47,247 bases of DNA from Phycisphaeraceae bacterium (GTDB taxonomy: Bacteria > Planctomycetota > Phycisphaerae > Phycisphaerales > Zrk34): assembly GCA_028282805.1 (NCBI GenBank), contig JANQHD010000050.1:1-47247 (forward strand), in the 5' to 3' direction. Under the pieces are notes generated by a model, which made no database searches, was not told the origin of the DNA, and saw only the letters and a program-made list of their open reading frames with translations. The translations under genes and the position numbers were made by a program. Shown one piece after another: positions 1 to 47,247 of this stretch. Every line of letters starts with the position of its first letter. The stretch's first letter is position 1.

Positions 1-174
1 TTCAACTACGACGGCACGGTGTCGCTGGTGGACTTGAACTTCATCGGCACCAACTTCGGCAGCAGCATCGCGGCCCCCGCCCCCGGAAGCGCCCCGGCCC
101 CGGCCGTGCCCGAACCGGCGAGCCTGATGGTGTTGGGTATGGGCGCGTTGGCGCTGAGCCGCAAGCGGCGGTAA
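1..174 (+). CDS. C-terminal end of a dockerin-like / PEP-CTERM secreted protein (5' end outside window)
   Basis: The frame is open from base 1 and ends at TAA 172-174, giving the last 57 residues. It shows one dockerin-like calcium repeat (FNYDGTVSLVDLNFIGTNFG), an Ala/Pro linker, then a PEP-CTERM sorting tail: VPEPAS, a short hydrophobic stretch and the basic end SRKRR. PEP-CTERM tails are recognised by an exosortase in the inner membrane, which places the mature protein at or outside the cell surface. The catalytic part lies upstream of the window, so its function cannot be told. The repeat is nearly the same as those in the genes at 1497-4019 and 33352-36357. Confidence 0.85.
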   Translation, partial: FNYDGTVSLVDLNFIGTNFGSSIAAPAPGSAPAPAVPEPASLMVLGMGALALSRKRR

Positions 175-204
175 CGACGAATCACAGTAGATGCCCTCCA
201 TTTG

Positions 205-236
205 GGAGCCCGCGGTCGGTTGATCGCGGGCTCCGT
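205..236 (+). terminator. Intrinsic terminator-like hairpin after the PEP-CTERM gene
   Basis: A 10-bp perfect inverted repeat (GGAGCCCGCG at 205-214, CGCGGGCTCC at 225-234) with a 10-base loop is followed by a short T-rich stretch. It lies 31 bases after the upstream stop codon and well before the next gene. Confidence 0.6.
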
Positions 237-357
237 TTGTGTCTGAGCGATGGCGATCGATTGGGGGTGCCCGCGATGCGGTGTTTGTGGTATTATGAGG
301 TCGCATAGCCGGTTTTACGCACACTCGTGGAACGCCACCAATCGGGGTTGACCGCCC

Positions 358-1512
358 ATGAACAAGCCGAGATACATCGCGTTGTGCTTCCTGCCGGGCA
401 ACCCGCACTACGAGCAGATGATCGAGGGGGTGCTGGATTTCGCGCGCCACCACGGGCGGCGGTGGTCGTTTCTCACGGCGCCCGAGTCGTTGAACCTGTC
501 GCTGTTGGACCTTCAGGGCTGGAACGGTGACGGCGTGATCGCGGGGCTGAACACGGCGCAGGAAGCGGCGCTGGCCGGGCGGGTATCGATGCCGGTGGTC
601 AACGTGACCGGCACGCTGGCCCGCAGCCCGGTGCCGCGCATCAGCGTTGACAACGAGGCGATCGGCGAGCTGGCCGCGGAACACCTATTGGGCCAGGGCC
701 ACCGCCGGCTGGCGTTCTACGGGTTGGAGCAGATCGCGTTTTCGCGGCGGCGTCAATCCGGTTACGAGGCGCGGCTGGCCGAGCCGGGGTTGAAGGCGAG
801 CGTGTTGCTGGCGCGCGACACGTTCCGCGCGCACGGCTACCAATGGCTCGACCAGCTGACGCAGCTCGAGCGGTGGCTGGGGGCGATCGCCAAGCCGTTG
901 GGGGTGTTTGCGGTCAGCGACTACCGCGCCCGCATGGTGCTCGACGCGTGCAACAAGCTGGGCTTGCGTGTGCCGCACGACGTGGCGATCCTCGGCGTCG
1001 ACAACGACACGACGATCTGCGAGCACTCCGAGCCGACGCTCAGCAGCATCGCGCGCAACAGCTACCGGGCCGGCCTCGAAGCGGCGCGGCAGCTCGACCG
1101 CATGATGCTCGAGGGCGCCGGCGTGGCCGACCGCGAGGTCACGATCGAACCCGAGGGCGTGGTGCAGCGCGAGTCGACGGACGCGATCGCGGTGGAGGAC
1201 GCCCGGCTGCGCGAGGCGGTGCACTGGGTCCACCGGCACATCGACCAACCGATCTCGATCGAACGGCTGCTCGAGCAGGTGCACGTCTCGCGGCGGTGGC
1301 TGGAGTACGAGTTCCGCAAGGCGTTCGACTTGTCGCCGCACCAGTACATCACGCGCCGCCGGGTCGACAAGGCGAAGAAGATGCTCACCGGGCCCGAGCG
1401 GGCTTACGTGGCGGAGGTGGCCAAGGCGTGCGGGTTCACGTCGGCCAAGCAGTTCAGCGCCGCGTTTCGGCGGATCGTGGGCCAAAGCCCGTCGGATTAC
1501 CGCAGCGATTGA
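358..1512 (+). CDS. XylR-type transcriptional regulator (LacI-like sensor + AraC HTH)
   Basis: This is a 384-residue DNA-binding regulator. Residues about 4-275 resemble the periplasmic-binding-protein sensor of LacI-family regulators, with the typical LGQGHRRLAF and AILGVDNDTTIC segments. Residues about 280-384 are a two-helix-turn-helix AraC domain, with ISIERLLEQVHVSRRWLEY, then VAEVAKACGFTSAKQFSAAF and the closing GQSPSDYR. This order is that of xylose-operon regulator XylR, a family much expanded in Planctomycetota where it controls sugar-related genes. No sugar is evident here. The start ATG at 358 opens directly on the sensor domain. Its 3' end overlaps the convergent gene at 1497 by 16 bases. 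Target genes are unknown; the neighbouring PEP-CTERM and DUF1080 genes are candidates only by position. Confidence 0.85.
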   Translation: MNKPRYIALCFLPGNPHYEQMIEGVLDFARHHGRRWSFLTAPESLNLSLLDLQGWNGDGVIAGLNTAQEAALAGRVSMPVVNVTGTLARSPVPRISVDNEAIGELAAEHLLGQGHRRLAFYGLEQIAFSRRRQSGYEARLAEPGLKASVLLARDTFRAHGYQWLDQLTQLERWLGAIAKPLGVFAVSDYRARMVLDACNKLGLRVPHDVAILGVDNDTTICEHSEPTLSSIARNSYRAGLEAARQLDRMMLEGAGVADREVTIEPEGVVQRESTDAIAVEDARLREAVHWVHRHIDQPISIERLLEQVHVSRRWLEYEFRKAFDLSPHQYITRRRVDKAKKMLTGPERAYVAEVAKACGFTSAKQFSAAFRRIVGQSPSDYRSD

Positions 1513-4019
1513 GCCGCACGCCGCCCGCGGCTTAGCGCCAACGCGCCAAAGCCCAACAGCAGCAGGCTCGCCGGCTCGGGCACCGCCGGGCTCGTCGGCA
1601 CCGACCGGCCGAAGTTCGTGCCCAGCGCGTTGAGGTCGGCCAACGACACCACACCGTCGTAGTTGAAGTCGCCGGCCTGCCACGTCGAGCCCGTGCCGAA
1701 GCCCGCGCCCAGCGCGTTGAGGTCGACCAACGACACCGTGCCGTCGCCGTTGGCGTCGCCGCGGTAAGTCGCCAGCAGCCGCACGCGGTCGACAACGGTG
1801 TCGGCGTTCGTGTCTTCGTACAGCACCGCCAGCGCCGTGTCGGTATCGGCCAGGTCGGTGCCGGTCATCGCGGTCTGGTCGAACGTGCCGGTGATGCCGC
1901 CGGCCGTCATCACGACAAACGTGTCGCCCAACGCCGGGGCGGCCTGTTGGTTGATGACCAGCCCGCCGCCGGCGAGCAGCGCCTCGTTGGTCACCGCGAC
2001 CCGGTCGTGCACGGTCGGCGAAAGCAGGTCGACGCCCAGCGTCACGCCCGGCTCGACCTTCAGCTCGTCGGGCACTTCCAGCACGGCCGCGTCGTGCTTG
2101 AGCGTGTCGCTGACGAGCGTGATGTCGTCGTACCACGTCACGCCGTCCCACCTGCGGAAGCGCAGGTTCAGCAGCGAACCGGGCGTGCCGGTGGTAAAGG
2201 TGTCGGTGTCGATCAGAAACGTGTAGCTGTCGTTGGTCGGCCCGTAGGTGATACTGCCGTACGAGCCGGCGAGCGTGTCGTCGACGTCGATGATGCCGCT
2301 GTCCCACAGCACGGTGCCGTCCTGCTGTCGCAGCTCGACGATGAACGAGTCGTTGGTCGCGCCGATGCGCCAGCCGGCCTCCCACGCGTTGAACGAGAGC
2401 GTGTAGGTCTCGCCCTCGACCCAATAGGCGCCCAGGTCCTGGTTGATCGCGGCGTTGTTGGTGTTGTGCAGGCGGCCGGTCTTGGTGAAATCGGCGGGCG
2501 CGTTGCCGGTGGCCTCGTCGTCGATGTTGGACTTGTTGGCCAACTCCTCGTGCCAGCCGTGCACGGTGTTGTCGGCGATGCCGGGCGGGGTGTACGAGGC
2601 GGTGGTGAACTCGAAGTCGTGGTTGTCGATGAACACGTTCAGCGGCAGCGTGCCGATGCCGGCGGCGCCGACCTCGACGTGCTCGCCGGTTTTCAGCAGC
2701 GTCTGCTGGGTGATCGACCCGTCGTTGGTGCCGAACGGCGCCAGGTGCCCGGTGGCGTTGATCAGCTTCTTCTCATCCGACGACTTGTCGTAGGTCGCGG
2801 TGGCGACGGTTTCCCAGGCGCTGCCCTGCACGACGGTCTCGGTCTTGTTGTTCGACACGGTCTGCCAAAACTTCTCGGTGCCGGGGCCGATGTCGACGTA
2901 CTTGAGCTCGAAGTCGATCCGCTCACCGGTCACGGTGGCCTTGAGGTAGTGGCCGGCGCTGAAGGGGATGCCGTCGGTGACGATCTGCGTCACGCCGTTG
3001 GAGATCGACAGCGTGTTGTGGTGCACCTCGCCGGCGAGGAAGAGGTCGACGCCGTGGGCGGCAAGGGTCTGCCAGAAGTCGGTGGCGGCGCCCTTGTCGG
3101 CGTTGGCGGCGCTGGTGGTGTTGTCGTAGTCGCGCAGGTACAGCTCGCTCGAGCCGCGCACGCGCACCGGGGTGAGCACCGGCGTGTGCGCCTGCACGAC
3201 GATGTGGTCGATCGTCGGGTCGGCGTTGGCGGCGGCCAGCAGGTTATCCAGCCACGTCAGCTGCCCGCCGTCGACCGTACCCAACACCGAGCCGGTGCGG
3301 TTGTCGAGCTTGACGCCGGGGTCGTCCTGGCGGAACGCGTCGATCGTCACCATCAGCACGTTCTTATTCTGCACGGCGTAGGCGGTGTCTTCGTAGGGCG
3401 TGCCGACCGGGCGCGCGGGCACGCCGTTGATCGTGCCGCCGTAGAGCGTCTGGCCCGTGCCGTCCTGCGTAAAGTGCCGGGCGAAGGCCGCCTTGAAGTC
3501 GGGCACGAGCTTGGCGCGGCTGGAGTTGACGTTCCAGTTGTTGTCGCCGAGCTCGTGGTCGCCGACCGCCGGGTACGGCGTCAGCCCACGCGAGGTAAAG
3601 CGGTCCATCCACTGCGCGTAGTACAGGTCGGCGGCGTTGTGCAGCGCCGCCTGCCGGTTGGCGTGGGTGTTGTAGGTGCCGAAAATGTTGCGGCCGGTCG
3701 TGTCGTGGTGCCACTCGCCTTCCACCAGGTCGCCGGCGACGAGCACCATGTCCGGGTTCTCCCCGGCGATCGCGTCGAGGTAGTACGACAGCGTCGACTC
3801 GAAGCCCGCCGTCGTCGAGTCCTTCCAACCGTCGGGGTAACCGGGGTAGCCGACCAGCGTGCCGATGTCGGCGTTCATAAAGTCCGGCAGGCTGATGAAC
3901 GACCAGCTCTCTTGCCCCAACGCCCGCCCGCTCAGCGCGGCGCACACCACCATCGCGATCGCGACAGATCGGCCCAAACCGATAACACGGCCACACTCAC
4001 GGCTGCTGCGATAGATCAT
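1497..4019 (-). CDS. Secreted metallophosphoesterase with dockerin-like repeats and PEP-CTERM tail
   Basis: The protein has 840 residues from ATG 4017-4019, which has a GGAG ribosome site 8 bases upstream; a longer frame to 4184 lacks one. A basic N-terminus and hydrophobic segment (VAIAMVVCAALSGRALG) form a signal peptide. The first half carries calcineurin-like phosphoesterase motifs: VAGDLVEGEW, AVGDHELGDNNW (GDHE where GNHE is usual), VVQAHTPVL and LFLAGEVHHNTL. The first metal motif, normally D-x-H, reads LPDFMNAD, so one ligand may be missing. The middle resembles carbohydrate-binding or jelly-roll domains. The end has two dockerin-like repeats (GDANGDGTVSLVDLNALG, GDFNYDGVVSLADLNALG) and a PEP-CTERM tail (VPEPASLLLLG...SRGRR). 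It is probably a surface-attached phosphoesterase; the substrate is unknown. Confidence 0.8.
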   Translation of the reverse strand: MIYRSSRECGRVIGLGRSVAIAMVVCAALSGRALGQESWSFISLPDFMNADIGTLVGYPGYPDGWKDSTTAGFESTLSYYLDAIAGENPDMVLVAGDLVEGEWHHDTTGRNIFGTYNTHANRQAALHNAADLYYAQWMDRFTSRGLTPYPAVGDHELGDNNWNVNSSRAKLVPDFKAAFARHFTQDGTGQTLYGGTINGVPARPVGTPYEDTAYAVQNKNVLMVTIDAFRQDDPGVKLDNRTGSVLGTVDGGQLTWLDNLLAAANADPTIDHIVVQAHTPVLTPVRVRGSSELYLRDYDNTTSAANADKGAATDFWQTLAAHGVDLFLAGEVHHNTLSISNGVTQIVTDGIPFSAGHYLKATVTGERIDFELKYVDIGPGTEKFWQTVSNNKTETVVQGSAWETVATATYDKSSDEKKLINATGHLAPFGTNDGSITQQTLLKTGEHVEVGAAGIGTLPLNVFIDNHDFEFTTASYTPPGIADNTVHGWHEELANKSNIDDEATGNAPADFTKTGRLHNTNNAAINQDLGAYWVEGETYTLSFNAWEAGWRIGATNDSFIVELRQQDGTVLWDSGIIDVDDTLAGSYGSITYGPTNDSYTFLIDTDTFTTGTPGSLLNLRFRRWDGVTWYDDITLVSDTLKHDAAVLEVPDELKVEPGVTLGVDLLSPTVHDRVAVTNEALLAGGGLVINQQAAPALGDTFVVMTAGGITGTFDQTAMTGTDLADTDTALAVLYEDTNADTVVDRVRLLATYRGDANGDGTVSLVDLNALGAGFGTGSTWQAGDFNYDGVVSLADLNALGTNFGRSVPTSPAVPEPASLLLLGFGALALSRGRRAAQSLR

Positions 4020-4098
4020 GAAACGCCTCTCCAAGCTTTGCTGCGCAGTTGATCGCGGGCCGGTCGCGGGCCCGCGTGAGGGTAAAACAACTACTGAA

Positions 4099-4130
4099 TT
4101 AATACCCTTGAACAGCTTGTTGTAGACAAG
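4099..4130 (-). promoter_or_regulatory. Candidate promoter and dyad for the metallophosphoesterase gene
   Basis: On the minus strand TTGTCT (4124-4129) and TATTAA (4100-4105) are 18 bases apart, about 80 bases upstream of the chosen start. The -35 overlaps a small dyad, CTTGT-5-ACAAG (4116-4130), that could be an operator. Read by eye only. Confidence 0.4.
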
Positions 4131-4185
4131 GATGCGGCCTTTTGCGCAAAAAGGCAGGCCCCCATGCAAAGCGACTCGCCGCACC

Positions 4186-5526
4186 TCACGGGCCGGCCGG
4201 GCGCCACTCGCGCAGCCGGATATTGCGCCAGCGGACCTCGAGCGGGTCGGTGCGTTTGCCCACGCCGTGCACCTGCAAACCGATGTGGCCGGAGCGGTCG
4301 ACCGCGTCCATCACGCTCGCGGCCGGCTTGCCGTTGACCCACGTGCGGATCACCGGGCCTTGCGCGACGATGCGGATCGTGTTCCACTCGCCCACTTTGT
4401 AAGCGGTGCGGTCGCCGTGCGCTTCGGGCAGGCGCAAAAGCCAACCGCGCCGGCCCTCGTCGTAGACCGCGCCGGTGTAAGCGCGCCGCGAGCCGTCCAT
4501 CTCCACCTGGTAACCGCGCAACCGCCCGGTGCGGTTGTCGAGCCCGCCGTCGACGTTGCTTCGCACCTGGATGCCCGAGTTCAACTCGGCGTGTTGCTTG
4601 ACCTCGGCAACCAATTCGAAGTCGCGCAGCGCTTGCCGCAACACGAGGAACGTGTTGGGTGTGTTGGGCGCGGTGGTGCCGACGATCACGCCGCCTTCGA
4701 CGCGGTAGGTCGCCTTGCCGCCGACGGGCGTCCAGCCGTCGAGGTTCTCACCGTTGAAAGGCCGTGTCCATTCACCGGGGGTGTAGGTGCGCGCTTCGAG
4801 CGGCGCGACCCACACGTTGCGGAAGCGCACCGGGCCCTTGGCCATCGAGGCGTGCGACTGGAGCACGACGGGCCCGAGCGCGACGCCTTCGTCGCCGCGC
4901 GGGTTTTCTTTTTTCTTCGGGCCGTACGTCGAGCGGGGCGCCTCGACGTTGTCGTGCACGAGCTTGCCGTTCCAGTAAACGCTCATGCGCGCGTTCTCGG
5001 TTTTTTTGCCGGCCTTGTAGCGCGGGGCGCGGAAGAAGATGTCGTACGCCTGCCACGTGCCGGGCCCGGTCGAGGCGTTGACGTCCGCGGCCTTGATCGA
5101 ATAAATCGCCCCGGCCTCGTTCTTCTTCGGGGGGTTCGGCCCGGGCTTCGTGCCGAGCACCTGCACCTCGTAGAGGCCGCCGAGGAACACGCCGCTGTTG
5201 CCCGCCAGCTGCCCCGCCCCGCCGGGCGGCGCGTACCACTCGACGTGCAACCGGCAGTCGCCCAGCAGCATGACGGTTTCGCTGGTGGGGTTGGCGCCCT
5301 TGCCGAACGCGACGTGGTCGACGGTTCCGATCGGCTTGTCGGGCTTGCCGCCGGCGAGCTTCGGTTCCTTGACGGGTTTGAACGCCAGGTTGCCCCGCTC
5401 GCTGATGAGCGGCACCGCATCGGCCGTGGGCGCTGCGCCGACGCCGAGCGTCGGTGTGTCGTCATCACCAAACGCAAACGACGCGGTCAGCAGGGTCAAC
5501 CAAAGGGCGAGCATCAAGCGAATCAT
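4186..5526 (-). CDS. Secreted protein with two DUF1080 (3-keto-disaccharide hydrolase-type) domains
   Basis: The protein has 446 residues. The chosen ATG (5524-5526) has a GGAG site 8 bases upstream and begins a clean signal peptide (MIRLMLALWLTLLTASFAFG). Two related jelly-roll domains follow, about residues 45-235 and 250-440. Each shows hallmark DUF1080 strings: NSGVFLGGLYEVQV with YSIKAADVNASTGPGTWQAYDIFF in the first, and NSGIQVRSNVD...RGYQVEMDGS with EWNTIRI in the second, which also has FNGENLDGWTPVGG. DUF1080 proteins are concanavalin-like folds linked to 3-keto-disaccharide hydrolysis and are very numerous in Planctomycetota. Export is predicted. It lies tandem with, but 167 bases upstream of, the metallophosphoesterase gene and may be transcribed separately. 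Confidence 0.85.
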   Translation of the reverse strand: MIRLMLALWLTLLTASFAFGDDDTPTLGVGAAPTADAVPLISERGNLAFKPVKEPKLAGGKPDKPIGTVDHVAFGKGANPTSETVMLLGDCRLHVEWYAPPGGAGQLAGNSGVFLGGLYEVQVLGTKPGPNPPKKNEAGAIYSIKAADVNASTGPGTWQAYDIFFRAPRYKAGKKTENARMSVYWNGKLVHDNVEAPRSTYGPKKKENPRGDEGVALGPVVLQSHASMAKGPVRFRNVWVAPLEARTYTPGEWTRPFNGENLDGWTPVGGKATYRVEGGVIVGTTAPNTPNTFLVLRQALRDFELVAEVKQHAELNSGIQVRSNVDGGLDNRTGRLRGYQVEMDGSRRAYTGAVYDEGRRGWLLRLPEAHGDRTAYKVGEWNTIRIVAQGPVIRTWVNGKPAASVMDAVDRSGHIGLQVHGVGKRTDPLEVRWRNIRLREWRPAGP

Positions 5527-5664
5527 CGCGCGACTCCGTGAGCGGGTGCCGTGATTACGACGCAGAGAATACCTCAAACCGTGCAACGGCGAGCGTCGCT
5601 TCAGCGACGCGGTGGGCCTCGTCGAATCGCGACGCGGGTACCGCACGGGGGCCCACCCGCGGGT

Positions 5665-5903
5665 GGCATTCGCCGCGTGTGGGTTCTCACCCCGGCCCAG
5701 TTACGCACAAGCCCCACCCGAACGGGTGGGGGCGGAGCGGGTGGGATTCGCTCGGGCTGCGCCCTCGCGGCGCCTCGCCCCGCTCGGCGTCGAACCCACG
5801 TGACGCGGCATTCGCCGCGTGTGGGTTCTCACCCCGGCCCAGTTACGCACAAGCCCCACCCATTCGGGTGGGGCTTGTGCGTAAGCGGAGCGGGTGGGAT
5901 TCG
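5665..5903. repeat. Tandem partial duplication of the tRNA-Ser(GGA) 3' end and its downstream hairpin
   Basis: A 55-bp segment at 5665-5719 recurs exactly at 5807-5861. Each copy is followed by an inverted repeat (CCCCACCC / GGGTGGGG) and then by the same 17 bases, 5734-5750 and 5887-5903, which are the T-loop-to-3'-end part of the neighbouring tRNA-Ser gene on the minus strand. The distal copy is therefore a fragment of the tRNA plus its flank. Between the copies sit about 38 GC-rich bases and a short second T-arm piece near 5789-5799. At 5847-5877 the hairpin is a perfect 15-bp stem and may end tRNA transcription. The rest of 5527-5886 shows no gene. Confidence 0.8.
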
Positions 5904-5972
5904 AACCCACGGTACGGTTGCCCGTACACACGATTTCCAGTCGTGTTCCTTCAGCCGCTCGGACACCGCTCC
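5886..5972 (-). tRNA. tRNA-Ser (anticodon GGA)
   Basis: The minus strand folds as a class II tRNA: acceptor GGAGCGG paired with CCGCTCC, anticodon stem CACGA/TCGTG around loop CTGGAAA (anticodon GGA, reading UCC/UCU), a long variable arm (TGTACGGGCAACCGTACC), T-arm GTGGG-TTCGAAT-CCCAC, and discriminator G as expected for serine. CCA is not encoded. A promoter lies just upstream, divergent from truB. Confidence 0.95.
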
Positions 5973-6001
5973 GTGGGTCGACCGATCGCGTGCAGATGCG
6001 T

Positions 6002-6029
6002 ATCGTAGCGACGCGAAACCGAGTGTAAA
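6002..6029 (-). promoter_or_regulatory. Promoter of tRNA-Ser(GGA)
   Basis: On the minus strand TTTACA (6024-6029) and TACGAT (6002-6007) are separated by 16 bases and lie about 30 bases upstream of the tRNA 5' end. This is a good sigma-70-type match at the right distance for a tRNA gene. Confidence 0.6.
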
Positions 6030-6038
6030 GGATACGCC

Positions 6039-6749
6039 TTGAAATACCGTCGACACGATCTGCACGGCATCCTGGTGGTCGACAAGCCCGTGGGTTGTAG
6101 TTCCATGGACGTCGTCCGCCGGGTGCGGTTCGCCGCGGGCCACTGCAAGACCGGCCACGCCGGCACGCTCGACCCGCTGGCCAGCGGCGTGCTGATCTGT
6201 TGCCTCGGCAAGGCGACCAAGGCCGTGGACCTGCTCATGGGCCAGACCAAGGTGTACGAGACCACCGTCGACCTGTCGGCTTTGACCAACACCGATGACG
6301 CCGAGGGCGAGCGGCAGCCGGTCGACGTCGCCGAGCCCCCCACCGCTGCGCAGGTGCGCGAGGCGCTCGACCGCTTGACCGGCGACATCCAACAGACGCC
6401 CCCCGCCTACAGCGCCATCAAGATCGACGGCCAACGCGCCTACAAGCTCGCACGCAAGGGCGACAACGTCGACATCCCCGCCCGCACCGTGCGCATCGAT
6501 CGCATCGCGCTGCGCCGCTACGGCTGGCCGACGCTCGAGCTGACCGTGACCTGCGGCAAGGGCACGTACATCCGCTCGCTCGCCCGGCAGATCGGCGGCC
6601 TGCTGAACACCGGCGGCCACCTCACCGCCCTCCGCCGCACCGCGATCGGTCATTACACCATCGACCGGGCCACCCCGCTCGACGCCGTGCCCGAGCCGTT
6701 GATGCCCGAGCACCTCACCCCCGCCCCCGCGCTGCCAGAACGCCCCTGA
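6039..6749 (+). CDS. truB: tRNA pseudouridine-55 synthase TruB
   Basis: The enzyme converts U55 in the T-loop of tRNAs to pseudouridine. Residues 9-17 (HGILVVDKP) and 39-52 (GHAGTLDPLASGVL) match the TruB signature, with Asp45 as the predicted nucleophile; further conserved strings are QTPPAYSAIKIDGQRAYKLAR and GTYIRSLARQIG. The protein has 236 residues, short for the family because there is little C-terminal extension beyond the catalytic domain. The start is TTG at 6039, preceded by AAAGGA 8 bases upstream; no better in-frame ATG exists before the HGILVVDKP motif. It is divergent from a tRNA-Ser gene and followed by a tRNA-Ile2 gene, not by ribF or rpsO as in many bacteria. Confidence 0.93.
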   Translation: MKYRRHDLHGILVVDKPVGCSSMDVVRRVRFAAGHCKTGHAGTLDPLASGVLICCLGKATKAVDLLMGQTKVYETTVDLSALTNTDDAEGERQPVDVAEPPTAAQVREALDRLTGDIQQTPPAYSAIKIDGQRAYKLARKGDNVDIPARTVRIDRIALRRYGWPTLELTVTCGKGTYIRSLARQIGGLLNTGGHLTALRRTAIGHYTIDRATPLDAVPEPLMPEHLTPAPALPERP

Positions 6750-6823
6750 CTCGATACAATCATCCGCACTGGGGAACGTTTCGTTCTTCGAGCTTCGAGT
6801 CTCGAGTTTCGAACTTCTCCCCC

Positions 6824-6896
6824 GGCCCCGTAGCTCAGCGGTCAGAGCAGTCGACTCATAATCGATTGGTCCCTGGTTCAAATCCAGGCGGGGCTA
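6824..6896 (+). tRNA. tRNA-Ile2 (anticodon CAT, lysidine type); elongator Met less likely
   Basis: The 73 bases fold as a cloverleaf: acceptor GGCCCCG/CGGGGCT, D-arm with AGCTCAGCGGTCAGAGCA, anticodon loop CTCATAA in stem TCGA/TCGA, T-arm CCTGG-TTCAAAT-CCAGG, discriminator A. The anticodon is CAT. The acceptor GGCCCC and the stretch GACTCATAATCG-TTGGTC match bacterial tRNA-Ile2, whose C34 is changed to lysidine by TilS to read AUA, better than elongator or initiator Met. Its 3' end is duplicated downstream. Confidence 0.85.
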
Positions 6897-7005
6897 TTGC
6901 CGTGCCTGGGCTTGAACCAGGGACCGCGGACGCGTAGCGGACGCACGTCCCGCAGGTCACGCCGCAGGCGCTGCGCCAGCACAATCCAGGCGGGGCTATT
7001 GCCGT
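6881..7005. repeat. Duplicated 3' end of tRNA-Ile2 with an inverted T-arm copy between
   Basis: The 23 bases at 6881-6903, running from the T-loop through the tRNA 3' end, recur exactly at 6983-7005. Between them, 6912-6925 is the exact reverse complement of tRNA bases 6868-6881 (the 5' side of the T-arm). No open reading frame is credible in the 100-bp unit. The remainder up to 7096 shows nothing recognisable. Confidence 0.8.
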
Positions 7006-7096
7006 ACGCGCTGGCGTCCTTCGCCGTGGGCATCGCCGCCAAGCGCCGGCGCAGGTCCGCCTCGAAGCCAGGCGGGCGAATCACCGATATGATGTC

Positions 7097-7130
7097 AGGG
7101 CCTCGCCCAGGATGCGGGGCCCTGTTTTTT
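7097..7130 (+). terminator. Intrinsic terminator in front of the phosphatase/TPR gene
   Basis: AGGGCCTCGC (7097-7106) pairs with GCGGGGCCCT (7114-7123), with one G-U pair, and is followed by GTTTTTT. It may end the tRNA-Ile2 transcript, or act as an attenuator for the gene starting 36 bases further on. Confidence 0.7.
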
Positions 7131-7165
7131 GGGCGCGTGGTTGAGCGCGCGGGAGGTCTTGATCC

Positions 7166-9490
7166 ATGGGCGATCGTCTGGCGAAGAAGGTTCTGGTCAT
7201 CGGTTGGGACGCGGCCGACTGGAAGCACATCCAACCCCTGCTCGACAAGGGGTGGATGCCCAACCTCCAGAAACTCATGGACCGCGGGGCCTACGGCAAC
7301 CTCGCCACGCTCCAACCCATCCTCTCGCCCATGCTCTGGAACTCCGCCGCCACCGGTAAACGCCCCTACAAGCACGGCATCCACGGGTTCATCGAACCCC
7401 TGCCCGACGGCAAGGGCATCCGCCCCTCCGCTTCCACCACGCGCAAGTGCAAGGCCATCTGGAACATCCTCACCCAGCAGGGCTACACCGCCAACGTCGT
7501 CGGTTGGTTCTGCGGCCACCCCGCCGAGCCGATCAACGGCATCTGCATCAGCGAGATGTTCCAGAAGGTCTCGGTGCGCGGCCACGGCGAGTCGCCCGAC
7601 CCCGGCAACTGGCCGCTGCCCGACGGCGTGGTGCACCCCGAGTCGTTGCGCGACGAGATCGCCGACCTGCGCCTGCACCCGACGGAGCTGACGGAGGAGG
7701 AGATCCTGCCGTTCATCCCCAAGGCGTCGAAGATCGACCAGGAAAAGGACCGCCGGTTGCAGGTGTTCGCCAAGCTGTTCTGCGAGATGGTGTCGGTGCA
7801 CGCCGCGGCCACGTTCGCCGCCGAGGCCAACGACTGGGACTTCATGGCCTGCTACTACGACAGCGTGGATCACTTCTGCCACGCGTTCATGGAGTACCAC
7901 CCGCCGCAGATGGCGCACGTCAAGGACGAAGACTTCGAGGTCTACCAGGACATCATCACCAACGTCTACCGGTTCCACGACCTGATCCTCGGGCGCCTGG
8001 TGGAGCTGGCGGGCGAGGACACGACGGTTATTTTGTGCTCGGACCACGGCTTCCAGTGCGACCACCTGCGGCCGAAGTCGACGCCGCGCGAGCCGGCCGG
8101 GCCCGCGGTGTGGCACCGCGAGTACGGGGTCATCGTGATGGCCGGGCCCGGCATCAAGCGGGGCGAGGTGATCCACGGCGCGTCGCTGATCGACATCACG
8201 CCCACGGTGCTGACGCTGATGGGCGAGCCGGTCGGCGAGGACATGGACGGCAAGCCGCTGGTGCAGGCGTTCGACGAACCCGTGTGGGTGCAGCGCATCG
8301 CTTCGTGGGACGACGTCGCCGGCGAATGCGGCATGCACGACACGTCGAAGCGCGAAGACCCGTTCGAGGCGCGCGAGGCGATCAAGCAACTGGTCGAACT
8401 CGGCTACATCGACCCGCCCGATGAGAACGAGGAGAAGGCGGCGCAGAACGCTGCGCAGGAGGCGAAGTACAACGTCGCCCGCGCGTACCTCGACGGCGGG
8501 CTGATCGGCGAGGCCACCGAGCTGTTGGCCGAGCTTTACGAGGCGAACCCCGAGGAGCACCGCTACGGCCTTCAGCTGGCGCGTTGTTACCTGGCGCAGC
8601 GCCGGTACCACGACGCGCGGGAGTTGGGGCACCTGTTGCTCGATCGCGCTGATCGGAAGCAGAGGGAGACCGCCGAGGCCGCGGAGGCCCGGGCCAAGGA
8701 GCTGGACGAGCGCGGCGACGAGCTGCTCGACGAAGCGCGCAAGGCGGCGCGCGAGGCGTACGAGAAGGCGGTGGCGCAGGAGAAGGAAGAGGCCGAGAAG
8801 GAGGGCCGTGACCCACGCGAGATGCGGCCGATCGACCAGTTCATCACGCGCGAGCGGCTTGAGAAGCAGCGCGACCACCTGGCCACCATGGCCGAGCGCT
8901 TGCGCCACAGCGACCCGAAGGTGACGCCGTCGGCGCACCTGCTGATCGGCACGCTGGAGTTCGGCGAGCGGAACATCGACGCGGCGCTGGAGCACCTGCT
9001 GGCCGCCGAGCGGGCCGAGCCGCGCCTGCCGGGCCTGCACAACCAGCTGGGGCAGGTGTACCTGCGGATGCGGCGGAACGCCGAGGCGCGGCGCGCGTTC
9101 GCCAAGGCGCTGGAGATCGACGGCGACAGCGCCACCGCGCACGAGGGCATGGCGTCGGCGCTGCACCGGCTGGAAGAACACGAGCAGGCCGTCGACCACG
9201 CGCTGACGGCGGTGGAGCTGATGCACAACATGCCCCGCGCGCACCTGCGGTTAGGTGTGACGCTCAACGGCCTGGGCCTGTACGAGCAGGCGACGCGGGC
9301 GTTCGAGACCTGCCTCAAGCTCGCGCCCATGACCGGCGCCGCCCACCGTTGGCTGTCGCGCATCTACCAGAACCGTTTGCACAAGCCCGACCTGGCCGCC
9401 GAGCACCGGCTCAAGGCCGAGCAGATCCGCAAATGGCGCATCGAACGCCGCCGCGAACGCCTGGCTGCGCAGGAAAATGAAAACGCTTAG
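7166..9490 (+). CDS. Alkaline-phosphatase-superfamily protein with C-terminal TPR repeats
   Basis: The protein has 774 residues. Residues about 8-400 have the fold of type I phosphodiesterases/nucleotide pyrophosphatases: VLVIGWDAADWKHI (first metal Asp), the segment LSPMLWNSAATGKRPYKHGI around the expected nucleophile, YYDSVDHFCHAF, VILCSDHGFQCDH and a later HREYG. From residue about 420 to the end there are tetratricopeptide repeats, for example LGQVYLRMRRNAEARRAFAKAL and LGLYEQATRAFETCLKLAP, with a charged coiled-coil-like insert near 500-570. No signal peptide is present, so it should be cytosolic. Start ATG 7166 has GGGAGG 9 bases upstream. Similar fusions are common in Planctomycetota; the substrate is not known. 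It is a single-gene unit preceded by an intrinsic terminator. Confidence 0.8.
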   Translation: MGDRLAKKVLVIGWDAADWKHIQPLLDKGWMPNLQKLMDRGAYGNLATLQPILSPMLWNSAATGKRPYKHGIHGFIEPLPDGKGIRPSASTTRKCKAIWNILTQQGYTANVVGWFCGHPAEPINGICISEMFQKVSVRGHGESPDPGNWPLPDGVVHPESLRDEIADLRLHPTELTEEEILPFIPKASKIDQEKDRRLQVFAKLFCEMVSVHAAATFAAEANDWDFMACYYDSVDHFCHAFMEYHPPQMAHVKDEDFEVYQDIITNVYRFHDLILGRLVELAGEDTTVILCSDHGFQCDHLRPKSTPREPAGPAVWHREYGVIVMAGPGIKRGEVIHGASLIDITPTVLTLMGEPVGEDMDGKPLVQAFDEPVWVQRIASWDDVAGECGMHDTSKREDPFEAREAIKQLVELGYIDPPDENEEKAAQNAAQEAKYNVARAYLDGGLIGEATELLAELYEANPEEHRYGLQLARCYLAQRRYHDARELGHLLLDRADRKQRETAEAAEARAKELDERGDELLDEARKAAREAYEKAVAQEKEEAEKEGRDPREMRPIDQFITRERLEKQRDHLATMAERLRHSDPKVTPSAHLLIGTLEFGERNIDAALEHLLAAERAEPRLPGLHNQLGQVYLRMRRNAEARRAFAKALEIDGDSATAHEGMASALHRLEEHEQAVDHALTAVELMHNMPRAHLRLGVTLNGLGLYEQATRAFETCLKLAPMTGAAHRWLSRIYQNRLHKPDLAAEHRLKAEQIRKWRIERRRERLAAQENENA

Positions 9491-9511
9491 CAGAGGTGTG
9501 GGCTTATCGTT

Positions 9512-9608
9512 TACCACAAAGGCGCAAAGAAGCGCGAAGACACGGAGGTTGTTTTTGGTAACCCCAAAATAACTTTGCGCCTTCGCGCTCCTTTGCGCCT
9601 TTGCGGTA
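9512..9608. repeat. Long imperfect palindromic repeat, family A copy 1
   Basis: The left arm begins TACCACAAAGGCGCAAAG and the right arm ends CTTTGCGCCTTTGCGGTA; the arms are imperfect reverse complements around an AT-rich loop. Similar elements occur at 14102 and 14605. It fills the space between two convergent genes and could act as a bidirectional terminator. Confidence 0.75.
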
Positions 9609-9610
9609 TA

Positions 9611-10195
9611 TCAAGCCCGGTTCCGATAGAGGTCCGGGTCGATCACCGTCATCATGCGGTCGACGGCGTCGCCATCGAGCCCGAGCAGCGTCGCGACGCG
9701 CTCGGCCGCAGCGCGGTCGCCGGCGAGCAGTTCGTTGTAGCTGACGTCGACCGATTCGAACGCGTCGTTAGCCGCGAGGTGCGCTTCGATCTTTTCCATC
9801 TGCTGCGCGAACACGCGCTTCATGGCCTCGGCGGGCAGGTCGCCGCCGCCCTTGCCCTGGCGCTCGAGCATCTTCGCCTGGCTGGCCAGGATCTCGTCGG
9901 GCTCGCGCCGCATCATGACCACCTTGTACCGCCGGTCGGTCGGCAGGTCGGCCAGCAGCAGGTGCACCATCTTGACGACCTTGCCGCCCGCGTCGTCGAG
10001 CCAGCCGGCGTCTTGCTTGGTCTGCTTGACCGGTTCGAACTCGTAGTAGCCCTTGGGGTTGTCTTCGTCGGCGGCCCGGACGCCATCGGTCAGCACCGCC
10101 AGCCCCGCCGCCTCGAGCATCTTCATCATCATGCTCGTGCCCGACCGCGGCAGGCCGGACACGACGATCACCGTTTGTGCGTCGTTTTGGGTCAT
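9611..10195 (-). CDS. Sulfotransferase-family protein
   Basis: The protein has 194 residues. It starts with a PAPS-binding loop typical of sulfotransferases, VIVVSGLPRSGTSMMMKMLE (residues 9-28), and has later the 3'-phosphate-binding-like segment YKVVMMRREPDEILASQ. The family transfers sulfate from PAPS to hydroxyl or amine groups; short bacterial members like this are often called sulfotransferase family or P-loop proteins and their acceptors are unknown. The ATG at 10193-10195 is chosen because the PAPS loop follows at once; the frame runs further upstream without a ribosome site. A TATAAT (10203-10208, minus strand) ends 7 bases before this ATG, so the transcript may be leaderless. It is divergent from the aroF leader. 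Confidence 0.8.
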   Translation of the reverse strand: MTQNDAQTVIVVSGLPRSGTSMMMKMLEAAGLAVLTDGVRAADEDNPKGYYEFEPVKQTKQDAGWLDDAGGKVVKMVHLLLADLPTDRRYKVVMMRREPDEILASQAKMLERQGKGGGDLPAEAMKRVFAQQMEKIEAHLAANDAFESVDVSYNELLAGDRAAAERVATLLGLDGDAVDRMMTVIDPDLYRNRA

Positions 10196-10243
10196 GGCGG
10201 GGATTATAACGAGGCGGACCCAGAAATACGCGAGAAAATGGGC

Positions 10244-10271
10244 TTGACCCCGCCCGATTGAATGCCATAAT
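10244..10271 (+). promoter_or_regulatory. Promoter of the aroF leader
   Basis: TTGACC (10244-10249) and CATAAT (10266-10271) are spaced by 16 bases. Transcription would begin near 10278, only one to three bases before the leader-peptide ATG at 10280. Confidence 0.65.
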
Positions 10272-10279
10272 TGGGCATC

Positions 10280-10363
10280 ATGTTGACGCGGTTCTTCTAT
10301 TTTGTGTGGCGATTTATCGGCGGCCCCAGGCCCGTCCCGGTACGCGTACGCAGTAGGAGGTAA
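10280..10363 (+). CDS. Aromatic-rich leader peptide of aroF (attenuation)
   Basis: This 27-codon ORF begins MLTRFFYFVWRFIG and ends in an Arg/Val-rich tail before TAA 10361-10363. Six of codons 5-12 encode Phe, Tyr or Trp, the end products of the pathway that starts with the enzyme encoded downstream. An intrinsic terminator follows 27 bases later. This is the layout of amino-acid attenuators: ribosome stalling at aromatic codons when charged tRNA is short would favour read-through into aroF. There is no Shine-Dalgarno site, and the likely transcription start almost touches the ATG, so translation may be leaderless. The inference is from position and codon content; no antiterminator pairing was worked out. 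Confidence 0.75.
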   Translation: MLTRFFYFVWRFIGGPRPVPVRVRSRR

Positions 10364-10389
10364 CCCCCGCACAACCTTCGTTTGCGATG

Positions 10390-10418
10390 CCCCGAGGCGA
10401 GCCGCCTCGGGGTTTTTT
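10390..10418 (+). terminator. Attenuator terminator upstream of aroF
   Basis: CCCCGAGGCG (10390-10399), loop AGC, CGCCTCGGGG (10403-10412), then six T residues form a perfect 10-bp intrinsic terminator. It sits between the aromatic leader peptide and the aroF start. Confidence 0.9.
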
Positions 10419-10504
10419 GTTTGTTGGAACGCCACGAAATGGTCGAAACCACATTAAGCACCCGCGCCCGACGCCCCCACGCCGCGCGCCCAAGGAGCAA
10501 GCCC

Positions 10505-11542
10505 ATGATCGTCGTCATGCAACCCGGCGCCTCGCAGGAGCAGATCGATTACGTCGTCAACCGCGTCCACGAGATGGGCCTCCGCGACCAGGTCATCAAC
10601 GGCACCGAGCTGTCCGTCGTGGCCGTGATCGGCGACGACCGCAAGAAGGACCGGCAGGTGTTCGAGACGTTGCCGGGCGTGCAAAAGGTCGTCAACATCC
10701 TCGCGCCGTACAAGCTGTCGAGCGCGGAGGTCAAACCGGACCGGACCACCGTGGCCATCAGCGACGACTGCGTGGTGGGCGGCAGGCAGGTGCCGGTGAT
10801 CGCCGGGCCGTGCAGCGTCGAGGGCGAGGACCACATCCTCGAGTGCGCCCGCGCCGTCAAGGCCGCCGGCGCCACCGCGCTGCGCGGCGGCGCGTTCAAG
10901 CCCCGCACCAACCCGTATTCCTTCCAAGGCCACGGCGAAGACGGCCTGAAGATGCTCGACCACGCCCGCGCCGAGACCGGCCTGGCCATCGTCACCGAGG
11001 TCGTGACGCCCGCCGACGTCGAGCGCGTCGCCGAGTACGCCGACTGCCTGCAGATCGGCACCCGCAACGCGCAAAACTACGAACTGCTCAAGGCCTGCGG
11101 CCAACAACCGCGGGCCGTTTTGTTCAAGCGCGGCATGGCCATGACCATCGACGAGTACCTGCTCGCCGCCGAGTACATCCTCGACGCCGGCAACCCCAAC
11201 GTGATCCTCTGCGAGCGCGGCATCCGCACCTTCGAAAACCACGTCCGTAACACGCTCTCCCTCGCCGCCGTCGCCGAGGTGCACAAGCGCAGCCACCTGC
11301 CGATCACCGCCGACCCGTCGCACGGCTCGGGCCACGCCCACCTCGTGCCGTCGCTGACCTACGCCTCGGTCGCCGCGGGCGCCGACGCGATCATCCTCGA
11401 GGTGCACCCCGACCCACAGCACGCCCTGACCGACGGCGCGCAATCGCTCACCCCCGCCGAGTTCACCGAGATGATGCCCGTGATGGCGCGCATCGCCGAA
11501 TCCATCGGCCGCGCCCTCGCCCCCGCGCCCGTCAACGTGTAA
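10505..11542 (+). CDS. aroF: 3-deoxy-7-phosphoheptulonate (DAHP) synthase, type I beta
   Basis: The enzyme condenses phosphoenolpyruvate and erythrose 4-phosphate, the first step of the shikimate pathway to Phe, Tyr and Trp. The protein has 345 residues. Residues 1-70 form a ferredoxin-like regulatory domain (MIVVMQPGASQEQID...), as in the Thermotoga-type enzyme where Tyr or Phe binds. The TIM-barrel follows, with IAGPCSVEG (99-107), LRGGAFKPRTNPYSFQG (126-142), TEVV, GTRNAQN, LFKRGM, CERGIRTFE and ADPSHGSGH. ATG 10505 has AAGGAG upstream; a longer frame runs back through the terminator and is not real. It is preceded by an aromatic leader peptide and terminator, so expression is likely attenuated by aromatic amino acids as well as feedback-controlled. 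Confidence 0.95.
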   Translation: MIVVMQPGASQEQIDYVVNRVHEMGLRDQVINGTELSVVAVIGDDRKKDRQVFETLPGVQKVVNILAPYKLSSAEVKPDRTTVAISDDCVVGGRQVPVIAGPCSVEGEDHILECARAVKAAGATALRGGAFKPRTNPYSFQGHGEDGLKMLDHARAETGLAIVTEVVTPADVERVAEYADCLQIGTRNAQNYELLKACGQQPRAVLFKRGMAMTIDEYLLAAEYILDAGNPNVILCERGIRTFENHVRNTLSLAAVAEVHKRSHLPITADPSHGSGHAHLVPSLTYASVAAGADAIILEVHPDPQHALTDGAQSLTPAEFTEMMPVMARIAESIGRALAPAPVNV

Positions 11543-11550
11543 ACGAACCC

Positions 11551-11583
11551 AAGCCGGACCGTAGCGCAGCGCAGGTCCGGATC
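11551..11583 (+). repeat. 33-bp hairpin repeat, family B copy 1
   Basis: The core CCGGACC-TAGCGCAGCGCA-GGTCCGG type palindrome follows the aroF stop codon. The exact reverse complement of all 33 bases is at 14717-14749. Confidence 0.85.
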
Positions 11584-11589
11584 GCAAAC

Positions 11590-12300
11590 TCAGTAAGCAG
11601 ACCCGCCCGCCCCGCCGTTCACGATCGCCACGCCCGCCGAGCACCCCAGGCGCGTCGCGCCGGCCTCGATCATCGCCGCCGCGTCGGCCCACGTGCGGAT
11701 GCCGCCCGAGGCCTTGACGCCGAGCCCCTCGCCGTAGTCGGCCATGAGCTCCACCGCCTCGGCCGTCGCGCCGCCCGCGGGGTGAAAGCCGGTCGAGGTC
11801 TTCACGAAGTCGCACCCCGCCGCCTTCGCCGCGAGGCACGCGGCCTCGATGCGCCGCTCGGCCAGGCCCGCGTCGCCCGTCGCCATCAGTGCCGCCGACT
11901 CGATGATCACCTTCACCAACACGTGGGGATTGGTTTCCTTCGACGCGGCGACGACCGCCTCGAACTCCGCGGTCGCCGCGTCGAGGTCGCAGCCCAGCAG
12001 GTACGGCAGGTGGGCCACGAAATCGATCTCCTGCGCCCCCGATTTGACCGCGACCGTCGCCTCGCTGCACTTGACCGTCAGGTCGTTGGCCCCCAGCGGG
12101 AAGCCCACCACGGCGCACGTCTTGACCCCGCTGCCGGCGAGCTTGCCGCTGACCATGGGCGCGAACACCGGGTTGACGCACACGCTGGCGAACCTGTGCT
12201 CGAGCGCCTCGTCGACCACCCGTTGCACGTCCGCCCACACGGCCTCGGCCTTGAGCACGGTGTGATCGATCATCGCGGCGACTTCGCTCGGCTGCGGCAT
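11590..12300 (-). CDS. deoC: Deoxyribose-phosphate aldolase
   Basis: The enzyme splits 2-deoxyribose 5-phosphate to glyceraldehyde 3-phosphate and acetaldehyde in deoxynucleoside catabolism. The protein has 236 residues with family motifs in order: IDHTVLKAEA (11-20), VCVNP (40-44), VVGFPLG (64-70), EIDFVAHL (91-98; EIDMV-N is usual), VLVKVIIES (127-135), FVKTSTGF (165-172) with Schiff-base Lys167, and VKASGGIR (195-202) with the proton-relay Lys196. The ATG at 12298-12300 has GGAGG 8 bases upstream; a TTG 15 bases earlier overlaps that site and is rejected. The QueC-like gene lies 74 bases upstream on the same strand. Confidence 0.93.
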   Translation of the reverse strand: MPQPSEVAAMIDHTVLKAEAVWADVQRVVDEALEHRFASVCVNPVFAPMVSGKLAGSGVKTCAVVGFPLGANDLTVKCSEATVAVKSGAQEIDFVAHLPYLLGCDLDAATAEFEAVVAASKETNPHVLVKVIIESAALMATGDAGLAERRIEAACLAAKAAGCDFVKTSTGFHPAGGATAEAVELMADYGEGLGVKASGGIRTWADAAAMIEAGATRLGCSAGVAIVNGGAGGSAY

Positions 12301-12374
12301 AACGGTGACCTCCAATCCAACATCATACCGCCAGACGCCGCAGCGCAGCGAGGCCGGTTATAAGAACGATGTCA

Positions 12375-12995
12375 TCAGTTGTTCTGGGCCGGCCGGGCGT
12401 CGAACAGCGGGTCGCCGACGTGCGCCGCGGCGAAGGCGGCGGCGCGCTGGCGGCACGACGCGCACTCGCCGCACGGCGAAGGGCTCGACGACTGGCACGT
12501 ACGCGACAACCGCCACGGCACGTCCATCTGTTCGCCGGCCTGCACGACCTGTTCGAGGGTCATGTCGATCAACGGCGTCTCCACCGTCAGCGTGCGGCCG
12601 GTCTCGACCTGCGCGGTGTGCTCGAGCATGACCAACGTCTCGGTGATGCGCGAGACGACCTCGAAGTCTTCGCCGCACGAGATGGGCCAGACGATCTTCA
12701 GCGCGCCCAGCCGCACGGCCTGCGCCGCGGCGACGGACAGCAGCTGCAGCTGCGCCAGCGGCGCACCGGCGCTCCCGCCCTGGGTTTCGTGACGCACGTG
12801 CTCGCAGCTCAACTCGCAGCGGAACGCCGGCTCAAAGTGCTCGGCCTGGCGGACGAACGCGGCGCGGTGGTGCGCGTCGCTGGCCCGGCCGTCGTGCACG
12901 TAAAGCCAGGCCACGCCCTCTTGGCCGAGCGTTCCCGCGGCGACGAGCGACCGCATCCCCCCGCTGTTGAGTAGTAACGTGTGGATCTCGCGCAT
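12375..12995 (-). CDS. QueC-like ATP-pyrophosphatase family protein with altered P-loop
   Basis: The protein has 206 residues and resembles 7-cyano-7-deazaguanine synthase (QueC), which makes the queuosine/archaeosine precursor preQ0. Seen: an N-terminal loop LLLNSGGMRS (7-16) at the place of the SGGMDS ATP loop, and a C-terminal zinc-site pattern C-x7-C-x2-C-x2-C (CQSSSPSPCGECASC) like that of QueC. The middle has VWPISCGEDFEVVSRI where QueC has a GAN-x-D-x-SGYPDCR segment. The Asp-to-Arg change in the P-loop and the loss of that segment mean it may act on another substrate. ATG 12993-12995 is chosen because the P-loop follows closely; a longer frame begins at 13034. Confidence 0.65.
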   Translation of the reverse strand: MREIHTLLLNSGGMRSLVAAGTLGQEGVAWLYVHDGRASDAHHRAAFVRQAEHFEPAFRCELSCEHVRHETQGGSAGAPLAQLQLLSVAAAQAVRLGALKIVWPISCGEDFEVVSRITETLVMLEHTAQVETGRTLTVETPLIDMTLEQVVQAGEQMDVPWRLSRTCQSSSPSPCGECASCRQRAAAFAAAHVGDPLFDARPAQNN

Positions 12996-13099
12996 GGACA
13001 ACCTCGTTTGCGACCCACGAACGTTATCGGCCAAACCGCCGGCGAATCGTTATAATCGCCGCCCCGCTCGCGACGTGATTTAACGACAGGAGCCCATCG

Positions 13100-14092
13100 A
13101 TGCCCCACGACTACCCGAAGGAACTGACCGCCGCCGTCGCCGCCGTCCGCGCCGCCTCCGCTTTGTGCGCGGCGGTGCAGGCGCAGATCTCGCCCGAGGT
13201 CCTGGAGAAGAAAGACCGCAGCCCCGTGACCGTCGCCGACTTCGGCAGCCAGGCGCTGGTGTGCAAGGCCATCCGCCAAGCGTTCCCCAACGACCCGATC
13301 ATCGCCGAGGAAGACGCCGGGGCGCTTCGGGAAACCGAAAACACCGAGTTGCTCGACCGCGTCGTGGCCAACGTGCGCTCGCAAGAGCCTGGCGCGAGCG
13401 CCGACGACGTGTGCCGGTGGATCGACTTCGGCGGCGCATCGGAGTACGCCGACCGGTATTGGACGCTCGACCCGATCGACGGCACGAAGGGCTTCCTGCG
13501 CAAGGAACAGTACGCCGTGTCGCTGGCGCTGATCGTGGACGGGAAGATCACCGTCGCGGCGCTGGGTTGCCCGAACCTGCCGGAGACGGTCGACGGCGCC
13601 GGCCCGCGCGGCGCGATCTTTACCGCCGTCGCGGGCCAGGGCGCCTCGGTCATCGCGCATAACTACGACACGGCGCAGCCGATCAAGGTGTCGGACACGG
13701 CCGACCCCGCCGACGCGCGGTTCTGCGAGTCGGTCGAGTCGGGCCATTCGTCGCACGGCGACAGCGAGACCATCGCCTCGCAGCTGAACATCACCAACCC
13801 GCCGGTGCGGCTCGACAGCCAGGCGAAGTACGCGACCGTGGCGCGCGGCGAGGCCGACATCTACCTCCGACTGCCCACGCGCAAGGACTACGTCGAGCGC
13901 ATCTGGGACCACGCCGGCGGCGTGCTCGTCGTGCAGGAAGCCGGCGGCACCGTCACCGACGTGCTCGGCAAGGGCCTGGAGTTCACCCACGGCAAGGGCC
14001 TGGAGAACAACAAGGGCGTCATCGTCACCAACGGTAAGCTCCACGACGCGGTGCTGGCCGTGGTCGAGGAACTCGGCATCGGCCGGGACTGA
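13100..14092 (+). CDS. HAL2/CysQ-like 3'(2'),5'-bisphosphate nucleotidase (inositol monophosphatase family)
   Basis: The protein has 330 residues with the lithium-sensitive phosphatase signatures: KDRSPVTVADFGSQA near residue 35, IIAEEDAG for metal binding, WTLDPIDGTKGFLRKEQYA (DPIDGT, metal and phosphate site) and IWDHAGGVLVVQEAGG. An insert between EED and DPIDGT and the phrase ALGCPNLP are as in eukaryotic-type HAL2 and plant SAL1 proteins, which hydrolyse PAP, the by-product of PAPS-dependent sulfation. That would fit the sulfotransferase at 9611 in the same window, though they are not in one operon. ATG 13100 has AGGAG 8 bases upstream, and TATAAT lies at 13051-13056. Confidence 0.87.
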   Translation: MPHDYPKELTAAVAAVRAASALCAAVQAQISPEVLEKKDRSPVTVADFGSQALVCKAIRQAFPNDPIIAEEDAGALRETENTELLDRVVANVRSQEPGASADDVCRWIDFGGASEYADRYWTLDPIDGTKGFLRKEQYAVSLALIVDGKITVAALGCPNLPETVDGAGPRGAIFTAVAGQGASVIAHNYDTAQPIKVSDTADPADARFCESVESGHSSHGDSETIASQLNITNPPVRLDSQAKYATVARGEADIYLRLPTRKDYVERIWDHAGGVLVVQEAGGTVTDVLGKGLEFTHGKGLENNKGVIVTNGKLHDAVLAVVEELGIGRD

Positions 14093-14101
14093 AAGGGACT
14101 A

Positions 14102-14168
14102 ACCACAGAGGCACAGAGACACAGAGATGTTTTTCTAGTAAGCCTCTGTGTCTCTGTGCCTCTGTGGT
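14102..14168. repeat. Perfect 25-bp inverted repeat, family A copy 2
   Basis: Bases 14102-14126 (ACCACAGAGGCACAGAG...) are the exact reverse complement of 14144-14168, with a 17-base loop. The right arm ends five bases before the next start codon, so the hairpin would cover any ribosome-binding site of that gene if it is in the transcript. Confidence 0.9.
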
Positions 14169-14173
14169 AAAAA

Positions 14174-14596
14174 ATGAACACTCCCACAACTCAACCCGAC
14201 TGGTTCGCCCGCAACTGGAAGTGGTTCGTGCCGCTGGCCGGCGGCATGGCGCTGCTGGCGGTCGTCAGCTGCGCCGGGGGGGTCTTCTTCTTCGCCATGC
14301 ACATGATCCGTTCGAGCGAGGTGCACGACATGGCGTTCGCGCGAGCCTCGCAGCACCCGGCGGTGGTCGAGCGCCTCGGCGAACCGGTCGAGGAAGGCCC
14401 GCTCGTGCTCGGCAGCGTCCACGTCAACTCCGACGGCTCGGGCGAAGCCGACCTGCAAATACCCATCAAGGGCCCTCACGGCAAGGCGCAGATCAACGTC
14501 GAAGCCACACGCACCGATGAGGTGTGGACCATGCACGTGCTCAACGTGGAGTTCGCCGACCCGTTTTACGTGATCCCGATCATCCCCGAACCGTAG
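14174..14596 (+). CDS. Small membrane-anchored protein, Coa1-like domain
   Basis: The protein has 140 residues: a short cytosolic N-terminus, one membrane helix (about 21-45, WFVPLAGGMALLAVVSCAGG), then a soluble domain with ASQHPAVVERLGEPVEEG, a Gly-Ser segment and IPIKGPHGKAQINVEATRTDEVWTMHVLNVEF. That pattern (LG-P, KG-G-A, W-x-L) resembles bacterial proteins assigned to the cytochrome oxidase assembly factor Coa1 family, whose bacterial role is not established. Start ATG 14174 lacks a Shine-Dalgarno site and lies just after the 25-bp inverted repeat, so its translation may be weak or controlled by the hairpin. Confidence 0.65.
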   Translation: MNTPTTQPDWFARNWKWFVPLAGGMALLAVVSCAGGVFFFAMHMIRSSEVHDMAFARASQHPAVVERLGEPVEEGPLVLGSVHVNSDGSGEADLQIPIKGPHGKAQINVEATRTDEVWTMHVLNVEFADPFYVIPIIPEP

Positions 14597-14604
14597 GACT
14601 CATT

Positions 14605-14702
14605 GACCACGAAGGCGCAAAGGAGCGCGGAGACGCAAAGGCTTCTTTTTATAAACAAAGAACAACCTTTGTGACTTTGCCCTGCTTTGCGCCTTTGTGG
14701 TA
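14605..14702. repeat. Imperfect palindromic repeat, family A copy 3
   Basis: The left arm starts GACCACGAAGGCGCAAAGGA and the right arm ends CTTTGCGCCTTTGTGGTA, around an AT-rich centre. It follows the Coa1-like gene and precedes a family B copy, in the gap between convergent genes. Confidence 0.75.
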
Positions 14703-14716
14703 GATACCTTCGCCAT

Positions 14717-14749
14717 GATCCGGACCTGCGCTGCGCTACGGTCCGGCTT
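14717..14749 (-). repeat. 33-bp hairpin repeat, family B copy 2
   Basis: This is the exact reverse complement of 11551-11583. It sits ten bases beyond the stop codon of the YmdB-like gene. Confidence 0.85.
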
Positions 14750-14758
14750 GTGCTCTGA

Positions 14759-15574
14759 TTAATCGCCCGCGAAGGGGGGGAGCGTGAGGTCGGCCTTGGC
14801 TTCGACGCGCTCGATCGATTCGGTGAGGCCGGCGTCGTTGATCACGACGTGGACGCCGCAGATGCGGACGTCGCCGTCGGCGACGCCGAACGGTTCGGGC
14901 ATGGAGGTGGTCATGTACTTGATGACCGATTCCTTGCGTCGGCCGAGCACGGAGTCGTAGGGGCCGGTCATGCCCAGGTCGGTGATGTAACCGGTGCCCT
15001 TGGGCAGGATTTTGGCGTCGGCGGTGGGCACGTGGGTGTGGGTGCCGAACACGGCGGAGACGCGGCCGTCGAGGTAATAGCCCAGCGCGATCTTCTCGCT
15101 GGTCAGCTCGGCGTGGACCTCGACGACCTTCGGCGCATCTTCGGGCAGCTCGTGCAAGAGCATGTCGACCGCGGCATAGGGGTCGTCGGCGGCGGGCCCG
15201 GTCATGTGCAGCCGGCCGAGCACGGTGATGACGAAGAGCGGTCGGCCGTCGGGTGTTTTCAGCTCGGTGTAGAGCTTGCCGCGCGCGGCCTCGGCGAGGT
15301 TGGCGGGGCGCGCGACGCGCGGGTCTTTCTCGAGCACGGGGACGATGTCTCGCTGGCGGTAGACGTGGTCGCCGAGCGTGACGCCGTCGAGGCCGTACTT
15401 GGTGAGCTTGTCGAAGATGGCGGGGGTGAGCCCCGAGCCGCCGGCGGCGTTCTCGGCGTTGGCGATGACCAAATCGGCGCCGTAGCGGTCGCGCAGCACG
15501 GGTGCCTGCTGGCAGACGATGCGCTGACCCGGCCGGCCGACGATGTCGCCGAAGATGAGGACGCTCAGAGCCAT
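14759..15574 (-). CDS. YmdB-family metallophosphoesterase
   Basis: The protein has 271 residues, the usual family length, and carries the YmdB motifs: LIFGDIVGRPGQR at the N-terminus, NAENAAGGSGLTP, VEVHAELTSEKIALG, GTHTHVPTADAKILPKGTGYITDLGMTG. Characterised members hydrolyse 2',3'-cyclic nucleotides and affect RNA decay and biofilm behaviour in Bacillus. In the second metal motif GDHVY stands where GNHTW is typical, so the Asn ligand is replaced by Asp. The start ATG 15572-15574 opens directly on the first strand. Transcription is divergent from the gene at 15669. A family B repeat lies downstream. Confidence 0.88.
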   Translation of the reverse strand: MALSVLIFGDIVGRPGQRIVCQQAPVLRDRYGADLVIANAENAAGGSGLTPAIFDKLTKYGLDGVTLGDHVYRQRDIVPVLEKDPRVARPANLAEAARGKLYTELKTPDGRPLFVITVLGRLHMTGPAADDPYAAVDMLLHELPEDAPKVVEVHAELTSEKIALGYYLDGRVSAVFGTHTHVPTADAKILPKGTGYITDLGMTGPYDSVLGRRKESVIKYMTTSMPEPFGVADGDVRICGVHVVINDAGLTESIERVEAKADLTLPPFAGD

Positions 15575-15610
15575 GGGTTCAAGTTAACACAACGCCCGGG
15601 CGGCGGCGAA

Positions 15611-15639
15611 TTGTGGGCATTCGTTGCGCGAACTATCAT
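15611..15639 (+). promoter_or_regulatory. Promoter of the P-loop/deoxyribosyltransferase-like gene
   Basis: TTGTGG (15611-15616) and TATCAT (15634-15639) are 17 bases apart. The expected start near 15646 gives a leader of about 23 bases before ATG 15669. Confidence 0.55.
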
Positions 15640-15668
15640 CATGGGCGCTCATCAAGAGAGGAAAGCTC

Positions 15669-16781
15669 ATGCGTGCGATCGTCACCGGCCAGGTCGGCAT
15701 GGACAAGAAGCAGTACCTCGAAGCGGTGCGCGACACGGCGGGCAACCACGGCGAGAACATCGCGGTGTACCACGTCGGCGACCGGATGTACGCCGAGGCG
15801 CCGGACGTGCCGGCCGGGCGGATCCTGGACCTGCCGCTGAGCCGGCTGCACTCGATCCGCCGCGCGGTGTTCAAGGACATCGTCAGCGAGTCGGCCGAGC
15901 AGGAGCACGTGATCGTCAACACGCACGCGACGTTCCGTTGGCGTCACGGGCTGTTCCGCGCGTTCGACTTCGACCAGATCGAGGCGTTCAAGCCGGACCT
16001 GTTCATCTGCCTGGTCGATAACGCCGAGTCGGTGTTCCACCGGCTGCACGACGAGCACACGCTCGACGCGACGCTGAAGGACATCATGGTGTGGCGCGAA
16101 GAGGAGATCATGGCCACGGAGCTGCTGGCGCAGGCGATGGGCTGCGGCACCGAGTGCTACATCCTCAGCCGGGGGCGCGACGGGATCACGAGCGAGTCGT
16201 GCTACCGGCTGGTGTGCAAGCCGGGCATGCGGAAGGTGTACCCGTCGTTCCCGATGAGCCACGTGGTGGACATGCCGGACGTGCTGGCGGAGATCGACGC
16301 GTTCCGCGCGAAGCTGGCCGAGCAGTTCGTGGCGTTCGACCCGGGGGACGTGGACGAGAAGCTGCTGCTGGACAACGCGATCGCCGCGGCGCGTGAGGGG
16401 CGGGACTTCATCGAGTCGCGTGTGCCGTTCAAGGGCGAGCTGGTGGAGGTCAAGCTGCCGGTCAAGCAGGTGCTGGACTGCGCGGGGGACATCGACGGTC
16501 AGATCTACGCGCGCGACTTCAAGCTGATCGACCAGTCGGAGATGATCGTGTCGCTGGTGCCGGAGCTGCCGGGCGGCGTGCCGGGGCTATCGAGCGGCGT
16601 GGAGCGCGAGCTGCAGCACGCGTTCGAGGCCGGCAAGGACGTGTACGTCGTGTGGAAGCCGCAGAAGAACCCCAGCCCGTTCATCACCGAGACCGCGACG
16701 AGGGTGTTCGCGAGCGTCGAAGAGGCGCTGGCGTACTTCGACGAGCGGGGGCTGTTCGTGAAGACGCACTTGTTTGGGTAA
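15669..16781 (+). CDS. P-loop-like protein with C-terminal nucleoside 2-deoxyribosyltransferase-like domain
   Basis: The protein has 370 residues; I do not recognise a named family. The N-terminus AIVTGQVGMDKKQYLEAV (3-20) looks like a nucleotide-binding P-loop (G-x2-G-x-DK, with Asp before Lys), followed by a kinase-like domain with VNTHATFRWRHG and IDNAESVF-type strands. The last 90 residues (GDIDGQIYARDFKLIDQSEM..., SSGVERELQHAFEAGKDVYVVW) resemble the nucleoside 2-deoxyribosyltransferase/TIR-like Rossmann fold, where the Glu of SSGVERE would be catalytic. ATG 15669 has a GAGAGG site upstream; an in-frame start at 15624 precedes the predicted promoter start and is rejected. A nucleotide-salvage or signalling role is only a guess. 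Confidence 0.6.
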   Translation: MRAIVTGQVGMDKKQYLEAVRDTAGNHGENIAVYHVGDRMYAEAPDVPAGRILDLPLSRLHSIRRAVFKDIVSESAEQEHVIVNTHATFRWRHGLFRAFDFDQIEAFKPDLFICLVDNAESVFHRLHDEHTLDATLKDIMVWREEEIMATELLAQAMGCGTECYILSRGRDGITSESCYRLVCKPGMRKVYPSFPMSHVVDMPDVLAEIDAFRAKLAEQFVAFDPGDVDEKLLLDNAIAAAREGRDFIESRVPFKGELVEVKLPVKQVLDCAGDIDGQIYARDFKLIDQSEMIVSLVPELPGGVPGLSSGVERELQHAFEAGKDVYVVWKPQKNPSPFITETATRVFASVEEALAYFDERGLFVKTHLFG

Positions 16782-16871
16782 GGCGCTAAGCGGCGAGCGG
16801 CTTGGCGCGCATTGAATCGCGCATAAAAAGAACCCCACGGTTCGCTGCGCTCACCATGGGGCTTGGGTTCA

Positions 16872-16919
16872 GAACTCATGACTCAAGTCTCAAGACTCAA
16901 GCCTCAAGACTCATATCTC
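16872..16919. repeat. Heptad simple repeat (CTCAAGA type)
   Basis: The stretch consists of near-copies of ACTCAAG / TCTCAAG in a 7-base period. A similar but shorter element built on TTCGAGT lies at 6783-6814. Just upstream, 16828-16872 can form a hairpin (CCCCACGG / CCATGGGG), a possible terminator between convergent genes. Confidence 0.65.
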
Positions 16920-17499
16920 ACGGTTGCAGGTTGCCGCGTTTGGGGGCGAGCTGCATGAGCGTGGGCAGCAGGTAGTTGGCGTTGCGGTAGACGAAGACCT
17001 GGCCGCTGATCGTGAAGGGCGCGTCTTCGCCCTGCTCGGTGATGATCGACTCCATGTCTTCGAGCATCTTGCACGGCATCAGGTGCATGGGCGGGTCGGC
17101 CAAGCCGTCGGAGTCGGCGTCGAAGGTGAACAGCCAGCCGGTCATGCCCTCGGTGGTGCGGGTCATGCGGCCGCGTCGGTTGAGCACGAACTGGCCCTCG
17201 CGCATGAGCTTGACGCTCTTGCGTGCGCCGGGCGCGGTGCCGACGCCCTGGCCGTAGGTCGATTCGCTGATCTGCGGGGCGGGTCGGGCCGGTTGGATGA
17301 TCGGGTTTTCCTCGCGCCGGTTGAGCATCTCGTTGAGCACGTCTTCGGCGCTGCGCTGCTCGGCGTCGTCGGCCGGCTGCGTCGTGGGCGCGGCATCGGC
17401 TTGCGGTTCGTCGGGTTGGGTCTGCTGGGCGGTGACGGTGGCGATGAGGCAGGCGCACAGGCCGGCGCTGAGCAGGCAGGCGAGCGTGGTTCGTGACAT
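16918..17499 (-). CDS. Exported protein of unknown function
   Basis: The protein has 193 residues with a clear signal peptide (MSRTTLACLLSAGLCACLIATVTAQ). An acidic, Gln/Thr/Pro-rich linker follows (about 26-50), then a conserved-looking domain: SAEDVLNEMLNRREENP, SVKLMREGQFVLNRRGRMTR, WLFTFDADSDGLADPPMHLMPCKMLEDME, FTISGQVFVYRNANYLLPTLMQL. It shows no enzyme motif that I recognise. Its start lies 33 bases after the stop of the PIN-TRAM gene on the same strand, so the two are probably co-transcribed. Confidence 0.75.
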   Translation of the reverse strand: MSRTTLACLLSAGLCACLIATVTAQQTQPDEPQADAAPTTQPADDAEQRSAEDVLNEMLNRREENPIIQPARPAPQISESTYGQGVGTAPGARKSVKLMREGQFVLNRRGRMTRTTEGMTGWLFTFDADSDGLADPPMHLMPCKMLEDMESIITEQGEDAPFTISGQVFVYRNANYLLPTLMQLAPKRGNLQP

Positions 17500-17532
17500 G
17501 ACCGACTCCTTTCGACCGGGTATGGCCGCAGG

Positions 17533-18618
17533 TTACGGCGTGGCGCCGCGGTGTTCAACCGAGGCGGGCTTTTTCGGTGCGTCGCCGCCCGCCGGGGGGG
17601 CGTGTGGGTCGACCTTGCCGAACACCATGCGTCCGGCGGCGGTCTGCAGCATGCTGGTGACGACGATGTTGACGGTCTGGCCGATGTGGTCGCGGCCGTT
17701 CTCGACGACGACCATGGTGCCGTCTTCCTGGTAGCCGACGCCCTGGCTGTGGGACTCGCCGGGCTTGATGACCTCGACGACCATCTGCTCGCCGGGCAGG
17801 ACGACGGGGCGCAGCGCATCGGCGAGGTCGTTGACGTTGATCACGTCCACGCCGCGCACGCGGGCGACCTTGGCGAGGTTGAAGTCGGTGGTGACCAGGC
17901 GGGCGTGCAGGTCGTGGCTGAGGTTGACCAGCTTCTGGTCGACGGTGGGGCCTTCGACGTCGGCGTCCTCGACGCTGACCTCGATCTTGGTCGAGCGTTG
18001 GATCTGGGCGAGGATGTCCAGGCCGCGCCGGCCGCGGGCGCGCTTGAGCTTGTCGGACGAGTCGGAGATGGTCTGCAACTCGGTGAGCACGAACTTGGGC
18101 ACGATGACCGCGCCGCTGAGGACCTGGGTCTCGGCGATGTCGGCGATGCGGCCGTCGATGATGGCGCTGGTGTCGAGCACGATCGGCCGGTTGCCGCGGA
18201 TCTGCTTAGCGAACTCGACGTAGGGGATGACGAAGCGGAAGTCGTCCTTGGTCTGGAGGATCAGCGAGATCGCCCCGAAGATGCAGATCACGCCGAGGAA
18301 CACCTCGATGCCCTTGACCAGCTCGGGCGGCACCACCTCGCCGAACAGCACGCTGACGTACTTGACCAGGAAGCTGAGCGCGTAGGCGGCGAGCATGCCC
18401 ACGACCAACCCCAGGAACACCCCCGAGACCTCCGACAGCCGCTTCTTCGGCGTCTTCAGGTCGAGCAGGATCAACAGCCCCGCGATCGCCAGCGCAACGG
18501 CGACCGTGGCGATGATCTTCCACTGCTCGCCGGCCTCGACGAAGGTCCGCACGGCGTACAGCGCCGCGACCGCGGAGGCCATGATCAGGAACAAGCCCCG
18601 CAAGATGAACTGAACCAT
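17533..18618 (-). CDS. Membrane-anchored PIN-TRAM domain protein
   Basis: The protein has 361 residues. Four membrane helices occupy about residues 1-130, with a long run of hydrophobic segments. A PIN nuclease domain follows, from IVLDTSAIIDGRIADI, with further acidic residues in VLTELQTISDSSD, GLDILAQIQ and LVTTDFNLAKVA; then a C-terminal TRAM domain (GEQMVVEVIKPGESHSQGVGYQEDGTMVVVE). This matches the PIN/TRAM proteins such as Bacillus YacL, thought to be RNA- or DNA-binding nucleases at the membrane. ATG 18616-18618 has GGAG 7 bases upstream; a frame start at 18672 does not. Confidence 0.9.
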   Translation of the reverse strand: MVQFILRGLFLIMASAVAALYAVRTFVEAGEQWKIIATVAVALAIAGLLILLDLKTPKKRLSEVSGVFLGLVVGMLAAYALSFLVKYVSVLFGEVVPPELVKGIEVFLGVICIFGAISLILQTKDDFRFVIPYVEFAKQIRGNRPIVLDTSAIIDGRIADIAETQVLSGAVIVPKFVLTELQTISDSSDKLKRARGRRGLDILAQIQRSTKIEVSVEDADVEGPTVDQKLVNLSHDLHARLVTTDFNLAKVARVRGVDVINVNDLADALRPVVLPGEQMVVEVIKPGESHSQGVGYQEDGTMVVVENGRDHIGQTVNIVVTSMLQTAAGRMVFGKVDPHAPPAGGDAPKKPASVEHRGATP

Positions 18619-18690
18619 TGCCGTGCTCCGAATCGAGCCATAGACCCGGGCCGACGGCCGGCCCATCCCCATAGTTTATCGGCAAGTCGG

Positions 18691-19230
18691 CTACTCGGCC
18701 GCACCTGGCTCGGGGTCGATGTGGGTTTCGAGGTCCACGATGGGTCTTAGCGGCCTGGCCCGCCTGCGCCGTGGGACTTGGTCGACCAGCACGGCCTTGG
18801 TGGCCGTGAGGTTGCGGATGACCTCGTCGATCAGGCCGATCAGTTCCATCATGGCGTGGTGGTCCATCTGCCCGCCGTGGCGCAGGTGGCGCTCTTGATC
18901 GAGCACACGGGTCAGGTGCTGCATCGCGTTGAGCGTCAGGCGGAACGTCACGTCCTCGGCCGGCAGGTCGGCCTGTTCATCGGCCCGCTCGGCGCCCTCG
19001 AGCCATTCGACCACCACCGGCAACCCCGCCAAAAGCAGGCAAACCAACTGCTCGCGGGCGTGCGGGTTGGCGACCTTGCGCACGATCAGCTCCACATCGC
19101 GATACGTCGGGTGGCTCTCACCGCCCAACCAGCGGTAGATCGTGCTCTCGCCGCGCCCGGTGATTTCGCTGATCTCACGGACCGAACTCAGGTTCTGGTT
19201 TATCAACTTTTGCAACAGTGCTGATATCAA
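18691..19230 (-). CDS. Helix-turn-helix protein, phage-regulator (CII-like) type
   Basis: The protein has 179 residues if the TTG at 19228-19230 is the start. Residues 17-40 form a helix-turn-helix (VREISEITGRGESTIYRWLGGESHPTYRDVELIV, of which the TIYRW part is the recognition helix), similar to DNA-binding proteins annotated as phage regulatory CII-like. The rest is mainly helical, with MQHLTRVLDQERHLRHGGQMD and an Arg-rich stretch near the C-terminus. No phage genes adjoin, so it is likely a chromosomal regulator. Start choice is uncertain: no ATG precedes the HTH and the ribosome site is weak. Confidence 0.65.
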   Translation of the reverse strand: MISALLQKLINQNLSSVREISEITGRGESTIYRWLGGESHPTYRDVELIVRKVANPHAREQLVCLLLAGLPVVVEWLEGAERADEQADLPAEDVTFRLTLNAMQHLTRVLDQERHLRHGGQMDHHAMMELIGLIDEVIRNLTATKAVLVDQVPRRRRARPLRPIVDLETHIDPEPGAAE

Positions 19231-19583
19231 CTCGGTAAAACCCCGCTTGTGGGACTAAAAATAACGTTTACACCGCCCCCGGTGCCCAAATCCCGCAATA
19301 ATCATACCAACAAGGCAGGTATTAATTCCCTGCGACGTGCGATCGAACACCATGGTCGCAGTCGTGTGCATGAGCCAATGGCCTGTTTCGCTTCGGCGGA
19401 TCAAAGGTCATCGTCAGGACCCCCGACCCCTCTGGCTCTAAGCGCGGCTGCGGCCACCTTTTTTTGGTGATCCCCTTTCGTGTTCCCTCCACAAGTGCAA
19501 GATGGTCAAGGACTTTGGGCGATCCCAAAATAGCATGGCCGGATGGGGATATCCAGAATTAAAACACCCCAATCAATGAATAC
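19231..19583. other. Intergenic stretch without recognised gene
   Basis: This stretch upstream of the tig promoter and of the divergent HTH gene is richer in A and T than its surroundings. It includes a T7 run at 19458-19464 within a short dyad. I see no convincing ORF, tRNA or repeat. Confidence 0.5.
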
Positions 19584-19611
19584 TTGCCAATCTGCGGGTA
19601 TCCGATACACT
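19584..19611 (+). promoter_or_regulatory. Promoter of trigger factor gene
   Basis: TTGCCA (19584-19589) and TACACT (19606-19611) are spaced by 16 bases. Transcription from about 19618 would give a leader of about 170 bases that contains an intrinsic terminator. Confidence 0.55.
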
Positions 19612-19690
19612 AGCCTATCTTGACATGAATCCGCCGAGGTATCGGCCGCACGAGCAAGCGGCCAGGCGTCGGTCGGCGGAGGATCAACCA

Positions 19691-19767
19691 GCGGCCTCAT
19701 GCGATGGGGCACAGCTCACTCGACGCCCTCGGGTACACGCCCCATCGCACCAGGCCGCTTGTTTTTT
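19691..19767 (+). terminator. Terminator hairpin in the leader of the trigger factor gene
   Basis: GCGGCCTCATGCGATGGGGC (19691-19710) pairs with the segment at 19739-19758 (GCCCCATCGC-ACCA-GGCCGC, a few unpaired bases), followed by TTGTTTTTTG. The loop is 28 bases. The T run ends 20 bases before the tig start codon, so it could attenuate tig. Confidence 0.7.
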
Positions 19768-19787
19768 GCCCTTAAGGAGGCAGGACC

Positions 19788-21257
19788 ATGGCCGAAGACA
19801 CCGCAACCCCCGAGGCAACCGAAGACAAGCTCGAGCAGTCGGTCAACATCGAAGACGCCGGCCCGGCACGCAAGAAGATCGCCATCGAGATCCCCGAGTC
19901 CCGCATCGACGGCAAGCTCGAACAGAACTTCGCCGACCTCCGCGCCGAGGCCGTCATCCCCGGCTTCCGACGCGGCCGAGCCCCCCAACGCCTCATCGAA
20001 AAACGCTTCGGCTCCGACGTCCGCAACGAGGTCAAGACCCAACTGCTCGCCGAGTCCTACCAGCAGGTCGTCGAGGAAAACGACCTCCGCGTCATCGGCG
20101 AGCCCGACATCCAGGACGCCGACGACCTCGAGCTGCCCGAGGCCGGCCCGCTCAGCTTCGTCGTCGAGATCGAGATCGTCCCCGAGTTCGAGGTGCCCGA
20201 CCTCAAGGGCATCGAGGTCACCAAGACCAAGGTCGCCGTCGGCGATGACCAGATCGACACCGAGGTCGAGCGCTTCTGCGAGATGCAGGGCCAGATGAAG
20301 CCCACCGACGACAAGATCGCCGAGCAGGACTACCTCACCGCCGACGTGACGATCAAGAACACCGACGGCCAAACCGTCAGTGAAGAAGAGGACCTGAACA
20401 TCTACGTGCCCGGTGAGAGCCGGAAGTTCAAGGGCGTCGTCGCCGGCATCCTCGTCGAAAACCTCGGCAAGGAACTGATCGGCAAGAAGTCGGGCGACGC
20501 CGTCACCGTCACCGCCACCGGCCCCAAGCAGCACGAGAACGAAGCCCTGCGCGAGGCCGAGCTGACCATCGACATCGCCATCACCCGCAGCGAACGCATG
20601 GAGCCGGCCAAGGTCGAAGACCTGCTGCCCATGTTCGGCTTCGAGAACGAAGACGCCCTGCGTGAGCAGATCAAGACCAACCTCGAACAGCGCGCCGAGA
20701 CCGAGCAGCAGTCCGACATGCACAAGCAGGTCTCCGACAAGCTCGCCGAACTCGCCGACTTCGAGCTGCCCGAGGGCCTGACCGGCCGGCAGGCCGAGCG
20801 TTTGCTCCAGCGCCGCCAGCTCGACCTGATGTACAAGGGCGCCAGCCCGCAAGACATCGAGCAGCAGCTCGCCGAGCTGCGCAGCGCCGCCGAGGCCGAT
20901 GCGCAGAAGGAACTGAAGACCTTCTTCATCCTCGACAAGGTCGCCGAGCAGATGGAGGTCGACGTCGCCGAGGGCGAGATCAACGGCCGCATCGCACAGA
21001 TGGCCGTCCAACAGGGCCGCCGCCCCGAGAAGCTCCGCCAGGAGATGGCCCGCTCCGGCCAGCTCGAGCAGCTGTTCATCCAGCTCCGCGAGCAGAAGAC
21101 CATCGACAAGATCATCGCCGACGCCAAGGTGACCGAGCTCGAGCCCGAAGCCAAGCCCGCCGCCGCGAAGAAGACCACCAAGAAGAAGACCTCGAAGAAG
21201 ACGACCAAGAAGAAAACCACGAAGAAGAAAACGACCAAGAAGAAGTCCGGCAGCTAA
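19788..21257 (+). CDS. tig: Trigger factor (ribosome-associated chaperone)
   Basis: Trigger factor binds at the ribosomal exit tunnel and helps nascent chains fold; it often has peptidyl-prolyl isomerase activity. The protein has 489 residues. The ribosome-binding loop GFRRGRAP (59-66; GFRKGKVP type) lies in the N-terminal domain, followed by a divergent FKBP-like domain (about 165-255) and a long helical C-terminal domain. The last 27 residues are a tail of Lys, Thr and Ser (AAAKKTTKKKTSKKTTKKK...), unusual for the family and resembling histone-like tails. ATG 19788 has a strong AAGGAGG site 7 bases upstream. In many bacteria tig is followed by clpP and clpX; here clpX is about 7 kb away and no clpP is seen. 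Confidence 0.93.
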   Translation: MAEDTATPEATEDKLEQSVNIEDAGPARKKIAIEIPESRIDGKLEQNFADLRAEAVIPGFRRGRAPQRLIEKRFGSDVRNEVKTQLLAESYQQVVEENDLRVIGEPDIQDADDLELPEAGPLSFVVEIEIVPEFEVPDLKGIEVTKTKVAVGDDQIDTEVERFCEMQGQMKPTDDKIAEQDYLTADVTIKNTDGQTVSEEEDLNIYVPGESRKFKGVVAGILVENLGKELIGKKSGDAVTVTATGPKQHENEALREAELTIDIAITRSERMEPAKVEDLLPMFGFENEDALREQIKTNLEQRAETEQQSDMHKQVSDKLAELADFELPEGLTGRQAERLLQRRQLDLMYKGASPQDIEQQLAELRSAAEADAQKELKTFFILDKVAEQMEVDVAEGEINGRIAQMAVQQGRRPEKLRQEMARSGQLEQLFIQLREQKTIDKIIADAKVTELEPEAKPAAAKKTTKKKTSKKTTKKKTTKKKTTKKKSGS

Positions 21258-21324
21258 CCCGTTAGCCCCCGGTTCCACCGGGGGAGTTGAAACGTTTAGC
21301 CGCGACCCAAAGGGGAGCGCTATT

Positions 21325-21358
21325 GAAATCCGGAATCCGGAGTCCGGAATCCGGAGTC
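21325..21358. repeat. Tandem TCCGGAA/TCCGGAG repeat, family D copy 1
   Basis: Near-copies of ATCCGGA in a 7-base period. Related tracts are at 23742-23768 and 29434-29469. It lies between the tig and membrane-protein genes, which are convergent. Confidence 0.75.
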
Positions 21359-21373
21359 TCTTGGAACACGGAG

Positions 21374-22006
21374 CTACGGTGAGGTTTCGCGCGCGTACGC
21401 GCAGTCGTCGTCGCCCTCAACTAACTTGGCGCCGGCGTCGCGCAGGAACGCGACGAGTTCCAACCCGAACGCCGCGACGTCTTCTTTCGGCCCTTCCGAA
21501 CTAACGAAGTGCAGGTCCCGGCCCGCCTTCTCGCGGTAGAACCACACCATCACGCGCCAGTCGTTCACGTCGCGCCCAGCCTGGTCGGATAGCTGCCCCG
21601 TGTGCCAATCGACCGACTTGATCTTGTCCACAGGCACCCGGACGTAATCGAAACGCCGACCGAACACGCGGTAGCCGAACCACACCTCCGCCGGTCGGTC
21701 GCCGTCCGCGACATGGACAATCGAATGGCGGGTTGTGAACAAGCCCACGAACTTGATCAGCAACAGGCGCCAACCGCCCGAACCCTGAAAGCAACCCCAG
21801 GTCACCGCCCCGACCAACAACAACCAAACGCCCGACTGGATCAGCCCCACGCCGTGCACGAGGTTCCACACGGCCAAGCCCACGAAAAACAGCACGAACC
21901 CGCCCATCAAGGCGATACCGAACAGCACACCGACCACCTCGACGCGCCGCTTCGGCACGGGCAGCTCCGCTCGGATCGTGCGGTCGGCCGAGTGCGCCTC
22001 ATGCAT
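21374..22006 (-). CDS. Membrane protein of unknown function
   Basis: The protein has 210 residues with the start set at ATG 22004-22006. Two close membrane helices lie at about residues 24-75 (VVGVLFGIALMGGFVLFFVG, then GVWLLLVGAVTWGCF). A soluble domain follows with WFGYRVFGRRFDYVRVPVDKIKSVDWHTGQ, resembling the PH-like folds of small bacterial membrane proteins, and an end rich in acidic residues. I do not recognise a family. It is divergent from the sulfatase gene, sharing the region with the 32-bp palindrome at 22153. Confidence 0.65.
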   Translation of the reverse strand: MHEAHSADRTIRAELPVPKRRVEVVGVLFGIALMGGFVLFFVGLAVWNLVHGVGLIQSGVWLLLVGAVTWGCFQGSGGWRLLLIKFVGLFTTRHSIVHVADGDRPAEVWFGYRVFGRRFDYVRVPVDKIKSVDWHTGQLSDQAGRDVNDWRVMVWFYREKAGRDLHFVSSEGPKEDVAAFGLELVAFLRDAGAKLVEGDDDCAYARETSP

Positions 22007-22152
22007 TGAACACCATCCCGTTGCGGCCGGTTCGGTCAATACGATCACCGCGATGCGCGGGCGTGTCAACCGCAAACCCGCCCGCGGCCGGCCCCACCGC
22101 CGCCCGGTCCAACCCACCATTAACGTGTCCCCAAGCGTGGCCCCTTGTTTTC

Positions 22153-22184
22153 TTATTCTAATGTTCTTAAGAACATTAGAATAA
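22153..22184. promoter_or_regulatory. Perfect 32-bp AT-rich palindrome (operator candidate) before the sulfatase
   Basis: Two 16-base arms meet at 22168/22169 with no loop and no mismatch; the centre reads TAATGTTCTTAAGAACATTA. It is strikingly AT-rich for this genome. It lies 107 bases before the sulfatase start and 147 bases before the divergent membrane-protein start, and the right arm contains a TAGAAT that could be a -10. A transcription-factor site is the likeliest role; a bidirectional hairpin is the alternative. Confidence 0.65.
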
Positions 22185-22291
22185 TTCACGAACCCCGGTG
22201 GCACGTTGCGTGAGGGCGGTTGCGCAAAACAACCGACGGGCCTTCGGCGGAACAACGCCTTTGCGGTAAACTGCGCCGCGGAGGCATATCC

Positions 22292-23740
22292 ATGAAACAC
22301 CTGTTCGCGATCGCGTTCCTGCTGGCGACGACCACCGCTTGCGCAGCCGAAACCAAGCCCAACATCCTGCTCATCCTCATCGACGACATGGGCTACCCCG
22401 CGCCGAGCTGTTTCGGCAACACCGACATCAAAACGCCGAACATCGATGCGCTCGCCGAGCAGGGCATGACCTTCGACAACGCCTACGCCTGCTCGCAGTG
22501 CACGCAGACGCGCGTCACCCTCTTCTCCGGCCAATACCCGGCGCGGTTGAACATGACCAAGGTCATCAACAGCCGCCACTGGCCCTACATGCGCATGCTC
22601 ACGCCGAAGGTCGTCAAAAAACTGCCCGCCGAGATGCACACCACGTTCAACATGCTCCAGGGCGCCGGCTACGTCACCGGCATGACCGGCAAGTGGCACG
22701 TGGCCAACCACTACTCGGCCGCGTCCAACCTCAAACACCACGGCATCGAGTACTTCAAACGCTACGGCTTCGACGAGGCGGGCGGCGGCGACCAGAACGG
22801 CACCAACGACAAGGGCGTCGATGCGCTGACCGACGACTGCATCGCGTTCATCGAACGCCACAAAGACGAGCCGTTCTTCTATTACCTCTCGCACTTCACG
22901 GTGCACACGCCGCTCAAAGCGCCGGCCGACGTGGTCGACAAGCACGCCAAACGCGGCTACCCGAAAACCACCACGCCCTGGTGCAACTTCAACCAACGCC
23001 CCACCGCCGAGTACCTGGCCATGCTCGAGGTGCTCGACGACAGCGTCGGCCGCATCACCACCAAGCTCGACGAGCTCGGCCTGGCCGACAACACGATCGT
23101 CATCTTCACGTCCGACAACGGCGGGCTCGACCGCATGGCCAGCTGCGCCCCGCTGCGCGGCGGCAAGGGCATGGCCTACGAGGGCGGCATCCGCGTGCCC
23201 ATGATCGTGCGCTGGCCCGCCAAGGTGAAGGCCGGCTCGACGTGCAGCGCGCCCGTGCACATCGTCGACTACTACCCCACGTTCCAGCAGATCGCCCACG
23301 GCGACCGGCGCGACCAGCAGCTCGACGGCGTCAGCTTTTTACCTCTGCTCAAAGGCTCACCCACGCTCGACCGCGCCGCGCTCTACTGGCACATGCCGCA
23401 CTACGTGCCGATGTACGCGCGCACGCCCTGCTCGGTGATCCGCAAGGGCGACTGGAAGCTGATCCACTACTTCGGCGACACGTTCGACACGACCGGCATC
23501 GTCCCCGAGAACCGCAAGGCCGCGGGCGTCATCGTGGTCGGGGCGCGCACGGAGCTGTACCACCTCCGCAACGACCTGAGCGAAACCACCGACCTCGCCG
23601 CGAAGCGCCCCGACAAGGTCGCCGAGCTGATGGCCGACCTGGAGAAGTTCTGGCAAGACACCGATGCCCCGATGCCGGAACTGAACCCGAACTACGACCA
23701 CGAACGCTGGGCGAAAGAGGTGTCGAACCGGGAGAGATGA
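22292..23740 (+). CDS. Exported sulfatase (arylsulfatase family)
   Basis: The protein has 482 residues. ATG 22292 has GGAGG upstream and opens a signal peptide ending in a possible lipobox (LLATTTACA). Sulfatase motifs follow: NILLILIDDMGYPAPSCFGN (metal Asp pair), TGMTGKWHV, HFTVHTPLKAP, IVIFTSDNGGLDRMASCAPLRGGKGMAYEGGIRVPMIVRWP. The formylglycine site reads CTQTRVTLFSGQYPAR; the core C-x-P-x-R has Gln in place of Pro. Sulfatases remove sulfate esters, in planctomycetes typically from algal polysaccharides; no substrate can be read here. It is followed, on the opposite strand, by a Gfo/Idh oxidoreductase. The 32-bp palindrome upstream is the likely control site. Confidence 0.88.
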   Translation: MKHLFAIAFLLATTTACAAETKPNILLILIDDMGYPAPSCFGNTDIKTPNIDALAEQGMTFDNAYACSQCTQTRVTLFSGQYPARLNMTKVINSRHWPYMRMLTPKVVKKLPAEMHTTFNMLQGAGYVTGMTGKWHVANHYSAASNLKHHGIEYFKRYGFDEAGGGDQNGTNDKGVDALTDDCIAFIERHKDEPFFYYLSHFTVHTPLKAPADVVDKHAKRGYPKTTTPWCNFNQRPTAEYLAMLEVLDDSVGRITTKLDELGLADNTIVIFTSDNGGLDRMASCAPLRGGKGMAYEGGIRVPMIVRWPAKVKAGSTCSAPVHIVDYYPTFQQIAHGDRRDQQLDGVSFLPLLKGSPTLDRAALYWHMPHYVPMYARTPCSVIRKGDWKLIHYFGDTFDTTGIVPENRKAAGVIVVGARTELYHLRNDLSETTDLAAKRPDKVAELMADLEKFWQDTDAPMPELNPNYDHERWAKEVSNRER

Positions 23741-23741
23741 G

Positions 23742-23833
23742 TGAAATCCGGAATGCGGAATGCGGAGTCACCCAATCCCGGCGCGATATTTAGCGACGGC
23801 ATTCATGCCGTTCATCGCCGTCCGCGGCGATAT
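23742..23833. repeat. Composite repeat D + C, copy 1
   Basis: A family D tract (23742-23768) is followed by family C (23781-23833), which contains GCGCGATATTTAGCGACGGC, an ATTCA loop, TGCCG and then ATCGCCG-TCCG-CGGCGAT. Family C recurs inverted at 26816-26868 and direct at 29491-29536. The element sits between the convergent sulfatase and Gfo/Idh genes. Confidence 0.75.
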
Positions 23834-23836
23834 CTC

Positions 23837-25174
23837 TTACAACGTCCACGGCTCGCGCAGCGTCTTGCCCAACATCTTGTTCGCTTCCGCGTCGCCGATG
23901 ATCTGTTGCTTGTCGGCGTCCCACTTGAGCGTACGTTTCAGGCGGGCGGCGATCGTGCCCAGGTGGCCCGGCGTCTGCGAACGGTGCGCGACCGCGATCG
24001 GCGTGAGCGTGTTGGGGTCGTTCTTTTTGATGTGCTCGATCAACTGAATCCAATGACTCTTCGGCGCGGGCAGGATGTGCTTCAGTTCACCGCTGCGCGC
24101 TTTGCGGTCGACGTCGCGGATCCACTTCTTGTCCGACGCGTTGATGTGGCCGCGGTTGACGTGCACCCAGCCGTGCTCGCCGATCCACTTGGTGCCGCCG
24201 GCGATGTCCCTGTGGCCGCCGGAGATCACGACCTCGACGTTGGCCGGGTACTGGCTCTCGACGCGGAACTTCGTGGCGGTGTTCCACAGCGCATCGGGCG
24301 AGGGGAAGTCGGCGATCGCGCTGACGGTCAGCGGGCCCAGCGCGCGGTCGCTGATCCCGCAGCCGAACTCCTTGCTCGCCAGCGCCCAGTGCGCGATGTC
24401 GTTGTGGTGCCCGACCCAGTCCAGCAGTTGGCCGCCACCGTAGTTGTAGTTCCAGCGCCAGTTCTTGTGGCTGACGCAGCGGTTGTACGGCATCATCCGC
24501 GACGGGCCGACCCACATCTCGTAATCCAGTTCGGCCGGCGGCGCGCTGTTCGGCGAGTCCTTGCCGGTCTTGTGGAAGTCGGTGTGCCCCGACGGCAGCC
24601 CCACCTCCACGCGGCGCACCTTGCCGATGTAGCCGTTGATCACCAACTGTACGCCGAGGCGCATCTTGACGGTGCTGCGTTGCCACGAGCCGGTCTGCCA
24701 GACCACGCCCGCTTTCTCGACCGCGTCGACCATCGCCACGCCCTCGTTGAACGAATGGCTGAGCGGTTTTTCGCAGAAGATGTGCAGCCCGGCCTTGGCC
24801 GCGGCGATCGCGGGGATCGCGTGCCAGTGGTCGGGCGTGGAGATGCACACCGCGTCGAGGTCCTTGCGGGCGAGCAGTTCGCGGAAGTCGTTGTACCCGG
24901 CGCAGTCCTTGTTCTTGTACTTCTGGTTCACACGGCCCACGGCCTTCTGCCGGTGGTTCGCGTCCACGTCGGCGATCGCCACCACGCGCACGTCGTCGTG
25001 GTTGAGGAAGTGGTTCATGTTCCCCATGCCCTGCCAGCCCACGCCGATGCAGCCCATGACGATCTTGTTGCTCGGGCCCTCGGCCCCCAACAAACGGGAA
25101 GGCACGAACACCGGCGCCGCGGCCAGCGCGGCCGATGCGGCGATGAAACGACGGCGGGTCCACTGCGTGCTCAT
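23837..25174 (-). CDS. Tat-exported Gfo/Idh/MocA-family oxidoreductase
   Basis: The protein has 445 residues. The N-terminus MSTQWTRRRFIAASAALAAA is a twin-arginine signal, so a folded NAD(P)-binding enzyme is exported, as is usual for this family in Planctomycetota. The Rossmann domain has GCIGVGWQGMGNMNHF (G-x-G-x2-G type), VVAIADVD, CISTPDHWHA and the catalytic motif CEKPLSHSF. The C-terminal domain contains the family segments GSWQRS, NWRWNYNYGGGQLLDWVGHHNDIAHWAL and HWIQLIEHIK. It presumably oxidises or reduces a sugar or sugar-derived compound, which fits the sulfatase next door. ATG 25172-25174 has AGGTG upstream; the frame continues to 25324 without signal features. Confidence 0.9.
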   Translation of the reverse strand: MSTQWTRRRFIAASAALAAAPVFVPSRLLGAEGPSNKIVMGCIGVGWQGMGNMNHFLNHDDVRVVAIADVDANHRQKAVGRVNQKYKNKDCAGYNDFRELLARKDLDAVCISTPDHWHAIPAIAAAKAGLHIFCEKPLSHSFNEGVAMVDAVEKAGVVWQTGSWQRSTVKMRLGVQLVINGYIGKVRRVEVGLPSGHTDFHKTGKDSPNSAPPAELDYEMWVGPSRMMPYNRCVSHKNWRWNYNYGGGQLLDWVGHHNDIAHWALASKEFGCGISDRALGPLTVSAIADFPSPDALWNTATKFRVESQYPANVEVVISGGHRDIAGGTKWIGEHGWVHVNRGHINASDKKWIRDVDRKARSGELKHILPAPKSHWIQLIEHIKKNDPNTLTPIAVAHRSQTPGHLGTIAARLKRTLKWDADKQQIIGDAEANKMLGKTLREPWTL

Positions 25175-25336
25175 GGTGTCACCTGTTCCTGGTTCAAATC
25201 GCACTAACCGGGTAATGACGGCCAACCCCCTGCATTTCTTGCATCGATCCAAACCCTTCTCAAAACCCGATCGTACCGTAGGCGCTAGCTCGTTCAAGCA
25301 ATGCGTTCTGAAACCTTTTGACACGGGAGACGAACC

Positions 25337-25870
25337 ATGTCACCACGAAGCTATCTGATCTGCCTCGCGGTTTTCTCGGCTTGCATCGCCGCGGTCACCT
25401 TAGCCGGGGAGCAAGCAACTCAGCGGTCCGGCGTGATCATCCGCAACGCGGAGGCAGACCAGGCGCTGCGGGCCTTTGCAAAGCACTTCTGCATCGAGCT
25501 GCGGAGCCACCATCACTGGCAGACCCCGCTGACCGGTCGCACCGCCGACAAGATCCGGCAATACATCCACCCGGATTATCTCGAGAAGCACAACCTGGCG
25601 GAGGGCGACCTGCCGATCCTGATCGAGCCGTTCAAGAAGCTGGTCGTGATTTACAGGATCTCCGATGACCACAAGTCCATCGTGTGCATCACCGAGAACG
25701 ACGACAAGCAAAGGGAACTGTTCCTGTTCCGCCTCGAGGTCGAGGAGGGCGAAAGGTATTCCAGGTACGGGATCATGCCCGCCAGCCCGCCGGATGAAGA
25801 GACGGGCCTGTTCAAGCCGTGGGTGCTGCGGATGACGCTGCCGCCGGCCACGCCCGAGCAAGACGGCTGA
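25337..25870 (+). CDS. Small exported protein of unknown function
   Basis: The protein has 177 residues with a signal peptide (SYLICLAVFSACIAAVTLAG). The mature part has HFCIELRSHHHWQTPLTG, IRQYIHPDYLEKHNLAEGDLPI and a strand-rich end (KLVVIYRISDDHKSIVCITEN), a pattern like small alpha+beta proteins that hold ligands, but I recognise no family. ATG 25337 has GGGAGA 6 bases upstream. It is divergent from the Gfo/Idh gene. Confidence 0.7.
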   Translation: MSPRSYLICLAVFSACIAAVTLAGEQATQRSGVIIRNAEADQALRAFAKHFCIELRSHHHWQTPLTGRTADKIRQYIHPDYLEKHNLAEGDLPILIEPFKKLVVIYRISDDHKSIVCITENDDKQRELFLFRLEVEEGERYSRYGIMPASPPDEETGLFKPWVLRMTLPPATPEQDG

Positions 25871-25929
25871 TGATCCCAAGCCGAGCAACCCCGTCTAGCT
25901 GCGACCCATAAGACAGCGCATCCGCCTTC

Positions 25930-25958
25930 TTGACCGGGTTATTCGGCAAGGCGATAAT
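25930..25958 (+). promoter_or_regulatory. Strong promoter of the small protein / ART-like pair
   Basis: TTGACC (25930-25935) and GATAAT (25953-25958) are exactly 17 bases apart, about 50 bases before the start codon. A CACGTG hexamer lies at 25967-25972, near the expected transcription start. Confidence 0.65.
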
Positions 25959-26006
25959 GTATAAGTCACGTGTGAATGGTCTGGCAAGCATGGAAGCGCG
26001 AACCAT

Positions 26007-26177
26007 ATGAAACCATCCAAAACAAAAGCGGTAAAAGCGTACATGGATGCTTCTCGAAAGCTTGGTCGAGAGATGAAAGAACCAAACAAAGCCCGTAATT
26101 TCCTCGTAAAAATCGGTATCGCAGAGAAAAGCAAGTCCGCACCCAACGGTGTTCGCCTAGCCAAACGATATCGCTGA
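26007..26177 (+). CDS. Small basic protein, partner of the ART-like gene (possible antitoxin)
   Basis: The protein has 56 residues: MKPSKTKAVKAYMDASRKLG... and an end AKRYR. It is rich in Lys and Arg and predicted helical, with REMKEPNKARNFLVKIGIA and a basic C-terminus. I recall similar short proteins next to the same kind of downstream gene in other bacteria, but have no family name and could not check. The next gene begins two bases after its stop, so the pair is translated from one mRNA. A toxin-antitoxin relation is inferred from size, order and spacing only. Base composition is lower in GC than the flanks, suggesting recent gain. Confidence 0.7.
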   Translation: MKPSKTKAVKAYMDASRKLGREMKEPNKARNFLVKIGIAEKSKSAPNGVRLAKRYR

Positions 26178-26179
26178 TC

Positions 26180-26798
26180 GTGGATACGGCGCTACCCTCC
26201 TTCATCCTCGGCTACCACGGGTGCGATAAAGCGATCGCCGAGAAGGTCTTTGCGGGGACGTCGGGTCTCAAGCCGAGCGACAACGACTACGATTGGCTCG
26301 GAGACGGCATTTACTTCTGGGAACACAACGCTCAACGTGCCTAATGACTTCGCAGTAGCGATGTCGAAGCGCCCTCACCCTTCCGGCCAGACGATCAAGC
26401 AGCCCGCCGTCATAGGCGCGGTGATATACCTTGGCAACTGCCTAAACCTCCTCGACAGCCAATACATCGAGATGGTTAAAAGGGCATACCGTGACCTGAT
26501 TAAGTTCTCAAAAACAGCCGGCATCGATATGCCCCAGAACACCGGTGGCTCAGATTTGGTGGATCGAAAGCTCGATTGCGCAGTGCTCCGGATGCTTCAC
26601 CAGACGAAAAAAGAAGTCAATGATGAGCCTTTCGACAGCGTTCGCGCCGCATTCTTTGAGGGCGACCCGCTGTACGAAAACTCGGGTTTCGCAAGCAAAA
26701 GTCATATCCAGGTCTGTGTACGGGACCTGCGATTGATCCACGGATACTTCCGCCCCCTCGACGAAAAAGGGGTGCCCATCATCTTCGAAGATCGTTAA
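26180..26798 (+). pseudogene. ADP-ribosyltransferase-like protein split by a one-base frameshift
   Basis: From GTG 26180 the first frame gives 54 residues, with ILGYHGCDKAIAEKVFAG, NDYDWLGDGIYFWEHNAQRA and then TAA at 26342. The next frame (reading from about 26340) continues FAVAMSKRPHPSGQTIKQPAVIGAVIYLGNCLNLLD... to TAA 26796-26798. Removing one C at 26340/26341 would join them as RA-NDFAVAM, giving about 205 residues. The YHG near the start and GIYFWE resemble the His and Tyr motifs of PARP-like ADP-ribosyltransferases; this is inference. It could be an inactivated toxin, a sequencing error or a programmed shift. No slippery heptamer is obvious. Confidence 0.75.
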
Positions 26799-26815
26799 AC
26801 AGAACACGTAACCCC

Positions 26816-26868
26816 ATCGCCGCGGCCGGCGATGAACGGCACGGAGTGCCGTCGCTAAATATCGCGCC
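26816..26868 (-). repeat. Family C hairpin repeat, copy 2 (inverted)
   Basis: This is the reverse-complement form of the element at 23781-23833, with the same arms (ATCGCCG...CGGCGAT and CGGCA/TGCCG). It follows the ART-like gene directly. Confidence 0.75.
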
Positions 26869-26869
26869 G

Positions 26870-26936
26870 GGGTTCGGGTTCCGGGGGCAGGTTGCGGGGG
26901 CGGGTTCCGGGGGGCGGGTTCCGGGGGGCGGGGCAA
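26870..26936 (+). repeat. G-rich minisatellite
   Basis: Four to five imperfect units of GGGTTCCGGGGGGC type, period about 15, with G runs of 3-6 on the plus strand. The tract could form G-quadruplexes. It adjoins the family C repeat. Confidence 0.7.
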
Positions 26937-27200
26937 CGCGTAATAGCGGATCGTACGCAATGTGCGCGCCGTGGTGCGGTGCGCACCGGCGCGCGGGCGG
27001 CGTTTGTGGTGTGTGAGCGGGGGTGATTTTGACGCGGCGCGCGCACGGCGTCACTGCGGTGCGCGACCGGATGCGCATGGTTGGGTCACGCTGCGCACGG
27101 GGGCTGCGCGAACAAGGGGTGAACCTCGATAACAACACGCAATCGGGGGTGGGCGGATCGGTGAGGCGAGCGGACGACACGTTTGGGCGCGGGCGGTGTT
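26937..27200. other. Intergenic stretch rich in GTGCGCA-like words
   Basis: No credible gene. The sequence has several TGCGC/GCGCA words and a G- and T-biased plus strand; the first part (about 26963-26990) can fold on itself. The end is the 3' flank of the YecH-like gene. Confidence 0.4.
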
Positions 27201-27443
27201 TTAGTGGTTGCAGATCTTCGACGGGTCGGTGTTGAAACCGTCGGCGTCGGACTGGAACTTGCCGCGGGATTCGAGGAAGTCGATCAGCTGGTCGGCGGTC
27301 ATGCCCTCGGCCGAGCAGGTGTAGAAGCGGGTGTCGGGGCCGAAGCGTTCGAGGATGTCGGCCCGCAGCGAGTCGCGTGTGTAGCGCTTGCCGGAGGCGA
27401 TCATCATCTGCATGACCTCGTGGCCATGGACAGGGTCGGGCAT
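27201..27443 (-). CDS. YecH-family (DUF2492) putative metal-binding protein
   Basis: The protein has 80 residues. It begins MPDPVHGHEVMQMMI, very close to the YecH start (HGHEVL-MM), and carries YTRDSLRADILERFGPDTRFYTCSAEGMTADQLIDFL. The two His of HGH and the Cys of FYTCSA are the presumed metal ligands; YecH proteins have no proven function. ATG 27441-27443 has GGGAG 8 bases upstream. It is a single gene, divergent from the next. Confidence 0.85.
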   Translation of the reverse strand: MPDPVHGHEVMQMMIASGKRYTRDSLRADILERFGPDTRFYTCSAEGMTADQLIDFLESRGKFQSDADGFNTDPSKICNH

Positions 27444-27568
27444 CGGGGGTCTCCCGTGGCTTGGGTTGCGGTCGAACGAGTGGCAGCGGGTGCATTGTAT
27501 CGCCTCGGGCGGGGGCGATGATGGGGGCGAAGCGTGTTTTTAAGGCTTGATCGGGGTAAACTGGGGGC

Positions 27569-27958
27569 ATGAGCCCGATGCTGGTGATGACGCTCGCGCT
27601 GCGCCCGGCCGAACAGACCAGCGATCTGTTCCGGTCGCTGCTGATCGCGGGGGGAGTTCTGATCGGCCTGGTGCTGGTGGGCGCGGTGGTGTTGGTGTAC
27701 CTCAAGCGTTGGGCGGAGCCGGGCGACGAGACGGAGGCGGACGTGCCGTTTTCGCTCGAAGACCTGCGTCAGATGTATATTTCGGGCCAATTGAACGACG
27801 AAGAGTACGCAATCGCCCGCGAGAAGGTCATCGCCCTCAGCCGGCAGGTTATGGGCGCCGCCGACGCCTATGATGAAGACGATTACGAACTGGGCGAGGA
27901 GCTGATCGGCCCCGATAACAACGCTGAAAATGGCGGGCAGGAACCGGAAACGACGTGA
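27569..27958 (+). CDS. Small membrane protein with SHOCT-like C-terminal domain
   Basis: The protein has 129 residues: one membrane helix at about 24-47 (LLIAGGVLIGLVLVGAVVLV), then a short helix pair FSLEDLRQMYISGQLNDEEYAIAREKVIA like the SHOCT motif (short C-terminal oligomerisation-type domain), and a very acidic tail (DAYDEDDYELGEEL). A second ATG at 27578 has a better-placed GGGGG site and may be the real start, dropping three residues. It ends 152 bases before clpX on the same strand and may share its transcript. Confidence 0.75.
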   Translation: MSPMLVMTLALRPAEQTSDLFRSLLIAGGVLIGLVLVGAVVLVYLKRWAEPGDETEADVPFSLEDLRQMYISGQLNDEEYAIAREKVIALSRQVMGAADAYDEDDYELGEELIGPDNNAENGGQEPETT

Positions 27959-28110
27959 CGGGCGTCTGATGTTGGGGTAGATTGTCCTTCAAGAGAAACG
28001 GCCCCAAAGCCGATCAAACCCATACAGGGCAGGGTTTGTGAGGCAAAACGCCCGCCATTGATGGTTATTAAACACGCTTTTCAAGGGCGTTAGACGGGAA
28101 AGACACGCGC

Positions 28111-29430
28111 ATGACCAACGATTCAGGCAACTCCGATCAGGGCAAGGCCGGCGACGGCGGCAGCGGGTTCCGCGGCCGAAAGGTCACCACCTGCTCGTTC
28201 TGCGGCAAGACCAGCCGGGAAGTCGGGCCCATGGTCGAAGGGCCCAACGATGTCTACATCTGCGCCAACTGCGTGGACCTCTGCCAGAACATCTTCAAAC
28301 AGGAGCGCCGCCGCGTCACCACCAATCGGCCCCTGTTCAACGCCATCCCCACGCCCCGCCAGATCAAGGAGTTCATGGACCAGTACGTCATCGGTCAGGA
28401 CCAGGCCAAGAAGAGCCTGGCCGTGGCGGTCCATAACCACTACAAGCGCCTGCTCGCCGGCGAGCAGAAGAGCGGCGAGAGCCCCGTCGAGCTCGAGAAG
28501 TCCAACGTCCTGCTCATCGGCCCCACCGGCACCGGCAAGACCCTCCTCGCCCGCACGCTCGCACGCATCCTCAACGTCCCCTTCGCCATCGGCGACGCCA
28601 CCACCCTCACCGAGGCCGGCTACGTCGGCGAAGACGTCGAAAACCTGCTGCTCAAGCTCCTCCAGTCCGCCGACTACGACCTCGACGCCGCCCAGCGCGG
28701 CATCATCTACATCGACGAGGTCGACAAGATCGGCAAGACCTCGCAGAACGTGTCCATCACACGCGACGTGTCCGGCGAAGGCGTCCAGCAAGCCCTGCTG
28801 AAAATGCTCGAGGGCACCGTCGCCAACGTCCCCCCCCAGGGCGGCCGCAAGCACCCCGAACAGCAGTACATCCAGATGGACACCTCCAACATCCTGTTCA
28901 TCTGCGGCGGCGCGTTCGACGGCATCGAAGACATCGTCCGCAAACGCCTCGGCTCGCGCCGCATCGGTTTCGTCAGCGAGACCGAGGACCACACCTCCGC
29001 CGAGGGCCGCGCCGAGGTGCTCAGCCAGGTCATGCCCGACGACGTTTTGGAGTTCGGCCTGATCCCCGAGCTCGTCGGCCGCGTCCCGGTGATCACCCCG
29101 CTCATGCCGCTCGACGAGGAGGCGCTGATCTCGATTTTGACCGAGCCCAAGAACGCGCTGATCAAGCAGTACCAGCAGTTCTTCGGCATGGAGTCGGCCG
29201 AGGTCGAGTTCACCGACGATGCGCTGCACATCATCGCCCAGCGCGCCCTCGCCCGCGACACCGGCGCCCGCGCGCTGCGCGCCGTGATGGAAGAGGTGAT
29301 GTTGGATTTGATGTACGACCTGCCCGACATGGACAACGAGAACGTGCGTTACATCATCAACGCCGACGCCATCGAGGGCCGCAAAGCCCTCGGCCAACTC
29401 GAACAGGTCCAGAAGAAAGAATCGGCGTAG
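28111..29430 (+). CDS. clpX: ATP-dependent Clp protease ATP-binding subunit ClpX
   Basis: ClpX is a AAA+ unfoldase that feeds proteins to ClpP. The protein has 439 residues with all expected parts: an N-terminal zinc domain with Cys28, Cys31, Cys51 and Cys54 (CSFCGK...CANC), Walker [20 protein letters not shown], Walker [11 protein letters not shown], the arginine-rich RGIIYI...[13 protein letters not shown] region, IGF in the form RRIGFVSE, and VGRVPVI with a C-terminal small domain. The first 20 residues are a Gly/Ser/Asp-rich extension. ATG 28111 is preceded by GGGAAAG. No clpP is adjacent; tig is at 19788. The leader at 28046-28091 can form a small stem (AACGCCC/GGGCGTT). Confidence 0.97.
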
Positions 29431-29433
29431 CGC

Positions 29434-29536
29434 TCAAATCCGGAATCCGAAATCCGGAATCCGGAATCACTTTTCATAACGCGGCGCACCATTTAGCGAC
29501 GGCACTGTGTGCCGTTCATCGCCGTCCGCGGCGATA
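29434..29536. repeat. Composite repeat D + C, copy 3
   Basis: A family D tract of ATCCGGA units (29434-29469) is followed after about 20 bases by a family C element (29491-29536), in the same order and orientation as at 23742-23833. It lies between the convergent clpX and DUF4259 genes. Confidence 0.75.
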
Positions 29537-29596
29537 CCCCCCCCAAACACGTCCCACGCATCCATCCCCGTTTAGCGGCGGCCCAACGGGCCGCGC

Positions 29597-31006
29597 TCAC
29601 CCACCTGATTCGTTGAGGTACTTCAAGGCGAAGCCGACGGCGCAGGCGACCAGTGAGCCGTAGAACATGGCCTTGGCGTAGCGGTTGACGCCGCGCGGCC
29701 GGCCCTTGTAGTGCTGGGTGGGCGACCACCCGCCATGGACGAGCAGCGCCCCGGCCATGCCGCCGAAGAACAGGACGTTGCTCGGGAGGTAGAGCCAGGG
29801 CCATCGGGCGTTCGGCAGGTTCTCGTCGCGCGACACAAACACGTACACGATCAGCCCGATCGGCAGCACGGCCAGGAGCTTGGCGGCGAAGAAACCGGCC
29901 GTCTTGGCGAACGGCAGGCGTGGTTCGTGGTCGTATTCGGCCCTGGAGCCGATGACGATCAGGACCGGCAGCGTGCCGATGAAGCTGAGCCCCCAGGCGG
30001 CGTTGCTCACGTCCCACGCCGCCAGCGTGATCGTCGCCACGACACCCACAACGATGCACGCCAAAGCGCCGCGATCCAGCCAGGTGTTGGTCTTCGCAGC
30101 GATGTCCTTGCTGCGGTCGCGCAGCTCGGTGTGCATGCGCCGGCACGCAAACACCGACCGGTGGAAACGGCTCCAGTCCGATCCGGCAAACCCGTAAGAA
30201 TACACGGTGACCGCATCCTGCCCGGCGGTCAGCGTGAGCACGCTGTCGTCTTCCGAGTAATAGTCGATGGCCTGGAGCTGGCGCCAGTCGAGCGTGACGG
30301 CCCGACCGTCCGGGCGTTCGATGCGGAGCGTGTCGTCGTCGAGATGGATCACACGGGCGTGGTGGTCACGGGTCAGCCGACCATAGGCCAGCCAGAGCAG
30401 CACACCGGCCACGGCCATCCCGCCAACCAGGGCCCAGTCGCGCGCGACGGGTGTGCGCCCGAACCCCACCGACATCGCCAGCATGTAGATGCCGACGCAG
30501 AGGAAGACGCCCAGGCCGATCGCCGCGGCCGTGCGCAGGGCATGGCGGGGCGATGATTCGATGGTGAGGTCGAGCGGGACGTACGTGGAAGGGTACGTGC
30601 CCGGTGCCGCCGACACACGCCGGCGTAACGACGCCACCGAGTCGAGCCAGTCCTCGTCACCCTCCCAGTTGTCGTACAGCTCCGAGTCTTCCGCGACGAC
30701 CCGGTCGATGGCGGCGTTGGCGCGTTCGATGAGGTCTTCGCCCGGCGTGATGGGGTGCGCCTTGACCCAGTCGTCGGTGTCGCGGGTGTAGGCGTTCTGT
30801 TCGCCCCAGTTGCCCTTGAGGCGAGCAATCACCTCGCACGCCGCCAGCGCTTCCCACGCCAGCGTCGAGTCGAGTTCGGGTCCGGCCGATGCGAGCACGG
30901 CATCGATCGCCGCGCATACCGTTTTCAGGCCGTCGGCCCGATGCAGGTCGCTCGCCCAATCGCAAGCCGTATCGTTATCAAATGGATCGACGCCCCACAG
31001 CCCCAT
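29597..31006 (-). CDS. DUF4259 domain fused to a multi-pass membrane domain
   Basis: The protein has 469 residues. The first 130 match DUF4259: MGLWGVDPFDNDTACDWASDL, LEALAACEVIARLKGN-like helices and DLIERANAAIDRVVAEDSELYDNWE. The rest has about seven hydrophobic segments, in two groups (about 165-215 and 310-465), separated by a strand-rich piece (HLDDDTLRIERPDGRAVTLDWRQLQAIDYY) that looks PH-like. DUF4259 proteins are usually short and soluble, so the membrane fusion is unusual. Function unknown. ATG 31004-31006 is preceded by GGGG. Confidence 0.7.
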   Translation of the reverse strand: MGLWGVDPFDNDTACDWASDLHRADGLKTVCAAIDAVLASAGPELDSTLAWEALAACEVIARLKGNWGEQNAYTRDTDDWVKAHPITPGEDLIERANAAIDRVVAEDSELYDNWEGDEDWLDSVASLRRRVSAAPGTYPSTYVPLDLTIESSPRHALRTAAAIGLGVFLCVGIYMLAMSVGFGRTPVARDWALVGGMAVAGVLLWLAYGRLTRDHHARVIHLDDDTLRIERPDGRAVTLDWRQLQAIDYYSEDDSVLTLTAGQDAVTVYSYGFAGSDWSRFHRSVFACRRMHTELRDRSKDIAAKTNTWLDRGALACIVVGVVATITLAAWDVSNAAWGLSFIGTLPVLIVIGSRAEYDHEPRLPFAKTAGFFAAKLLAVLPIGLIVYVFVSRDENLPNARWPWLYLPSNVLFFGGMAGALLVHGGWSPTQHYKGRPRGVNRYAKAMFYGSLVACAVGFALKYLNESGG

Positions 31007-31106
31007 CGGGTTCCCCTAACGGCTGGTGCCGCTGACCCGATACATCGTACCTCACGGGTCTATGAGCATAAACACACGGTTCGCGTCTTCATTGTAGCCC
31101 GCGAAA

Positions 31107-31749
31107 CGCGCTCGACCGACCGGCGATCAATAGAGCCGAGCTCGCAGGGCACGGACCGGTCACGACGCGCCGCCATACCGGGTCACGCAGGGTTCTCACG
31201 GGCGGCGATCTTCTGTTTGATCGCTCCCAGGTGGTACGCGACGTGCGCCACAGTACCGATGGCCGCACCGATCGATCGGGCTTCCGAGGCCGCGTGCGAT
31301 TCGATGGCGCGGCGTAACTCGTGGTACGCGCTGCGGAGCCTGTCCCGCACCCGCTGCCACGCCGCCTCGTTCAGCTCGCCGACTTCCCAGCTCTGCCGCC
31401 AGGCTTCGAGGCCGGGTGGGTTCGGGTCGCCTTGGATGAAAGTGCGGGCGGCCCCCATGGCGAAGACGACGTGGCTGACCTGGCCCGCGATGGAGGTGCC
31501 GCCGGTGGATCGCGCGGCGTCGGCGGCGTCGAGCTTCGCGAGCGCGCCAAAGTAGCCGGCGTCGGGAGAAGGCTCGGTAAAGTAAGCCCACGAGTTCGGT
31601 GGGCGCTCGAAAGCCTCATCGAGAACCGCCGTGAGCTGTTCGACTACCTCGTGGAGCGACAAGTCGGCCATCAAGAACCCCTTTCATGCACAACAAATAG
31701 CACGTCGCGTGCGTCGAGTCCATAAGACGCGCTCGACCGACCGGCGATC
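31107..31749 (+). repeat. 23-bp direct repeat (family F) on both sides of the DinB-like gene
   Basis: ACGCGCTCGACCGACCGGCG plus ATC occurs at 31107-31129 and 31727-31749, each followed by a related AGAGCCG-GCTC piece and GGACCGG. The copies are 598 bases between 3' and 5' edges and enclose one gene. Confidence 0.75.
31183..31671 (-). CDS. DinB-like four-helix protein
   Basis: The protein has 162 residues and is predicted all helical. It has spaced His residues that resemble the DinB/YfiT metal site: GQVSHVVFAMG and the end GTVAHVAYHLGAIKQKI. DinB-fold proteins bind a metal through three His and include thiol-dependent transferases; the true function here is unknown. ATG 31669-31671 has AGGGG 7 bases upstream; a TTG one codon earlier is the alternative. 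It lies alone between two copies of a direct repeat. Confidence 0.7.
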   Translation of the reverse strand: MADLSLHEVVEQLTAVLDEAFERPPNSWAYFTEPSPDAGYFGALAKLDAADAARSTGGTSIAGQVSHVVFAMGAARTFIQGDPNPPGLEAWRQSWEVGELNEAAWQRVRDRLRSAYHELRRAIESHAASEARSIGAAIGTVAHVAYHLGAIKQKIAARENPA

Positions 31750-31810
31750 GACAGAGCCGGGCTCTGTGAGCCCGGACCGGCATCACAGATGCCGGCTCGG
31801 ATCACCTCCA

Positions 31811-32917
31811 CTAAACAAACCGCACCGCGTAGACCGGGGGCAGGTGGTGGCTGATCGTTTGCCAGCTGTCGCCGGCGTCGTCGGTGATGAACAGGTTGCC
31901 GGTGGTCGTGCCCATGACCAGACGCTGGCCCGTGGCGTCGACGGCCAGCGCGTGGCGGTAGACGATGTCGTAGGCGTGCTGTTGCGGCAGGCCGGCGCGG
32001 AGCACGTCGAAACTCTGCCCGCCGTCGGTGGTGCGCGTGACGACGAGTTGGCCGTCGACGGGCACGCGGGTTTCGTCCTTGACGCCGGGCACGAACCAGG
32101 CGGTGTCGCCGTCGTCCGGGTGCACGGCGACGGCGAAGCCGAACGTGGACGGGCCGGCTTGTTCGACCTCGGTCCAACTCGTGCCCGAGTCGGTGGACTT
32201 GAAGATGCCGTTGTGGTGCTGGGCCCACAGCTTGTCGGGCTGCGCGGGGCACTGGGCGATGCGGTGCGGGTCTTGCGTGTCGGGTTGGAGCGCCTCTTCC
32301 GGGGGCAGGTAATCGGCGCGCATGCCGTGCGCGGTCTGACGCCAGGTGGCGCCGGCGTCGTCGGTGACCCAAGCGCCGCCGCACGAGACGCCGAGCAACA
32401 CGCGATCGGCGTTGCGCGGGTCGACGCAGATCGAATGGATGCCGGGGTAGTCGTACCCGCCGCCCATCCACTTGGCGCGGTCGACGTGGTTCCAGAGCGG
32501 TTCGACGAGCCGCCAGCTCTCGCCGCGGTCGGGTGAGTGGAACAGCCCGCCGGGGATCGTGCCACACCACAGCGCGCCGTCGCTGCGCGGGTCGGGTTCG
32601 AGCGCCCAGATCATCTCTAGGGACCAGGGTATCTCCTTCTGGCGCACCGGGTCGATGATCGCCGGCACACCATCGGGCTTCGGCGGGTAGGCGGGCGTGG
32701 TGATCTCTCGCCAATCTTCGTCGGCATCGCGCCGATGAAGCTTGTTGCCGAAGTGGCCGTGGCTGACCGTGGCGTACTCGGCGGCGTCGCGCGGGTCGTG
32801 CAGCACCATGGGCACGGGCGTGCCGATGAACGCCGGGTCACTTATCGACCACGAACCGTTGGTGCGTGAAACCGTGAACAGGCCCTTGCGTGTGGCGACG
32901 TGGAAACGGTTGGACAT
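31811..32917 (-). CDS. BNR/WD40-like repeat protein (sialidase-type propeller)
   Basis: The protein has 368 residues and no signal peptide. It contains several Asp-box motifs (S-x-D-x-G-x-x-W): HSPDRGESW, VTDDAGATW, KSTDSGTSW, RTTDGGQSF and ITDDAGDSW, the mark of a beta-propeller of the sialidase/BNR superfamily. Annotated relatives are called glycosyl hydrolase or exo-alpha-sialidase, but sialidase catalytic residues are not evident, so enzyme activity is unproven. The MoaD-like gene ends two bases before its start on the same strand, so the two are translationally linked. Confidence 0.82.
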   Translation of the reverse strand: MSNRFHVATRKGLFTVSRTNGSWSISDPAFIGTPVPMVLHDPRDAAEYATVSHGHFGNKLHRRDADEDWREITTPAYPPKPDGVPAIIDPVRQKEIPWSLEMIWALEPDPRSDGALWCGTIPGGLFHSPDRGESWRLVEPLWNHVDRAKWMGGGYDYPGIHSICVDPRNADRVLLGVSCGGAWVTDDAGATWRQTAHGMRADYLPPEEALQPDTQDPHRIAQCPAQPDKLWAQHHNGIFKSTDSGTSWTEVEQAGPSTFGFAVAVHPDDGDTAWFVPGVKDETRVPVDGQLVVTRTTDGGQSFDVLRAGLPQQHAYDIVYRHALAVDATGQRLVMGTTTGNLFITDDAGDSWQTISHHLPPVYAVRFV

Positions 32918-32919
32918 GG

Positions 32920-33189
32920 TTACCCCCCAGACAAAGCCTGCATGACGCAGACCGTCGCGTCATCCGGGACTTCGTCGCTCAAGTGGGTTCGGTCGCGCGC
33001 AGCGACCCCGTTGATGAAGACGACCACGTGCTTGCGGAGCGCGCCTTGGTCGTCGAGCACGTAGCTGCGCACCTCGGCCGCCTCGTCGAAGTAGGCGTTC
33101 AACAGCTCACGCACCGTGCGAGCGGATAGCTCGCGATCGGGGCAGGCGACGTGGCTGTGCAGGTTGGCCGTGAACGAGAGGCGGGCCAT
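32920..33189 (-). CDS. MoaD/ThiS-family ubiquitin-like protein
   Basis: The protein has 89 residues with the beta-grasp pattern: LSFTANLHSHV, LSARTVRELLNAYFD, VVVFINGVAARDRTHLSDEVPDDATVCVMQALSGG. It ends in Gly-Gly, needed for adenylation and thiocarboxylation or conjugation in this family. No moaE or thiG partner is near; instead it sits two bases upstream of the BNR-propeller gene. A role as sulfur carrier or small modifier is possible. Confidence 0.85.
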   Translation of the reverse strand: MARLSFTANLHSHVACPDRELSARTVRELLNAYFDEAAEVRSYVLDDQGALRKHVVVFINGVAARDRTHLSDEVPDDATVCVMQALSGG

Positions 33190-33351
33190 GGGCCCATGTT
33201 AACCCGGGCGTGTTTGAAACCAAAGATACTTTGCGAAAAAGCGGGTGATGACGGTCGCCGATTCGAAATACGACTGGACGCGGCGGCCGCCATCGGGAAT
33301 GATTGATACGGTGGGTCGGCCGGCCCGCATCCCCCGCGGAGAAAGGCGTTG

Positions 33352-36300
33352 ATGCGAAGGATCACCAAGCCGATTTATCTGACCGTGCTGTGTGTGGCGG
33401 TGTGCGGTTCACCGGCGAGCGCGATCGACGTGCGGAACGACGCGGGCCACCGGCTTCAGGAGCTCGAAGCGTGGGGCACGTCGCTGGCGTGGTTCGGCAA
33501 CGGGCTGGGACTCAACGACGACGAGGCGACCAAGAGCCTGCTGATGGACATGCTGTTCGACCCGGCCAACGGGCTGGGCATGAACTACGTGCGCTACAAC
33601 ATCGGCGGCGGGCAGAACCCGGCGAACGGCCACCTGCGCGTGGGCGGCGACGTGCCGGGCTGGGTGCCGATCGAACCGAGCGACCCGCACGACCGGTCGA
33701 CGTGGGCGTGGGATTGGGACGCCGATGTGGGCCAGCGATGGACGATCCACGCGGCGATCGACCGCGGCGCCAACCTCGCCGAGGCGTTCAGCAACTCCGC
33801 GCCGTACTGGATGACCCTCTCCGGCGACGTGCGCGGCAACACCGGCGGCGCGGAGAACATCGACCAAACGTTTTACTCGGAATTCGGCCACTACCTCGCG
33901 AAGGTGACCGATCACTTCGAGAACAACGAGGGCATCCGCTTCCGCACGCTCGAACCGCTCAACGAACCCGACGCCAACTGGTGGAACATGCCCGCCAACC
34001 CGGCCTCGACCGGCGGGCAGGAAGGCATGACGGTCAACAAGGCCAACCAGGACGCGCTGCTGCGCGAGGTGTTTGCGGAGATGAACGCCGTCGGCGTCTC
34101 GGCGAAGCTCGCGGCCATGGACGAGGCCGGCCACAGCTGGGCCCGCGACTCGTACAACACCTACGACCAGGACGTGCGGGACGCCATCGCGCAGCTCAAC
34201 GCGCACGGCTACTGCTGCCACAACACCAACCAGTCGACGTCGCTACGCAACCTCGCCGCCAGCGAGGGCAAGCGGCTGTACATGAACGAGTGGGGCACGG
34301 GCAACAGCAGTGCGCTCAACGGCGGGCTGACGCTGGCCAACCGCATCACCCACGACCTCAAGCACCTGCAACCCGCGGCGTGGACGTACTGGCAGGCGAT
34401 CGAACACCGCTGGAACAACGGCGGCTGGGGCCTGATCCACGCCAACTTCAACAACCCGTCGAACAACGTCGTGCGCCCGCAATACCACGTGATGCGGCAG
34501 TACACGGCGTACATCCGGCCGGGCTCGACCGTGCTCGATGTCAACGACGCCGACACGATCGCCGCCCACGACCCCGCCGCCGACACGACCGTGATCGTGG
34601 TGAACAACGACCAGGCCACCCCGCACACGCCGACGTACGATGTTTCGAACCTGCCCCAAGCGCCGACCTTCACGCGTGTGATCACCACCGACGCCACGAA
34701 CAGCTTCGTGTCGCTCGGGCCCGCGTCGGTCGTCAACGGCCAGATCAGCCCAACGCTCGCCGGCGAATCGGTGACGACGATCGTCATGCACCACCGGCCG
34801 AACCTGGTGAACAACGGGAACTTCTTCAACCAAGGCTCGGTGCCCTTCAGCCCCGCGCCCGGCGGCGGGGTCTGGCGGTTCACCGGCAAAGCCAGCTACG
34901 CCGGCCCGCAAGACAACACGCACGACGGATCACACGCCGTCGAACTGCGCACCGACCTGCAGTTCAGCGCCGGCAAGGTGTACCAGGACGGTATCGGCGA
35001 CGGCGTCGGCGAGTTGACGGGCGAGGCGTTTGAGTTTTCCGTGGACGTGTGGTTCCCCACGCTCGATGGCTACGACGCAAGCACCTACATCGGCCTGGAG
35101 TTCCTCGGCCCCGACGGTTCGACGCTGGCGCACGGCGGCGACTTCGATTACCTCAAGCGCATCGAGCCCGTGCTCGACGCCGAGTCGAACTGGCGGGTGT
35201 ACAAGAGCGATACGGTCGCCGCGCCGCCCGGCGCGTACTACGTTCGGCCGGTGATCCGCTTCATCTCCAGCGGGCAGGGGGTCGGTGTCGTGTACGCCGA
35301 CAACGCGTACCTCGGCGCGGTGGACGACCAACCGCGCGGCCGCGCGTGGGTCGCCGACGCCGGCGGCGCCTGGGACGACGATGCCAACTGGCTGTTCGAC
35401 GTCGACACCGCGCGCCACACGACCTACGTCTTCGGCGACGCGATCAGCGCGCCCCGCACGATCGTTTCGTCGACACCCCAGACCGCCAAAACGCTGCACT
35501 TCGATTCGACGCACGCCTACAGCCTGCTCAGCCTGGACGTGCTGCTGCTCGACGGCGGCGGCGACGTGGCCGAGATCAACGCCCGCCGCGGCAGCCACCA
35601 ACTGAACACGAGCGTTAAGCTGTTAACCGATGCGCGGTTCGTCGTGGCGCAGGGCGCCGCGCTGCACGCAAACCAGTCGATCGACCTCGACGGGCACACG
35701 CTCGCCATCCACGGCCGGGGCGACGTGCACCTGGGCAACGACCTGTTTTTCAACGGCGGCACGCTCGAGCTCAACGACAGCGCCACCGTGCACCTGTCGG
35801 CCAACCTGCCCGGCGACAGCGCGATCGCGGTGGACGTGCTGGACCTGGGGCACACGCCGATGGTGTCGACCGACATCACCCTCGACGGCGCCCTGACGAT
35901 CAACCAACTGACGGCGCTGACGCTCGGCGATGAAAAAAACCTGGTTAGCGCCACCGGCGCAACCGGCATCGGCGGCGCGTTCGTGCAACCTGCGATCGTC
36001 GGCACCGACCTGCCCGACCCGGGCCACGCGCTGGCGCTGCTCTACGAAGACACCGACGCCAACAGCACGATCGACCGCGTGCGGCTTCTGGTGACTTATC
36101 GGGGCGATGCCAACGGCGACGGCGCGGTGACGCTGATCGACCTGAACAACCTGGGCGCGAACTTCGGCCAAGCCGGCACGTGGCAGAGCGGCGATTTCAA
36201 TTACGACGGTGTGGTGAGCCTGCTCGACCTCAACGCGCTGGGCGCGAACTTCGGCCAAACGATCGCCCACCCCGCCGCGGTGCCCGAACCGGCCGGCCTG

Positions 36301-36357
36301 GCGTTGCTGGCGCTGGGTGGACTAGCGTTTACCCGTCGCCGCCGGGCGAAAGCTTAG
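33352..36357 (+). CDS. Secreted GH30-like glycoside hydrolase with dockerin-like repeats and PEP-CTERM tail
   Basis: The protein has 1001 residues. A signal peptide (residues about 8-24) is followed by a (beta/alpha)8 domain like GH30 beta-1,6-galactanases: LEAWGTSLAWFGNGLG, LGMNYVRYNIGGGQNP, SNSAPYWMTLSG, then FRTLEPLNEPDANWW (acid/base Glu) and RLYMNEWGTGNSSA (nucleophile Glu). A C-terminal beta domain belonging to GH30 follows (to about residue 480), then a carbohydrate-binding-like jelly roll (about 485-665) and a beta-helix-like stretch. The end has two dockerin-like repeats (GDANGDGAVTLIDLNNLG, GDFNYDGVVSLLDLNALG) and a PEP-CTERM tail (VPEPAGLALLALGG...RRRRA). It likely cuts a surface-bound plant or algal polysaccharide outside the cell. 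ATG 33352 is preferred to TTG 33349; AAAGG lies upstream. Confidence 0.85.
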   Translation: MRRITKPIYLTVLCVAVCGSPASAIDVRNDAGHRLQELEAWGTSLAWFGNGLGLNDDEATKSLLMDMLFDPANGLGMNYVRYNIGGGQNPANGHLRVGGDVPGWVPIEPSDPHDRSTWAWDWDADVGQRWTIHAAIDRGANLAEAFSNSAPYWMTLSGDVRGNTGGAENIDQTFYSEFGHYLAKVTDHFENNEGIRFRTLEPLNEPDANWWNMPANPASTGGQEGMTVNKANQDALLREVFAEMNAVGVSAKLAAMDEAGHSWARDSYNTYDQDVRDAIAQLNAHGYCCHNTNQSTSLRNLAASEGKRLYMNEWGTGNSSALNGGLTLANRITHDLKHLQPAAWTYWQAIEHRWNNGGWGLIHANFNNPSNNVVRPQYHVMRQYTAYIRPGSTVLDVNDADTIAAHDPAADTTVIVVNNDQATPHTPTYDVSNLPQAPTFTRVITTDATNSFVSLGPASVVNGQISPTLAGESVTTIVMHHRPNLVNNGNFFNQGSVPFSPAPGGGVWRFTGKASYAGPQDNTHDGSHAVELRTDLQFSAGKVYQDGIGDGVGELTGEAFEFSVDVWFPTLDGYDASTYIGLEFLGPDGSTLAHGGDFDYLKRIEPVLDAESNWRVYKSDTVAAPPGAYYVRPVIRFISSGQGVGVVYADNAYLGAVDDQPRGRAWVADAGGAWDDDANWLFDVDTARHTTYVFGDAISAPRTIVSSTPQTAKTLHFDSTHAYSLLSLDVLLLDGGGDVAEINARRGSHQLNTSVKLLTDARFVVAQGAALHANQSIDLDGHTLAIHGRGDVHLGNDLFFNGGTLELNDSATVHLSANLPGDSAIAVDVLDLGHTPMVSTDITLDGALTINQLTALTLGDEKNLVSATGATGIGGAFVQPAIVGTDLPDPGHALALLYEDTDANSTIDRVRLLVTYRGDANGDGAVTLIDLNNLGANFGQAGTWQSGDFNYDGVVSLLDLNALGANFGQTIAHPAAVPEPAGLALLALGGLAFTRRRRAKA

Positions 36358-36366
36358 CGACCTGAT

Positions 36367-36519
36367 CCCCGTGGTCACGTCGAAAAGGTACGCTGATCCG
36401 GATCGGCTGCCGTTGTCATCGTGGTGGTCGCTTCCCACGATGGCGACGTTGCCCCAGATGCTCACGGCTTCATCGAAATAATCACCGCCAGCACCTCCGG
36501 CCCATGCGAAGGTACGCAA
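36367..36519 (-). pseudogene. Relic of an FG-GAP repeat protein
   Basis: The minus strand encodes one FG-GAP-type unit in 51 residues: GGDYFDEAVSIWGNVAIVG, HHDDNGSRSGSAYLFDVTTG. Full proteins of this type have many such blades and a signal peptide. Here the frame is too short, lacks both ends and runs into the 3' end of the GH30-like gene, so it is a leftover fragment. Confidence 0.7.
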
Positions 36520-36542
36520 ACACCATATTAATCAGTTTGCGC

Positions 36543-36570
36543 TTGCCATTACCGGACGATGTGGTATAAA
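36543..36570 (+). promoter_or_regulatory. Promoter of the Kelch-like PEP-CTERM gene
   Basis: TTGCCA (36543-36548) and TATAAA (36565-36570) are separated by 16 bases. The leader to ATG 36744 would be about 167 bases; it contains no clear terminator. Confidence 0.55.
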
Positions 36571-36743
36571 AACATTGAAGGCACATCGTCTTGCGGGGGG
36601 AATCGGAGAGTAACAGTAGGGTCTTGGCATCAGCCGAACGTTGTGCATGGCTGTGCCGATCACGTTGATCGTGATGACGACACGATCGGGTCATATGCTA
36701 CGGACTTGTGGCATCCTGCCACCGCATGGTCAAGGGGAAACCG

Positions 36744-37811
36744 ATGGAACTGATCGCGAAAGCACTGTGCGTGTTCTTGTTCGCATCTCTCGTTTTACTG
36801 TCGACCGGGCAAGCGAACGGGGATATCCAGCTCGGGCCGTGGGTTCAACAGAACGCGTATCCGACAACGGGCTACCAGTACGACGCGGTTAACCATCAGG
36901 GTTACGTCTACGTCGCGGGGGGTTGGAACGGAGCGGCTTTAGATCAGGTCTATTCGGCCCAGGCGTTCAACGACGGATCGCTCAATCCATGGAGCGGGAC
37001 TACGTCGCTGCCTGAAGTCGATCAGGGACCCGGCCTGACTGTCCACGACGGTTACCTGTTTGCATCCACTCACAACGGCGAAATGTACAGCGCGCCCATC
37101 GTCGGCAATGGCGTGGTCGGCGCCTGGCGATCCGAGCCCGCGGCTGGATTCGAAAAGGGTGGACGACTGGGTACGGAAGCCCACAACGGCTATCTCTACC
37201 AGTTCGGTGGCTGGCCCGATGCGGATAACCAGGAGGTTTTTATCTCCGCGATCGATGCCAGCGGGCACTTGACCGGTTGGAGCCAGACGACCTCAATGCC
37301 ACAGGGCCGTCAGCACACCTCCGTCCACTTTCACAACGACCGGGCTTATCTCGTCGGAGGGATCACGGGCTGGGGATCGATCCTCGACTCCGTCTACTCG
37401 GCACCGGTGAACCCGGACGGTACGCTGGGAGCGTGGCGACAGGAAGCCAACTTGCCCACCACGCTGTGGTATCACAACAGCGTGATCGTGGACAATTCGA
37501 TCCTGCTGTTCGGTGGCAGAACTGGATACAACAGCGGTAACGTGACCAATATCTACGAAGGTGAGATCGACCCCGTGACCGGGGTGATCGGCAACTGGCA
37601 GACGATTGGGAGCATGCCATCATCTCAGTTTGTGCAGGCAACGGGCGTGACTTACGACCCCACCTACAATCATGTGTACGTCATCGGTGGAGGGGACGGG
37701 AGCGCGTCGTATTCTAACGAAGTCTGGGCAGCCGAGATCGTGCCGGAGCCCGCATCGTTGGCCATGATCGTACTGGTCAGCGCGAGCATCATTTGTCGTC
37801 GCAGAGCTTGA
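36744..37811 (+). CDS. Kelch-like beta-propeller protein with PEP-CTERM tail
   Basis: The protein has 355 residues with a signal peptide (ALCVFLFASLVLLSTGQANG). Kelch-like repeats follow, each with a hydrophobic strand, double Gly or Gly-Gly and Trp: HQGYVYVAGGWNG, HNGYLYQFGGWPD, HNDRAYLVGGITGWG, DNSILLFGGRTGYN and YNHVYVIGGGDG. The tail VPEPASLAMIVLVSASIICRRRA is PEP-CTERM. The propeller may bind carbohydrate or protein at the cell surface; no catalytic site is seen. ATG 36744 has AAGGGG 6 bases upstream and opens on the signal peptide; an in-frame ATG at 36708 does not. Its codon use is less GC-rich than the housekeeping genes. Confidence 0.8.
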   Translation: MELIAKALCVFLFASLVLLSTGQANGDIQLGPWVQQNAYPTTGYQYDAVNHQGYVYVAGGWNGAALDQVYSAQAFNDGSLNPWSGTTSLPEVDQGPGLTVHDGYLFASTHNGEMYSAPIVGNGVVGAWRSEPAAGFEKGGRLGTEAHNGYLYQFGGWPDADNQEVFISAIDASGHLTGWSQTTSMPQGRQHTSVHFHNDRAYLVGGITGWGSILDSVYSAPVNPDGTLGAWRQEANLPTTLWYHNSVIVDNSILLFGGRTGYNSGNVTNIYEGEIDPVTGVIGNWQTIGSMPSSQFVQATGVTYDPTYNHVYVIGGGDGSASYSNEVWAAEIVPEPASLAMIVLVSASIICRRRA

Positions 37812-37839
37812 GCCGCATCCTTGCTGACCTGCCCCCTCG

Positions 37840-38115
37840 ATGTACGGCAACTGGACCCGATACCGCGTCGAGATCGAGAACACCAACCACAGTATGGCGT
37901 ACTGGGATGGGTCCGACTGGGCCTACGCCTACACCGACAGCAACCCATTCGGCGGAGCGTTTCCCTACCTAGGCACATCGTTGGAGTTTATGTTCGGCGG
38001 TCCATCTCGTGTGTTCGCATTGGACAACGTGGTTATGACGCCAGAACCAACATCCGTTGCGCTAATCACACTGGGCGGCTTGATGTGGATGCGTCGCCAC
38101 GGGGCAAGTGCTTAA
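37840..38115 (+). pseudogene. 3' remnant of another PEP-CTERM protein
   Basis: The 91-residue frame lacks a signal peptide and starts inside a jelly-roll-like segment (YRVEIENTNHSMAYWDGSDWAYAYT, a typical LamG/PEP-CTERM strand pattern), runs through SRVFALDNVVMTPEPTSVALITLGG and ends RRHGASA. The PEP-CTERM tail without an N-terminus shows a truncated gene. It follows the Kelch-like gene by 28 bases. Confidence 0.7.
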
Positions 38116-38456
38116 AACGAATACACTAGGTTGAACCGGATGCAACGAGCGGCGACGGCAGCCACCGCTTTTCTTAGCATGTTGGTGTATTCTCCAGCCA
38201 TAGACCAGGTAGCAGACTGGTGCGGTTAATTGGTTTGGGCCAATCCCTGTATACCGTCGAGGACAGGCACAGACCACAGGCATGTCAAATAGCAAAGCGT
38301 GCCAAACAACAAGGATCGCGGACCGCTACTTAACTCTCCGCTTTACTCGCCGGACTTTCTCTGCTGAAACATGCAAGTCGGTGCATTCAGAGGCCGTTCG
38401 CCCGCGCCCCGTCACCCGCGGCGGTGATGATCGTAAGTCCAGCGAAGACAAAGCAT
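38116..38456. other. Intergenic stretch before tRNA-Ser(GCT)
   Basis: I see no gene. Open frames here are short and lack ribosome sites. A dyad GGTTAATTGGTTTGGGCCAATCC lies about 38222-38245, of unknown role; it is written here only by its halves TTGG and CCAA. Confidence 0.4.
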
Positions 38457-38488
38457 TTGACAACGACAACGACAATTGCAACGATACT
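38457..38488 (+). promoter_or_regulatory. Candidate promoter of tRNA-Ser(GCT)
   Basis: A consensus TTGACA is at 38457-38462. The -10 is poor: AACGAT (38480-38485) at spacing 17, or GATACT (38483-38488) at spacing 20. Confidence 0.45.
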
Positions 38489-38498
38489 CAATCAGCCG

Positions 38499-38589
38499 GG
38501 AGAGGTGGCCGAGCGGCTGAAGGCACCGGTTTGCTAAACCGGCGTAGGGGTATACACCCCTACCGCGGGTTCGAATCCCGCCCTCTCCG
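38499..38589 (+). tRNA. tRNA-Ser (anticodon GCT), integration site of the element
   Basis: A 91-base class II tRNA: acceptor GGAGAGG/CCTCTCC, anticodon stem CCGGT/ACCGG with loop TTGCTAA (anticodon GCT, reading AGC/AGU), long variable arm (GTAGGGGTATACACCCCTAC), T-arm GCGGG-TTCGAAT-CCCGC, discriminator G. The tyrosine integrase gene is directly downstream and oriented toward it, the usual sign that the tRNA 3' end is the attachment site. Confidence 0.96.
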
Positions 38590-38604
38590 CTTTTTCACAA
38601 CGAG

Positions 38605-38647
38605 CCCTCACAAAGCCTTGCCATGCAAGATTTTGTGAGGGTTTCTT
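38605..38647 (+). terminator. Hairpin terminator after tRNA-Ser(GCT)
   Basis: CCCTCACAAA (38605-38614) pairs with TTTGTGAGGG (38632-38641), followed by TTTCTT. It ends tRNA transcription in the plus direction and may also stop transcripts leaving the integrase gene. Confidence 0.75.
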
Positions 38648-38681
38648 GATTGCTGACTGCCCGCGCGCCCTCAAAGCGCCC

Positions 38682-39812
38682 TCAACGTTGGTGCTCTGGC
38701 CGGTTGCTTATCGTGGTGTCGTTCGCGAGTGCCAACATGGCCGCCTGGCTGTCGGCATCGGTGAGGTGGTAATACAGGTCGAGGATCTCCGACGAGCTAT
38801 GGCCAAGCCAGACCAAGGCTTTCCGGTAGGCAACCTGGTGGTTGGCACACAGGCTGGCGAAATGATGGCGAAACGAGTGGACCTTGTATTGATTTGGGTT
38901 GGGAAAGCCTAATTCCGCGCACAGTTTTTTCAGCCGGATCAGCAGCCTGCGGTCCTTGATAGCTGGAAAGACCAGATTTGATGATCGCGGCAGCGCTTCA
39001 ATGAGCGGTTTGATCCTGGGGTGAATAGGAATAAACCGGTGGTCCTTGTCCTTGGTCGTACCCATGGACCCACCACGACGGATGTAGAACATCCCCAAGT
39101 CACCTCTGTCGAACAGTACATCTGGCCACTGCAGCTGAATCAGCTCGCCGACCCGAAGACCGGCGTATGCCAGTGTGGCGAACGCGGCGCGTTCAGCATC
39201 ATCTGTCGCTGCAAGAATCTGCTCAACCTGGCCCGTGGTAAAACAGGCCTGTGGTTTGGCGCGAGCTTTGGAGACCTTGACCGTACCGATCGGATAATCC
39301 GACAGCTTGCCTTCCTGGTGTGCCCATTTGAAAACCTGCTTGCAAAGGATCAATACCCCGTAAATTGTTTTGTCGGCGTAATTGTGGGTGGTCAGCCATT
39401 GACGGTACCGATAGAACGCATCACGATCAAAACGATGCGCCATCACCAGCCGCTGCTCGGTACAATAGTCGCTCAGCTTCTTGAGATCAGAGCGGTACTT
39501 GGCTTCGGTCTTGGGTGCTAGCCCACGAACCTGGACCATCAGCATGTACTGGGTGATTAACTCTTCGATCGTAAGCTTGTTTTCCGCAATCCGCGGCCTG
39601 CCCTCTGAAAGCCGGGCGTGGATGGCGAGGGCTCCGCGCTTCGCTTCGGCCAAGTTGGTTGTTCCCAGGCTTTCACATATCTGTTTCCCGGAATCATCAC
39701 GGTATTCCGCAGAATAAGTGCGGCTAGTGCTCTGCTTACCGCCCTTTTTCGACACACGCCGCCCGATGGTGATCTCGGTGCCATCGACCCGGCAACGCCC
39801 CTCCATCTTCAT
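38682..39812 (-). CDS. int: Tyrosine recombinase (integrase)
   Basis: The protein has 376 residues. An N-terminal core-binding domain (about 80-170, TIEELITQYMLMVQVRGLAP) precedes the catalytic domain. The active-site residues are visible: Arg220 (AYAGLRVGEL), a Lys near 253 (GTTKDKDHRF), His312 and Arg315 (HSFRHHF), His338 (WLGHSS) and Tyr347 or Tyr348 (LDLYYHL). The set is complete, so the enzyme should be active. Its ATG (39810-39812) overlaps the excisionase stop as ATGA, so the two are translationally coupled. It points at tRNA-Ser(GCT), whose 3' end is the probable attachment site. Confidence 0.95.
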   Translation of the reverse strand: MKMEGRCRVDGTEITIGRRVSKKGGKQSTSRTYSAEYRDDSGKQICESLGTTNLAEAKRGALAIHARLSEGRPRIAENKLTIEELITQYMLMVQVRGLAPKTEAKYRSDLKKLSDYCTEQRLVMAHRFDRDAFYRYRQWLTTHNYADKTIYGVLILCKQVFKWAHQEGKLSDYPIGTVKVSKARAKPQACFTTGQVEQILAATDDAERAAFATLAYAGLRVGELIQLQWPDVLFDRGDLGMFYIRRGGSMGTTKDKDHRFIPIHPRIKPLIEALPRSSNLVFPAIKDRRLLIRLKKLCAELGFPNPNQYKVHSFRHHFASLCANHQVAYRKALVWLGHSSSEILDLYYHLTDADSQAAMLALANDTTISNRPEHQR

Positions 39813-40024
39813 CGCATGAAGTCCTGAACGAGCCGGTCACGCCAGAAACGGAGCGGCTTGCCCCGCTTGACCGCGGAACTGTATCGCCCCTCCGAGACGT
39901 GACGATAGAGCGTGGATCGCTTGATGCGCAATATACGAGCGGCTTCATCCGGAACCAAGATGGGCGGGTAACCGCTACTATCAAGCGACGCCGATATTTC
40001 TTGTTGAGTCAGTTTACGATTCAT
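39809..40024 (-). CDS. Excisionase-type winged helix protein
   Basis: The protein has 71 residues. It carries the MerR-like/excisionase helix-turn-helix VPDEAARILRIKRSTLYRHVSEGRY followed by RGKPLRFWRDRLVQDFM, the common form of DNA-binding proteins that bend attachment sites and direct excision. Its stop overlaps the integrase start by four bases. Regulation of the pair is probably from the AT-rich region just upstream. Confidence 0.9.
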   Translation of the reverse strand: MNRKLTQQEISASLDSSGYPPILVPDEAARILRIKRSTLYRHVSEGRYSSAVKRGKPLRFWRDRLVQDFMR

Positions 40025-40126
40025 CTGTATTCCGTTTCTGACATGTCATCGTTTCGTGTTTCAATATCTAAATTGATCTATCCATACACTGACTTATGTG
40101 TATCCCCAACAAGCAATTTTGCATGG

Positions 40127-40417
40127 CTACCGCTGGTTCTGTTTCTCAGCGGCCTTGGCGGCGGCTTTGCTGTTTCGCGAACGCTCTTGGTCGCTCAGCT
40201 CGCTTACGCGGGCGATAGCCATGTCGACCAACGAACCCAAGGCGGGCAGGTCCCGTTGCCCGAAGGTCGTGGTGTCGTGGTAGTTGCCGTCCTTGTCGCG
40301 GTAGGTCCGCACGATGGAGGTATTGAACATCACGCCGTTCTGTGTCTCGTTGCGCCAGATCGTCGCCTTCAGGCCGTTGAGCCGCAGCGTGTCGGCGGGT
40401 GGTTGTTTGGTGGTCAT
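40127..40417 (-). CDS. Small island protein of unknown function
   Basis: The protein has 96 residues from ATG 40415-40417, which has AAAGGAGAG upstream; a longer frame to 40459 is not supported. It shows TLRLNGLKATIWRNETQNGVMFNTSIVRTYRDKDGNYHDTTTFGQ split by a turn, then a helical, basic end (SKAAAKAAEKQNQR). The strand-rich half with WRNE and the T-F-x-R-x-Y repeats look like small proteins often found beside integrases in other genomic islands; I have no family name. A nucleic-acid-binding role is only a guess from its basic end. Confidence 0.7.
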   Translation of the reverse strand: MTTKQPPADTLRLNGLKATIWRNETQNGVMFNTSIVRTYRDKDGNYHDTTTFGQRDLPALGSLVDMAIARVSELSDQERSRNSKAAAKAAEKQNQR

Positions 40418-40530
40418 AGTGACTCTCCTTTCTGTGGTTATCGTGACTGCACATACCACGGTTCTGCCTTGCGGCGCTACACTTGTCTCCGGCTACACCA
40501 TTGGAGAGGGACTCTCACACCGGTGGCTTG

Positions 40531-40607
40531 GGCTGCTGCTGGATCGGATCGCCGTCGGGTCTCACCCCCGGGAACGGCCCGACGGCGACGCCGAGGAAGC
40601 AGCAGCC
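40531..40607. other. Large imperfect stem-loop in the element (oriT- or RNA-like)
   Basis: GGCTGCTGCT (40531-40540) pairs with AGCAGCAGCC (40598-40607) and, inside, GCCGTCGGG (40551-40559) pairs with CCCGACGGC (40578-40586). The two stems are nested around an 18-base loop. It lies in a 314-base gap (40418-40731) that holds no convincing gene. Read-through frames on the plus strand lack a ribosome site. Confidence 0.5.
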
Positions 40608-40679
40608 TCCTACCTCAAACTGCTGCTGGACGGTTAAGCCCGAGGGTCTTAAACAGACACACCGCAGCCCATCCATGAG

Positions 40680-40706
40680 AAAACCCGCAGCCATAAGCTG
40701 CGGGTT
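40680..40706 (-). terminator. Terminator of the 44-residue ORF (minus strand)
   Basis: ACCCGCAGC and GCTGCGGGT (40683-40691 and 40697-40705) form a 9-bp stem with a 5-base loop. On the minus strand it is followed by TTTTCTC. It lies 26 bases after the stop of the small gene at 40732. Confidence 0.75.
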
Positions 40707-40731
40707 CTTGGGGGTACGACGGGAAGCGGAA

Positions 40732-40866
40732 CTACTTGTTCGGCTTCCAAACCCACCGGCCGTTCTCCCAGACCTTCACCTGCGTGCCGAGGATGTTGGT
40801 CACGGGGAACGGGCCGCGGTAGGCCTTGTTGTCGTACAGACCCCTGTGGTAGTCCTTGCCGCTCAT
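40732..40866 (-). CDS. 44-residue small protein of the element
   Basis: The ORF runs from ATG 40864-40866 to TAG 40732-40734. It reads MSGKDYHRGLYDNKAYRGPF... and ends VWENGRWVWKPNK, with four aromatic residues in the last half and a Gly-rich turn. A GGAG site lies 7 bases upstream, and a terminator lies directly downstream, which together make a real gene likely despite its size. Function unknown; it lies in the same-strand series with the membrane protein and ATPase. Confidence 0.6.
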   Translation of the reverse strand: MSGKDYHRGLYDNKAYRGPFPVTNILGTQVKVWENGRWVWKPNK

Positions 40867-40935
40867 GGCGTTGCTCCGACTACGGGTTGAAGGAAGCGAG
40901 CGTGACCGCCACGCTCTACTGTTCTGTGTCCGATC

Positions 40936-41754
40936 TCAGGCCGCGTTTGCAGGAATAGATAAGTTTTCCTGCGGCTTATCCTGCTCCACACTTGCGCAGA
41001 TCAACTCGCGTTCCTGATCGGTCCACGCACCAGCCCCTTCAACGATGAAACCCTCGGTCTGATCGGGCTCGTGGTTACCCTGGAGGGCCACCGTGAAGTG
41101 CTCGGCCATGATCTGCTGGTCGATCTGGTCCAGGAGCAGGTGACGGTAGCGGGTGTAGCGGGCGTACTGGTGGATCATCAGGCAGATGCCGCTGAGCATC
41201 ATGTAGAAGCCGAACCCGTCGTAGCTGACCCTAGTGCCCCTGCCCCACACCGAATCGTAGTCCTGGCGGTCGTAAGTGAGCCAGGAAAGAAGCATCCCAA
41301 GCCCGAACAGGATGGCCGGCTCGATGAACATCTCGATGTGGGTGGTCTTGAACCGCGATGTGAACCGCTCGATCCACGGCGTGCCCGCGTTGTAGCTGTG
41401 CCAGCGGATGTTGTGCTTGTTGCGCCACTGCACCCGCCACCGGTGGACCGCCCACGCGATCAGGACGGCGTAAGACAGCAGCCCGCCGATCACCGACTCG
41501 TTGGCCATGGCCACGGTGCTGATAATCACGTGGGCCCCCAACGCCAGCCAACCGCTCAGGAAACGCTCGCCGAACTCGTAGTGCATCAGCAGCAACCACG
41601 GGTAGGCGAGCAGGTCGATGACCTGACTGAAGATCTGCTTGACGACCCGGATGGCGACGAGCGTCTCCTGCCCACGCTGGTAGCCGGTCTTGATGCTGTT
41701 GTAGAACGAGGCTTGCTGTTCAGCCGACATGGTACTCTTCTGATCCGACGACAT
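40936..41754 (-). CDS. Four- to five-helix membrane protein next to the coupling-like ATPase
   Basis: The protein has 272 residues. It has a soluble N-terminus (residues 1-45, with QQASFYNSIKTGYQRGQETL), then hydrophobic segments at about 46-62 (VIDLLAYPWLLLM), 68-85 (LSGWLALGAHVIISTVAMA), 88-105 (IGGLLSYAVLIAWAV), 145-165 (EPAILFGLGMLLSWL) and 185-200 (FYMMLSGICLMI). The end is acidic (ERELICASVEQDKPQE). ATG 41752-41754 has GGAG 7 bases upstream and lies 15 bases after the ATPase stop. It may anchor the ATPase, as TraM or VirB10-like partners do, but no sequence similarity is claimed. Confidence 0.7.
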   Translation of the reverse strand: MSSDQKSTMSAEQQASFYNSIKTGYQRGQETLVAIRVVKQIFSQVIDLLAYPWLLLMHYEFGERFLSGWLALGAHVIISTVAMANESVIGGLLSYAVLIAWAVHRWRVQWRNKHNIRWHSYNAGTPWIERFTSRFKTTHIEMFIEPAILFGLGMLLSWLTYDRQDYDSVWGRGTRVSYDGFGFYMMLSGICLMIHQYARYTRYRHLLLDQIDQQIMAEHFTVALQGNHEPDQTEGFIVEGAGAWTDQERELICASVEQDKPQENLSIPANAA

Positions 41755-41769
41755 GATTGATCTCCTGGG

Positions 41770-43221
41770 CTAGCTCTGGCGGAAGGTGACGGGAAGGTAG
41801 TTTCTGCCCGTGGCGGTCCACACACGGCCCGCCTGAAAGACCAGTGCATCGACAAGGAAAGAATTTGCAGGACCGCCCCGACGCAGCCGCGTGAAGTGTG
41901 AGGCGAGCACGTTGGATTCCAGCGACGGGTTGACCCCGCTGCTGACAGTGGGGTCGTTGCGGTTGGCCCCCGCCTTCGGGTCCGGGTTCCTGGGTTGCTG
42001 CGAGACGTTGGAGTTGGTCCGGTACGTCCAATCGCGGGCGATCACCCGCTCGGCCCAGTCGTTGGTCTCCGCGTCGCCGTTGCAGTGGAACACCTTCGTG
42101 GCGAGGTTCGCCAGGAACGCGTCGGCGATCGCCTTGCCGTTGCCCGACGAGCCCAGCTTGGCGTAGTAGGCTGAGATCGCCTGCGTGAGGTAGACCGTAG
42201 CGGTGCGTGACGACCTCGCCGTCGCTTGGAACGCCGAGTCGGTGCTGACCAGAAAGTCCTGGGCCTCGTCCACCCAAAGGAACTGAGGGCGTGGGCTGCG
42301 GTTGATGTCGCGGCGTTCGGTGGCCTGCTGCCAGAGGTACTTAATCAGCACCTGCGTGAACTTGCCGACCTGCCCGAACTCCTTCAAAGGGAGGTCCAGT
42401 AGCAGGACCTTGCCCGACTGGGTCACCTCGGGCGTGATGTTCAAGCCGGTGCCGAACAGGTCGTACAGCACGCCGCGGTTGAACATGTCGGCCATCACCA
42501 AAAAAGTCTGGACCACGTTGCTCTGGGTCCGAGGGTCTTCGCTGGGGAACTGGCTCAACCAGTAGTACTCGACCACGGCGTAGTCCCGCTGGCCGCTGCG
42601 GCTGGCCTTCTCCAGCAACCGTACACAGAGAGAGGACCGCTGCCAGCCGGGGTCGTCGAGCAACTCGGGGCTCGTGGGCGCCGATGCGACCACTTCGTTG
42701 ATCGCCCGCATGGACAGTGGCTCGCCAGCCATCATCAACAGGTCGAGCGTGTTCCGAAGCAGCCGCTTGACCGCCCGGTCGAAGAACTTCTCCGCGGCCC
42801 TGGCGTCGCCCTGCTCGCTGGCTTCCAGCAACACCATGAAGAGGTTGACCAGGTTCTCGGTGAGCCCTGCCCCGCGGCCGGGCCGGGAGCGTTCGTACTC
42901 CAGGAAGTTGAACCGGTGGGACGAATCGGGCGAGAAGACGATCAGGTCGTCCTGCCGCCCGGCCTGCTGGAGGTACTTCATCCAGTCGGCCTTGTCGGAG
43001 ACCTTGTTCGTCAGCACAAGGCCCCCGAACCCGGCCGACAGGTACGCCTTAGCCAACGCCGCACCCGACCCGGACGTCTTGCCGCTGCCCGTGCTGCCGA
43101 AGACCTGAACGCCCTCAAAGGCATCATTCAGCCGGAAGCCATCGGCATCTTTAGGCGACAGACGCAGCAAAGTCGGGTTGGTGTCGGGCTGGCGCTTCGA
43201 TCGCTTACGCTTGAACCACAT
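41770..43221 (-). CDS. VirD4/TraD-like type IV coupling ATPase
   Basis: The protein has 483 residues. Walker A is GSTGSGKT (42-49, in FEGVQVFGSTGSGKTSGSG), Walker B FLWVDEAQDFL near 290, and a TQ-x-ISAYYA motif after it, as in conjugative coupling proteins and TraG/TraD ATPases. It has no N-terminal membrane helices, so it would need a membrane partner; the next gene down encodes one. The start ATG 43219-43221 overlaps the stop of the sigma-like gene as TGATG. A GTG 12 bases earlier is the alternative. In conjugation such ATPases bring the DNA-relaxase complex to the secretion channel; no relaxase is seen in the window, so the cargo is unknown. Confidence 0.82.
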   Translation of the reverse strand: MWFKRKRSKRQPDTNPTLLRLSPKDADGFRLNDAFEGVQVFGSTGSGKTSGSGAALAKAYLSAGFGGLVLTNKVSDKADWMKYLQQAGRQDDLIVFSPDSSHRFNFLEYERSRPGRGAGLTENLVNLFMVLLEASEQGDARAAEKFFDRAVKRLLRNTLDLLMMAGEPLSMRAINEVVASAPTSPELLDDPGWQRSSLCVRLLEKASRSGQRDYAVVEYYWLSQFPSEDPRTQSNVVQTFLVMADMFNRGVLYDLFGTGLNITPEVTQSGKVLLLDLPLKEFGQVGKFTQVLIKYLWQQATERRDINRSPRPQFLWVDEAQDFLVSTDSAFQATARSSRTATVYLTQAISAYYAKLGSSGNGKAIADAFLANLATKVFHCNGDAETNDWAERVIARDWTYRTNSNVSQQPRNPDPKAGANRNDPTVSSGVNPSLESNVLASHFTRLRRGGPANSFLVDALVFQAGRVWTATGRNYLPVTFRQS

Positions 43222-43745
43222 CAATCGGCCCACCCTTCCATCGGCTCCCGCATGGCCTTGTAGGCGCGACGCAGGCAGGTGGTCACGGCGTTCTCGTCCG
43301 GCAGGCCGAGCACCTCGGCGATGTGGCGGTAGGGCATGTGATGGAAGTAGCGCAGGATCACGGCGTAGCGGTCGGCCCCGTGAAGCTGCATCAACGCCTC
43401 ACGCAGGGCGGCGGCGAGCTCGCTCTGCTCTGCGGCCTGATACGGATCAATAACCTCGAGACGCTTCGGGACAAGAAGTCCCTTGTCGTTTTCGATCCAC
43501 TTACGGTCGCGGTTCTGGCCGCCGATGATCCGAGCACCCTTGCACCGGACGATGCGGTGCGACAAACCCTTCAGGCTCGTACGCACCTTGTTATTGCGGA
43601 TGGTTTCGATCAGATCGACGTTGGCTTCCTGAACGGCGTCACTGATGTCGTGAAGACTCAGGTACTTGCCGAGCCCGCCGCCCCGTTGGAGCAGCTCAGT
43701 CTGGAGTTCGGTCAGTTCGTGTTCTGAGGGGGGTTGGGCCTGCAT
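43221..43745 (-). CDS. Sigma-70-like (ECF-type) protein of the element
   Basis: The protein has 174 residues. Region 2-like helices lie in LHDISDAVQEANVDLIETIRNNKVRTSLKGLSHRIVRCK, and a C-terminal helix-turn-helix like sigma region 4 in ALMQLHGADRYAVILRYFHHMPYRHIAEVLGLPDENAVTTCLRRAYKAMRE. This is the shape of small sigma factors, or of an HTH protein that shares their fold. ATG 43743-43745 has a strong AAGGAGG 6 bases upstream. It is the first gene of the minus-strand cluster (sigma, ATPase, membrane protein). Finding a sigma factor translationally coupled to a coupling ATPase is unusual. Confidence 0.8.
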   Translation of the reverse strand: MQAQPPSEHELTELQTELLQRGGGLGKYLSLHDISDAVQEANVDLIETIRNNKVRTSLKGLSHRIVRCKGARIIGGQNRDRKWIENDKGLLVPKRLEVIDPYQAAEQSELAAALREALMQLHGADRYAVILRYFHHMPYRHIAEVLGLPDENAVTTCLRRAYKAMREPMEGWAD

Positions 43746-43825
43746 TGGGCACCTCCTTAGGTCTGGGGTTTTTCGTTACCGCAGACACAGTGAAGGTTTT
43801 GCTAACCCTTTGGAGAGGTGTTTGT

Positions 43826-43865
43826 TACAATCAACTCCAAGGAAGTGCCAAACAATTCCAAGGAA
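43826..43865 (+). promoter_or_regulatory. Twin TTCCnnGGAA-type sites and a -10 between divergent genes
   Basis: CTCCAAGGAA (43835-43844) and TTCCAAGGAA (43856-43865) are 21 bases apart, that is two helical turns, in the 139-base gap between the sigma-like and HTH genes. TACAAT at 43826-43831 is a possible -10 for the plus-strand gene. The nearby HTH protein is the obvious candidate to bind the sites. Confidence 0.5.
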
Positions 43866-43884
43866 CTATTTCGGGGGTGTCCCC

Positions 43885-45024
43885 ATGGGAAAAAAGAAGC
43901 CCGGCAGGCCCAACATCCGCATCCCCATTGATGCGGACAAGGTCAAGATCAGGTTCAACGCCAGCGGTATGGTTGCTAGGTCAATCGTCACGCAAGCCGC
44001 ACGTTTCGATATTGATATTTCGGAAAGTTCAATTCGCGAAGCCATTCGCGCTCGGAAGGCTTCCCCCAACGTGTTGCGCGCAATATCGATCGTTCTAGAA
44101 GTCTCACCATATGAGTTTGTGAAGGACACAAAGAAGCACGCTGACGTGCTGCAAGCGATCCACGAGGAATTAGGAGACACAGAACGCCAGCGGGTTTTCA
44201 GCGGCAGCCGGACACGCCGCGCGAAAGACCCATCGCAGCGTGTCCAAGACAAGAAAAACCTCATCGTCGACCCGAAGGTGTCCAACGCCCTGATCAAGAT
44301 GGTTGGTGTTCCTAGTCTCTACGAGGCCGTCTGTGCATCAGGGATGTACACACCTCTCAATGACGCACATAAAGACACACCGTATGTGCCTGGCATGGCC
44401 TACAACCACTTCCTCATGCTCGGTGTGGTCGTGAGGCTATCCTGGCCAAAACAAGAGCAGCACCTAGCTATCGCGTATCACCGGCAGCGAGGGCGACTGA
44501 ATTACACCTACAAACACACCAAGGGCTTTTCGATCCTTTGGGCGACAGGCTTCGAATATCCGGTGGGTGTTACCCGTGATCCGGACATGCAGCACTGGAT
44601 TGACTTAGCCACTGAGAATCCAAGAGACGCTGAAGACCTGTTCATCGGTAACGCCAACCCGACCTTACTTCGTCTGTTTACTCACAAGCTTAAACTCATC
44701 AAGACCAACTGCTCGATCAAACCTTTGGGTGTAGTGACCAACGACCAGCAACCGAGCAAGCCACGGGTCTACACCCAATACGTGTTCCAAATCGATGTCG
44801 AGTTGGAGTCGGAACCCCCAGATATGGCTGCTTTCCTGAAGACCATCGTGCAGGAACCCGACCAACCCGAAACCATCGCGTGTGAACCTCAAGCGTCGGA
44901 CCAGTTCATCAACGATAATGGCCAGCCTCTCCGGATGGATATCGCAGCTTGGCGGCTGATCCTTGGCAGTAAGGTGAGCGACAAAGACGCCGCAGCTTAC
45001 TCAGCGGGCTTCGAGATTAAGTAA
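43885..45024 (+). CDS. HTH-containing protein of unknown function
   Basis: The protein has 379 residues from ATG 43885, which has GGGGGTG upstream; the longer frame lacks support. Residues about 25-75 form a Cro/C1-like helix-turn-helix (TQAARFDIDISESSIREAIR, then ASPNVLRAISIVLEVSPYEFV). The large remainder is unlike known repressors: a strand-rich domain with YEAVCASGMYTPLNDAHKD, YNHFLMLGVVVRLSWPK, RQRGRLNYTYKHTKGFSILWATGFE. A C-terminal acidic part follows. It could be the element's master regulator or a ligand-responsive repressor. It is divergent from the sigma-like gene. Confidence 0.65.
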   Translation: MGKKKPGRPNIRIPIDADKVKIRFNASGMVARSIVTQAARFDIDISESSIREAIRARKASPNVLRAISIVLEVSPYEFVKDTKKHADVLQAIHEELGDTERQRVFSGSRTRRAKDPSQRVQDKKNLIVDPKVSNALIKMVGVPSLYEAVCASGMYTPLNDAHKDTPYVPGMAYNHFLMLGVVVRLSWPKQEQHLAIAYHRQRGRLNYTYKHTKGFSILWATGFEYPVGVTRDPDMQHWIDLATENPRDAEDLFIGNANPTLLRLFTHKLKLIKTNCSIKPLGVVTNDQQPSKPRVYTQYVFQIDVELESEPPDMAAFLKTIVQEPDQPETIACEPQASDQFINDNGQPLRMDIAAWRLILGSKVSDKDAAAYSAGFEIK

Positions 45025-45189
45025 CACGATATATTCTATGCCGTGTTCAATGTGTTTGCCCTGTAGAATAGAGGAAGCCGTTACCACAATCTGGTGAATA
45101 AGAAGCGTAACCCGAGATTAACAGTCGGTTGGAATCTTTAGTTGTCCTAGGCAATCAGTGGTAGCTGCATTCAATGTACTGGGGAACCC

Positions 45190-46428
45190 ATGGTCGAAGA
45201 CGCCCTTAAAACGTGCCGCAACCTGCACCGATTGATTATTGCTGTCAACGTGGCGGCTATCGTATTCGCGTTGTCGATATCCCGCCCGGAAGATGATTCG
45301 CTGGTAGTGGAACAGATCGAGTCGTTCGAGCAGGTCGACTTTGCCAAATACCCTGACTGGGCAGACGATCTTGCGCAACGTCAATACGCTAAACGCCATC
45401 AGAAGATGATTGCTGCGTTCGCTGAAGAACTCGGCAAGATCGACAGCCTAGTCTTTAACATCCACCATATCGCAGATGTGGCCGGCACCAGTCCTCACGT
45501 GAGTAGGTTATTGGTTGAAGACACCATGCTGGTGTCTGGGGATGCTGCGAAGATTGATGCGATAGAACAATTGCTTTCGCCGCTATACCATGTCGGCCGC
45601 GATGTGCAGATCTGGGTACCGGACTTGTCACGAGAACTGATCCAAGATATCAGCAACTTTATCAACGAGAACGGAACAACAGGTTCGCGCATCGACAACG
45701 TGCGGATTGAAATGCAAACTGCGCCCATTCTTTCGTCACCGCACAACTTCGTCCCCACCGAAGAGGCTTTTGCACAAATTTATTTCGAGATCGTCCCGCC
45801 CCAAGGCGGTGGCCCTGTATTCACTCGCGATCTAAAATGCACAATCGAAGAGGTGCCGAACACGTCTTTGCTGCAATGGCTCCAGTTCAATGGGCAATCC
45901 AGCAAAGCACTAAAGATCGATGCCGGCAAGATTCAAGTGTTTCCAGAACTCCGGCCTTTTTCGAAGGGATTTTCGCAAAAAACGATCGGCGAGGCGCGGA
46001 ACACCGCATTGGATAACATCCGTTCGATGAGTCCGGAATCTCAGAGCATCACGCTCTTAGGCACAAAGGTACCAGGGCAGTTGGCTACGATCGCTGCGCC
46101 TGTTGTATCGACTTTACTTTTGTTCTATCTGGCAGCGCACTTGCCGCACATGCGACGGTTAATGGACAGGCACTCAGATGAGATCGCCGAGTTTGCTTGG
46201 CTGGCGCTGCAGCCGGGACGAAGCTGGCTAATTGATGTTACAGGGACGCTTGTCGTATTACCAATGATCGCGTTTATTATCATGAATATTCGACTGTCGG
46301 CGTTCGAGACGTCCCGTGTTGCGATCTTCTTGGTCTCAACCATATCGACAGCGCTGGGCGTGGTTGCCGCATTGTTAATCGTGCAGTACTTAAAGACGAT
46401 TCGTGCCAGGTTCAGCAAAACCAACTAG
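45190..46428 (+). CDS. Membrane protein of unknown function in the element
   Basis: The protein has 412 residues: one membrane helix near the N-terminus (about 13-32, LIIAVNVAAIVFALSIS), a large external or periplasmic domain of about 260 residues with FNIHHIADVAGTSPHVSRLL and YFEIVPPQGGG, then three helices (about 305-325, 350-375 and 382-403: APVVSTLLLFYLAAHL, LVVLPMIAFIIMNI, FLVSTISTALGVVAALLIV). No family is recognised. GGGG lies just before ATG 45190. Base composition is among the lowest in GC in the window. Confidence 0.65.
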   Translation: MVEDALKTCRNLHRLIIAVNVAAIVFALSISRPEDDSLVVEQIESFEQVDFAKYPDWADDLAQRQYAKRHQKMIAAFAEELGKIDSLVFNIHHIADVAGTSPHVSRLLVEDTMLVSGDAAKIDAIEQLLSPLYHVGRDVQIWVPDLSRELIQDISNFINENGTTGSRIDNVRIEMQTAPILSSPHNFVPTEEAFAQIYFEIVPPQGGGPVFTRDLKCTIEEVPNTSLLQWLQFNGQSSKALKIDAGKIQVFPELRPFSKGFSQKTIGEARNTALDNIRSMSPESQSITLLGTKVPGQLATIAAPVVSTLLLFYLAAHLPHMRRLMDRHSDEIAEFAWLALQPGRSWLIDVTGTLVVLPMIAFIIMNIRLSAFETSRVAIFLVSTISTALGVVAALLIVQYLKTIRARFSKTN

Positions 46429-46690
46429 TTCATAAACAAGCATCGTGCTCTCATCTGTTTTCTAAGCTAAATGCGAAAATCGCTTGCCTCTTACCTACGT
46501 CTTGGTCTAGTCTCAACTTTGCTACCACCGTTATGAACGCATCCCCCTTGTCGGGGTTTTGGGTGAATACAAGACCCTTCGGGGGAATAACTCAGACTTC
46601 CTTTGCGTTTGTAATGGTTGGTAGCAGCCCCGGCACCCGGGCATGCCGTCCTGTGCCGACGTTTGTTCAACCACGGGGGAGACCGACCAC

Positions 46691-47026
46691 ATGCCGGCCG
46701 CGTTACCTAACCGACTGCGGGAATGCCGCAAGAGAGCCAACATGAGCATGAACGCTCTGGCCGAACGGGTGGGAACCTCAAAGAGCCAGATCGACAAACT
46801 GGAACGCGGTGAACGTCGGCTCTCTCTTGACTGGATGATCCGCTTAGCCCAAGCCTTGGGCTGTCACCCTATCGAGTTTCTTCCGCTAGAAGTGGGTCAG
46901 CGATCGCAAACGGATCGCTGGTTGGCGGAACACGGTATCGAGATCATCAAAAAGGGCCAGACGCTTCAAATTCGCCTTTCCCGCAAGCCCTTGATTCAAC
47001 TCAGTTTTTGCCCGGAAATGGACTAA
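46691..47026 (+). CDS. XRE-family transcriptional regulator
   Basis: The protein has 111 residues. A Cro/C1 helix-turn-helix fills residues 6-60: LRECRKRANMSMNALAERVG, TSKSQIDKLERGERRLSLDWMIRLAQALGCHPIEFLP. A short C-terminal part follows with IEIIKKGQTLQIRLSRKP. ATG 46691 has GGGGGAG 10 bases upstream; the longer frame from 46643 is less likely. The 262 bases before it (46429-46690) show a short C4/G4 hairpin with T run near 46544-46560 and no gene. Confidence 0.8.
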   Translation: MPAALPNRLRECRKRANMSMNALAERVGTSKSQIDKLERGERRLSLDWMIRLAQALGCHPIEFLPLEVGQRSQTDRWLAEHGIEIIKKGQTLQIRLSRKPLIQLSFCPEMD

Positions 47027-47039
47027 ATCACAAGAAAAA

Positions 47040-47090
47040 CTGGACTCTGGCGTGAGGGTGTGCGATAATAAACGTACGTGTTAACGTACG
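47040..47090 (+). promoter_or_regulatory. Promoter and operator of the antitoxin gene
   Basis: CTGGAC (47040-47045) and GATAAT (47064-47069) are spaced by 18 bases. Downstream, AACGTACG occurs at 47071-47078 and again at 47083-47090, a repeated palindromic hexamer CGTACG, 12 bases apart. Such paired sites suit autoregulation by a Phd/YefM-type antitoxin. Confidence 0.55.
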
Positions 47091-47121
47091 CTACAGCGTA
47101 AACAAAACGAGAGTTTGAGCC

Positions 47122-47247
47122 ATGAGAACAGACGATATCACCAGCGTGACCCAGCATCGCGATCACCTCCGCGACCACCTCAACCAGGTGAAACAGACGG
47201 GTCGGCCCATGTTCATCACCAACCGCGGCGGCGAGACCGAAGCGGTC
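47122..47247 (+). CDS. Phd/YefM-type antitoxin, N-terminal part (cut by window end)
   Basis: The 42 visible residues read MRTDDITSVTQHRDHLRDHL...TGRPMFITNRGGETEAV. This matches the N-terminal DNA-binding half of prevent-host-death antitoxins (xIxxVTexrxxl...vk-tgrPvfITnrGk-xaV). A RelE/ParE-type toxin gene would be expected just outside the window. The promoter region has paired CGTACG sites, consistent with autoregulation. A GAGAG site precedes the ATG. Confidence 0.85.
   Translation, partial: MRTDDITSVTQHRDHLRDHLNQVKQTGRPMFITNRGGETEAV

Follow-up and report, generated by a model that had tools for sequence, protein, structure and literature searches.

A tRNA-Ser(GCT) locus of a Phycisphaeraceae bacterium as the probable end of a mobilizable element with a coupling ATPase lacking a transmembrane domain

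A contig of a Phycisphaeraceae bacterium carries, next to a tRNA-Ser(GCT) gene, an integrase gene and a cluster encoding a sigma factor, a VirD4-like ATPase and a membrane protein, and it raises the question of which kind of element this is and what the cluster does in it. The window, meaning the whole stretch of DNA analysed, is the entire 47,247-base contig C4 from an assembly of 3.9 Mb in 56 contigs. In our reading it probably holds one end of an element resembling integrative mobilizable elements, with a type IV coupling protein (T4CP) lacking a transmembrane domain (TMD), a membrane anchor for this protein, and a T4SS that would come from elsewhere. The cluster is not a new sigma-ATPase system; it is a known kind of coupling module in a different arrangement, and its pairing with the sigma factor is local. 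The following features were found, from the tRNA gene to the end of the contig:

38499..38590, plus strand: tRNA-Ser(GCT), detected with ARAGORN; the element's integration site, marking one of its ends
38682..39812, minus strand: tyrosine integrase, 376 aa (PF00589, Phage_integrase, 2.3e-15; PF02899, 9e-07; phrog_1 integrase, 1.4e-47)
39809..40024, minus strand: excisionase-like HTH protein, 71 aa (HTH_17, 8.5e-07; phrog_9834 excisionase, 3e-04)
40127..40459, minus strand: conserved accessory protein, 110 aa, without family match; homologues in 11 element loci (family d8)
40936..41754, minus strand: 272-aa membrane protein that may anchor the ATPase; 2 clear hydrophobic helices; family d3/d19
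41770..43233, minus strand: VirD4/TraG-like putative coupling ATPase without transmembrane domain, 483-487 aa; family-profile matches
43221..43745, minus strand: ECF-type sigma factor, 174 aa (PF08281, Sigma70_r4_2, 8.7e-09; TIGR02937)
43885..45024, plus strand: divergent 379-aa protein, without family match and without plasmid match
45190..46428, plus strand: 412-aa protein bearing hydrophobic helices at its N- and C-terminal ends (4 hydrophobic segments), without family match
46643..47026, plus strand: Cro/C1-type HTH regulator, likely start at 46691 (HTH_3, 1.4e-14)
47123..47247, plus strand: first part of a gene for a Phd/YefM-like antitoxin, truncated where the contig stops; named by eye from the sequence

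The preliminary description of this DNA had placed an integrative element at tRNA-Ser(GCT), and the ARAGORN prediction together with the family matches of the integrase and the excisionase-like protein confirmed this. The integrase belongs to family d7 and was found again in relatives; in L067, L073 and L079 the same integrase is accompanied by the excisionase-like protein. Both an integrase and an excisionase are thus present at a defined site, as in integrative mobilizable elements, and together they would move the element in and out of the chromosome at tRNA-Ser(GCT). The right attachment site, sought as a repeat of the tRNA 3' terminus, was not recovered: within the own assembly only other tRNA genes matched, and the contig is truncated.

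The tRNA-Ser(GCT) gene is an integration hot spot, since other recombinase elements adjoin it in two further genomes. In G001 (L116 9747-14066) and G007 (L118 5775-7484), a serine-recombinase-like gene of another element follows or overlaps the tRNA gene. Upstream of the tRNA gene in the window (36000-38500), the G+C content is already down from about 0.67 to 0.56-0.61, and older insertions may flank the tRNA-Ser site.

Rightward from the tRNA, the minus-strand genes encode the integrase, the excisionase, the 110-aa protein, the 272-aa membrane protein, the ATPase and the sigma factor, in this order. The sigma stop codon and the likely ATPase start, probably the ATG at 43221, overlap as TGATG, and 15 bases separate the stop codon of the ATPase from the start of the membrane-protein gene; because of this overlap and the short gap, the three genes look like one operon. 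The minus-strand cluster with overlapping start and stop, noticed earlier from the open reading frames, holds up on the TGATG overlap and the family matches. Proteins of family d8 (80-125 aa), to which the 110-aa protein belongs, recur in the 11 element loci and are uncharacterised; the two copies scanned had no Pfam match, and the window copy had no PHROGs or NCBIfam match. The divergent 379-aa protein is possibly element cargo or a regulator.

The locus could also be a genomic island, either degenerate or integrative only, in which the operon is an immobile leftover, a reading that we consider very improbable. The G+C content of the element (0.50-0.65, against about 0.67 in the host) and the lack of a PF08751 relaxase in the own genome are consistent with such an island, but every gene is open, and the integrase, the excisionase and the sigma-ATPase-membrane operon are tightly coupled.

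Taken alone, the window ATPase gave weak Pfam matches to T4SS coupling families (E 0.16-0.28), below the cut-offs, but an alignment of 24 family members made its class clear. The best solved-structure match of the 24-member profile was DotL/IcmO of the Dot/Icm system (3.3e-09), followed by HerA (6e-03). TraG-D_C was matched in 23 out of the 24 members and TrwB_AAD_bind in 17, and the Walker A lysine and DE columns of the alignment are invariant. The family possesses the P-loop nucleotide-binding domain of the VirD4/TraG class, which upholds the earlier naming of the ATPase as VirD4/TraD-like. It is also homologous to a TraJ-type protein, the TMD-less kind of T4CP: in hhalign, the family aligned with the pRE25 protein at the pIP501 TraJ position over 388 columns (prob 95.8%, E 7e-09).

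The earlier remark that the ATPase has no membrane helices of its own was correct, as a simple hydropathy scan of the window protein gave 0 hydrophobic helices; the N-terminal transmembrane domain typical of VirD4 is lacking as well. Nearly all its relatives are likewise without a hydrophobic helix; L061/L062 have one near the N-terminus. The best reading of these profile and hydropathy results is that the ATPase would belong to the type IV coupling proteins without a TMD. The single-sequence structure model of the ATPase had a pLDDT of 33.5 and gave no usable fold. FtsK-type transfer as in actinomycete elements was considered and rejected, with no FtsK match in the Pfam scans, and so was a viral origin, with no relatives in viral contigs or phages and none in PHROGs.

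Relatives of the ATPase were present in 41 of the 301 genomes of the same order. Forty-five loci were read; two of them, L089 and L090, were divergent and were set aside, leaving 43 family loci. A membrane protein of family d3/d19 lies downstream of the ATPase in most loci, and a small membrane protein is directly adjacent downstream of it in the window and in most relatives, the kind of neighbour known from the pIP501 TraJ/TraI type. By the simple hydropathy scan, relatives of the 272-aa protein have 0-6 hydrophobic helices, so that the "multi-helix membrane protein" of the preliminary description corresponds to 2 clear helices in the window copy and up to 6 in homologues. Residues conserved in the family are G62, H119, G124, E145 and D212. 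No sequence match to the 272-aa protein was found in plasmids. In L050 and L055-L058, a membrane protein of about 480 aa and a coiled-coil protein of about 450 aa with a signal-like start follow the ATPase and replace the small anchor.

The 272-aa protein is likely the anchor of the ATPase, because it is conserved beside the ATPase across relatives. ATPase homologues with such a neighbour were seen in dozens of genomes, more than chance would produce. The suggestion that the next protein supplies the anchor gains support from this conserved adjacency and from the hydrophobic helices. Encoded right after the ATPase, the membrane protein would serve as its dock at the membrane, and ATPase and dock could jointly act as a one-piece VirD4 does, taking the relaxase-DNA complex and feeding it to the secretion channel.

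The sigma factor exceeded the cut-off of the NCBIfam sigma70-ECF model (TIGR02937; 48.8 bits, cut-off 42.9), which makes it an ECF sigma; region 4 was found with Pfam, and region 2 was not among the Pfam matches. The preliminary description had proposed that the sigma factor and the coupling ATPase cooperate in a new system for handling DNA or protein, and the TGATG overlap of the two genes speaks in its favour. Sigma-like genes also lie upstream of the ATPase, at 1.3-1.5 kb and not overlapping it, in L044 (TIGR02937, 2e-09) and L074 (6e-05), but their products do not align with the window sigma. Among the 301 genomes, the search for an orthologue returned only generic ECF similarity (best non-self match 3e-9, 33%), and none beside a family ATPase. 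A ParB-like gene was found in 18 out of 44 loci, often directly upstream of the ATPase, which is the slot taken by the sigma gene in the window.

Planctomycetes are rich in ECF sigma factors, so some near neighbours of the ATPase are expected. ECF-like genes occur elsewhere in about ten loci, and in none of the loci read do they overlap the ATPase gene. Some other loci contain pairs of an ECF and a kinase gene, probably cargo; none of them aligns with the window sigma beyond generic similarity. The preliminary description had itself named a sigma-like gene not conserved with the ATPase as the finding that would speak against its proposal, and this is what the search for the cassette in other genomes showed. 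A cooperating sigma-ATPase system is already largely refuted and, in our judgement, extremely improbable. The sigma factor would instead be a local, replaceable regulator of the operon, outside the conserved unit.

The partner that does recur with the ATPase is a relaxase. A TrwC/MOBF relaxase (PF08751, 1.7e-59) was found within about 23 kb of the ATPase in 35 out of the 43 family loci. In 28 loci this relaxase-helicase was in the DNA fetched first, and wider flanks added seven more (L060, L067, L074, L078, L079, L083 and L092), at roughly 9-23 kb. The eight loci without a relaxase are the window, L045, L051, L052, L073, L075, L076 and L085, and all of them but L052 are truncated, with a contig end near the ATPase to one side or both. 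A new, relaxase-less type of element, as suggested at first, is not what the relatives show, given MOBF near the ATPase in most family loci and truncation of nearly all the others.

Two of the relatives, L074 and L092, have a layout like that of the window, with a tRNA, an integrase, the membrane protein and the ATPase. Seen from the integrase, their relaxase genes are on the far side of the ATPase at a distance of 15-18 kb, and the window extends only 4 kb in that direction; the relaxase of the window copy therefore most likely lies off the contig. No relaxase was found in the window, and none of the TrwC class (PF08751), the only MOB class searched there, in the own genome. The lack of TrwC in the bin would agree with a repeat contig having been left out of it. 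In the elements with such a gene, the TrwC/MOBF relaxase, seen in relatives and placed beyond the contig end here, would nick the DNA and lead it.

One relative, L067, was at first a candidate for a compact, relaxase-less element of 7 kb. It was rejected, as a 24-base tRNA-Ser repeat lies 60 kb off and the relaxase lies 18 kb from the ATPase. In this complete genome (G018), 24 bases of the tRNA-Ser(CGA) 3' end are repeated exactly at a distance of 60 kb, in direct orientation and with no tRNA gene attached. Between the two repeats (G018:C1:929077-989130; L111, L110, L109, L067) lie the genes for the integrase, excisionase, membrane protein, ATPase and relaxase, together with a QueD-like gene and a cluster resembling type II secretion genes (gsp). 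The 60-kb boundary is provisional, because this gsp-like cluster falls inside it and because the 24-mer also occurs in a relative, G073, next to a comparable gsp-like cluster and hypothetical genes.

The end of contig C4 (47247) falls inside the element, 4 kb past the ATPase, and is a contig end rather than an element end. The last 387 bases (46861-47247) have 96% identity to the end of contig C52 (L043 10350-10736, G000), downstream of a tRNA-Thr, and the homology begins within the HTH gene; this two-copy repeat broke the assembly there. In the search for a continuation of C4, only this end of C52 matched the last 387 bases within the own assembly, and a 45-base pattern had no match in viral contigs. 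The statement that no relaxase or secretion genes are visible is true of the window; it says nothing about the element, because the contig breaks off inside it. Another contig, L009 (JANQFF010000266.1), assigned to a Pseudomonadales MAG, terminates at exactly the base where C4 does. It carries the right-hand quarter of C4 with the element, including a 100% identical ATPase, and probably represents the misbinning of a planctomycete contig.

With the contig ending inside the element, the visible part could be only the integrase end of a self-transmissible ICE, with T4SS genes beyond the contig end. VirB4, the mark of such an ICE, was sought with one model (TIGR00929), which may miss divergent or helper channels. 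It was found neither in the own genome, which is 99.8% complete, nor in 15 other ATPase hosts, a result that covers the bin, to which the DNA beyond the end of C4 does not belong. Full-length VirB4 was present in only five of the 301 genomes (L132-L136, all family f6), and none of these has the ATPase. Besides the position of the contig end, a Nitrosospira plasmid with the same ATPase speaks for an ICE, being typed as conjugative MPF_T by MOB-suite, yet no VirB set is among its 19 listed genes. An ordinary ICE with a standard conjugation region nearby, which the preliminary description had considered as a counter-explanation, does not fit these results well, and we regard it as unlikely.

The ATPase-bearing elements look mobilizable rather than conjugative, because VirB4 is missing from the ATPase hosts examined. 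The VirB4-type T4SS channel would then be supplied by another element. It is also conceivable that the ATPase and its membrane partner form a stand-alone DNA-export conduit for relaxase-bearing elements in planctomycetes without VirB4. Dozens of elements share the pair, in hosts where no VirB4 was found, and the ATPase and the multi-helix membrane protein are, together with the relaxase, the most constant unit, which would suit such a conduit. Similar ATPases, however, sit on small plasmids resembling ordinary mobilizable ones, the single VirB4 model may have passed over a channel, and we know of no VirD4-class motor that exports DNA alone. A conduit of this kind is thus quite improbable.

The ATPase (41 of 301 genomes) is far commoner than full-length VirB4 (five of 301), and the two never occur in the same genome, which raises the question of who supplies the channel. 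In a marine survey, mobilizable elements likewise far outnumbered conjugative ones (PMC11104534), so the imbalance by itself does not establish a new mechanism, and binning may lose conjugative elements.

Homologous ATPases were found on plasmids with several relaxase types, namely the Nitrosospira plasmid (18.9 kb, MOBP), a Skermanella mucosa plasmid (22 kb, MobQ, MOBQ), an Acuticoccus plasmid (31 kb, MobA/MobL), a Runella plasmid (11.3 kb, MOBF) and the planctomycete plasmid pK2D_1 (CP036351, MOBF). On the proteobacterial plasmids, a small helix-bearing protein is encoded directly after the ATPase; on the Runella plasmid and pK2D_1, the gene after the ATPase has no predicted helix. No VirB set was found in the plasmid gene lists (PLSDB gene tables, which are incomplete). 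The two-piece coupling protein is widespread, occurring in planctomycetes, proteobacteria and Bacteroidota, and offers material for studying how a TMD-less T4CP docks. A literature search on such elements in this planctomycete order returned almost nothing, and a previously unannotated pair of ATPase and membrane protein is now tied to DNA mobilization there.

Among known systems, T4CPs lacking a TMD have been described as a class with a small membrane partner, alongside TraG-J pairs (PMC7434980, PMC7431656), and some of them dock on small membrane proteins, such as pIP501 TraJ/TraI (PMC7434980). Similar to pIP501 and pRE25, where a TMD-less VirD4-type ATPase stands beside a small membrane protein (PMC7434980), the window has such a pair, and the 388-column profile match joins the ATPases. 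In the pRE25 gene order, however, the partner is encoded upstream, as part of a complete T4SS operon, whereas in the window a 272-aa multi-helix partner lies downstream of the ATPase and no T4SS was seen. In the TraG-J pairs of the R27 type, the coupling protein likewise needs an adjacent membrane protein, of about 200 residues and with up to five helices (PMC7434980), but TraG has its own TMD and the window ATPase has none. CloDF13 (MOBC1) resembles the element in having a mobilization region that encodes a coupling protein but no channel (PMC7434980, PMC7431656); its MobB has a TMD and its relaxase is MOBC, in contrast to the TMD-less ATPase here and the MOBF relaxase of the relatives. The plasmid pK2D_1, typed as mobilizable, has a MOBF TraI gene divergent to a 34%-identical ATPase, and differs in being a plasmid with ParA/ParB and metal resistance in which the next gene has no predicted helix. 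As far as sequence comparison can tell, the window ATPase and its membrane protein fit the described pairs of a TMD-less T4CP and its partner.
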